This document shows positions 1-64,000 of a stretch of 64,000 bases of DNA, one piece after another. The DNA comes from Halichondria panicea (Eukaryota; Porifera; Demospongiae; Suberitida; Halichondriidae): assembly GCF_963675165.1 (NCBI RefSeq), contig NC_087382.1, positions 6,062,315 through 6,126,314 on the forward strand, in the 5' to 3' direction. Numbering within the stretch: position 1 is the first letter of the stretch; each line of letters opens with the position of its first letter. Made by a program: the position numbers and the translations under genes. The notes beneath the pieces are model-generated. The model saw nothing but the letters and a program-made list of their open reading frames with translations, searched no databases and was not told the origin of the DNA.

Positions 1-59
1 CCCTGAAGGAGTACTGAAGTATGTAAACAACTGCTGTACATTTGTACAAATATTCACAG

Positions 60-3000
60 AGGTGATCACATGTTCACCACTTGCACCTCCTGTCAATGGA
101 ACCCTCACGTTCACTCCTGGTGTTGATAACAGCAACATTGGACTGGGATCAGTGGCCACCTACTCCTGTAACCTCGGCTATGTGCTAGTGGGACAATCTA
201 TAAGAGAATGTCTAACTACAAATGGTGGAGCTTGGAGTGGATTGGTCCCTATATGTGAAGGTATCTAATGTACCATCATTACCACGTAACTAGATGTATA
301 AGGGATTTGCAATGTCATACATAGTGATTATGTAATGCAGTTTGTTAAAAACATGTACTGCTATCTTTGATAAGTATTGTGTAGCGTGAGTGTGCACCAG
401 TATTTAATTTAGTCTTGCGAGCAGCCGTCGAAGGGGGAAGGACGTCTGGTAAAACCCGCCGCTTTTCCATGAGCCCATTTTGGAATGTGTCGCACCAATC
501 AGATTGCCAGATTTTAATATTTTGGGTGGGGTTTTACGTAACCTGTAGAAAGGAAATGTGCACTATAAAGAAAAGCAGCTATAGATCTACATGTAGACGC
601 CAGAGTGTAGAAGCCTAAAAGCTAGACTAGCTGCTGCTATTTGATTTGTGACAGTGTTGCTGCCATAAAGCTAGGTTATAAGGAGCTCAAACCCAAACAA
701 AAGTTAGCTGTGTGAAGGAAATGTGTGCAGATCTGGAGACGTGTTGCTTATCTGGGAGCAGCTTTTGAGGGAACAGTGCGTCCTGTAGTGGGACTCTGTA
801 GCAGACTCAGTATTATGACATGTTCTGACAACATTTAAATTATAGTGACATAATAATTAATAATCATACACATATCACATTCCTGAGTATCATGGAAAAG
901 CGGCGGGTTTTACCAGACGTCCTTCCCCCTTTGACGGCTGCTCGCGAGACTATATTTAATTAAGGACTGTCCGAAGATGATAATCATATAATTATTATGC
1001 AGAGGCTGTCTTCTGTCCAATACTAACGGCCCCAGGCAATGGTAGTGTGACTATCAGTTCTGGTGTCAACCCCCTCAGTGTGGGGTCAGTGGCTACCTAC
1101 TCATGTGACCCAGGTTACGCCCTCCTGGGACCCCCCACCAGGGCTTGTGAGGACCCAAACACTGACTCAGTGGGAACATGGAACGGAACAATGCCAGATT
1201 GTGAAGGTGAAGTTGTGATCAAACTGTCTCTAAGTGAATACCCTGTGGTTATTAGATGCCAATAATTCAATAGGGGATCAAACGTTGGTCTCGCTTAAAC
1301 GCCTCACCCTGGAACCTCAGTTAGGAATTTGAAGAAAAGTGTCCGTGTAGTGTTACTTTACACAATGTGATTTCTAGTAATCTTACTTATTGTACTAATG
1401 CGTAATACTAGAATATTTTGCGAGGTCAACATATGCGAATTTATATGCAAGTGTTGATCACTTCGCAAACGTAAAATTGCAAAATCTAAATTAGTACTGG
1501 TAATTAAACACGATTGCCAGAACGCAATAGTTTAGATTGCAAAGATTCAATTATTCTGCTGATTTGGCTCATTCGTGAAGGTTTTTCACCAGCAAGTAAT
1601 ATATAGCTACGGTACTTTGAACGTTTATTATTTCTCACAATTTATTTTGCTCGATGATTATTGTGTTGATTTCTTTTATAAGGTGTGTAACTCATTTTCA
1701 TAGTGATTCTTTGCCCTGAGATCATGGCCCCTGTTAATGGCACCCTCATCATTTCCACCCCCTCACCAACCCAACCTCTTGGTGTGGGCACCACTGCCAC
1801 CTACTCGTGTGACCCTGGCTATGTTCTGGTTGGTGATCTCACTAGGACTTGTGAAGACCCTGGAACTGGAACAGTAGTCGGAACTTGGAGTGGCTCAGAA
1901 GTGGATCCTACATGTGAGTATTTTGTGTACATTTTAAGTTTAGGGTGTACAGTTAATCACTGGAACATTTTTGGATCACTAGCTACATATGTACATAGTT
2001 TTTATTGAGATTGAATTTGCTAACTTAATTATTAAACTGGTAGTTTGCTCCAGGGTTACCTCCGTATGTGGGATAACCCATTTTAACTGCAGGTGCTATA
2101 CCAAACAGAGCTCTCATGGACTGTGAGGATACAACATGTCGATACGAACAGCTGGTGTGTCCCGATCGAGACAACTGTACAATAAACTGTAATGACACGG
2201 AACCATACGCTTGTTTCAGGACTGGTGTTGTGTGTCCGAGTGTGTTGGGAGATTGTAATCTCAATTGTGATGATTCTTTTGCATGCTTACAAGCTAACAC
2301 CACATGCCCTCAAGGGAACTGTAATGTGAACTGTCCGAGTGATTACTCATGTCAAAATTCAGTGATGCAATGCTCGGGTGACAACTGTCTCCTATCCTGT
2401 GAGGGCCAAGAATCATGCTCGTATTCAACTATCGAATCCTCAGGGGAAAACTACCTACTCAACTGCGAAGGACAAGATTCATGCTCTTATTTAGACTCCG
2501 AATGTTCGGGTGAAAGTTGCCGCACAAATTGTTACAATGACCGATCATGCTCACACTCAACCTTAGACTGCTCTAATGGAAACTGCAGCTTACACTGCAC
2601 TGATGAGCATTCTTGTCAATATTCGACAATGATGTGCTCACAGGGTACCTTTTGTGATGTGAATTGTATCAATGAAGTGCGAGCATGCCAGCAGTCCGAA
2701 TTTGTGTGTGAACAAGGCAGTACCTGTGTCTTCAATTTCGATGGAGGGAACAATGGTGACTATATTGGCTCGAGTACAGACATCACATGTGAAGAGAACA
2801 GTACCTGCAGCATCAGGTGCACTGGACTGCGTAATAATGCTAGTCACCAATGTTCTAATGCTGATATCATCTGTCCCACGAGTAATGGAGAGTGTACTGT
2901 TGAGTGCAGTGGTTACTATTCCTGTCAATTGTCACGCATTACATGTGGACCAAATAGTGACTGCTTAACTTGTAGCGGAGAGTCGTCATGCCGTGAATCA

Positions 3001-3390
3001 ACTATCACACTACAAGCCGGTTCAAATGCACCTATTATGAACTGTAATGGCCTTTCATCTTGTCAATCCTCTCGTATCACTTGCCAAGCTAACAACAATT
3101 GCAATATCAACTGTAATGCACAGAACTCGTGTCAATCCTCTACCATCATTTGCCCAACTAACAACAACTGCACTATCAACTGTGATGGCCAGTATTCCTG
3201 TAATAATGCTCGAGTGACCTGTCCCACTGGAGACTACAACTGCAACATACGCTGCACTGACCCACTGTCCTGTCAAGGCTTGAGTATCACCAACACACAC
3301 AATGTCAACCTGCTCTGTTGTGGTGGTCCCACTGCTTGTGCAGGAACGAGTGTGGTACCCACCTCCATCGAATGCCCCTACATTAATTAA
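60..3390 (+). CDS. Sushi (CCP) repeat protein with C-terminal cysteine-ladder domain, 5' end outside window
   Basis: Four coding exons are visible: 60-260, 1003-1206, 1704-1913 and 2093-3390 (TAA at 3388-3390). The first three are symmetric phase 1-1 exons of 67-70 codons. Each encodes one sushi/CCP domain: four cysteines, the GSVATYSC-like core, a GTW or GAW tryptophan, and an ending such as PICEG. Donors are gtatct, gtgaag and gtgagt. The last exon completes a split cysteine codon and encodes about 430 residues of short cysteine repeats. Sushi domains are extracellular protein-binding modules, so this is probably a secreted or membrane-tethered surface protein. The decayed tandem copy at 5594-12653 starts with a membrane anchor and coiled coil, so the missing 5' part of this gene probably does too. 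All exons seen here are intact. Function and ligand are unknown. Confidence 0.85.
410..952. mobile_element. MITE with 63-bp inverted repeats and 9-bp target duplication (Mutator-like)
   Basis: Arms 410-472 and 890-952 are inverted copies with two mismatches, beginning TAGTCTYGCGAGCAGCC. The direct repeat tatttaatt at 401-409 and 953-961 is a 9-bp target-site duplication. The element is 543 bp, carries no transposase, and sits in the intron between two sushi exons. The TSD length points to the MULE superfamily; this is inferred from structure only. Confidence 0.85.
1400..1614. mobile_element. Short dispersed MITE, copy 1
   Basis: This stretch closely resembles 33201-33409: both contain AAATTAGTACTGGTAA, CTGCTGATTTGGCT and a right end of GCTACGGTA or AATACGGTA. 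The ends are imperfect inverted repeats. It lies in the intron between sushi exons 1003-1206 and 1704-1913. No coding capacity. Confidence 0.6.
2093..3390 (+). other. Terminal exon: about 16 cysteine-ladder repeats
   Basis: Within the sushi gene, this single exon encodes repeats of about 22-26 residues. A typical unit reads SC-x3-I-x-CP-x-NNC-x-INC, with four cysteines per unit. The spacing suggests a right-handed solenoid stapled by disulfides. N-glycosylation sequons (NCT, NCS, NST) are frequent. Three units lack cysteines, and each time two are lost together (see findings). I know similar repeats only from uncharacterised proteins. The exon has no membrane segment or GPI-like tail, so the C-terminus looks extracellular and free. 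Confidence 0.8.
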
Positions 3391-5593
3391 CTGTTGATTG
3401 ACGAATTTCGTTGACTGTTGTAACTAAATGTACATGTCATGTGACATTAATTGCTAATCAACTGAACAGAAATTGATTTTAGTTTTTATACATGATTTGT
3501 ATTAATTTTTGTCTATAGTTGTGGGTTCTCATTTCTTAGCTCAATTCATTGTCTGCATGGTAGTTTTTGGAGAGGTCTTTGTGAGGCAGCACTATTGAGT
3601 TGAGCATGCACCATTCTCTCAGAGTGGACACTCACACCCTCACCTTAATATGGATGGAAGTACACTTCTATATGCCGGTATAACACAACGCATGTGTTTC
3701 CCTCTGTGAATATAAGCATGTTGGAGACATTTCTATATATGTTCTAATATGGATCCGGAGTTAACAAATCAGTCGTATAGTATACCGCGCACCGAGGCAT
3801 AATGACACATAAACTCATCACTATAGTCAACATGCAGACTCAGTTATTGTTTGAAATCGTCTCTTGCTCTCCTCTGACATCGATATCGTCATGCACTCCC
3901 AAACCCCACACAGCATGTGCGCTGCTTGAACTGATGTCCAAAGAACAAGCGAGGATAATAGCAATATTGAGTGGATCACTCACTAAAATTGGTTTGTTCC
4001 AGGTGGGGTATCTAATACTGTAAAGTTTATCGATCTAGTGCAATGATTACATGACTCTGATGATTTTCCAGGCAAGGATACACTAAAGGATTCAAGTTGA
4101 CTATACACTATATACGTGAAAGAAGGTGTTTTTGAATTATCATTGTGCACACACACATGCACGCACACACACATCTTGAGTATCAGAGTGTACTAATCCC
4201 GTCCCTCTCTCTCACAGATTGTTTTGTTCTGCTACTTTCTTTGGGATTACCGGAGGAGTGACTGACAGTGACTGTGTGCAAATTAAAGTTGATGCTTGAA
4301 TTCCTTATCTAGCTATAGAGGTCTGGAAAGTCTGTTACTTTGATTGATTGACTATCTAGATTTTATAGCTGTATAATTATTTGTGGAAATTTTTTCTCAT
4401 TAACTGACTGCATGCAGCTTGTCGACCAACAATCAAATACTTCGTTAGCTGATGAAATTAGGGTGTTTTTTCTGAGGCCTGATCTATACCGTGAAACCAG
4501 TCAGTGTTTGGGTTGGTATGAATATAATAGGGCGGAGGTGACCGTTATGTTTAGTGTGGTCATTCGTGCATGGTGACCATGCATGAGAGAATTTGTTTGT
4601 AACTCTAAGCTAGAATTACAGTATAATTATGTGTATGCATGGGTTTCCTTGTCTGGGTGTGAGTGAATCTATAAAGGTACCGCATGACTGCCCTGTTGTT
4701 ATTTTAAATTACCGTTGCTTAAAATTGGTTATTTTCACTTTTTACTCTTTCCTAGATATATTCCATGCATCGTGTTGAATGAGCATAGCCACTTGTTTTG
4801 TTTTATGCATTTGCAGAGCTATGAATGTGTGGGAGTGGTAGTGACTTTTCTGTCAACAGTTCTGAAGTTGCTCGTGCATGCGTGTCCTCAGGTTTTTGAA
4901 GTTGTGTGGTGCTAAAAGTTTTGTACGAGTGAGTGGTTAGGATGAACATTTCCAAACTGTAGTAGCTTGCTGGAATGAATCAACACCATGATTAGCAATA
5001 TGACTCGCTGGTTTTAAAACGAGAGTATTTCATGATTCCATAACAACACATAATAAAAGCACACGTGTACACACACTTGCAGCCATTGGTCCGTACAGTA
5101 TATGTGTGATGAGATGTTTCTAACTGGCTATTCTATTTTCATTGTTAAAATGATATCTCAATAGTAAAATTTGAAGTCTATCTTTGTAGTATAGTCATGC
5201 AAACCAGTGTGATACACGAAAGTGTTGCATGTGTTTGTATTGACAACTTGATACATTTATGGCTGTCAGTTGAAATTTTTGTGTTGGTTTTGTTGCATCA
5301 CTGCTCAAATAGCGAAAGAATTTATTTACTCAATGGTTGATCTCATTTTCCGATGGAATAGGAATCAACAACTTGTGAAATCGTAAACATTGTCAAAATG
5401 AAAAGACACAACATGCAATTGTGGAATGATAATAGACATGTCTAATTATGCAAACAGCATGTGCTGCATACATATGCACTATGACAGGGACAACAACATC
5501 AGTCATATCCAATTCAAACAATGGAGATTAATCCAGTGTGTGAGTTCATCAAAAGCAACCCTGATAATACCTCGCTATCTGACATCAGAACGA
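3391..5593. other. Intergenic region
   Basis: No supported gene. The 3' flank at about 3566-3663 recurs at 29762-29875, so it is probably untranslated region of the sushi/Cys-rich gene. A short CA/CG-rich simple repeat lies near 4139-4172. The rest is AT-rich unique sequence without long open frames. Confidence 0.5.
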
Positions 5594-6373
5594 ATGTCCT
5601 ACAACCTGCCAGTACTGCAAGGTACGAACAAGCTACAGGTTTCTGGTCAGACATGCGTATCTGCAACGTTTGCAGTGGTGACTGTGCTTACTTTACTCCT
5701 TCTTGCTGGAGTGGTAATTACTGTAGTTTTGAGACCACAGGATGCCCAGACTGAGTCTAACACAGAGCTTGATTCCCTAAAACAAGAGCTGGAAAGTTTG
5801 AAAGAGTTTACGAGCCAGCAAGCGAATGTAACCAACGAACTAACAAAGTTTATTCGATTTCAAGAAAGTGAGATAAAATTTTTAAAGCTTAATTCACAGC
5901 ATTCGAATGATAATACTACCGCGTTACGAAGTGAGATTGAATCTTTGAAGCAACATTTTAATGAGAGTAATTATCAGACACACATTCGTACATTGAGTTA
6001 AAACTTCACTACACTAACTGAAGTTGCCAATGTACAACAATTTGTGATGGAAAAGATTAACGAAACGAAACACAATGTGATGGAACAAATTAAAAGTCTC
6101 CAGGCATCTTCAAGTGAGAGCATCCAAGAACTGCATTTGTTACTTCATGCTTCAAATGAGACAACATTCATTTCTGAGATTGATAATATCTGGGAAAGAC
6201 AGAACCAGGATGCGCTTCACTGCATGGTAAAGGTCAACCAGACACAAAATGAAGCACAAATAAAAACTGAAAAAATAAATGGTCGAATTGATCAACTTGT
6301 AAGAATTTTACGTCAGATGTGGAAGAAATCAGAATTCAAGTTGTTGCTATCCTTAATGCCACTGACCCACAAG
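5594..6373 (+). pseudogene. Type II membrane anchor plus coiled-coil stalk exon with in-frame stop
   Basis: The frame from ATG 5594 encodes a short cytoplasmic head, one strong hydrophobic segment (about residues 22-46, core VLTLLLLAGVVITVVL) and then heptad-rich sequence typical of a coiled-coil stalk. TAA at 5999-6001 interrupts the frame, which then continues open as coiled coil to about 6300. The last codons read better one frame over (VEEIRIQVVAILNATDPQ) and end at 6373 in phase 1, exactly what the sushi exon at 6588 needs. That implies a frameshift between about 6292 and 6319. An ATG at 5521 in another frame has a better start context (aacaATGG), so a further frameshift near 5620-5660 is possible. 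Confidence 0.65.
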
Positions 6374-6587
6374 GTAAATGCAATGTCCGTATATATAGTG
6401 CTAGAAATATATACGAGCATTAAAGGGATATTTTTTAAGGCTCATGCAATTTTATTTACACACTCATCTTATTTTTTCTAAATGCCGTGGTTTAAATGGG
6501 ATGATATACATGCATGTAATTGACATTCGCTTCTCTAAAATAAAGATCACTGTAACTCTTGACCATTATACAAACACACACACATAG

Positions 6588-6806
6588 ATGGACCGCTAAC
6601 TTGTGAAATACTTTCCCCACCCACCAATGGAGGGGTCAGTATAGAGGCAGGACCAAACTCACTGAGTGGTGGACTAGGCTCAGTGGCTACCTACACATGT
6701 GACCCTGGCTATGCTCTAGTGGGACAGAGGACCAGGACTTGTGAGGACATCAATGGAGGGACAGTCACCATAGGAACATGGAGTGGAGCACCACCATCTT
6801 GTCAAG
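6588..6806 (+). CDS. Intact sushi exon of the decayed gene
   Basis: 73 codons, phase 1-1, acceptor cacatag, donor gtataa. It begins GPLTCEILSPPTNGG and has all four cysteines and the GTWSG tryptophan. It joins in phase to the stalk exon ending at 6373. No damage is seen, although the gene around it is broken. Confidence 0.75.
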
Positions 6807-6967
6807 GTATAATAATTTATTGTAATAGTAGTATTAATAAAGGGCATAATGCCCTATAGTCCATGTATAACTGCATTTATAATCATACATGTGCATGCAG
6901 CTATCCAATTAATATTGTTCTTTATCCGGACCTGCTGTCCTTTATAACTCCTTTTCTTGTGTACTAG

Positions 6968-7142
6968 AAATATTTTGCTTGGAGCCTCCCACACTAGCAA
7001 ATGGAGATGTTATGTTGAGCAGAATTCTACCTATACTCCTGTGACTATGGATACGTTCTTGTCGGCCTGGTAAGCAGAACTTGTGAGGATGTTAGAGGAG
7101 AGACAATTGGAACTTGGAGTGGAAGTACACCAGCATGTGAAG
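6968..7142 (+). pseudogene. Sushi exon with internal deletion
   Basis: The splice signals persist (acceptor gtactag, donor gtacaa), but the exon is 175 bp, not a multiple of three. About 20 residues between the first and second cysteines are missing. The second half (CDYGYVLVGLVSRTCEDV) reads in a different frame from the first. Confidence 0.65.
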
Positions 7143-7296
7143 GTACAACAGTAAACAAACATAGAAGGTGAACATGCAGCTACAGTATTGTAAAAAAACT
7201 ATTCCGTTATCTTCATCTTTTTATAGTCTGTTCTCACTTACATGCAGTATTAATGTTCTTACTATGTATACCCACTACTGCCATGCTTCCATACAG

Positions 7297-7505
7297 TGAT
7301 CGTTAGATGCCAACCGTTGACTGAACCCACAAACGGAGAAGTCAGTGTTTCTACTGGTATACACACGGAGTGAGCCTCGGTGTGGGAGCTGTAGCTACCT
7401 ACTCCTGCAGCAATGGCTATAGACTAGTGGGACAAGCTACCAGGACTTGTGTTGTTAATAGAGGTAGTTCAGGAACATGGAGTGAGAGTGAACTTATATG
7501 TGAAG
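7297..7505 (+). pseudogene. Frameshifted sushi exon
   Basis: 209 bp between a good acceptor (catacag) and donor (gtcagt). The reading begins VIVRCQPLTEPTNGEVSV and hits a stop; the remainder (SLGVGAVATYSC, RTCVVNRG, GTWSESELICEG) continues one frame over. Length modulo three confirms a net shift. Confidence 0.65.
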
Positions 7506-7764
7506 GTCAGTTTTGACTATCTATACCAGCTAAAATTGCGTGCATATGCCATGATAATTAAGTCAAGACAAAATTTATACAGGGCCGAGGTTATAGCAAT
7601 TTGATTGATATTTTAGCCCTAACAATTTCCACAAAGCTACATCGTATGCAGTAATAGATTGATATTTTCACTCGTTTTGTTATTTGTTAGTATATAATAG
7701 CTGTGCGGAGTTCGATGAAATAATTATGTAAACAACTGCTGTTTGTTTACACAACTATTCACAG

Positions 7765-7969
7765 AGGTGATAACATGTCCGTCACTTGCACCTCCTGTCA
7801 ATGGAGTCCTCACATTCACTCCTGGTGTTGATAACAGCAACATTGGACTGGGCTCAGTGGCCACCTATTCCTGCAACCTCGGCTATGTGCTATATAGTGG
7901 GACAATCTACAAGAGTGTGTCTAACTGCAAATGGTGGAGCTTGGAGTGGAAATGTTCCAGTATGTGAAG
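7765..7969 (+). pseudogene. Sushi exon, copy of 60-260, broken by a 4-bp insertion
   Basis: Nearly identical to exon 60-260, including the upstream intron end (TGTAAACAACTGCTG). An extra TATA after GTGCTA shifts the frame in the third quarter, so the exon is 205 bp instead of 201. Acceptor and donor are preserved. Confidence 0.75.
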
Positions 7970-8216
7970 GTATCCATAATTAATTTATTGTATTAAAGGC
8001 TACAGTCACCCTAAGTGTCAGATCTAGAGAATTGAACCCCTCTCAGACAGAAGTGAGTGGGAGGCTTACCAATGCAAGTTTTCTTGTATTACTAGCTTTC
8101 ACATGCACTTATTACTTACATTTAGTTCCTATAAGCCCTACTAAGCTATTTTGTCCAGTTTAAGGTTAAAAACTCTCCATGGCTAGCCTATTAGCTATAG
8201 CTAGTTATTAAACAGA

Positions 8217-8295
8217 TACCGTATAGCGGGAAATTTTTGCGGGTACAACTTTTCGCTATTTGGCTCCAGAGCCCTCAGCAGAAATTTTCATTAGT
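8217..8295. mobile_element. Left-end fragment of the CCGTATAGCGGG MITE family
   Basis: Begins TACCGTATAGCGGGAAATTT and continues into sequence shared, inverted, with the right part of the full copy at 42646-42872 (TTTGGCTCCAGAGC). No matching right end, so it is a decayed or truncated copy. Confidence 0.6.
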
Positions 8296-8746
8296 CTAAT
8301 ATTCGCCTGTGGCATCCGCGGTAGACACATTCAACACACGCGGTTAAACCCAATGCTCGCGCACGCAGTTAAACAAAAAACCAACAACATTATTATTTTC
8401 AGGTAAGTCTGCACAAGGTCAGAAGTCATCGATGCAAGTCCGGTGAGTACAATTTGGTCCTACTCTATACTATGCTAGTGATTTCATCTATTTAGACACT
8501 CCTCACCTGCACAGTGCATCATTGGCCATTTCAGCAAAAGGAATACGTTAGAATGCAGACAGGATTCCTTGACCTTTGACCGTGTGCTGCAAACTGACCT
8601 GAAAAATTGTTTGTTTAATTGCGCGCATTGTGTGTCTCCTAAAGCTTTGGCGCACAATTAATTGGGAGGCGGGTGACCCTTCTCGGCTACCATAAGAATT
8701 CTAGTAGCAATCCAATGATAAGTGTGGTGCAGTTTATAAGATGCAG

Positions 8747-8947
8747 AGGCGGTCTACTGTCCTCCACTAACAACCCCTGGCAATGGTACAGGTAGTGTGA
8801 CTATCAGTTTTCTGGTGTCAACCTCCTCAGTGTGGGGTCAGTGGCTACCTACTCATATGACTCAGGCTGGGACCCCCACCAGGACTTGTGAGGACCCAGA
8901 CACTGACTTAGTTGGAACATGGACCGGAACAATGTCAGATTGTGAAG
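8747..8947 (+). pseudogene. Sushi exon, copy of 1003-1206, with compensated internal frameshift
   Basis: 201 bp and open throughout. Relative to exon 1003-1206 it has a 6-bp insertion, a 2-bp insertion and a net 11-bp deletion. The middle is therefore translated out of frame before the ancestral frame returns at TPTRTCEDPDTD. The second sushi cysteine is gone (TGT to TAT plus the shift), so the domain could not fold normally. Confidence 0.65.
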
Positions 8948-9049
8948 GTGATTTCTTACTCTAGCTATCTATAGAGTTGAATTAGCTACTTTCACGATAC
9001 TCCTCTAGAGGTGCATGCTAATAATTATTAGTTAAATTGCTAAATACGA

Positions 9050-9207
9050 TCTCGCTCCTCCACCATAGTCAGCTCTGTTGTTTGTCAGTTTGCTGTCGGA
9101 AATGAACACACTGCTTGAGTAAACACTATAATCGCTCCACCATATTCAGCAGCTCTGTTGTTTAATTTGTCAGTGTGCTGTCAGAGATAGACGCACTGCT
9201 TGAGTAA
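9050..9207 (+). repeat. Fragment of the PMP-like gene's coil repeats inserted in a sushi intron
   Basis: About 155 bp nearly identical to 16316-16467, inside the beta-helix coding repeat of the minus-strand PMP-like gene. It is in the same plus-strand orientation, so antisense to the protein. It contains two coil units (TCGCTCCACCATATTCAGC and neighbours) with small indels, and has no function evident in the intron. Confidence 0.8.
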
Positions 9208-9255
9208 ACTAACCTATCGTAGTTTTCCAGTTCATTTTTGCTCATTTGATTTCAG

Positions 9256-9462
9256 TGATTTTTTGTCTTGAAGTCACTGCCCCAGTTAATGCCACCTTTA
9301 TCATTTTCAACCACTTACCAACCCAACTTCTTGGTGTGGGGTCAGTGGCTACCTACTCATGTGACCCAGGCTACACCCTCCTGGGATCCCCTACCAGGAC
9401 GTGTGAGAACCCAGATACTGACTCAATGGGAACATGGACTGGAGCAATGCCAGATTGTGAAG
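9256..9462 (+). CDS. Intact chimeric sushi exon
   Basis: 69 codons, phase 1-1, acceptor atttcag, donor gtaaat. All four cysteines and the tryptophan are present. The first half resembles exon 1704-1913 and the second half exon 1003-1206 (CDPGYTLLGSPTRTCENP). The following intron resembles the one after 8747-8947. It looks like the product of unequal exchange inside an exon. Confidence 0.7.
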
Positions 9463-9616
9463 GTAAATACGAGTTGAATTACTTTTACGAGTTGTGTAAA
9501 TAATTATTATTGCTAAAATTTAATATTGTGTAAATAGTATTGCTAAATACAATTTTCTAATCTCCTTTTGTTCGTTGTTTGCTCCTTATGGGATTTTGAT
9601 TTCATTATCCATACAG

Positions 9617-9815
9617 TGATTTTTTGCCCTGAGATCACAGCTCCTGTTAATGGCACCCTCATCATTTCCACACTCTCACAACCCAACTCTTTGGTGTGGG
9701 CACCACTGTCATCTACTCGTGTGACCCTGGCTATGTTCTGGTTGGTGATCTCACTATAGGACTTGTGAAGACTCGGACACTGGAAGTGTCGGAACTTGGA
9801 GTGGCAGTGGGGTTA
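9617..9815 (+). pseudogene. Sushi exon, copy of 1704-1913, frameshifted and lacking its 3' end
   Basis: It begins VIFCPEITAPVNGTLIIS like its parent. A deletion near the CTCACAACCC stretch shifts the frame, a 2-bp insertion sits in CTCACTATAGG, and similarity stops after GGAGTGGCAGTGGGG. No clear donor is left. Confidence 0.65.
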
Positions 9816-11446
9816 TGGAATCATTGGAATCTGTTCTGTTCTGTCCACAGAGGCTAATATGCATTATGGGTTGTATCTGGTTTTCACTAACTGACACTGA
9901 AAAATAAACACTAGTTTATGGTCTTTAACTAGCCAATATGCTCCTTCTCAACTCTATTATCCTGATTTAGGAGCTAAATTATGCCGAAATACTAATGTTA
10001 TAGATGAATAAAGGGAAGTAGGCAACATTATTTTTCTGGTATACCTGGACTCTGCAGCGCTGATGAGCAGAGAGAGAGACGAAAATTGTACTGTTTTTTC
10101 TGGCAAGAAGGTTTGCACCAAGCAGAAGATTCAGCCCAATTAATGCAGTTTTATGATCAACTGCATGAGGATCAACTGCATGAGGCTACGTCAATTCGAA
10201 GGTAGGACAATTCGTATAGTGCTGAAATTTTAGTTGTCGCAATTGTTTGTCAATCACATATTACATCAATCGTTTGGCAATAACTGATTTATTATGTATA
10301 TAATAAGAGAGCTAACTGTTTGACAATGTTCCCAGTCACCCACGCATACGCATAAGCCAAGGGATTCATTGATCTGCTACTTCTCCTGTTAATCAGTTTA
10401 CATTAGCTTTGCTGGTTTGATTGTCTGTCTGAGCTTTAACATGGCATGTACACAATGCACATGCAGTCATTGCAGGTATATGAGAATGGAACAGCAATTG
10501 ATCTGTCACACAGTGCTTGTTAAACTGTGCATTGACATCATGCAATTTTGATCTGATCAGCTCCATGCATATGCTCAATTAGTTATCTTAATTTCTTCTT
10601 TTCCTATTTTTCATCCACCTATTTTCTCAAATATGCTACTATAAATTATTGATTCTGAAATGAATTACACTGATTTTAGGAGTCTAATGAGTCTGTGCGG
10701 TATAGCAAGATGACGTACACGTAGAACAAAACTACAGCCAGCTGTGTATACATGTAGGTAGTCTTCTATACATGTATTCAAGCTGTGAGAAAACAAGCTG
10801 CTGGCAGTTTTTTTGCTTAGAAACTTACTTGTTAGTGCCTATATTTTTCATATCGAAATCTGCCTATTTTTCCTAGCATTATTCTCAATCCTCATAAGGA
10901 CCTATTTTTCCTGAGATCCATAATTATGACATGAGGCTCAGTTAAACTGAAAAAACGAATTGTCGTACCCTCAAACTGACATAGCCTCATGCAGTTGAAT
11001 ATATGCATTTGATTTAACGTAGCCTCAGTGTCATGTATGCATGCAGGGCCATTGTACCCCTACTGCTGTTGACCAATGAGATTTTAAAAAATGTGCATTT
11101 GAAAACTGTATTAAGGACTGTATTATGTCATTCCATATACACTTAAAGCAGTGACTGTATCATTGTAAACCGTAGCAACCACATAGCACACATTTTCCCT
11201 TCCACAAACCCACCACAGTACATACATACACAGTGCTTCCCTGCTTTCAATTGCAAATAATTATACATTGCATGGTTTCTGGCTTAATTGCCCTTGGGTG
11301 ACCTTGTTCGCAGATGTCGCAGTTGACAGTACTTTGTTCTTGTAACTTAATAACAGCAGTAGACAACAGAAACAGCATAATACTCATACATACATTGCAC
11401 AAAACTCAAAAACTTATATACAGAACACATACTCTAGAATGTTCTA
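9816..11446. other. Long intron or decayed gene sequence without coding signal
   Basis: No exon or long frame could be supported between the last sushi remnant and the TA-flanked element. The sequence is AT-rich, with a local direct repeat (GATCAACTGCATGAGG, 10157-10185). Confidence 0.4.
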
Positions 11447-12172
11447 CAGTGCCTGTAACCTAGGGAGTAGAATACCACACATTTGTGAATTTTGGTACAT
11501 AAATGTGAATATCTTGACATTAAAACATTTCTAAGAAATTTTGATGATACCAAAGTGTAGGCGAATGCTTGAGCTTCAATATATCCAAACATGTTTCCAT
11601 GGCAACCTGAGGTGGTGGGTATGTGGTTGCTTTTACAACAGCAACAAATTGTTTTAGTGAGCAAAAGCTTAGGGAGGAAAAACACCAACCGTTGTCGGCT
11701 AAGGTCTGGAACTCTGGCATAACATCAGTGAATAGTTTAGCTAACATATGCATGGATTAAAATCGTTTACATAAGTACACACGCTGTTTCGTACTCCATT
11801 ATGTGTGTTTTTGGGTGCCTTTTCGCTTAGGGAGAGATTTCAAGTAAAATTTTCGGCTAAGGTCTAATTTTTGTACACATGTATTGTTAATAAATTGTGT
11901 ATCTTTTGGTAGAAGCAATTTTTCCAGAAACACTTTACTTACAGAGATAATTGATGTTATATACATTTTCTTACGATCATCCCCGTTTTCACCTAAATGA
12001 TTTTCCACTCTAACAATTTTTTAGAAATAATTTTGAATACGTTTGTAGCTTATTCATTCACCTACACAATGGTATCAGCACAATTTCTTAGAAATGTTCC
12101 AATCTCAAGATACACTTACAGTTGTACTACTCACCCTATGGTGGTATTCTACTCCCTAGGTTACAGGCACTG
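11447..12172. mobile_element. Non-autonomous Tc1/mariner-like element with TA target duplication
   Basis: Long inverted arms: the left starts CAGTGCCTGTAACCTAGGGA and the right ends in its complement, with further matching about 130 bp inward (for example AAACATTTCTAAGAAATTTT against AAATTTCTTAGAAATGTTCC). TA dinucleotides flank both ends (11445-11446, 12173-12174). 726 bp, no transposase frame. Confidence 0.75.
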
Positions 12173-12399
12173 TACCTAGTTCTCTAATGTCAAAGTTCAG
12201 CAGCAGCTACAGTTCTAGAACAAACATTACTAGAAGAATTTAGATGTACAGTCTAAGTGAAGAGTTCACTTAATCACTACACTTGTGATTACCACTTGAT
12301 CAATTACCTCCTCTAACAGGCCTGGGAGCATTAACACAGTCTGTCTTATACATACGATTATTATAGGTTGATTTCACAACTCAAATGTTTAAATTTCAG

Positions 12400-12653
12400 G
12401 TGCTATTCCGAACAGAGCTGTCGTAGACTGTGAGGACACAACCTGTCGATACAAACAGCTGGTGTGTCCCGATCGAGACAACTGTACAATAAACTGTAAT
12501 GACATGGAACCGTACGCTTGTTTCAGGACTGGTGTTGCGTGTCCAAGTGTATTGGGAAATTGCTCTCTCAATTGTGATGATTCGTACGCCTCCATACAAG
12601 CTAACACCATATACCCCCAGGGGAACTGTAATGTAAACTGTCCGAGTGGTTAG
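12400..12653 (+). pseudogene. Truncated copy of the cysteine-ladder exon
   Basis: Strongly similar to 2093-2342 (acceptor atttcag; CEDTTCRYKQLVCPDRDN). One ladder cysteine is changed to tyrosine (TIYPQG). The homology ends at CPSG, followed at once by TAG at 12651-12653. The matching 3' end of the domain is found 16.5 kb away at 29193. Confidence 0.75.
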
Positions 12654-12892
12654 CTTTGTATATAAGAAGGTTCTGTACTGTGCTCTGTGTGTGTGTTCTA
12701 TTCTACCCTAGCTTGTTGCAATCAAGAATATTTATCTGTGTTAAAGTGAAGACAATTAACAGATACAACACATACAAATTAAAATAGCACAACCATTTTG
12801 ACTATAGTAACATTAAACAATTGCCAAGGGCAGTAACTGTTGGAATTATAATTACATTATTTTATGTGTACATGTATGTATAATAAGACAGT
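12654..12892. other. 3' flank of the PMP-like gene
   Basis: No gene. From about 12780 the sequence resembles 21105-21244 downstream of the second PMP-like gene (ACTATAGTAACATTAA; ATAATAAGACAGTTCACACT), so the tandem duplication includes the 3' untranslated region. Confidence 0.55.
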
Positions 12893-15800
12893 TCACACTT
12901 CATTACTTATGAGGCCTATTTCTGTGTGTGTAACAGCAGGACGACGGTTGAATTTTGGAGGGGGAGGGGCTGGTCTGTAGTCCTCTGTGGTGAGGGGGGC
13001 TAGTACGTCCAGGGCAGGCTCTCTCAGCTGGTCTGGCCTCGTGGCTGGTCTGATGATGGGAGGGGTCATGTAACGATCAGGGTCAGCTTCTTCCATGGCT
13101 CCATCAGTGTAAGGTTGTGGGTCCACAATGCCTATTTGCTCAGCTAAAAGTCCTTCATTGTCATCGTCATCAATTTCATTTGCTGCCAACAGATGTATTT
13201 CCATGGCATTGTTAGGTTCTCGGTTCTTTTTGTATGCAACACCAGTTGTCAAGTTTTTTGCGACTTGCTTTATCTTAAGCCATGTCTTGGTCTTCTTTAG
13301 TATGAATTGGTGGAAATGGTAGCTGATTATTGTCACAAAGAGAATGAAAGCTATGGACATTGAAAGAATGGTCAGTGTTTCTTGCTGTTGGTGTGTTTCA
13401 ACAACATATGAAGTGCCAATAGATAGAATACCGAGATTAAACAAAAAGAATGTTTCTAGATATTCGTTAAGTTGCTTTTTGTGCACTCGATTGGTCAATG
13501 ATATCAGTCCGAATGCAATACACCCAGATGATAGAACAGGGAGAGAAGTGTTTGGAGCCATGGCAACTACTAGATTATGTGCAATCAGAGCAAAAAGGAG
13601 CAGCCCCACCCAGTAGCGATGCTTGGGAGTGAATGGAGCATGGTATACATCCATGAAACCATTGTAATATGTGTTCTTGGTCCATATCATAACCTTGGAA
13701 CAGCGAGGAAACCATTGTCCAAAAAAGAGTAATACAGTGAACAATCCACCGGCAATGAGGATAATGGCTGCAGCAACAAACCGAGGGATGTGATTGGGAG
13801 TGAAGTATGGTACATTACCATCAAACAACCAAACAGTCTTGGTTGAGCCATCAGGATATTTCAAGACCCTATTTTGTAGTGCAGCAACGATAAACCGTAA
13901 GAATTTAGAATAAGAGAGTAAAACGAGTGTGCCTAGGGCAGCAACTGGGTTCCTGTTGGAGAGAAGCTTTGCAAATAAGTCAGAGTACTTACTTAAAATG
14001 ATTATTAAGAATACTAGAAGAAACAAGTAAGCAGGAAAGACGAGTTGAAGAAGCACTTTTGCTTGAGAGTTCATTCCATCGTAAAAGCATGTCTCGATTC
14101 CCAGGTCAAGATTCACCCATGATATGAAAACTGTTACAAAGTTGTTTAGTTTAGGAAAGAAAATGGCTCTATTAGCAGCTACTATGTTGGCGTAAAATAT
14201 GAGGCCATGAATACTTCCAGTTGCTATAGTGATGTTGAGCACGAGAATTAAAGCAACTAGCAATATCCCAACGAGCGCAAATGGTATTAGTAGAAGAAGG
14301 TAAAGATTAGAGCATTCTTTACAATTTGACGTAGCCAACACAATACTGAGTCCTGATTCACATTCTCCACACAAGACACCACTTCGATTGTAGGCACATT
14401 GTTTGTCAGGGCTACTTAGGCTGATGTTGACTGGTTTTTCTACACAATAGTCAAATGTGCAGTTACTAACAACATACCCCGTTCCATTGGTAGTTATGAA
14501 TTCTATCCATATGTTGTTATTACTTTCCAGCTTTAAAATTCCATTTTCCTCAGAACAGTTTATTATCTGATATTGTTCCAAGTCTGGATCACAGTCACAC
14601 TTGCACTCAGTATCAGACTGAATTGGTTTGAGTCCAATAGGGCATGTGCAGGGTAGAAAAGAAATATTGATAATTTGTCTTGAAATTCCCAAATTGATGC
14701 ATGGACCCTCGGCATAGAGTTCCACTTGAGCAGAGCTGTCTTGTGAGAATACACTGTACTCTAATTCTGTACACTGATTGCCAACTTTTTGTTTTGCCTG
14801 TCCTTCTTTGAGACGACCAACTCCACTCTCAGTGACAACAGAACTATAAATTGTGGCGTTCACTGGATTTCCAACTTGGTCAATAGCCATAAAACTGATT
14901 CTAAATGTGTGTCCCTTTCTTGTATATGTTAAATGTTGCGAATTGTTACAAAACATTACTCGAACAGGCCTAGATGAGATTGCTAATTCGGTGGAGGATT
15001 TTACGGTACTATTTGTGTAATCAAATCCGTTTGAAGAACTGTTATATTCAGCATTTTGAATTGCTGTACACCTATCCAACAGACCTCCATAGATGTCTCC
15101 TCCTGACTGGGTAGCTGTGTTGTTAGTCATGAATGTGTTGAAGTGGTTTATTTCTATGTTCAACGTGTATCCATACGAATTGATTGTTTGAATAAAGCAA
15201 TCCTTAAAAATTGTTTGAGTAGCATCAGTTTCTATGACCCCACCTCCACACACACTCCTTTGTGTGTCATCTGCCACAAATATTCCCCCTCCGTGCTGAG
15301 CTGAGTTGTTTTTAATCGTTAACGTGACTAATGTAATATCTTGAGGCTTTTCTACCACATCTTCATAGTGTTTTTTAAATAAGTACAGTCTCGAACTTTG
15401 CTGTAGAAACACTCCACCTCCTTTAGCACTTGCTGTGTTTGAGTCAATGTTAACATGTGCCTGAGTTAGTTCAATGGTTGTAGCTACTGCATAAATACCT
15501 CCGCCATTCTCGGCAATGTTGTCAACAATCTCACTGTGTTTATTTGTGCCCCTGAAAATTGGTAACACAGATTGAAATTCAACTTTGCTAAAATAAGTAT
15601 AAATGCCTCCACCATTCTGTGCTGTGTTGTGATAGATCTTTATTGTCTTGTTTACAAAAAGTGTACTCTCTCTTAGAAATATTCCTCCTCCAGAGGTAGC
15701 CGTGTTGTTTTTCAGTGTACTGTCGGAGATAGACACAGTACTGCCTAGGTTACCATAAATCGCTCCACCACTCCTGTCAGCTCTGTTGTTAGTCAGTGTG

Positions 15801-17800
15801 CTGTTGGAGATGAATATGCATACAGTGCCTGAGTAAACACTAATCGCCCCACCATCATAGCCAGCACTGTTGTTTGTTAGTTTGCTGTTGGAGATGGACA
15901 CGCTACCTGAACCAATACTAATCGCTCCACCAATATAGACAGCACTGTTGTTTGTCAGTGTGTTGTCGGAGATAGTCAGACTGCTAGTCAGACTGCTTGA
16001 AGTAACGTACAACACTCCACCATAGTCAGCTCTGTTGTTTGTCAATGTGCTGTTGGAGATGGACATATTGCTTGAGTCAACACTAATCGCTCCACCATAG
16101 TCAGCTCTGTTGCTTGTCAGTGTGCTTTCGGAGATGGATACACTGCTTGAGTAAACACTAAGCATTCCACCGGTGTTAGCACTATTGTTTATAAGTTTGC
16201 TGTCGGAGATGAACACACTGCTTGAGAAAACAGTAATCGCTCCACCATAGTCAGCTCTGTTGCTTGTCAGTGTGCTTTCGGAGATAGACACACTGCAGCT
16301 GAAACCAACACTGATCGCTCCTCCACCATAGTCAGCTCTGTTGTTTGTCAGTTTGCTGTCGGAAATGAACACACTGCTTGAGTAAACACTAATCGCTCCA
16401 CCATATTCAGCAGCTCTGTTGTTTGCCAGTGTGCTGTCGGAGATAGACGCACTGCTTGAGTAAACACTAAGCATTCCACCGGTGTTAGCACTATTGTTTA
16501 TAAGTTTGCTGTTGGAGATGGACACGCTACCTGAACCAACACTAATCGCTCCACCAATATAGACAGCACTGTTGTTTGTCAGTGTGTTGTCGGAGATAGA
16601 CAGACTGCTTGAAGTAACGTAAAACGCTCCACCATAGTCAGCTCTGTTGTTTGTCAGTGTGCTGTTGGAGATGGACATACTGCTTGAGTCAACACTAATC
16701 GCTCCACCACCAATGTTAGCTCTGTTGCTTGTCAGCTCACTGTTGGAGATGGAGACACTGCCTGAGTGAGCATAAATTGCTCCACCCCTTTTGTCAGCAC
16801 TGTTGTTTGTCAGTGTGCTGCCAGAGATAAACACTCTGCCTGAGTCAACATTAATCGCTCCAACAATCTCATCAGTACTGTTAATGTTGCGTGTCAGTGT
16901 GCTGTTGGAAATAGACACACTCCTGCCTGAGGAAAAAGCAATCGCTCCACCATCATTGTTAGCACTGTTATTTGTCAGTATGCTGTTGGAGATGGACACA
17001 CTGCTTGAGTAAATACTAATCGCTCCACCATACAGAGAAGCTTCATTATTTGTAAAGTTACACGAAGTGATCACTACTGTACCAGATACCAATTCTACTG
17101 CTCCTCCGCTCCAAGCACTGTTATAGTTGAACTCTGTGTTGTTGATCAGAGAGTTGTTTGATTCAATGTAAACTGCACCTCCATCATTTCTTGTGAAGTC
17201 GCTATTTGTTATGTACACATCAATAGCCTCAACATGCATTGCCCGGCCAGTGTTGTTCATAAAGAGAGTGCTTTTAATTGTTACAATTTGAGTATTAGCA
17301 ATCTTAACTAGGTGGGTTTCCACTTGATTGAGTAGTACAAAAAAGTTCATAAAGTAGCAGTCGTTGATATAGACATTGTGGGCACTGTCAATGGTCAAAT
17401 CTCGATGTGAGTTTCGTGGTCCAACATTCGCTCCATTAATGAAACCCAAGCGTTCAATACTCAATTCAGTGGTACTAAAAAAACGTATCACACCATTGCT
17501 ATAGAATCTAATTACAGCTGTACTTTTGCTCTGACTGGTAATATGCACATGTCTAAAGTTACGAATCAATAACTGCTCAGTTAACACATGATCTCCAGGT
17601 AGAAAGCTTAAGGTGAGATTGACTCCACCAGATAACAGGTCTGTTTGAACAAGCTGCTCGAGAGTGAAACAAGTTACATTTCGGTATCCATTGCACAAGT
17701 CAGTTGAATCCACCAACACAATTTGATAGTGCTCACTCCTGATAACAGTAACTATGGTCAGGAATAGCACTAACCAGTTGAGAATATTTCTAGACAGCAT
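12893..17800 (-). CDS. PMP-like beta-helix protein with multi-pass membrane C-terminus, intronless
   Basis: A single open frame of about 1,635 residues. I place the start at 17798-17800 (MLSRNILNWLVLFL): the second copy starts the same way, it opens a good signal peptide, and the 22 codons upstream are an AAT/ATA microsatellite (poly-Tyr/Asn). Residues about 60-930 form a parallel beta-helix. It includes 17 near-identical coils of about 23 residues (SISNSTLTNNRADYGGAISV type) with the GGA and NN signatures of chlamydial Pmp/autotransporter repeats. A cysteine-rich linker follows (about 1050-1160: CTCP, CKCDCDPD, CGECESG), then 7-9 hydrophobic segments (about 1165-1490) and a charged, proline-rich cytoplasmic tail. 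Many NxS/T sites fit an extracellular helix. It is probably a surface adhesin or receptor; the function is unknown. Confidence 0.85.
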   Translation of the reverse strand: MLSRNILNWLVLFLTIVTVIRSEHYQIVLVDSTDLCNGYRNVTCFTLEQLVQTDLLSGGVNLTLSFLPGDHVLTEQLLIRNFRHVHITSQSKSTAVIRFYSNGVIRFFSTTELSIERLGFINGANVGPRNSHRDLTIDSAHNVYINDCYFMNFFVLLNQVETHLVKIANTQIVTIKSTLFMNNTGRAMHVEAIDVYITNSDFTRNDGGAVYIESNNSLINNTEFNYNSAWSGGAVELVSGTVVITSCNFTNNEASLYGGAISIYSSSVSISNSILTNNSANNDGGAIAFSSGRSVSISNSTLTRNINSTDEIVGAINVDSGRVFISGSTLTNNSADKRGGAIYAHSGSVSISNSELTSNRANIGGGAISVDSSSMSISNSTLTNNRADYGGAFYVTSSSLSISDNTLTNNSAVYIGGAISVGSGSVSISNSKLINNSANTGGMLSVYSSSASISDSTLANNRAAEYGGAISVYSSSVFISDSKLTNNRADYGGGAISVGFSCSVSISESTLTSNRADYGGAITVFSSSVFISDSKLINNSANTGGMLSVYSSSVSISESTLTSNRADYGGAISVDSSNMSISNSTLTNNRADYGGVLYVTSSSLTSSLTISDNTLTNNSAVYIGGAISIGSGSVSISNSKLTNNSAGYDGGAISVYSGTVCIFISNSTLTNNRADRSGGAIYGNLGSTVSISDSTLKNNTATSGGGIFLRESTLFVNKTIKIYHNTAQNGGGIYTYFSKVEFQSVLPIFRGTNKHSEIVDNIAENGGGIYAVATTIELTQAHVNIDSNTASAKGGGVFLQQSSRLYLFKKHYEDVVEKPQDITLVTLTIKNNSAQHGGGIFVADDTQRSVCGGGVIETDATQTIFKDCFIQTINSYGYTLNIEINHFNTFMTNNTATQSGGDIYGGLLDRCTAIQNAEYNSSSNGFDYTNSTVKSSTELAISSRPVRVMFCNNSQHLTYTRKGHTFRISFMAIDQVGNPVNATIYSSVVTESGVGRLKEGQAKQKVGNQCTELEYSVFSQDSSAQVELYAEGPCINLGISRQIINISFLPCTCPIGLKPIQSDTECKCDCDPDLEQYQIINCSEENGILKLESNNNIWIEFITTNGTGYVVSNCTFDYCVEKPVNISLSSPDKQCAYNRSGVLCGECESGLSIVLATSNCKECSNLYLLLLIPFALVGILLVALILVLNITIATGSIHGLIFYANIVAANRAIFFPKLNNFVTVFISWVNLDLGIETCFYDGMNSQAKVLLQLVFPAYLFLLVFLIIILSKYSDLFAKLLSNRNPVAALGTLVLLSYSKFLRFIVAALQNRVLKYPDGSTKTVWLFDGNVPYFTPNHIPRFVAAAIILIAGGLFTVLLFFGQWFPRCSKVMIWTKNTYYNGFMDVYHAPFTPKHRYWVGLLLFALIAHNLVVAMAPNTSLPVLSSGCIAFGLISLTNRVHKKQLNEYLETFFLFNLGILSIGTSYVVETHQQQETLTILSMSIAFILFVTIISYHFHQFILKKTKTWLKIKQVAKNLTTGVAYKKNREPNNAMEIHLLAANEIDDDDNEGLLAEQIGIVDPQPYTDGAMEEADPDRYMTPPIIRPATRPDQLREPALDVLAPLTTEDYRPAPPPPKFNRRPAVTHTEIGLISNEV

Positions 17801-18782
17801 CTCTCTGAGGTGAATGTGATGGTAATTGTTGTTATAATAATAATAATAATAATGTTGCTGCTCCAAGAATGGTTATGTACGTAGTACCTATTGTATACAA
17901 TGCATGCATAATAGTAACTGCAACGATAATTAATCTTAAACTCACTGTTTAATCGATGGTGCACTCTTTTTCTGTTTAACTACTTTTGCTATTCAATGAG
18001 CGCTTTAAATGTTGTGTTTTATAGTAATTGTCATATCCCATGCTCTTAGGGGAGTTTGAAAACATAAAAGCACCAGTTTTAACCACATAATGGCGGCCAT
18101 CTGCTGATCATCTGCTGTATAATACAGCAGATAGCCATTATTATTGTTGTCAGGTTGACCTATATTGCCATGTGGTTCTCCAGGACAGGGGTCCAGTTGT
18201 TGGATAGAAGCTAGCTCTAACATGTAAAGCATGAAGCCCCACACATAGAGCGCCTCCAGCGGGGCGGAAGGGCAAACGCCCTCCCTCCTGGACCCTGGAC
18301 CCACTCCCTATTGCCGCCTATCCCAGGAGTTTCGCCCCCATTTTTATTTTGTGCCCCCCCACCATATAATATCTACTTACGGCCCTGCCAAGAATATGAG
18401 AACACTATAGTATGTAGTGCTTGTATGGGTGTGCAGTATTCGGCTAGTGTACATCAATCATGGTCATATACATGCATGTACGTAGATTGCGTTAAGTTAG
18501 AGATTATAGCGTTATGGTTAGGGTTACCCCTCCCTTAGGCAGAAGTGGCTTGTTTTGCATAAGCATAATAATGCTAGGGAGATTTTGAACTAGAGACAGT
18601 AGTTGGTGGCTTTAATAACAGTGCACTGAGTCACTATAACCAAGCATTCATTTGTGGTGTATCATACACCACCAACTAGTCTCTAATTCAAAATGCTTCA
18701 ACCTATGCACTTGATGTGGTGAGCTTAGCTTCCTATACAAATTGATTGTGGATGCAAACAAACCACTGGTTGAGTGCAGTCA
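17801..18782. other. Upstream region of the PMP-like gene
   Basis: Contains the ATA/AAT microsatellite (about 17835-17856). A stretch at about 17955-18000 resembles 25750-25805 upstream of the second PMP-like gene and is a candidate promoter. A foldback at about 18573-18694 has arms around GAGACNAGTTGGTGG. No other gene seen. Confidence 0.45.
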
Positions 18783-18845
18783 ATCAACCATGACCACTAA
18801 TTGTATTGACAGTCTACCAACCATGACCACTAATTGTATTGACAG
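18783..18845. repeat. Two tandem 33-bp units
   Basis: Two direct copies of CAACCATGACCACTAATTGT plus ATTGACAG, spaced 33 bp apart. Simple local duplication. Confidence 0.7.
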
Positions 18846-18939
18846 GCTAGTGAGTCTTCTACCAACCATGTCATGAGTACATTCTTGATCTTATGTAGCT
18901 TTTATTATGGGGTGCCGTTTGTCTCAAAACTAATAAACA

Positions 18940-19053
18940 GTCGATGTTTACCAAAGAGGTCGATGTTTACCAAGGAGGTCGATGTTTAGCAGCCAGGTCG
19001 ATGTTTAGCAACCAGGTCGATGTTTAGCAACCATGTCGATGTTTAGCAAAGCT
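18940..19053. repeat. 19-bp tandem repeat, six copies
   Basis: Six head-to-tail copies of GTCGATGTTTAGCAACCAG with few substitutions. The first two copies have TTACCAA, the last four TTAGCA. No spacer between units, so not CRISPR-like. Confidence 0.85.
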
Positions 19054-19341
19054 ACCAGATCACACAATGTGCAGATATTAGGGCGTGGTTTCTTGTGATA
19101 CGCCTTAATTAGAATTATGCTAGAGATGAATGCCGCCCCTAGCCCTAGGCCCTACTGCCTAATTATAGCCAGTGCTATTTTCATCTTCAGAATCTACTAA
19201 GTAAACCGCTGTTTGTAACAGCAGTAGTAAGAGCAATGGCTATAACATCTTGCAACTAGCCTCGACTCCAGCCTAGTCTGGCCACGCCCTCCCATACTTC
19301 ATATCTTGCAAAGAGGCTGGAAATCGAGACTAACTCCAGCC

Positions 19342-19772
19342 CAGAGGAGGCTGGAACCACTTGACCTTAGCTAATTAAGGTCACTAATTGGATTTATCCA
19401 AACCTCTCTTGCAGACTACTTCAAGCCTAGTTTTTAGTGTCTATCAGTTTAAAACGTTATTTTTTAGGGGAGGTCAAATTTTGTTTTCGCCAATTTTGCT
19501 CAGAAGCAGAGATACAATCAAAAGTCTTGCTCTTGCACTAGCCTCGATATCATGAGCGGCTTGTTTTCGAGGTCACTGCATACCGGCTTTGAAACTTGTA
19601 TCTCTGCTTCTGAGCAAAATTGGCGAAAATAAAATTTGACCCCCCCCTAAAAAATAAGGTTTTAAACTGATAGACACTAAAAACTAGGCTTGAAGTAGTC
19701 TGCAAGAGAAGTTTGGATAAATCCAATTAGTGACCTTAATTAGCTAAGGTCAAGTGGTTCCAGCCTCCTCTG
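19342..19772. mobile_element. Foldback MITE with about 180-bp arms and 9-bp target duplication
   Basis: The arms start CAGAGGAGGCTGGAACCACT and are near-perfect inverted copies around a loop of about 70 bp at 19520-19590. The direct repeat actccagcc at 19333-19341 and 19773-19781 is a 9-bp TSD. A solo arm of the same family lies at 60597-60698. Mutator-like by TSD length; no coding capacity. Confidence 0.85.
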
Positions 19773-19793
19773 ACTCCAGCCCCTTGAATAGTG

Positions 19794-20795
19794 GGCCTGG
19801 TATTTACTGTTGGCGCGTGGGTGGACAATTAATTTATTATTTACCGTATTTATCTCATTGAACGTTAAAACAGTATTTTATCTAAAGAACAGAAAAAAGA
19901 AAAAGAGGCTACCTCTCTGTATACACTGTAGACAGAGACTGCTAAGTAAAACATCAGCTCTGTAGATTTATTCATTAACTTGAGGCTCGGATCGGATACA
20001 CACTCAGGCGACAAGTTAATCTCATAAGAAATTAGTTAAACCTGTGGGTAAAAAATAAATGTGGATAAGTACAGTGGCTGTGACGTAACATAATGTGAGG
20101 ACTACTTATTGATTTACACAATAGATTTACCATTGAAAGCACTATCCATTAATACACACTCAAGCAACAAGTCTCTTGGATCGGATACACACAAGTCCCT
20201 CGGATTGTAAACACATTCAGGCCACACAGTTCTCGGATCAGATACTACTTACTCTGTGACCAATTTTCGGCAAATGTCACAACAATACTTCCTTCCAGAG
20301 AGAATGGCACTGAACGTCGAACAGACACACCAACACTTTGAAGATGGCTTCACTCAGAGAAACAAGAGGAGAAATCACCATCACAACACTTTTTTCAGAG
20401 AGAGGTGCACTGGTCCTGTCAAGCTTCACATCAATCAAGAAAGGGAGTGTCTGGAAAGCAGATGGACTTGCTCTGGGACTTGCCATAGCCGGTCGGTACG
20501 GTACCCACATAAACACCAGCGTACAGACACTTCAACGCCTCCAGCTGCTTGTCTTTCAAGACTAGACCTGGTATTCCAACACAGGATAACGCGTACACGA
20601 GAGCAGAAGAGAAGGTAGCAGCCATTACACAACTTGGACTAGATTTCTTTTTTTAAATGACATCATTATAAATGAAACGGATATCAATGTTTTACAAACT
20701 AATGCGGAATAAGAATACTGATAAATATACTGCAATTTACGATTACCAAGATTCTTGGTAATTCTGGCGCATGCGTAAACAGTGTATACCAGGCC
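19794..20795. mobile_element. Possible element with short inverted ends carrying a helicase fragment
   Basis: The ends GGCCTGGTATTTACTGTT (left) and its near-complement at 20778-20795 form imperfect 18-bp inverted repeats. The left interior has degenerate repeats around GGATCGGATACACAC; the right interior holds a minus-strand RecQ-like fragment. No target duplication is evident, so the boundaries are tentative. Confidence 0.45.
20277..20625 (-). pseudogene. RecQ-like (SF2) helicase N-terminal fragment, frameshifted
   Basis: On the minus strand a start at 20625 leads into LVLKDKQLEALKCL followed by the Walker A motif VPTGYGKS, the RecQ-type Q-region and motif I arrangement. One frame over (20516-20277) the reading continues QTLPFLIDVKL and reaches VVMVISPLVSL, which matches motif Ia. 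One surplus T near 20455 would explain the switch. A 12-bp partial duplication may follow GKS (QSKS). Motifs II-VI are absent. This is a remnant, probably carried or copied by a transposon. Confidence 0.7.
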
Positions 20796-21244
20796 GCCTT
20801 TCTCAGCGGCTTGGAATCGAGGCTACGTACGTACGTGCTGATGGCACCATCTAGAAAACAGTGGGCGTTGCCGACAAAAGGGGCGTGACCCAGGAAGTGG
20901 GCGTGGTCTAAATTTTGCGGCTCGCTTTGCGCGCAATGAGCACCCCCATTGACAGAATCCTAGGATCGCCCCTGTGTACCCGCGAACATTTCCCATTATA
21001 TACAGCATTTCTTTCTGAAAATCATCTCGTAATTGACCTCTGATGATGGTAGCCAAAAAATATATAGCCAACATTAATTTTTGTGGGAACTTGCAAATTA
21101 TAATAGCAAAACCATTTTTATCTCTTTTTAAACTATAGTAACATTAACAATTATTGTCAACAACAGTAATATAACTGTGTATACAATGCCTACGAACATT
21201 ATTTTATGTACTTGTGTGTATATATATATGCATAATAAGACAGT
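20796..21244. other. 3' flank of the second PMP-like gene
   Basis: No gene. From about 21105 onward it resembles 12780-12892. The rest is unique AT-rich sequence plus a GC-richer patch (20865-20950). Confidence 0.4.
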
Positions 21245-24200
21245 TCACACTTCATTGCGTATGGGGCCGATTTCTGTGTGTGTAACAACAGGATAACAGT
21301 TGGCTCTTTGAGGGGGAGGGGCTGGTCTTCTGTAGTCCTCTACGGTGAGGGGGGCTAGTACGTCCAGGGCAGGCTCTCTCAGCTGGTCCGGCCTTGTGGC
21401 TGGTCTGATAATGGGAGGAGTGATGTAACGATCAGGGTCAGCTGCTTTTACTGCTTCATCAGTGTAAAGTGGTGTGCCCACAATGTCTATTTGCTCAGCT
21501 ATAAATCGTTCATTGTCATCGTTATCAATTTCAAACTGATGCATTGCCATGGTATTGTTAGGTTCTCGGTTCTTTTTGTATGCAACTTCACCAGTTGTCA
21601 AGTTTTTTGCAACTTGCTTTATCTTGAGCCATGTTTTAGTCTTCTTTAGTATGAAGTGGTGGAAATGGTAGCTGATTATTGTCACAAAGAGAATGAAAGC
21701 TATGGACATTGAAACAATGGTCAGTGTTTCTTGCTGTTGGTGTGTTTCAACAATGTATGAAGTGCCAATAGATAGAATGCCGAGATTAAGCAGAAATATT
21801 ATTTCTAGATATTTGTTAAATTGGCTTTTGTGCACTCCGTTGGTCAATGTTATCAGTCCGAATGCAATACACCCTGATGATAGAACTGGTAGAAAAGTGT
21901 TTGGAGCCATGGCAACTACTAGATTATGAGCAATCAGAGCAAAGAGGAGCAGTCCCACCCAATAGCGATGCTTAGGAGTGAATGGAGCATGGTATGCGTC
22001 CATGAAGCCAATGTACTTTGTGTTCTTGGTCCATATCATAATCTTGGAACAGCGTGGAAACCATTGTCCAAAAAAGAGCAATACAGTGAACAATCCACCG
22101 GCAATGAGGATTATGGCTGCAGCAACAAAGTGTGGAATGTGATTGGGAGTAAAGTATGGTACATTGCTGTCAAACAACCAAACAGTCTTGGTTGAACCAT
22201 CGGAATATTCCAAGACCCTGTTTTGTAGTGCAGCAACGATAAACCGTAACAATTTTGAATAAGAGAGTAAAACGAGTTTGCCTAGGGCAGCAACTGGGTT
22301 CCTGTTGGAGAGGAGCTTTGAAAATGAGTCAGAGTACATGCTCAAAATGATTATTAAGAATACTAGAAGAAACAAGTAAGCAGGAAAGACAAGTTGAAGA
22401 AGCACTTTTGATTGAGAGTTCATTCCATCGTAAAAGCATGTCTCGATTCCCAGGTCAAGATTCACCCATGATATGAAAACTGTTACAAAGTTGTTTAGTT
22501 TAGGAAAGAAAATTGCTCTATTAGCAGCTACTATGTTGGCGTAAAATATGAGGCCATGAATACTTCCAGTTGCTATAGTGATGTTGAGCACGAGAATTAA
22601 AGCAACTAGCAATATCCCAGCAAGCGCAAATGGTACTAGTAGAAGAAGGAAAAGATTAGAGCATTCTTTACAGTTTGATGTAGCCAACATAACACTGAGT
22701 CCTGATTCACATTCTCCACACAAGACACCACTTCGATTATAGGCACACTGTTTGTCAGGGCTACTTAGACTGATGTTGACTGGTTTTTCTACACAATAGT
22801 CAAATGTGCAGTTACTAACAACATACCCTACTGTTCCTGTTGTGGTATTTATGAATTCTATCCATATGTTGTTATTACTTTCCAGCTTTAAGGTTCCGTA
22901 TTTCTCAGAACAGTTTGTTATCTGATATTGTTGCAAGTCTGGATCACAGTCACACTTGCACTCAGTATCGGACTGAATAGGTTTCAGTCCAATAGGGCAT
23001 GTGCAGGGTTGAAAAGAAATATTGATAAGTTGTCTTGAAATTCCCAAATTAATGCATGGACCCTCAGCATAGAGTTCCACTTGAGCAGAGCTGTCTTGTG
23101 AGAATACATTGTACTCTAATTCTGTGCACTGATTGACAACTTCTTGTTTTGTCTGTCCTTCTTTAAGACGATCAAATCCACTCTCACTGACAACAGAACT
23201 GCGAATTGTTGCATTCATTGGATTTCCAACTTGGTCAACAGCCATAACACTGATTTTAAATGTGTGTCCCTTTTTTGGAGAAACATAGTCACTTTGTGAA
23301 TAGTTACAAAACATCACCTGCAGGGGCCTAGAGGAAATTGATAATTCGGTGGAGGATTTCATGGTGTTATTTATGTAGTCCAATCCAGATCCATTTGAAG
23401 AAATTTCATATTCAGCATTTTGACTTATTTTACACCTATCCAACAGACCTCCGTAGATGTCTGCTCCTGATTGGATAGCCGTGTTGTTAGTCATGAATGT
23501 GTTGATATAGTTCGGATTATTGTTGTCCTCCTCATACAGTTTAATTGTTTGAATGAAGCAGTCAGCAAAAATGGTGCGAGTATCATCATCTTCTGTGACC
23601 ACTCCTCCACACGCACTCCTCTGTGTGTCATCTGCCACAAAGATCCCCCCTCCGTATTGAGCCAAGTTGTTGTTAATCGTTAACTTGACATACATACCAG
23701 TTCTTTTAAATAGGTACAGTTTCGAACTTTGCTGTAGATAAACTCCACCTCCACTAGCTTTAGCTGTATTTGAATCAATGTGAATGAGTAAATTTAATAG
23801 TTGAAGATACTGCATGTATACCCCCACCATTCTCAGCAATGTTGTGAGCAATCTCACTCAGTTTATTTGGAGGAAGTGGATCACCATATGCATCTACCAT
23901 CTGCACTGATTGGAATTCAACTCTGCTAGAATATGCATAAATCCCTCCACCATTCTGTGCTGTGTTTTGATATATCTTTATTGGCTTATTTACAAAGAGT
24001 GTACTCTCTCTCAGAAATATTCCTCCTCCAAAGGTAGCCGTGTTGTTGTTGATGATAACTCCTTCTGTGTTAACGTATACTTCACTCTGGACAATGCTGA
24101 TGGCTCCTCCCAGCATACCACGATTGTTACTGAGTGTCGTAGGTCCAATAAACTCGATTCGACTATTGAAAGCATAAATGGGACCATTGTTGCTGACAAT

Positions 24201-25550
24201 ATTAATTCCAGTGAATGTTACATTTGATTGCGAAATGTTCAAACTGCGTATGTTGTTAGTAATGTTAGTGTTGTTGATGATCAAGGTGGAAGATTGGAAG
24301 ACATCAATTACCCCACCTTCATTAGCAACGTTGTTTTTAAGCTCACTGTCGGAGATGGAAACAGTACCTGAGTAAACACTGATCGCTCCACCATAGTCAG
24401 CTCTGTTGTTTGTCAGCTCACTGTTGGAGATGGACAAATTACCTGAGTCAACACTAATCGCTCCACCCTCATTAGCAACATTGTTTGTCAGCGTACTGTC
24501 GGAGATAAATACACTGCCTGAGTAAACAATATAAATCACTCCACCATAATAGTTAGCACTGTTGTTTGTCAGCTCACTGTTGAAGATGGACACATTGCCT
24601 GAGACAACATTAATCGCTCCACCACTATTGGTAGTTGCACTGTTGTTTGTCAGCATACAGCCGGAGATGGATACACTGCCTGAGTAAACACTGATCGCTC
24701 CGCCGCCGCTGTCGGCACTGTTGTTTGTCAGCTCACTGTCGGAGATGATTACACTGCTTGAAACAGCAGTGATGGCTCCACCATACTGAGAAACTTTGTT
24801 ATTTGTAAAGTTACACCAAGTGATTACTACAGTACCAGATACCACTTTTAATGCTCCTCCGTTCCTAGCACTGTTATAGTTGAACTTTGTGTTGTTGATC
24901 AGTGTGTTGTTTAAATCAATGTCAACTGCACCTCCATCATTTCTAGTGAACTCGCTATTTGTTATGTACACATCATCAACCTCAATGTGCAGTGCCCGAC
25001 CGGTGTTGTTCATAAAGAGAGTGTTCTCAATTGTTGCAGTTTGAGTATTAGCAATCTTAACAACACAGGTTTCCACCTGATTGAGTAATTTAAAGTCCGA
25101 AAAGTAGCAGTCTTTGATATAGATATCATGGGCACTGTCAATGATGATCAAACTTTGATCAAAGTTTTGTCGTCCAATATTCCCTCCAACGAAACCCAAG
25201 TCTTCAATGCTCAATTCAGTAATACTAACAAAACGTATCGCACCATTGCTATGAAATCCAATTACAGTTGTACTTGTATTCTGGCCAGTGATTTGCACAT
25301 GTGAGAAGTTACAAATCAGTAACTGCTCAGTTAGCACATGATCTCCAGGTAGAAAGCTCAAGGTGAGATTGTCTCCATCAGATAACAGGTCTGTTTGAAC
25401 AAGCTGCTCGAGAGCGAAACAGGTTCCATTTCGATACCCATTACACAAGTCAGTTGAATCCACTGGCACAATGTGATAGTGCTCACTCCTGGTAACAGTA
25501 GCTAGGGTCAGTGGCAGTACTAACCAGCTGAGAATATTTCTAGACAGCAT
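21245..25550 (-). pseudogene. Second PMP-like beta-helix membrane gene, one frameshift
   Basis: A tandem paralogue of the gene at 12893-17800, same strand, starting MLSRNILSWLVLPL (25548-25550). It has a signal peptide, a beta-helix with only about 6 of the near-identical coils, the same cysteine-rich linker, 7-9 membrane segments and a cytoplasmic tail. The C-terminal half is very close to the first copy. The frame breaks at about 23785-23800: the first part ends STIKFTHSH and the rest resumes at HIDSNTAKASGGGVYL. Alignment to the first copy implies a net 8-bp deletion. Without it the protein would be about 1,430 residues. Either a recent pseudogene, a polymorphic null allele or an assembly error; the rest of the frame is undamaged, so any loss is recent. 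Confidence 0.8.
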
Positions 25551-25609
25551 ATCCATCTGCATGAGGTGCATGTATAAAGGATTGTTAGCATGGTGAAGCG
25601 AAATAGTAG

Positions 25610-25660
25610 ACTCACAATCCGCCACTGTTGCACGGCGAACAACTGTGGCGGCTTATGAGT
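25610..25660. repeat. Hairpin just upstream of the second PMP-like gene
   Basis: Arms ACTCACAATCCGCCACTGTT and its imperfect complement surround TGCACGGC. The same core (TGTTGCACGGC) and outer ACTCGCAAGCCGC sequence occur in the hairpin at 57462-57514, so this is a small dispersed foldback. Confidence 0.6.
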
Positions 25661-26619
25661 ATAGCGAAATAGCTGCATGAGCTAGTATACATTGCATGCC
25701 CTATACGTCTCTATACTGCATGCATATAATCTTCAACTCACTTGCTAATTGATGCTGCATGCACTATCAGTTTTTGCTTCACTAAACTTTTTCAATTAAG
25801 TGCTTCCTTTATATTCAACTAATCTGTAATCAGCTGTTGCGAGTATCCTGTTTTAGAAACTCCCACATTATGATATATGATATTATGCGTGTTTGGGATC
25901 ATACCATATTTAGTAAAAACAATGACATGCATAATTATAATTATGCATGCATGTCATTGCAGTTGGACTGTTTTGACCTGATCAAGCATCAAAGCATCTA
26001 TGCATGTACCTCCATTCTGTTCAGTATAACACATCACATGATGGCATGCATGGACTCAAGCACCAGGTCCTCTGTGTGCTCCCCTGGTGAGTATACATAT
26101 ACAGACCCCCAGTGGCTGCATGTATATATATCACAATACTATGCATTAATCATGGCTGGAAGAGCCTGAGAAATAGATAACATTCTTTCTACCTGCATGT
26201 GAGGCCTTTTGACCCTATCTTAATACGTACCATATAATGTATATACATGTATGATTGGCCTATAGCGGGTAAAAATACTATAGATAGGTGCATTGCTTTT
26301 TCTCCCGTTTATAGTCTTGTTATCCCTTGTAGTTTCATTCCAATATTCTACTATACGTGCAGCGTAGCAACATATCTGTTGTTGTAAAGATTCTGCATTT
26401 GTGCTGCTTTGATCAGGTGTACATGTGCATGTGTTGATGCTGTGCTATGGCTTTTATTGCATAGTCAAAACTCATGGTGATGCATGTGCACATACTGAAC
26501 TATAATACTAATTGAAGCCACATGCATGCACGTCTGCACTGCTGTTAAAATAATTAAATGCACATTTTTGCGTCAGTTCTGATTTCCGTAAAGTTTTGCA
26601 TCAAAATTTACACGGTGTG

Positions 26620-26621
<2 letters not shown>

Positions 26622-26695
<74 letters not shown>
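26622..26695. repeat. (TG)n microsatellite
   Basis: About 37 uninterrupted TG units. Confidence 0.95.
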
Positions 26696-26696
<1 letters not shown>

Positions 26697-28454
26697 ATGT
26701 GACTGTGCGCGTTACAGTGATGGGGCATAATAGAACCTCTCTTAGCACAAAAACATATTGGCATTGCCATGCAGGTAGAAATAAGTGCTATTCAAATCCT
26801 CTGTATAGTTCAATGACAAAGAGCTAGTACCAATAATTGTACCAATAATTATTTGGCGGTTGAGAATGAATGTAATTGGTGTTTTAATTTGGCGTCTCAT
26901 GCAGGCGTTACTATGCAAAGGACGTTGTGTCCACTGGAAAACTTTAATTTGACGGTTTTTAATTTGGCGATCTACGGTAAAATTCACCAAATCACCACAA
27001 ATTAAAAAACTCATTAAAATTATGTCCAGTTATGCGGTGGTGTTTACATGCAGTTTTAGGCCACAAGTCGACATAACTGGCCATGCGTGTTAAGCTGCGT
27101 GGATTATTCATTATTAATTCTCCCGGGCCCGGGCCCTTCTATATCGCTGCCACACTTGTAGTGGTGTCACTGCATGTGATATTGTATAGCATCAACGTCA
27201 TGTGGATTCATGCACTGTCAGCAATCCACTAATTAACATCTCCATTGCCTGGCAATTATGATGGTGCATGTCTATATACTTGGCTGGCGTGCGACTTACG
27301 GTTCATATTTATTCCATTCATTATTTATTTCAAAGAGCATAGCATACAAAAGATATGGGTACCCCCTCCGATTTCAACGAAACTTGTCATAATTATACAT
27401 ACCTTACACACCCAATTTAGATCCATAATTATGTCGGTGACCCACTTACGATTTATAACTTCTGCTGCGTGCGATAATGGTTTGCTAAGTAAGCCTCTGC
27501 ATGGCCTAAAACTGCATGCATGCATGGTTTCCTACAGCAGGAATAATTATTGTTTACTTCAGTGATGTGCCCAAGCATTTTAAGCATTGCATCCTCAATC
27601 TCAATCCAATACACAAATTTGCCTCTTTCATACATGTATAGCCTAATATATGCTAATATGGTAAAAGTATATTAACCCTATAGTCTATAAGATTTTTTGT
27701 TTATATAATTATATCACAAGTCCTTAATTTACATTTCCTGCATAGTGTATGTGCATGGTTGTTGGTTCCATGCAGAGTTTTTTTGAAGTGTGTTTTAACA
27801 CTTCCCTCGTGTACATGCACAGTGTGGCTTCCTTTGTGTGTATGTCTTCTGATGGAGGAAACGTTAGAGATGAATAAACACATCCTGGATGCTAAATTTC
27901 CCTTCTTTATTTAATTGCTCATTTGTATATGTACACTGTGTAAACAACTTGCATGGTGACAAATTCGTATAATTATAGTTTTATATGACATTCCCATTTC
28001 GATAGTGCACTCCCTACACCAAGATGTCAATCGAAGAACAGCGTTCTCTCGTTTGCATAAGTTCCTCGAGTTGAAGTTCTACTCTGAGACGTATTATGGT
28101 ACTCATGCATTACCAAAGTGACCAGAACTCAGTGCATGCTCACTCTGTCCACAAACACTATAATTATGTGCAGTACTCTTACTCAAAGACAAGCTGCATG
28201 CATGGCTGCCTTCCAGTATATGAACAGGCACACACACACATAGGCACACTATACATGCACACATGCACATCAAACTAAATATGCAGCACACATCTCATCC
28301 ATCTATATACATGTACAAACAAAAGCGATTTTTTAGCTTGAGCAAATAATCGTAGCACTTTAGCAGTTATCAATGAATTCCCGTTAGAACCTCTCGCTTT
28401 TAAGACTTTGCCAGTGCAGTTATATTTCTGTTCTCACACCTCTCAAACCTCCCA

Positions 28455-28518
28455 CACATACACAGGCCAGACACGGTTGACAATTATATAGGTCAACCTT
28501 GTCTGGCCTGTGTATGTG
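28455..28518. repeat. Hairpin
   Basis: Arms ACATACACAGGCCAGACACG and its complement, with one or two mismatches, separated by about 18 bp. A second small hairpin (CATAGATACTATC) follows at 28571-28612. Confidence 0.7.
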
Positions 28519-28916
28519 AATGGTTCTCGGACGACTGTCCAATAGGGACTCGTTCCTCCGAAGACCATTTGTATCAACCATAGATACTATCAATTTATAG
28601 TATCTATGTATCAACACTCCTAGCCGGAGGTTCTACCTGGACTTCAAAAGAAGAAATGTGAGAACATTATGCATGTACTTGTGTAGTGCTATAACTACTA
28701 TAATCATTTTGTTTTGCACTCTTTTTCCTGTAGCATGTCATGATCATACATGGTATGTATAGTGAACTCGTGCTCGGAAATGTGAATAACACTGATATGG
28801 TGGATTTGGTCACCCTCTACAGTGAGTGCATGTATGGCTTGTTTGCATAGGTGGAATGCTAGGGAGAATTTGAAGCTTCTTGGTGTGGCTAGATAGTTGG
28901 CAGTGGTGTGTACATG

Positions 28917-29053
28917 CAGGGTTTTGCAGAATCTTTGCAATACATCCACAAAACGTTGAGTGTTCCTTATATGGTTATCTGTGTATATGACACCACAATT
29001 AATGTGATATCCATATAAGGAACGCTCTACGCCAAAGATTCTGCAAAACCCTG
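28917..29053. mobile_element. Foldback MITE
   Basis: Outer arms CAGGGTTTTGCAGAATCTTTG and inner arms TTCCTTATATGG are matched by complementary copies on the right, around a loop at about 28975-29010. About 137 bp. No target duplication identified. Confidence 0.6.
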
Positions 29054-29192
29054 TGTACCTTCACAGCTTTATGTGGTGTGCTATGTTGTGACCACATTCT
29101 GTTAGACAACCACTGAAGACATAATTATATCAATTAACTGTGACAGTCGGTTTCCTGTAAGTTTCCAGCTGTAATATTATACTGCTCAAGTG

Positions 29193-29880
29193 ACTGAAGA
29201 CTACAGCTGCAACATACGCTGCTGCACCGTATGTATGGCTGCACTGACCCACTGCATGTATCATCAACACACACAATGTCAACCTGCTCTGCTGTGGTGG
29301 TGGTCTCACTGCTTGTGCAGGAACGAGTGTGGTACCTAACTGGGCGTGGCCCGGCCAACAGGACATTGTCACAGGATTTGTATCTCAGTGCAGCCCAATC
29401 AGCTAGCTATAGGTTGCAGTATTTCTAAGATAACAATAATTTTTTTTATTCACAACTCAAATACCAATATTCGTAACCGGTTCACAATTCTTTGTATACC
29501 GTATAGCAGATAATTTTCAGGGAACAAAATATTCGTGGTTCAGCAATATTGAGACATTTCGTGGATAATATTTTCGTGGTACCCACCTACACCTTACCAA
29601 TTGCTATTAATTAACTGTTGACTCAACAAAATTATTACGATTATGTATATAATTATGTACAGTGTTTAATATAACAACAGGAGTTTATGAGCAAGCATAA
29701 TTTTGCGAATTGTTAGAAATCAACACACAGTGGTGCATGTTTGTTCGTGCACTTCAGAGGATAATTTGGTTCTTGTAGTTGTTGGAGAGGTCTTTGTGAG
29801 GCAGCACTATTGAGTTGAGCACCATTCTCTCAGAGTGGACACTCACACCTTCACCTGTGGTATGGTGGAAGTAGCTACAG
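29193..29880 (+). pseudogene. 3' remnant of the sushi/Cys-rich gene copy
   Basis: 29193-29336 matches 3224-3354, the end of the cysteine-ladder exon (GGAACGAGTGTGGTACC), with a 16-bp insertion and other indels. 29590-29605 matches the start of the 3' flank (ATTAATTAACTGTTGA), and 29762-29875 matches 3566-3663. Between the first two blocks is an insert at 29337-29575 bounded by GTGGTACC on both sides, containing a decayed CCGTATAGCGGG-type MITE end at 29497. It is probably the missing 3' end of the pseudogene that stops at 12653. Confidence 0.7.
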
Positions 29881-29895
29881 TTAATATTAACTTAT

Positions 29896-31790
29896 TATGC
29901 CTCGGTGCGCATGCGCAAGCGAGGTATACGGTAGTGTGTTTGTGTGTGTGTGTGTGTGTTTGTGTAGACTGCTACAGCTGCTCAAGGATCAATGAAGTGA
30001 AAGTAAGAGTTTCTATAGGCTTCTAGTCATGTTTTCTTGGATTTTAATTCGTGGATTTGCAAAATAATGCTTCGTTCTCGAGTTATGCCTAGTTTTGCTT
30101 ACTTGGAATGCCATTACAGCCTTTCATGTTTGAATACTATAGCTATACATGCAGTTGTATATTTGTTATATATGATACTGGGGTGCTTTCATATTATTAT
30201 AGTGAACGTAGCGTTGGCTATACCCACGTATGTTATAATTATGGAGTTAACAAAAGCTGTAGCCATGCTGGACATAAAGTCAAAGAAGGTGGGCATTACA
30301 ATAAACATACAACGTAGCTAGAATATCATCCAGGGCACCGGCCTTTAGAATATTGATGAATGCCACACATGAATGGAGGATACATTTTAAACTGTAATTC
30401 TAATGTAAGTGTCAGAGCTTACAAGGAAGCGTGAGTTGACTGTGCATTAGCATTTCAGACAAACAAAACCTAAGAGTACATTGTAGACCAAGAGGACAAT
30501 CTTATAATCATGAGAGTACATAAATGAACTTGGAATTTGGATATCTCAATAGAGCAAAAACTTCCCTATTTTTATTTTACTCTGCAGAGCATGGTGTCTC
30601 CCTACTAACTTACCTAGTATAGTGATGCTGGGGTTGAGTCGTCCCTCCTGATTGAATAGACTCTCGCTCTGCACACTGGCCAGAGGGTCATTAGGGTTTG
30701 GATCACAGGGGTACCCCTCGACACGAGACCACTCCCCCAACACACAGTTCCACCCAACCACACTGTGCAACACGCAACTGTGGTCCTGCAGAGGAGGGGA
30801 TCGTGCGGTTACTTTGAGCTTTACATGCATAACAGTACATGCATGGTGCTGACTACAGTGAGAGCTTGAGGCCTGGCTGTAGTATAGACTAAGAGAAGGG
30901 GGACTTGCTTATAAAGTGTCAAATACAGGCTTCACTGTACAAGGAAGACTGTAATTAACTAGTGTTCAAGCTGGCGCTGTGCTAATACCTCTCGCCATGG
31001 TTTTGCTTTCGCTGAAAAGTATTAGAGTGTTATATTAGTTTCTATAATGAATTTTATATTAAAGTTAGCTTATCTATATAAAGTCACTGAGAAGAAAAGA
31101 CTTATTTATATGCATCTATTGTTGTATTATGTGGCTTACTAGGATCTCAAGAAAGAAGAAAATTGATTCTTCCAGGATCTGTAGTTCAGTGTATATAATA
31201 TCTAAGAAGAAAAGACCTGTGTACATGCATATTGTTATCTATATTGTTATATGGTAGTGATTTGTGGCTTACCAGGCCTTCAAGACAAAGATGATTCTGC
31301 CAGGAGGATCTGGATCTGGATCTTGGATATTATTTCTCACACATGGGGATTGAGCGCGCATGCGCATTACATCCACAGGAATAATTAAAGGGTGTGTCCA
31401 AAGAGATCAATTTCACAAATGGCTACTTAGCTAGCTGTTTTAACAGATATTTTCTGAATATTGTAGCTAACAAAAAGCTAGCGCTTTAGTGCAAGGCTAA
31501 CTCATATGTTGAATAGAAAGTTTGTGCAGACAGATGATGCTATGAAAGATTCTGAAGAGACTGCAACAGCCTTCAATGTGAGTCAAACTAGCCATAACTC
31601 GAGAAAGAAGCTTTAGTTTGCTAATCCACGAATCAAAATCCAAGAGAACGTGGCTAGAAGCCTATAGAAGCTGTTAGTTTTCGTCGCATTGCAACCGTTG
31701 AGCAGTTACTGCTGGAATACACACACAGACACACACACACACAGTCAGCTTTACCGTATCCCTCCTGCGGCTACGCCTCGAGGCATAATT
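29896..31790. repeat. Inverted pair of a dispersed repeat flanking the last visible GMPPA exon
   Basis: Left copy about 29896-30080 (CCTCGGTGCGCATGCGCAAG, CTGCTCAAGGATCAATGA, TAGGCTTCTAG). Right copy about 31556-31790 is its diverged reverse complement. Between them lie an authentic GMPPA exon (30614-30785) and two direct copies of a roughly 115-bp unit (31082-31320). They look like two independent insertions in opposite orientation rather than one transposon. Confidence 0.55.
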
Positions 31791-34700
31791 AGTCAATACA
31801 AGAATGAAAACTAGGAAATACAAAAAAGTTGACACACATTTGCTACATGTACATCATGTATATCTGTGAGATAATTAATTTATGCACGAGACACTCAAAC
31901 ACGTAACTATCCCGAACCTGAATCTCTGCCCTGTCCAGGACAATGGCCTCCTTCACCCTAGCCCCAGGACCAATGTTGACTCCAGCTCCCACGTAGACGT
32001 TAGGACCCAGCTGTTGAGGGGGGGGGGGGGGGGAACAGGTGTAAATATGGATAACTAACTTTGCTTTTTGTGTAAAGCATGATGTGGCACATTGCTACGA
32101 TTTGAAAAGCTTATTATACACGTACAGTATTAATGCACACTTAAAAGCTTATTTTGCTTGCCTGCATGTATGCCACGTTACTATGCATGTGTACATGGCC
32201 AATCTGTATAGTACTGTCATCTAGTGGGGGGTGGGGAGCAGGAGTGAACCTTCCCCCTCAAAATGCTCAGCTCCCCCCCCCCCCAAACGTTGTAGAATAA
32301 CGAATTATCACATTAGTACTGTCTATGATGTGTAACTATAGGTCTACTGTGATGCACCAGCATGTAATAGAGGATGTGGTCAACAAATTCCGGCCAGGTC
32401 TCACATTTGCAGCCTTAAAACATCAACAAATGAGTGAGGTTTGTCTAAATAGAAGAACTAAAAGAGAGAACCATAAGTGTTGTTGTGACAAGAATTCAGT
32501 GTACACCAAGTTTGGAGATCGAGCTCCCAACTGCTACAGCTAAATCCTCCCCATGCACTCAATGATCAAACTGTCTCAAGAATAACTTCTACGAGGGGAA
32601 AGCTCAATGTGGTTGTCAGATTGAGATATTAATTATCGTCCAACATTTAATCCGTGAAACAGATATCAATTTGGTGTGGCCTTATTACATGTGTACAGTT
32701 TAGTCTAACCACATAATCCACAACAACCATGCAGATAATAATTATTTATGACAAGTATTTGGCGTAGCTCCCCCCCTCCACACACAAGTCATGCATGGAG
32801 CCACACACACACTTACCGTGGCAGATCTGTCCACATTGGCTGTAGGATGAATTCTAACATCACCAATGATACATGGCCCCTCGTCAGAGCTCTGTTGTCT
32901 TGCCAACAGCTCCGGATGGTTCTCACTCATTAGAGACAGATAGAGACGATTGGCATAGATTGCAGAACTGAAAGAAAAAAGTGGGGGAAGTGTTAATACA
33001 GTGTAAAGGTAATGCAAATAATTATGTTCATGATGATAATGTCATTGTGTGTATAAAGCTATTGTTAAAGCTATTGCTAATAGCTAGTAGCTTTATGTTA
33101 TGTAGCTTGACACCTCCATCGAGGCATCAGCACCTGCGGTGCTTTCATTATGCACATTACTCGAGTGACATAATTACTATAGTATACTCTTTGTGCTATA
33201 TACCGTATTACTAAAACGTTTTGCGACATATGGAAAAATTGCGAGGGTCGATTAATTCGCAACAATAAAATCGCAAAACCTAAATTAGTACTGGTAAATC
33301 ACACGATCCTTGCCAGAACACAGTAGTTAGATCGCAACGGTCAAATTTTCTGCTGATTTGGCTTAATAGCAAAGGTTTTTAACCAGCAAAATATTCTAGG
33401 AATACGGTAGCACTACATGTACATCATACCCAGCGTTCTTGACCTGGCACCAGAATCCAGTCTTCATCTTGTAGACGAACAGCTCCCCAGTGCCGGCTAA
33501 TGGAGAGAGGAGGCTTCGCTCGAGGTCAATAGTGTCCCTTGCTTGCTCCGGACTGTGTGGGGGAGGAGAGGTGTGGTTTACCGCTTAATAACTACTAAGT
33601 AAATAGCGAGAAGGGGAAAAGTTGGGTTGGGTAAATACTAAAGATAAAGGTCAGGAACCCATGTCCCAAATAAAATTAACCTCTCCACAAAGGCCATCCA
33701 TACACGTGTATATAAATAACCAAAGCCCCAACTCAATAGAAACACGTAGAAACAATTATTATCAGGGCCACCTCAAAACACGTTTTTTAGCTGTGTACAT
33801 TTAGAGGTTCCACTGTGCAAATATGTACCTTCTACATGCAACAGCTGCAAACAGAAAGGTCTTGAAACAGTATACATGCACCTACATATTACACATTATG
33901 TACCACACATTTCAGCCTATGTCTGTGTCTTTTAGTAATTATGGGTACATGTACAACCTGTACACGCCACTGCGCACAGATCATAATAAACATTGTGATT
34001 ATCTGTGTACGTATATAGCTATCCTCCTCACATGAGCTCATTCTCGTGGTTGGCTTGGAACACTTTGCCCAGTTGGTCAAACACTGCCGGTGTGAAAATG
34101 TATGCCCCAGCATTCACTATACTGCTCACAAACGTCTCGGGCTTCTCAACATAGTGCAGCACCTGAGGGCAGAGAGGGCGAAGGCCCCGGGGCGTTGAAC
34201 AAGGTCAAACTTGTGCACGAAGCATGAACAACTTTTCTTAGAGTACGAAATTTGTCTAAAACCACATTATTTTTGGCCAATGAGGATAACACCAAAAGAA
34301 ACACGAGTCTCGCACTACATTCATAGCATACATTTTCAGACTCAATGGTTCTACTGTTCAGATCGAAGTACACACACATTAAACGACATACCTTTATAGC
34401 CTGTTTTGAAATGTACAACTGTATAGCTAGTATTCAAAGGCTCACACCAAAACAACAATGTGGGTATAGATCATATGAGTACGGATTAATCGTAGCCATG
34501 ATGACATGCAGTGTACCTGATGTGTGGCGGGGTCCTCTGCAATGCAGCCATAGTTGATTGCCTGACTCTCGTTAGCCTACAAAAATAACAATAATATCGA
34601 TCATCCTCCTCTAAAAAGTACGCAGGTACAACTTTATTCATACATTGTACATTTGTAAGAGTGGTTAATCTTAAATACTGTAGAACGACTTAAGAAAGAG

Positions 34701-37243
34701 AAATACCGTAGAGCACGTATATTTTGAGGGTATAAATGTTCCCGGTTTTCGTTGATCAAGCATGTACCGCCAACATTTATACCCACAACTTTAATATCTG
34801 CATGCATGCTGCACAAAGGCTGCTATTCCGCGAAAAATAAATCTGTGAAAACCTTTCTAACGGTCAATCCGCGAAAGTTTATACACTTGAAATATACCCG
34901 CTATACAGTAACTAGCCAATGAATCCAGTGCGCATCATAAGAGTACATTTCATTGTTGGGAAGGTCCCTATTGCCTACTCAAATACATAATTATATGAAA
35001 TACTCAATCTAAGGAGCACCAGTTATTTATCATGACCTCACCACACCGCACTTTTGCCTCTCCCCTCCCACTACACACTACACACACCTCTGCTCCCAAG
35101 ATCACAAATCCTTTGCCCTTAGCGACTTTCTCATGGAATGCGTTCATCTCCACAACAGGAAAGTTACAACAGACGTCAGAGTGGAACACAAAGAACCCCC
35201 GGGGATTTCCCCTCATGATCTGATCGCGGAAGTGATAGATACCGCCTGCAGTACCAAGGGGGCAGTACTCTTGCAGATACCTGGAGTGGTGGGGGGGGGG
35301 GGATACAAGTATAATGTAAAAGGGTGAGTGGAGAGTTTGAATGATTTAACAAACCAAATTGTAACCACTAATTCAGGCTGCAACTCAAAAACTAGAGCAC
35401 TGAAGTGCTAACCCTCGGCTGTTGACATGAACAATAAAACCAGAGGAGTAGCAACAAAATACAATTCTATTTTTAATCGAGACCGGTAAAGGATCACTTC
35501 ATCTGCAAATATGTACATCTACCTCGAATAAAGGTCGCATGTAGAGCCAACGTGCTTCTTAGCTTTTGCTCATTTTTATACGACAACGAAGCAATCTGCT
35601 GCCACTATTAACTAATAACTTGTTGTGTGAAGGCTATCCATTGTAAACGCAGTGCTATGGCAACCAGGTAAGCAGACTCACACATTACAAACAGACAAAC
35701 TAGAGCACTAAAGTGCGAACCCTCGGCTGGTGACATGATTATAAAGAAACCAGAAGAGTGATGTATATGACTGAGCTGTCTAGCACAGCAACTCAGGAGC
35801 AATAAAACTAAACCAGACTGGAGGCATACATGCTGAAACATTAATTTTTAGAACAGGTGGTATATCAGGCATGCAGTGGACTAGGTCCTAGTCTAGGATC
35901 ACAGCAAAGAAGCCTGGAGTCTCAGAGAAGTATGGCTCCTGGGGTAGGATCCCAGAGTCAGCAGAGCAACAAATCAGTCACAATTCTAGCTTTCTATTGT
36001 AGTGACCCTTTTCCAATGTTCTTGGTACGGGATCCCTTCAGCTGTAAATACGTAGGGTACCTCGAATAAAGGCTGCGTGTAGCTAGCTAGCTAGCTGCCA
36101 ATGTGCATAGTTCAAGCTTCTTAGTTTTTGCTCGCTTTTTTTCGACAACGAAGCTCTAACATCGGAATCTACCATTAGTAACTTATTGTGTGAAGGCTAT
36201 CCATGCTGTAAATGCAGTGCTATGACATCCAGGTAAGCAGACTCACGCATTACAAACAGACAAACCAAACGACTACTATACCCGTGGCCACCCACGCACG
36301 CCTCGGGTAACAAAGATCTACACACCACACTTCCAACACTGATCCTATTAATCGGCCGTTATTTTCTTGTACTTTTTTCATTTAGCTATTACTACTTAAG
36401 CAACATAAACAAATCAGAGCTTCCCGCGAGGTGCCTGCGTATAATATATATACGTATGCCCTAGTATTATAGTGCCTGTATGTTACTTGATCAGTATGCC
36501 GTAGTGTTTATGCATGTCCTGGAAGAACCGTGTCATCTCCCTGCTCTGCTGGTAGAACCCGATCAGTAGAATCTCCTTGATGTCCGGCAGCTGTACGGGG
36601 AATTAATAGGAAGTGGAGGATATAATTATAACGATATAATGCTAACCAGCTCAGACTAAGATTTAACTTTTTTTCTTTTTCTGTTTCCCGTTGATGAGGC
36701 CCACTTTCTAATACCTAGGCCCAGGCGATTTGCAATCACATACTGATCTCCCTTCGGGTGTTACAGAAACATGTGGCTTACTGGTGCAATGAAAGAGGGC
36801 ATGTGCAGCACTGATTTAAAGCATTAAAGCGGTTATTGTTTGCATTTGTTTCTGACAACGACGACGACGAAATAATCGAGACAATTATAAATGGAGATCA
36901 CTACACACTCTGATTCACACCACCCACACACCCTTTCCACCCTAACCTTGGTGCATGCCTCGATGTGGTGCTGTAGTAGAGGCACTCCAGCAATGGGGAA
37001 CAACGGCTGAGGGAGCTCCAGTGACAGGGGGCGGAATCTAGGATCTGGGGGGGGGGGGGGGGGGGGGTAAATGACTATGCATGAGCTGGCTGGTTTAGAT
37101 AGTAGGCGTTTCAAATAAGGGGTAAAGGGTTAGTATTTGAGCGTCCTGTGTTTTGTATGCCACATGATCCCTGTGCTTTTCACCAAATCATCTAGTCCGT
37201 GCTCACCGACGTGGGGCCCTCCAATGAGAATCACAGCTTTCAT
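30614..37243 (-). CDS. GMPPA: Mannose-1-phosphate guanylyltransferase regulatory subunit alpha
   Basis: Ten exons with consistent phase: 37243-37207, 37044-36947, 36590-36487, 35280-35088, 34576-34517, 34162-34032, 33552-33430, 32967-32817, 32010-31918 and 30785-30614. They give 387 codons. The family has about 420 residues, so a final exon of about 30 codons is missing; I could not find it. The N-terminal nucleotidyltransferase-like domain starts [10 protein letters not shown] and includes [37 protein letters not shown] and [20 protein letters not shown]. The C-terminal left-handed beta-helix includes [18 protein letters not shown] and [20 protein letters not shown]. In animals GMPPA binds and regulates GMPPB in GDP-mannose synthesis in the cytosol. 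The start is shared-promoter side, facing PA2G4. The nucleotide loop reads [13 protein letters not shown], diverged from catalytic enzymes. Confidence 0.95.
33201..33409. mobile_element. Short dispersed MITE, copy 2
   Basis: Ends TACCGTATTACTAAAACGTT and AATATTCTAGGAATACGGTA are imperfect inverted repeats. The interior matches 1400-1614. It lies in a GMPPA intron. Confidence 0.65.
34704..34910. mobile_element. CCGTATAGCGGG-family MITE, diverged copy
   Basis: Left end TACCGTAGAGCACGTATATT, right end AAATATACCCGCTATACAGTA, with internal ATCCGCGAAA. It lies in a GMPPA intron. Confidence 0.65.
35389..36268. repeat. Large direct repeats in a GMPPA intron
   Basis: 35490-35698 and 36030-36268 are diverged direct copies (CCTCGAATAAAGG, TTTTCGACAACGAAGC-like, GTGTGAAGGCTATCCAT, CCAGGTAAGCAGACTCAC). 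A second unit, AACTAGAGCACTRAAGTGC, occurs at 35389 and 35699. Two or more rounds of local duplication. Confidence 0.7.
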
Positions 37244-37590
37244 GGCTCCCTGAAACATCTGACTGCTGCTCTGTCGTCTGTACATCCTCGATCACAATGC
37301 TAGATACAAGCTATACTAGAGGTACGTACATGTAGCTAGAAAATAGTGGATTCCCCAAAGGCTTTTAGATTAAAAGTCTACATGTGGGTAACCTTTGAAC
37401 TCTAGCGGCCACTTCTTATAATGCGAAAAAGACGGAAGAGCAATTTTGAAGATTAATTCTACTGCGCATGTCCATCTCATTGCACCAACAGCCACGTGTT
37501 TCTGCAATACCCGGACCCAAAGGTCCATTATATAAAAGGTGTACGTGTGAATTGCCTTGCAGTACAAGTGCAGTGAAGAGCTTGCAAGCC
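37244..37590. promoter_or_regulatory. Bidirectional promoter between GMPPA and PA2G4
   Basis: 347 bp separate the two divergent start codons. On the plus strand TATAAAAG (37531-37538) lies 53 bp before the PA2G4 ATG, implying a leader of about 25-30 nt. No equivalent TATA is evident on the GMPPA side. It must contain both core promoters unless an upstream non-coding exon exists. Confidence 0.6.
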
Positions 37591-40500
37591 ATGGCAGAGA
37601 AGGGAGATAGTTCTGACGAGGAGCCCACCATTGCAGAGGATGTTGTGGTCACCAAGTACAAAATGGCTGGAGACATGTCCAACAGTGAGTCAGTGGGTGC
37701 TGCTTGTCGTATGTCGATCCTCTATAAATAATATCATGATGAACCAGCTATACACACATCACTGAGCCGAGGTAGTTAGGTGTTGGTTGACACAGTGTAG
37801 TAAGTCATGTATAGTTAGATTGGGCGGAGCCAAACCCTGGACGCTCACTTTAATAGGGTTGGGCACACTGCACTGTCAGGTTTTGTTCCACTGGTACTAG
37901 TCTTAGGGTGTGGCTGAGCATGATTATGAGCACTTAAATGCTGCAATCTGATTGAGCTGCAACATTTCTGCAGCAGGAACAAAACCTGACATTGCGATGG
38001 TGCCCAATACTATATGAGCGTCCAGGGCTTGGCTCCGCCCAACTATGTTGGTACATGTACTATCCGCACATTGCCCATTAATATTGCGTCCACTGTACCC
38101 GTTAAAATATGATACCAATAGTCCACCGAAAAAGTTATTGAGAATTTGTCTGCTAGTTATTTTAGTACTATTACGGGTCCTTGATTTGAATTATTTTCGA
38201 GAGCACAAATAAATCGGTGGGGTGATTGTTGTGATCTGTATCCCCTCCCCCTCTAGGAGTGTTGGCGCAGGTGTTGGAGGCGTGTGTTGAGGGGGCGGTG
38301 ATAACGGATCTATGTGAGATGGGAGACAAGCTTGTTCTGGAAGAGACAAAGAAAGTATACAAAAAAGAAAAAAATATGAAGAAAGGTTATTACATAAGAA
38401 TGATGTCACTTAATTAATTATCTACTTTTATCTACTTCACTGGCCTTTTTGTAAGAGGAGACTCGAGTGTCCAGTGAAAAAGCCAGATTTAGAATTGTGG
38501 TTATTCGACAGATCTATTGTCACACAGTTTTGATGATTACATCAGATTGATTGGTTGGTAGGCCTTTCGCTAACTTCAGTACTGAGCGGTGATTAAGCAT
38601 GATTTTTGAGGTCAATAACCAGCATTGTGTGTGCTTACTGTGAAGCCAGGGAAATTGAATTGAGGTTAAAATCATGGTGAATACAATTCATTAACCTTTA
38701 ACCTTTATAACCAGGTGATCGTAGATATACATGTGTTATCCCTTCTCAGGTATTGCGTTTCCTACGTGTGTGTCTGTGGACAACTGTGTATGTCACTTCT
38801 CCCCCCTAAAGTCAGACGCCCCCGTCCGTCTCAAAAAAGGGGACCTTGTTAAAATGTAAGAGAAATACGGATTCAGATTGCACCTCCACTGGTTGAGAAT
38901 AACAATATTCTGATTGTGACAGTTTGTGTATTGTGCACCTGCAGAGAGCTTGGTGTCCATGTCGACGGGTTCATTGCAACAATGGGACACACTTTAGTCG
39001 TCGGATCTTCAAAAGTGGGTCATCTTTTATATGTATGTAGTTAGTATGGTACGTGGGCGTGTGGACCTTTAACTCTTGACCTGCTTGCCGAAATGTTGGT
39101 TTCCAAACTTGTACTGTCTATTTAAGGCGACACCTATAAAGCCAGAGGTCGTTTAGAGGTCAGAAAACTGCCTAAGCTCAAGGGTGTCACATATTTGGAG
39201 AGTCGCCTTAAATATATGTGTTACGGTAATTGAATCGCAGTCTATTTGCTTAACCAGTACAGTGGGTAATGTAATTAAAATAAAAGGCAGGAAACCAACT
39301 AAAAGCATTTATTCCTTTATTGGTTCCATACCACCTTGTTGTTCTTTTCTCTTACTATGTTGTACCACCTCACGCCTATACTGCTTGCATTACAGTGCTC
39401 TCAATTCTGCAGTACTCATATAGGGTAGGCTATACCATTTGCTCAAATCCTCATGCACCCGTACAGGAGAACAAGGTGACTGGTCGACAAGCTGACGTGA
39501 TGCAGGCAGCCTACTTGGCCGGAGAGATTGCTCACAGAATGGTCGTCCCTGGAGGAGAGGTGTGTACATGTACTTCAGTTTACACGCACACATAATGTAG
39601 CGGTAACCATGCAGTGCATGCCATTCCGAAGGTGGCCACATCGGTATATGTCTAGTGATATTTTTAATTACTGCCAAACATTTAGTTGAAACCAATCATT
39701 CATCGAACAACCTGCAACAAAACAAAAAAAAACCGTGAACTGTAGCATCTAAAATTTGTTGATTTTATTGCACCTCCTCCCACACGCACACACTTGCACA
39801 CAGAGTATAGCAGTGGCCAATGCCATTCAGAAGGTGGCTACATCGTTCAACTGCAATGCAGTCGAGGGCATCATCTGTCACAGACTCAGGAAGAACTGTT
39901 ACGACAATGAGAAAAACATCATCCTCAACCCACCACCAGAGCAGCTCAAGTGAGTGTGCGTATTAGTGCAACTGACGTCTCTATGACTCCTAAGCTGTGG
40001 CAGTGCAAATTTTAGTAAACTTGAACCTCCATCAAGGCGTACTGGGAAGTTTTGGCCATTATGAATACAGAAGTGGTCCTTGTTGAGAGTCTATTTTGTA
40101 TGTAGACTGTTAGAGCCTATAGTAGGTGCCTGGCATTTAAATAGCAGTTGGTCTCTCTTCAGGGGTGGCCATGCAGGTTCCACTGTATGCAATATCACTA
40201 AAATCATTCTTTACTAGTACTCTGTCTTCTTTCCTGCAGACGTGACGTGAAGAGTTGTGAGTTTGAACTGTACGAAGCGTACGCTATTGACATCCTCATG
40301 AGCACAGGAGAGGGGAAGGTGAGACCATGAACCAAGATTTAGTGTGTGTGTGTGTGTGTGTGGGTTTTCAAAAAGTTTAGTGCTAGTTGGTGCATGGGTG
40401 ATATTTCACCCCCTGGAGAGCAAGCCTACTTGCAACCTGTCAATCATTTGGAACCCACATTTTCGTTGGGTTATAATTTTTGAGTTACGAATGTTCGTGC

Positions 40501-42418
40501 AAACGTCCCATAGTTTTATCGTAACTACCGTATATAGCTGGTTATTTCGAGTTTTTCGAGGATTGATTCAGAAACACGAAAATTGGGTATTGAAACCTCT
40601 CTACTGTAGGGGTGTGGTCATTTGAACCTCTATCCTCAAAATGTTTAGTTTGGGCAATCCGCGAGAATGTAGTGCCTCGAAAATAACCCGCTATACGGTA
40701 TGTGTTCGCAATGAACCGAGAAATGTTATGTGACCATTATCCCCACAGACCAGACAAGCAGACTCGAGAACAACGATATTCAGGAAGACAGACGAAGTGT
40801 ACAAATTAAAGATGAAAAACTCGCGAGGTGAGGCAGTGGCTGTGATGATAGGAATTAATTATAGAGAAAATATAATTTTCTTACTTCCTAAAAGCTCCCT
40901 CGTAGCAATGACTGGAAGTGATAATACATTTTTCTCTGTCGCACATGAATTGTGTTAAATATCTGATTTCATTGTTACAGCGTTTTACAGTGAGGTGTGT
41001 GCCAAGTTCACCTCCATGCCATTTTCTCTGAGGTGAGGATACTATCTGAATACTATATCCCTTTAAACTGTGTTTATGGCTGCTGTGAGTAACTGTGTAT
41101 TGTCATTTGCTCACTGTACACTTACAAGACAGTTGTCATTATTTGAAGATTCCTTCGCTTAATAATAATTATTATTATTAGAGCATGTGAAGAGGAGGCC
41201 AAGGCGAGGATGGGGCTAGTGGAGTGTGTCAACCACAACCTAGTGGAGCCCTACGATGTCATTTACGAGAAAGACGGTGATTATGTACTCCGAACCTTCA
41301 TACCTTTGGTTACTACACGATAAATTAAATCTAGTGCCCCGTATTTTCGCTTTTATAGCCGTTATAATAGTCTCACTCTGTATTCTAAATTAGTAAAGTG
41401 ACTTGTTCTTTGTATCGGGGTGGTTTCATCTAGTGGGGGAGGGGGGGGGGGCTTCCACCCAAAGCATTTTAGCTGAAACTGTATTAACTATTATTATAAG
41501 TGTTTTGATCCAAGCTCGAGGGGTTTTCTCGGCAATCGATTTCAAAAATGAGCATGGCCCAAAATATTCCTCTGTGGTAGTCCTTTTTCTGAGGTACGTC
41601 CATATTGAAGTAGGAGAGTAATTGAACTAGTAGACTGAAGCACTGTCCTCCGTAGCTGAAATGTTTAATGAAGTGTCCCGAGGATCTTTTACCACTGGTA
41701 TTAATATATTGATATTGTTACTGTGTTTCTTGTGTAGGGGAGTATGTTTCACAAATCAAGTTCACTCTGCTTCTAATGCCCAATGGACCACAAAGGTAAA
41801 CATCTGAAATGGTGTTTTAACTTGCTATTGTGGATACGCTTATTATCGAGTAATAATCCAGTTTCTATACACGGTAGCCGTATTGCATCATTGCCATCCT
41901 TGTATAGTGTTCGATGTGCTATTATGTGTACACTAAAATACGCAGTGATTGTCTGTCACCGCAGAATCACCAGTGGCTCCTATGATCCTGAGGTAGTGTC
42001 TTCAGAGCTGAAACTGGAAGACCCTGAACTGAATGTGAGTCAATACAAATTAGCTTATTAGGCTAGTCGAGCGGTATTTCCACAATCAGAGTTTCATGTG
42101 TGCATTCTTGAAACTGTTGCAGGCTTTGCTGACATCATCTACTAGTAGGAAGAATAAGAAAAAGAAGAAAAAGGTTCGCTTGCATTTGTACGGTTTCAGT
42201 CACTTACTCATAGTCGAGTAGACATAATATGGATAGACAGACCTAACCCAGTGCGCCTCAATCAAAACTTTAGAGCCTGTTGATTCAGCTAATTAATGAA
42301 TGATGCATGCATGTCGAACCTCCTCTAGACCTGAAAGTCACATGTTGTTGTTATCTGTTTGCAGGCCGGGAAGACTGCGGACACTGAGGCCACAGACACA
42401 CCCACTACTGAAACGTAA
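37591..42418 (+). CDS. PA2G4: Proliferation-associated protein 2G4 (EBP1), peptidase M24-like
   Basis: Fourteen exons in consistent phase: 37591-37684, 38257-38385, 38750-38855, 38945-39014, 39467-39559, 39804-39949, 40240-40318, 40749-40827, 40981-41032, 41182-41276, 41738-41795, 41965-42034, 42123-42173 and 42365-42418. They encode 391 residues; the human protein has 394. Landmarks: [35 protein letters not shown]-like (here [14 protein letters not shown]), [44 protein letters not shown], and a basic tail RKNKKKKKK likely for nucleolar targeting and RNA binding. It has the methionine-aminopeptidase pita-bread fold without activity; EBP1 binds ribosomes near the tunnel exit and acts in growth control. 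The metal-site aspartates of active enzymes are replaced (E and T in [13 protein letters not shown]). Transcribed away from GMPPA. Confidence 0.96.
40526..40700. mobile_element. CCGTATAGCGGG-family MITE in a PA2G4 intron
   Basis: Left end TACCGTATATAGCTGGTTAT, right end AAAATAACCCGCTATACGGTA. About 175 bp, no coding. Confidence 0.65.
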
Positions 42419-42447
42419 CTCTTGTGCACTAGACTATAATTATAGTT

Positions 42448-42453
42448 AATAAA
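42448..42453 (+). terminator. PA2G4 polyadenylation signal
   Basis: AATAAA 30 bp after the PA2G4 stop codon, followed by a GT-rich stretch (AGAGTTTGTGGGC). Confidence 0.65.
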
Positions 42454-42645
42454 GTTCACTGGACTGTCGACTTATTGCAGAGTTTGTGGGCACACTTTGT
42501 ATTATTTTTTGTCAGCAACGCTTTAAAAAGAGAAAGTTGCCGTGGCTAATTTACGGTCTTGTCTCAATCCAATGGCTCGATATCGTTAAACGAATACATC
42601 TCGAGAATAATGAACTGTTTTGCCAAACTACACCCAAAAATTGTA

Positions 42646-42872
42646 TACCGTATAGCGGGAAATTTCGTGGGGTGCAACATTTCGCGTTTTTCGATGGCAG
42701 AGCACTAATTAAAACTAGGATAAACTTCCACACACTGGTATTTCACATGCAAAGCTATTGGTGGGTGTGATTTCTTGGCATTGAAACGCAGAACCCACAA
42801 ACATTTCTGCTGAGAGCTCTGGAGCCAAATAGCGAAAATTTGCACCCTCAAAAGTTTCCCGCTATTCGGGTA
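42646..42872. mobile_element. CCGTATAGCGGG-family MITE, full copy
   Basis: Left end TACCGTATAGCGGGAAATTT and right end CCCGCTATTCGGGTA form about 40-bp inverted repeats (GGTGCAACATTTCGC against GCGAAAATTTGCACC). It lies between PA2G4 and the ankyrin gene; nothing else is seen in 42454-43458. Confidence 0.75.
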
Positions 42873-43458
42873 TCATTGTAAATAATACCGTTTATAATTA
42901 AGGTTATGAAGCTTTCCGAGCACTCGTTATTAATAAACTTTACACGAGTGTCCACCACACTACTATAAATGTTCATCAATTATCTATTTTCACTTCATCA
43001 GCATTAGTGCTGTATATCGTATCTACGTGCTTATAACACTGGTGGATGTCTTGCCAGATACGACGAGTCTTTTCAGGAGTAGAATAGCCATTGAACCAAA
43101 TTCGCTCTCTTCTATTGATGGTAAATTGCTAGTATAACAGTGTTCACGCCTATTTCTAGTGGGCGGTTGGCTAAATATAGTCTGCTGACTTCGTCCCTGT
43201 GATTCTGCATGCAGCGCAAAAATGTTTGATAGTCATGATATCAATTTAATTATATCATGTGAAATATCTAGTAGCTTTATGTTATGTAGCTTTGACACAA
43301 CATAGAATTAGGGAACCTTGCAAAGCAGAGTTCTAATGTGTAAGTGCTGAATCAGCAATGAGCCCCACCCACCCCTATGCAATGAGCCACACCCACACGT
43401 ATTGTTAGCTATATAAAGCAGTTCACCGCATGCCAGTTTCTGTGAACATTTTAATTCA

Positions 43459-52707
<9,249 letters not shown>

Positions 52708-52956
52708 TTACTAACTCAACATGTGCATGAATGTACGTGCGTATTTTTACTTTGGCCATAGTTTTGATATGCATCGGCTTTTTCTCTGATTTTTGTGGCT
52801 TTTATATGTTGATATTTTTGTTGCTCCAACATTATGTTGTAAATAATAGAACTGACCATCTTTACCTAATTATGCACCAAACCAAAGACCCCTGCATGTA
52901 TAGAGCTATACTCTGAAGAATGACATTCTCTTGTAAAACTGTTCAAGTCGCCAAAT

Positions 52957-53637
52957 TAGAGCATCTGAAGATCAAGGAGGGCAAGGCGAGGACGGGACTG
53001 GCCCGTGGGAGTTTGTCAACCACCCTAGTGCGACCTTACGAGGACAGTATCTATAGTGTACACGTACGTACATAGATATTATGCTATAATTATTGTTACT
53101 CATGCGCGAGGGCTGTACTGTACATAATATTATGCTGCATGTACACACTAGTTTTATAGTAATTTTGTAAATGGACAGGTGTCTCTGTGTGGTATACCTT
53201 TCATTTTTTCATAGGGACTGAAGTAATTTTATTCAAATTGTGGACTTAAGCTTGTATAGTTATGTTTAATTCAGTGTCCCTTATTCGGAGATTTCTTATC
53301 GGAGTTTAATATTAATTATGATGTTAAATTGTTACTGTGTATGTAATTTATGTGAGTACATTGCACAGATCCAGTTCACCCTGCGCTAATATTAATTATG
53401 CCCAATTGACCACAAATTTAAGGTGAACATCTGAAAACTCTCTGGTAACAATTCATGTTTTGTATAGTGCATGCAGACACTATAAATTAAAGTACATGAT
53501 GTCTTGTCACTCTTGTGTTATGTATAATACTAAAGCATGCAGTGATTGTCATTCACCACTCTCTCACAGTGGCTATACATTTACCTGAGGTTGTGTCTTG
53601 AGCTAATTCAGAAACTGGAACACCCTAAACTGAAGGT
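52957..53637 (+). pseudogene. Degraded copy of PA2G4 exons 10-12
   Basis: Three blocks in order: 52957-53047 matches exon 10 (AGAGCATCTGAAGATCAAGG; GGCAAGGCGAGGACGGGACT), 53364-53425 matches exon 11 and its donor (ATCCAGTTCACCCTGCG, AAGGTGAACATCTG), and 53541-53637 matches exon 12 (AACTGGAACACCCTAAACTG). Intron sequence is retained between them, so this is a DNA duplication and not a retrocopy. Indels and stops prevent coding. It lies just past the ankyrin-gene stop, 10 kb from its parent. Confidence 0.8.
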
Positions 53638-53639
53638 GA

Positions 53640-54193
53640 GTCCATACAAATTACCGTATATAGATCGTATGTTAATTTTAAGCGCATGCTCAACTGCAAG
53701 TGTTTGTATTCAGGTTTATACGCATTTCCAAGGAAATTAGTGAAATTTTAGAAGTAGTTCAGCTAGCTAGCTAACTCATACAGTGTATGGTAGCTATAAT
53801 TATAGCTACTGGAAAGACTCTTCGGGCACACTCTGTTGTTGAAAGATTGTAAGACTTAATTGGATGAGGTGGACTGACCATTTTTGTTCCGGTTTCTGGT
53901 AAAATATAGATGTAATTAGGGTTTCCTGCTGCCTATAGCTCGCTCACTTTCCAACACAGCTAGCTAGCGAGTCATTACTCGTCACAGGGACATCCGGTTA
54001 CTAGGTGCATATATATATAAGGCTCAAAAATGACTGTATGCATTTGATGAAGTAATACTTATTCTAGCCTATAGAGGTTGCACTTTCATTATAGGTCAAA
54101 CTGAAAGATTAAGCGTAGTTGAAATATATATAAAGACAGAACCATTGGGGCAACCCAACTTGATTAGTAAAACCAGGAGTGTATGAAGAGGAG
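53640..54193. other. Intergenic
   Basis: No gene. 53665-53735 resembles 47155-47225 (GCGGATGCTTAACTGCAGGT against GCGCATGCTCAACTGCAAGT), a small dispersed repeat. Confidence 0.4.
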
Positions 54194-54466
54194 TACCGTA
54201 TAGCGGGTATATTTCGAGGGTATAAATTTTCGCTTATGGACCATTATAAAGGATTTCGCGGACTTTATTTTCGTGGTCTGAGTTCCAGCCTTTTGGCGCA
54301 TGCGCACATCAACATGCAGCTGTACCTCCACACCGTTAGCCTCGAATCCATAATACTGAACACGCCTACTATTCATAAATTTTCGTGGGTATAAATTTCG
54401 CGGTACAGGCTCAATCCGCGAAAACCGCGAAAATTTATACCCTCGAAATATACCCGCTATACGGTA
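54194..54466. mobile_element. CCGTATAGCGGG-family MITE, best preserved copy
   Basis: Left end TACCGTATAGCGGGTATATT and its exact complement at the right extend about 45 bp (TCGAGGGTATAAATTTTCGC). TA at both ends suggests a TA target duplication with the element proper starting at CCGTATAG. Confidence 0.85.
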
Positions 54467-54552
54467 TCCAATTGTAGCAGTTGTAGTGTAAACCAGGTTT
54501 CGGTACAAGTATGTCATACCACGTCACTATCAGATTCTTAAGTGGGTGCGTA

Positions 54553-55951
54553 TAGCCTCCTTCGCAGCCTCTCCTTTTTCTGTTCTTTGTCACACAGGTC
54601 AATAAGATAAAATACGGTAAAAATTGGAGGAACAAAGAAAGAAAGAACGAATCGTCCAAGAAAAAGGGAGAGCCTGCCTCGCTAAGTCGCGTGACGGTGG
54701 CACAGTGAAAATGAGCGTGGGCTTTCAGTATATGGGCGGAGCCTGACAGGCAACAAAGCCATAGGATGCCTACGCATTGCAGACTCACTTAATTAAGCTG
54801 TAGCCAGAATCAAGTCTGGAGATATATACATAGACGAGGGCTTACCTAGCATAGTAAAGACTAAAGATCTATCCTTAAGGCTTGAGATTAATTGAGCAGT
54901 AGCCTAGATACAGTGTATATTTGTGAGAATAAGGTTGTGACCTCATGAGTACTGACAGACTAAACCCTTGGAGTAGCTGACTGACATACTAATTGTGTGC
55001 ATGAGACAGTTTCCACAGGGGCACGAGCACAATGTCGAATGTTCACTTAGTTCAATACCAGGAGTACATGAATGCACTCCTGTCAATACATGTAATAGAT
55101 CGATAGGGTCCAGTCAATTCCATAGTCGTGCAATCCTATTGAAGTACTTTTAGAGGTTCTGCTCTTTTGGGGAACTTTCTGGCAGTAGAACCAGCTCTAG
55201 TGGATGCGGAAATAATACCTGCAGGTAAGCACTCAGGTCTACATTGTCTGGTAAATATTTGAGACACTCGACTAGGAGTGTTAATCGAACGTGAGGTCTT
55301 GAAGCTCAAACAATAGAGACAGTGGGAGCATATTGAGTTTGATAAGGTGAGTCTTGTAGTCTGTAGTTTAGCTGTAGTTTTGCTGTAATTATCCGAGGAT
55401 GAAATTGGTTGCCCTTGCCCTTCTAGTTTGGATAGTGTGATTTTACCAGGGCAATCTATAGCTTCTTCTTAATTTATATGACTTCAGTTGGACTAAAACA
55501 TTCCTTCTGAAGGGATCTGTAGGATTTTTGGCATGTCAGAAGTATTGCTGTGAGTTGTCCAGGATCTGGGATAGGTTTCTTCTTTGCCCAGGTCCTTTTT
55601 AACAAGGGCTATTATCAGATACAGTAGTACTCTAGCCTTTCATGATTCATTTTGCAAAGCTAAAAGTCTACATAGTCTACTGTTCTGCATGTAGCTTCAC
55701 ACACTGCTTTGCCTCTAGTTCCTGGTAAATACGCTCCAAGTACTGTGTCACAGTGTGTGGGAGGACAGATATTGCGGTTTACTCTTGCCCACACTCAATT
55801 AAATTTGGCTACGTCAGTAGCAGATCACCAGACTTAGCGGGGCAGGCTCTCCTTTTTCTTATAGACGGTTTGTTCTTTTTTTCTTTGTTCCTCCAATTTT
55901 TACCTGTGTGACAAAGAACAGAAAAAGGAGAGGCTGCGAAGGAGGAGGCTA
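54553..55951. mobile_element. 1.4-kb inverted-repeat element with 9-bp target duplication (Mutator-like)
   Basis: Ends TAGCCTCCTTCGCAGCCTCT, with arms about 130 bp long (54553-54690 and 55826-55951, including CTTTTTCTGTTCTTTGTCAC). The direct repeat gggtgcgta at 54544-54552 and 55952-55960 is a 9-bp TSD. No transposase frame in the interior. Confidence 0.85.
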
Positions 55952-56620
55952 GGGTGCGTAGGTGTAGTGGTTAATTATAATATCAGCATACACACGTGTG
56001 GTTTGTACCTCCAGCCCACATTTAATTTTATTCATGGTTAACAGTTTACACAACTACAATTGTTAGTGACAAATTCAGTCCGAGATGTAGAATGGAATGT
56101 GCGTGGGAGTCGCATACTCCTCTTCATACACTCATGTATGTATATATAGCTAGCAATCAGTGGTATATAATTATACTCACCTGTTTGGTTACAATTTAGA
56201 ATTTAGAGCACCACTGTACCTACACAGCAAAATGACTTCGACATGACTGATGTGAGCTATACTTATACATACATAATTATACTTGCATAGCCGTTATAGC
56301 ATAATACTTATCATGCACTTTACAGCCTACGCATTAGCCTGAGATAATGAGAACCTAATATCTATAGTGTCGTATAAATTTAAATTCCTACAATGATCGG
56401 GTTCTATTCATGCATTTCAGTTGTATAAACTGACAGTTGTGGATTCCAAAGACCATGCACATTATACTTTGTACTAGCTTATAGCTCACACGATAATACT
56501 GTTCCATTGATTTTGTTAAGTGCACGGGGAGCTGGAGTTTACACTAATTAGTGCATGTGGTTCGGGAGTTAAGTCATGATCAGCATGGGGAGATATTTTT
56601 AGGGGCGGGGGTGCTGCACA

Positions 56621-56650
56621 CTAACCCTAACCCTAACCCTAACCCTAACC
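56621..56650. repeat. Interstitial telomere-type repeat (CTAACC)5
   Basis: Five perfect tandem copies of CTAACC, the C-rich form of the animal telomere repeat TTAGGG. Confidence 0.9.
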
Positions 56651-56673
56651 TTATACAACACGTCCGTAACTAT

Positions 56674-56778
56674 TCATTTGTGTTCAAGCTCTGCACCACA
56701 ACACTCGAGCTCAGAGTTTTTCTGATGAAGCGTCTGCCTGGTGAGAACCACCTCCTCCTTCTTCAGCTGCAAGTAGTC
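56674..56778 (-). pseudogene. Possible orphan coiled-coil terminal exon
   Basis: After the acceptor-like ATTTTTTAG, 34 codons read DYLQLKKEEVVLTRQTLHQK and on to ELEHK, then TGA. Strong heptad character, but no upstream exon was found. It starts only 24 bp from the telomere-like tract. It may be a chance frame. Confidence 0.35.
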
Positions 56779-57292
56779 CTAAAAAATGCATTTCATTAAG
56801 ACAAGCACATTATTCATTTTTTGTGAACCCATAATTGGTTTCCGATAATAACATCCTTCAAATAATTGTTTGGTAATTTATCATAATTATAGCGGGTGTA
56901 TGGTGTCATTTGTGTCAAACACCATGTGTAAAAACTGCATGTTAAAGGTACATGAAAATGCTCTTCACTACGGTCTCCCGATTTACTGAATTGGGCTTAT
57001 AGCTTTACTAAATCGGTTTTTCGATTTATTGCGCTGTTTGTGACATTTATGTGCCACACAGTTTAGTGCAGTTTGTGATGCTTTAAAGCGTCAACAGCGC
57101 AGGTAAAGGGTTAAGGCTGTGCAGTAAAACACAGCGTGAGGACATTGTAAACCTGGACACCAATCTAAACTTAGAATGACCTCGCAATAGCCACGCCCAT
57201 TTATTGGCTTCATTTCCGGTTGTTTCTGTTTAGTGCCGTTCCTGTTTAGTGGTCCTATATACACACGTGTCGTACCTCCTCTGGGTACAAAC

Positions 57293-57448
57293 CAGAGGAG
57301 GTACGACATGTAGAAGCAATTAGGCTTGATTAATTAAAACACTTGACTAGCCGACTCAGCATTAAAAAACCTAGGCCTACACGTGAACAGAATGTAATTA
57401 AAGTCGGTTCAATCCAGCCTAATTGCTCCTCATGTCGTACCTCCTCTG
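57293..57448. mobile_element. 156-bp MITE with CAGAGGAGG ends and 9-bp target duplication
   Basis: Left end CAGAGGAGGTACGACATG, right end its complement, followed inward by AGCAATTAGGCT on both arms. Flanks ggtacaaac (57284-57292) and ggtaaaaac (57449-57457) are a 9-bp TSD with one mismatch. A second, inverted copy of the end (57269-57283) abuts on the left. Confidence 0.75.
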
Positions 57449-57461
57449 GGTAAAAACATAA

Positions 57462-57514
57462 ACTCGCAAGCCGCTCATGCACTGTTGCACGGCAACAGTG
57501 AGCGGCTTGCGAGT
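57462..57514. repeat. Perfect hairpin
   Basis: 16-bp perfect arms ACTCGCAAGCCGCTCA and complement, with an inner palindrome around GTTGCACGGCAAC. Related to the hairpin at 25610-25660. Confidence 0.8.
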
Positions 57515-57958
57515 CTATATAGCTAGTACAAACACAGCACTATTGCAGAGCCAGGAGACTGGAGTATATAGAATACACAGAACGACAGGCAGACAGATGG
57601 ACTACTACTATAGGGGAGTTCTGAAAGCATTGTGTGGGGCGAGCCTTTATAATTAATAGCGAAGTTGTCTATTAAACGTAGTGAGAGGTAACATGAGTAA
57701 TGTTGAAAACTAAAGGATAATGTGCCTCGATCTGCTCTCTTTATTATGACTTGGTTGCTAAAAAATTATTTTCACCATAATTAAATTTCTACAAATTATT
57801 ATTTTTCTTGGAATTCATAAATTTTACAGCAACAATTATCATATAACACATGCAAAGCAACGTTGTTCAGACAAATTCATGCCCACTATAATTATATACC
57901 GGATAAGCTAATCTAATACATTATAACGTTCTCGACAATGTGTATCTGCATGTTCTCT

Positions 57959-59858
57959 TCAGGCAGTTACTGTCGGCCTCATTGAGAAAATGATATCGTT
58001 TCCCAGATTACTATTGATGTAGCCAATGTCGTACTTTCCCACTTTCAGAGTGAGGCTTTTCCCTTCGTAGTTGACTTTATCATACACTAATCATTCGCCA
58101 AAGGTGACCTCAATAGAAGAAACAATGTTATTGAAATCTAGCGGAATAAAGCTCGAAATATCTTCGTACAACTTCAGGCTTTTCCCTTTGAAACTGCCAG
58201 CATCGTACAGGATTATCTCAGCAGGTCTAGCAGAGGAAATTACGTCACTTCCAATTTTCTCCGAGATAAATCCGAAGTCGTACTTCCCAACTCCCAGAGT
58301 GAGCCTGTACCCTTCGTAGTTGACGGACTCATAGACAGTCCACACACCACTCTCAACCTCAATGGAGGAGGCTTTGTTGTCGAAGCCGAGAGGAGTGAAG
58401 TTAGGGGTAGCTTTAGAAAGAGGAAGAACTTTCCCCTGAAAATAGCCAGTGTCGTACAAGATAAGTTTAGGTATCTTTCTGCAAGGGAAGAGGGAATCAT
58501 AATTACAATGGATTTATGTGAGAACAGTACATGCACATGCACAATGCCTAATAATACTTAAACTTCCATCTCACTATCTCTATACCTTCACTACACACGG
58601 CATTGTACATCTACTGCTAGTATACATGTATATATAGTCAAGGTGTCATACAGGGGGGAAGGGGGATATCCCCCCCTAGCTCCAATTCCCCCCCCCCTTT
58701 CAATTATGACTGAGTGTCCATACCTGGGCATTGAAATAACAGTTGACCTTTTTTTAGCAACATTTTCTGATTACTTTTCTCATTTCCCCCCTCTACTTCA
58801 AAATCCTGTATGACACCCTGATAGTACTATTTAAACATTACAGCATGATTACGTATTAGTATAGTGCTCACCTCAGTCCCACGGAAGAGATGACATCGTT
58901 TCCAAGAGTCTTGGTGATGTAGTGAAAGTCGTACTTTCCGACATTCAGATCGAGTCTTGCTCCTTGGTAATCGCAGTGCGTGTACACTGACCATTCACCA
59001 AAGGTGACCTTAATAGAGGAGACAATAATTATTGTTAAAACCCAATGAAATAAGGCTCTGAGCATCATACAACTTCAGAGTTTTCCCTTTGAAACCAGCA
59101 GCATCATACAGGGTTATCTCAGCAGGTCTAGCAGAGGATATGACATTACTTCTAATTCTCTCCGAGATAAAGCTGAAATCGTACTTTCCAACTCCCAGAG
59201 TGAGCCTGTACCCTTCGTAGTTGACGGACTCGTATATAGTCCACACACCACTCTTGACTTCAATGGAGGAGGCTTTATTGTCGAAGCCGAGAGGAATTAA
59301 GTTGGAGGCAGTTTTGGTGAGGGAAAGGGTTTTTCCTTGGAATTGGCGTGCGTTGTACAGGATAAGTGTGGGCATTTTTCTGTAAGGGGAAGAGGAATAT
59401 TCACAAAAACAATAAAAAGTGTACTTTAACATGCCACATTCTTTTAGATATAATTATGGTTTTTACTACTGTTTTCAAACAGTGTTCTCATGGCAATAAT
59501 TATGTTCACCTCAGTCCCATGGAAGAGATGACATCTTTCCCCAGATTCTTGGTGATGTAGTTTATGTCGTACTTTCCAACATTCAGATCGAGTCTTGCTC
59601 CTTGGTAGTCGACGTGATTGTACACTGACCATTGACCAAAGGTGACCTCAATAGAGGAGACACAGTTGTTTAAATCTAGCGGAATCAAGCTCTGAGTATC
59701 ATCGTACAACTTCAGGACTTTTCCCTTGAAACCGCCAGCATCATACAGGATTATCTGAAGCCGAGAGGAAAGAAGTTGGAGGTGCTTCGGTAAGGGGAAG
59801 GGTTCTTCCCTGAAATTGGGTCGCCTCGTACAGGATAAGTTTATAGGCATCATGCATT
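57959..59858 (-). pseudogene. Six-domain beta/gamma-crystallin gene, left arm, multiply broken
   Basis: Three coding exons, each a module of two crystallin domains (four Greek keys): 59858-59510, 59379-58872 and 58478-57959. Donor CTGAG|GTGA joins the next module in phase (GLRK). Module 1 lost about half of its first domain and begins with a 2-bp insertion after ATGCC. Module 2 has a 4-bp insertion near 59030 (508 bp instead of 504). Module 3 has TGG changed to TGA at 58091-58093 in the TFGEW motif; the frame then continues to a natural end (RPTVTA) at 57959. Calcium-clamp motifs of the D/N-D/N-x-x-S-S type are retained (DNKASS, NNIVSS). Family members bind calcium; sponges have a known member, geodin. 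A pseudogene as read. Confidence 0.8.
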
Positions 59859-60577
59859 CTGCAAGAGAAAAAGGGAATTACACTATAGTAATTATTGAAC
59901 ACAAAATTAATTATCAATTCGCGAACAGTCGGAACAATTTAGCTCTAATTGAATGCATAAAATAAATATTATAATAAGAAGAATAATGCTTGGAATGATC
60001 ATTAAACTTATACTCACATATTGAAGCTTGACAGAGATTAAGCGATTGTTAATTTGTTCCTTGATGATATTTCAGAGCAACTGTCTGAGTTGGCCTAACT
60101 GCATGTTCTCTTTTATACTGCTCAACTTAATTTGTTGCATAATCTCATAATTATAATTATTGCTGCATAATTATTATTATTTGTTCCAGGAAGCAAAATA
60201 TTTTGATTAATCCCATATAGTGTAGAAGAGAAAATGATATCATATAAGACTAAGGTCCATATAGAGTGTTGTATCCTGTGTAGTCTAATTATAAGTATAG
60301 TTAAGATACTTTGATCTAACTGTGGTGGATTCATATAGTTGCAATTGTATCCTCAATTCCTGTAAAGTCTAATTATTAGTCTAGAAGATGCTTTGATGAA
60401 TCTATTACTGTACTGGTGGATTCATAAGTGTTGTATCCTCTATAGTCTATATAGGATGCTTTGATGAATCTGCATTATGCCAGCATGTGTAGAAAGAACT
60501 GATTAGAATGATATCATGTATTATGACTGGATCTAAGTGCATTCATTATTAATTGTTTGATAGTGTGTAAAGGAAAT
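58440..60577. repeat. Left arm of a large inverted duplication
   Basis: Reverse-complement match to 61986-64000, covering crystallin modules, introns, leader exon, promoter and 450 bp upstream (GCCAGCATGTGTAGAAAGAA; ATCTAAGTGCATTCA). The right arm runs off the window, so the true length is greater. Confidence 0.85.
60018..60119 (-). promoter_or_regulatory. TATA box and leader exon of the left-arm crystallin gene
   Basis: On the minus strand TATAAAAG (about 60110-60117) precedes a leader of about 70-80 nt, ending at a donor (GTGAGTATAAG) that matches the right-arm copy at 62461. Mirror image of 62367-62460. Confidence 0.6.
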
Positions 60578-60596
60578 TATACTTTTTTTTTACTTA

Positions 60597-60698
60597 CAGA
60601 CACTAAAAACTAGGCTTGAAGTAGTCTGCAAGAGAAGTTTGGATAAATCCAATTAGTGACCTTAATTAGCCAAGGTCAAGTGGTTACAGCCTCCTCTG
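60597..60698. mobile_element. Solo arm of the 19342-19772 MITE family
   Basis: CAGACACTAAAAACTAGGCT through CAGCCTCCTCTG matches 19671-19772 almost exactly. No second arm nearby. Confidence 0.8.
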
Positions 60699-61480
60699 GA
60701 CTAAGAGTCCCAGTGGGGAGCTGTGAATGATAGTAATAACATTTCTCGCTGGGTCTAGAGGCGAAACACGGATCAACTTTTGGCATTGCACAGAAGTGAT
60801 TGTGCGCACGTGCTCCGTTTCCCATTCCTCTCCCTTCTTAATCTTATATATGATTCCAGTATAATAGCCAACAGTTATAGCTAAAATCATTATAGGTGTT
60901 TACAGAGTCACATGTTAATTGTTGCATGCAGGCCGGGAAGATTGGACTATATATACAAGACATTGCACAAAAGAAATCCAGGTTTAAGTCGAGAAGGTGC
61001 AATGTCATAAATTAAAACATTATGTGGACTTATGAATTCTCCATTGCCTCCCCCCCCCCCCCAGATAAGGGAGTTGGCTGTTAGAACTTGACACTTATAC
61101 TTATTCTGTTTACTAATTAGTTGGGCAATTTTTGTTATAGGAATGTATAATTCGCTCTTAATTATTTCCTGTATGAATTGTTCTTTTGTGTAGAGCTGAG
61201 GCCATTGTCTCCTACAATAGACCTTTGTTTTTTTGTGAAGGCCCTATACTTGTATTTAACAGTATAGCTGCATGTCCTCAGTTTTTTTATTGCGATTTGC
61301 AAATCACAATTGTTAATGTGTTTATTGAACAACATCATCATAATTATACTCTCTATAATTGTATACACCACACACAAACGTTTTAATCAGTCATATAATT
61401 ATAATGTCTATAAAAATGGTTTAGGGCTATCATATAGTAGTAGCTTCGTTCCCAGTTCTCAAAATCGAACACTACAGTAA

Positions 61481-61852
61481 CAGTAGACTCTCGTTAATCC
61501 GGTGAATAGCGAGGTGGTTGTATTTCAGGAAATAGCTACGGTAACCTTACCTCGAATCTAATGACTAATTTGCAGTTCTTGTCTCGAGGATAATGAAGGA
61601 TAATGAATAATGAATCATTCTGCTCTCTATTTAAGTGTAATCTGCCAAACCACACCCAAAACGTCGTATCCAGCCGTAATAAATGAAAACCTAGTTTGGG
61701 GCAGCCAGCACTGGCCAGTATACGGAATAACAAGTGGCTGTACATCAGGGTGAGTTTTGTGCAGTAAACATCTATAGCTAGCAATCCTTGCCTATATATC
61801 GAGGTGCACGTGGCCGTATACTTCAGAGAGCCGGAATAGCGAGTGTCTACTA
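61481..61852. mobile_element. Pogo/Tigger-like MITE
   Basis: Left end CAGTAGACTCTCGTTAATCC and right complement (CCGGAATAGCGAGTGTCTAC) match at about 18 of 22 positions and resemble pogo-type ends. The target duplication is not clean. No transposase. Confidence 0.5.
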
Positions 61853-62366
61853 TATACTAAAGAGGCTGTCATAATATTTATAATAGTATAGCCACTTATG
61901 ACTCTGCATGATGATTGGGACAACAGTCACAACATTGTCCAGGGTGATCTAACTACAAATGTATTAAAGAACTAATCAAAAAGACTAATTTCCTTTACAC
62001 ACCATCAAACAAGTGAATGCACTTAGATTCAGTCATAATACATGATATCATTCTAATCAGTTCTTTCTACACATGCTGGCATAATGCAGATTCATCAAAG
62101 CATCCTATAATATAGACTATCAAAGCATCTTCTAGACTAATAATTAGACTTTACAGGAATTGAGGATACAATTGCAACTATATGAATCCACCACAGTTAG
62201 ATCAAAGTATCTTAACTACACTTATAATTAGACTACACAGGATACAACACTCTATGGACCTTAGTCTTATATAATATCATTTTCTAATTAGTTCTTCTAC
62301 ACCACTTGGGATTAATCAAAATATTTTGCTTCCATAATAATTATGCAGCAAATTAAAGTTGAGCAG

Positions 62367-62460
62367 TATAAAAAAGAACAGTTAGGCCAACTCAGACAGT
62401 TGCTCTGAAATATCATCAAGAAACAAATTAACAGTCGCTTAATCTCTGTCAAGCTTCAAT
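62367..62460 (+). promoter_or_regulatory. TATA box and non-coding leader exon of the right-arm crystallin gene
   Basis: TATAAAAAAG at 62367-62376, then a probable leader exon ending at 62460 before GTGAGTATAAG. The next exon starts at 62625 with the ATG at 62629. The arrangement is duplicated in the left arm. Confidence 0.65.
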
Positions 62461-62624
62461 GTGAGTATAAGTTTAATGATCATTCCAAGCATTATTATTG
62501 TTATTATTATAATCATTATTGCATGACATGTATTCAATTATAGAGCTAAATTGTTTTGACTGTTCGCAAATTGATAATTCGTGTTCAATAATTACTATAG
62601 TGTAATTCCCTTTTTCTCTTGCAG

Positions 62625-64000
62625 AGTGATGCCTAAACTTATCCTGTACGAGGCGACCCAATTCCAGGGAAAAACCCTTCCCCTTACCGAAGCTACCTCC
62701 AACTTTTTTCCTCTCGGCTTCAACAATAAATCCTCCTCCATTGAGGTCAAGAGTGGTGTGTGGACTATCTACGAGGCTGTCAACTACGAAGGGAGCAGCC
62801 TCACTCTAAGGGTGGGAAAGTATGACCTGGAGTACATCGTTAACAACCTAGGAAGTGACATAATTTCCTCTGCGGGAAAGTCCTGAAGTTGTACGATGAT
62901 ACTCAGAGCTTGATTCCGCTCGATTTAAACAACTGTGTCTCCTCTATTGAGGTGACCTTTGGTCAATGGTCAGTGTACAATCACGTCGACTACCAAGGAG
63001 CAAGACTCGATCTGAATGTCGGAAAGTACGACATTGACTACATCACCAAGAATCTGGGAAATGATGTCATCTCTTCCGTGAGACTGAGGTGAACATAATT
63101 ATTGCAATGAGCACAATATACTTTCAATTGTATCTGTTTGAAACAGTAGTAAAAACCATAATTATATCTAAAAGAATGTGGCATGTTAAAGTACTTTTAT
63201 TGTTTTTGTGAATATACCTCTTCCCCTTACAGAAAAATGCCCACACTTATCCTATACGACGCACGCCAATTCCAAGGAAAAACCCTTTCCCTCACCAAAG
63301 CTGCCTCCAACTTAATTCCTCTCGGCTTCGACAACAAAGCCTCCTCCATTGAAGTCAAGAGTGGTGTGTGGACTATATATGAGTCCGTCAACTACGAAGG
63401 GTACAGGCTCACTCTGGGAGTTGGAAAGTACGATTTCAACTTTATCGCGGAGACAATTGGAAGTAATGTCATATCCTCTGCTAGACCTGCTGAGATAACC
63501 CTGTACGATGCTGCCGGTTTCAAAGGTAAAACTCTGAAGTTGTACGATGCTCAGAGCCTTATTTCGTTGGGTTTTAACAATATTATCTCCTCTATTGAGG
63601 TCACCTTTGGTGAATGGTCAGTGTACACGCATTGCGACTACCAAGGAGCAAGACTCGATCTGAATGTCGGAAAGTACGACATTGACTACATCACCAAGAC
63701 TCTTGGAAACGATGTCATCTCTTCTGTGGGACTGAGGTGAGCACTATATTTTCAATGCTAATACATGATTAGTAATTAAATTAAAAGGCATACTGTAATG
63801 TTTAAATAGTACTGTATACATGCATGTATACTAGCAGTAGATGTACAATGCCGTGTGTAGCACTGAAGAGAAGTGAGACGGAAGTTTAAGTATTTATTAG
63901 GCATCGTGTGCATGTACTGTTCTCACATAAATCCATTGTAACTATGATTCCCTCTTCCCTTGCAGAAAGATACCTAAACTTATCTTGTACGACACTGGCT
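62625..64000 (+). CDS. Multi-domain beta/gamma-crystallin gene, right arm, first module frameshifted, 3' end outside window
   Basis: Exons 62625-63088, 63233-63736 and 63966 onward. Module 1 starts MPKLILYEATQFQGKTLPLT but breaks at about 62872: a deletion fuses the end of domain 1 to domain 2 out of frame and TGA follows at 62884-62886. The rest of domain 2 is open (LYDDTQSLIPLDLNNCVSSI). Module 2 is intact: 168 codons, two domains, four Greek keys, with clamps DNKASS and NNIISS, phase 2 at both ends. Its ATG at 63237 could also yield a free-standing 167-residue crystallin ending at TGA 63738-63740 if the intron were retained. Module 3 starts RKIPKLILYD and runs out of the window. Confidence 0.75.

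Follow-up and report, generated by a model that had tools for sequence, protein, structure and literature searches.

The genome of the sponge Halichondria panicea contains a native multigene family with at least 202 loci that carry its membrane domain; they are spread over 17 contigs, and contig C6 alone has 91. The family is large and clustered, consists mostly of long single frames, follows a uniform plan where it was read and carries a membrane core outside the curated families; it is the main result beyond an earlier sequence-only reading of one member. This member (the window gene) lies in the window, i.e. the whole 64-kb stretch of DNA analysed here. To judge from sequence, the family may, with a probability that we put close to even, represent lineage-expanded cell-surface receptors that recognise on contact, or capture, a putative ligand. 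The receptor-like reading is strengthened by the number of loci, their clustered duplication, the conserved core and a tail box that recurs in distant members.

The window gene (12893..17800) is a single open frame on the minus strand, running from an ATG at 17800 to 12893 and encoding 1635 aa plus stop; the sequence-only reading had its coordinates right and left the strand unstated. Upstream of the ATG the frame stays open for at least 22 more codons. Going by the open frame, the gene reads as one exon, and an intron may be present in the 5'-UTR. The window contains four closed frames of 200 aa or more, three of which belong to the window gene and its neighbour copy. Since long closed frames are so few and seven other full-length paralogs keep both frame and plan, the frame is not due to chance. 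An alignment of the window gene with these seven window-type paralogs (1453-1635 aa) extends over the whole length, signal peptide and tail included.

The earlier proposal that a signal peptide, a beta-helix, a Cys-rich linker, a multi-pass core and a tail are joined in one frame was borne out by sequence, Pfam, AlphaFold2 and hydropathy. The hydrophobic N-terminal sequence MLSRNILNWLVLFLTIVTVIRS (about aa 1-22; 17735..17800) was taken by eye for a probable signal peptide, and MLSR followed by SEHY(H/Q)IV is kept in all eight aligned full-length copies. It is followed by the beta-helix ectodomain, at most about aa 82-853 (15242..17557; Pfam, AlphaFold2 and Foldseek), and by the helix end with a Cys-rich linker, which includes the ATQSGGDIYGGLLDRC region (about aa 854-1141; 14378..15241; sequence and alignment). 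Then come a juxtamembrane Cys box, CxxC-x12-CxxC (C1144, C1147, C1160 and C1163; 14303..14377), a membrane core (about aa 1167-1500; 13301..14302) and a putative cytoplasmic tail (aa 1501-1635; 12896..13300), all on the minus strand.

A second family copy is located nearby in two frames (21245..25625, minus strand; N part 23775-25625, C part 21245-23857). Its membrane domain is 92% identical to that of the window gene, and it has no single open frame in this assembly. By Pfam, the N part matches Chlam_PMP and the C part, weakly, DUF7630. About 1 kb upstream of this copy there is a perfect (TG)37 microsatellite (26622-26695). Elsewhere the window contains a Cys-rich frame of 424 aa built from short Cys/Ser repeats (2116-3390, plus strand), which had no Pfam match at E 0.01, and a ZU5-like frame (49758-50279, plus strand), for which the Pfam ZU5 match (5.6e-4, 20.6 bits) is just below the cut-off of 21. 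Between 58091 and 63740 both strands carry frames resembling beta/gamma-crystallin, four in all (58091-58459, 59010-59432, 59506-59853 and 63183-63740); the two that were scanned match Pfam Crystall (5.2e-18 and 1.1e-27).

The ectodomain of the window gene matches Pfam Beta_helix (2.1e-27) and Chlam_PMP (6.3e-27, in 11 stretches, 91.1 bits against a cut-off of 20.6). With its coils of about 25 residues and its short strands, it was found to be a right-handed parallel beta-helix. Structure prediction had been proposed as a check, and in the AlphaFold2 model of residues 1-1142, which was built from a single sequence and has a mean pLDDT of 52.7, short strands repeat as in a beta-helix, giving about 23 coils at residues 163-742 (pLDDT 51-87; strands counted by the author). 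The pLDDT is below 50 for most of residues 1-132 and for all of 743-1142. Thus, the coils announced by the sequence-only reading are seen in both AlphaFold2 and Pfam, with confidence for about aa 163-742, while its figure of some 870 residues is an upper estimate because of the low pLDDT outside the coil block. The best Foldseek matches of the model in PDB are beta-helices, with pertactin first (E 9.9e-3, probability 1.0); none reached E 0.001 or better.

The coils had been described as PMP-type, and the Chlam_PMP match might be taken to mean that autotransporters of the Chlamydia Pmp type were the source of the helix, the more so as the N part of the second copy also scores (3.3e-16). The score, however, derives from coils that have been amplified locally: five distant paralogs are all under the cut-off, four with values of 0.012-0.49 and one with nothing at E 1. 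No match to a C-terminal autotransporter beta-barrel was found by Pfam in the window gene, whose C-terminal part is hydrophobic and multi-pass by profile, and pattern-based scans with the membrane part as sole query revealed no relatives in viral contigs or prokaryote genome contigs. A bacterial origin is thus barely credible. The 'PMP-type' label is true of the window gene in that Chlam_PMP is over the cut-off there, and is otherwise generic; it was not upheld, since the match comes from amplified coils and the pattern-based scans revealed no relative of the membrane domain in those contigs. Chlamydial Pmp proteins (PF02415; PMC11166332) share with the family GGA(I,L,V)-type coil motifs, a large beta-helix and membership of a paralog family, but end in an autotransporter barrel instead of an alpha-helical multi-pass core and a tail; in the sponge family the coil resemblance fades in distant paralogs. 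Such genes may receive a 'Chlamydia PMP' or 'pectin lyase fold' label in annotation and be taken for bacterial contamination or transfer.

A large part of the helix is encoded by a coding minisatellite (15703..17032, minus strand; TRF and coil analysis), in which a 78-bp unit, corresponding to about one coil, e.g. GGAISVDSSSMSISNSTLTNNRADY, is repeated about 16.9 times. A tandem array of 75-81 bp is present in all nine copies studied, the split copy included, and the main array varies from 5.5 to 16.8 units; the eight full-length copies carry 14-24 coil motifs each. Coil DNA is only slightly more alike within a gene than between genes (identity 0.605 versus 0.575; 24 of 1000 permutations were as high). 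This supports the gain and loss of coils between paralogs and says nothing on alleles.

Coils of this kind are also compatible with a passive adhesin or surface coat, in which the helix would serve as a sticky fibre or glycosylated spacer, simply anchored by the multi-pass part. They are repetitive, rich in Ser/Thr/Asn and variable in number, and the ectodomain of the window gene has 33 sequons, slightly above the 26 +/- 4 of shuffled sequences; its best fold neighbour, pertactin, is itself an adhesin, and a long repetitive rod with many sequons would be equally expected of an adhesin or coat protein. The features that speak against this explanation, which we consider unlikely, lie in the membrane core and the tail. 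An anchor needs neither about nine passes, with W, N, D, K and E positions unchanged in all 16 members aligned, nor a C-terminal box that recurs across cores only about 35-45% identical.

Protein-level constraint on the family genes is indicated by dN/dS values below 1 throughout (Nei-Gojobori, 28 pairs of eight copies, with sliding windows in addition). The core has the lowest value (0.24), followed by the Cys box (0.31), the linker (0.40) and the N-cap (0.50); the coils gave 0.61 and 0.47, where repeat alignment inflates dN as well as dS, and the tail gave 0.65, the highest of the seven regions in these window-type copies. In windows of 80 codons the core, at 0.19-0.28, is among the most constrained parts. 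In no region of the eight window-type copies does dN exceed dS, and the signature of diversifying selection, or of an arms race, is therefore not seen. The word 'polymorphic' in the sequence-only reading was not upheld: coil number differs between paralogs, and no diversifying selection is shown.

The hydropathy average over 38 copies has 11 peaks in the membrane core, and so does the average over 16 divergent copies. Taken together with the charge pattern, these were read as nine passes plus hydrophobic loop segments, which is a reading of the profile and not a structure. Three weak and closely spaced peaks, centred within residues 1193-1230, were read as probably a single pass next to a hydrophobic loop that is conserved; the other eight peaks bring the number of passes to nine. 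The loops at 1270-1288, 1361-1396 and 1436-1447 and the segment beyond the last helix contain on average 3.1, 6.2, 1.9 and 3.7 K/R and 0.4, 1.4, 0.8 and 0.4 D/E, respectively, whereas in the loops 1212-1249 and 1309-1339 D/E exceeds K/R. This balance fits a core with its N-terminus outside and its C-terminus inside. The loop between TM1 and TM2, which would be inside in the nine-pass reading, is short and nearly uncharged. The earlier estimate of 7-9 hydrophobic segments was thus sound as to a multi-pass domain, with 11 peaks seen and nine passes favoured over seven by charge. The residues invariant in all 16 aligned cores include W1228, N1230, D1232, C1238, K1248, W1324, D1327, W1397 and E1449.

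The membrane part of the window gene had no Pfam match at E 10, and for the core no Pfam family, 7tm models included, was over the cut-off at the 14 loci scanned with hmmscan (15 queries; E limits of 10, 10 and 1). In PDB, the core had no match by sequence and no chain by profile at E 10, and AlphaFold2, run with a two-sequence alignment from the window, gave no usable fold (pLDDT 37). It is possible, if quite unlikely, that the core does the work, as a channel or transporter that the ectodomain gates or places, as in polycystin- or TRP-like proteins. The reading of nine passes rather than seven would suit such a protein, as would the strong constraint on the core and its unvarying charged and polar positions within or close to the membrane, e.g. 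in the SWxNLDxGIxxCF segment; against it stand the hmmscan queries, in which no family of this kind was over the cut-off, and the outcome of the PDB profile search for a core that lacks a usable fold model.

A new class of GPCR, in which seven of the helices would form the G-protein-coupled core, is highly improbable. The outline of the protein, i.e. a large ectodomain, a Cys-rich juxtamembrane part and a tail, does recall GPCRs; but the number of helices and the distribution of charge are better matched by nine passes, and 7tm models matched none of the queries, although the 7tm_1 model works in the same genome (22 places, 19 over the cut-off). The description of the protein as a receptor, made by the sequence-only reading, is accordingly plausible on grounds of architecture and family context, and not in the GPCR sense. 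The adhesion GPCRs of another demosponge, Amphimedon, likewise combine a large modular ectodomain with a multi-pass core; in the available passages of PMC4302439 this core is 7tm_2 and a GPS site is present in 28 of 40 proteins, whereas the family described here has neither a 7tm_2 nor a GPS match and is read with nine passes.

The Cys box just before TM1 has all four Cys invariant in 16 of 16 aligned members. The 45-position model DUF7630 (PF24633) matches this box and covers nothing else of the protein; the window gene scores under the cut-off (17.8 bits against 27, residues 1132-1163). In the genome, four matches to DUF7630 were over the cut-off (27.6-27.9 bits; C2:466376, C11:5689058, C6:1072133 and C6:1109471) among the 150 scored of 349 candidates, and all four are family loci. 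The domain was found in none of 14 control genomes; the 11 named are prokaryotes, so this zero is uninformative on eukaryotes.

The tails suggest the existence of cytoplasmic partners. The last 60 residues were compared in 25 distant members (19 tails fetched as pieces, six taken from longer loci; close relatives included). The exact string REPLL occurs in 11 of them, where shuffled tails average 0.009 and never exceed 1, and a looser variant in 22, against 2.0 on average and at most 8 after shuffling; the loose pattern was devised after the tails had been seen, so that the counts are descriptive and the exact string is the safer number. Exact REPLL was not found in the 27 tails of the window gene's own clade. 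The tail of the window gene contains DRYMTPP, DQLREPALD, APPPP and VTHTEI, and similar boxes are found across its clade: (D/E)QLR and D(R/H)YxTP in 27 of 27 tails, VTxxEI and APP in 25 each, and DQLREP in nine, the remainder having LRLSY or alike. These counts drop three cut-short tails of 30 (L017, L026 and L033), and the tail set leaves out L046-L053 and L055. An ITIM-like motif is not claimed, VTYTEI being present in just four of the 27 window-type tails. It is doubtful that the family as a whole shares a single cytoplasmic partner, given that dN/dS is highest in the tail and that exact REPLL is missing from the window-type clade. This absence also makes the receptor reading slightly less probable and a passive adhesin slightly more so.

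The size of the family was established by successive searches of the host genome (131.5 Mb, 39 contigs). A DNA search gave 41 matches, and a 369-aa core query gave 112 rows, i.e. 111 loci among the matches listed, one row being removed as a second piece of the locus at C6:1582124. Each protein search scored the best 104-111 of about 400 candidates, and more distant members were then used as queries. The successive core queries added 111, 9, 77 and 5 loci and a further one none among 104 rows; even so, 202 is a lower bound. For 145 of the 202 loci the match is free of stops and the open frame around it measures at least 1000 aa, some frames possibly being inflated by N; in 80 it measures at least 1300 aa. 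A stop interrupts the match in 13. A giant frame of 2847 aa at C6:3203998 (L080 together with L037, from C6:3196957 onward), is N-filled and was dropped as evidence of extra length, and other very long frames (e.g. 2206 and 1971 aa) may likewise be N-inflated. In one distant member, L054 (C2:465000-468400), the helix and core parts are in the same frame with a stop codon between them, which would make it either a decayed gene or a gene with a small intron.

The plan of the window gene is also found in five distant members with cores 35-40% identical to its own. Each has in one frame a beta-helix-like part, a linker, a Cys box, a core and a tail (1128-1295 residues in the fetched frame; L057 lacks its first residues, and no signal peptide is visible there). 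Pfam recognises their helix strongly only in L058 (Beta_helix 4.8e-18); in the other four its support is weak or absent, and the helix is read there from coil motifs of the NN/N-x-A...GGA/GGV type visible before the linker. Altogether, the order of parts is common to all 13 loci, of the 202, that were read across the ectodomain.

Family loci are strongly clustered: 66.8% have a neighbour within 20 kb, compared with 20.2% under random placement, a test for which contig C3 was taken as 8 Mb (a guess). In a tree of 45 cores, 28 rows from eight physical clusters group together, with nine label changes against a shuffled mean of 19.3, and none of 200 shuffles was as low as nine. Deep forks of this tree are unsure, as the bootstrap is unsettled and branches are long, and single clusters are not always one clade. 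Retroposition as the source of the open frames is not supported where the 3' flanks are alike for about 660-900 bp of the 900 bp compared, i.e. in five of the six copies of the C6 3.1-Mb cluster and in L018, L029 and L030 of the 4.7-Mb cluster. In the remaining copies the likeness stops about 60-540 bp past the stop codon, and in six of 30 none was found. Three pairs of loci have identical scores (C6:1274758/C6:1391419, C6:1389152/C6:1479306 and C4:876037/C4:895463); these are perhaps very recent segmental duplicates or assembly duplicates.

NLRs are intracellular proteins that combine NACHT and LRR. Their expansions in sponges provide another large presumed recognition repertoire, with 126 bona fide NLRs in Dysidea avara according to the available passages of PMC12909245; the beta-helix family differs in its predicted cell-surface location and comprises at least 202 loci. 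The host genome has at least 102 NACHT matches (102 of 265 candidates scored), with dense groups of loci on C13, C14 and C7. Many of them also sit in frames of 800-1700 aa, and the beta-helix family is thus not alone among expanded families in having long open frames. In scale, the family (at least 202 loci) may be set against 22 places for 7tm_1 and at least 102 for NACHT, although counts made with curated models are not strictly like for like. The abundance of NACHT loci would fit a microbe-sensing animal.

Similar unannotated proteins may occur in other sponges and in protists. The literature covered, with most subscription papers and bioRxiv outside its scope, yielded no paper naming the family or DUF7630. 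The terms pectin and beta-helix do not occur in a survey of choanoflagellate GPCRs (PMC12716839), nor do pectin, beta-helix and polymorphic in a paper on prokaryotic genes in Amphimedon (PMC4784904). One lead comes from SECOM Table 3 (PMC3386278), where 18 segments, two of them with a 'pectin lyase fold', make up a putative novel domain cluster that may or may not correspond to the beta-helix family; the sequences, membrane passes and species of the cluster are not given in the available passages of that paper.

If the members of the family are receptors for contact recognition or capture, the coil rod, displayed at the cell surface, would offer a variable face for contact with glycans or with the surfaces of bacteria or neighbouring cells. 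The conserved linker, Cys box and core would relay binding across the membrane, and the tail boxes (REPLL in distant members; DRYxTPP, a proline-rich box and VTxTEI in the window-type clade) would bring in partners from the cytoplasm for signalling or uptake. Tandem gene duplication, combined with coil gain and loss in the coding minisatellite and with the core preserved, might give rise to new specificities. The sequence-only reading had suggested a role in self/non-self or microbe recognition, which we also infer; in a filter-feeding animal, microbe discrimination or capture would be the likeliest use, with allorecognition as the alternative.

Sponges discriminate bacteria and the tissue of their own kind, and the 202 or more loci offer a concrete set of candidate receptors for this ability. 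A more far-reaching, and unlikely, possibility is that they form an as yet undescribed receptor superfamily of an early-branching animal, in which coil arrays encoded by an in-frame minisatellite would, by gaining and losing units, give individual-specific surfaces coupled inward via the core and tail boxes. If true, such a family would provide a repertoire for microbe choice or self/non-self recognition without immunoglobulin, LRR or SRCR domains.
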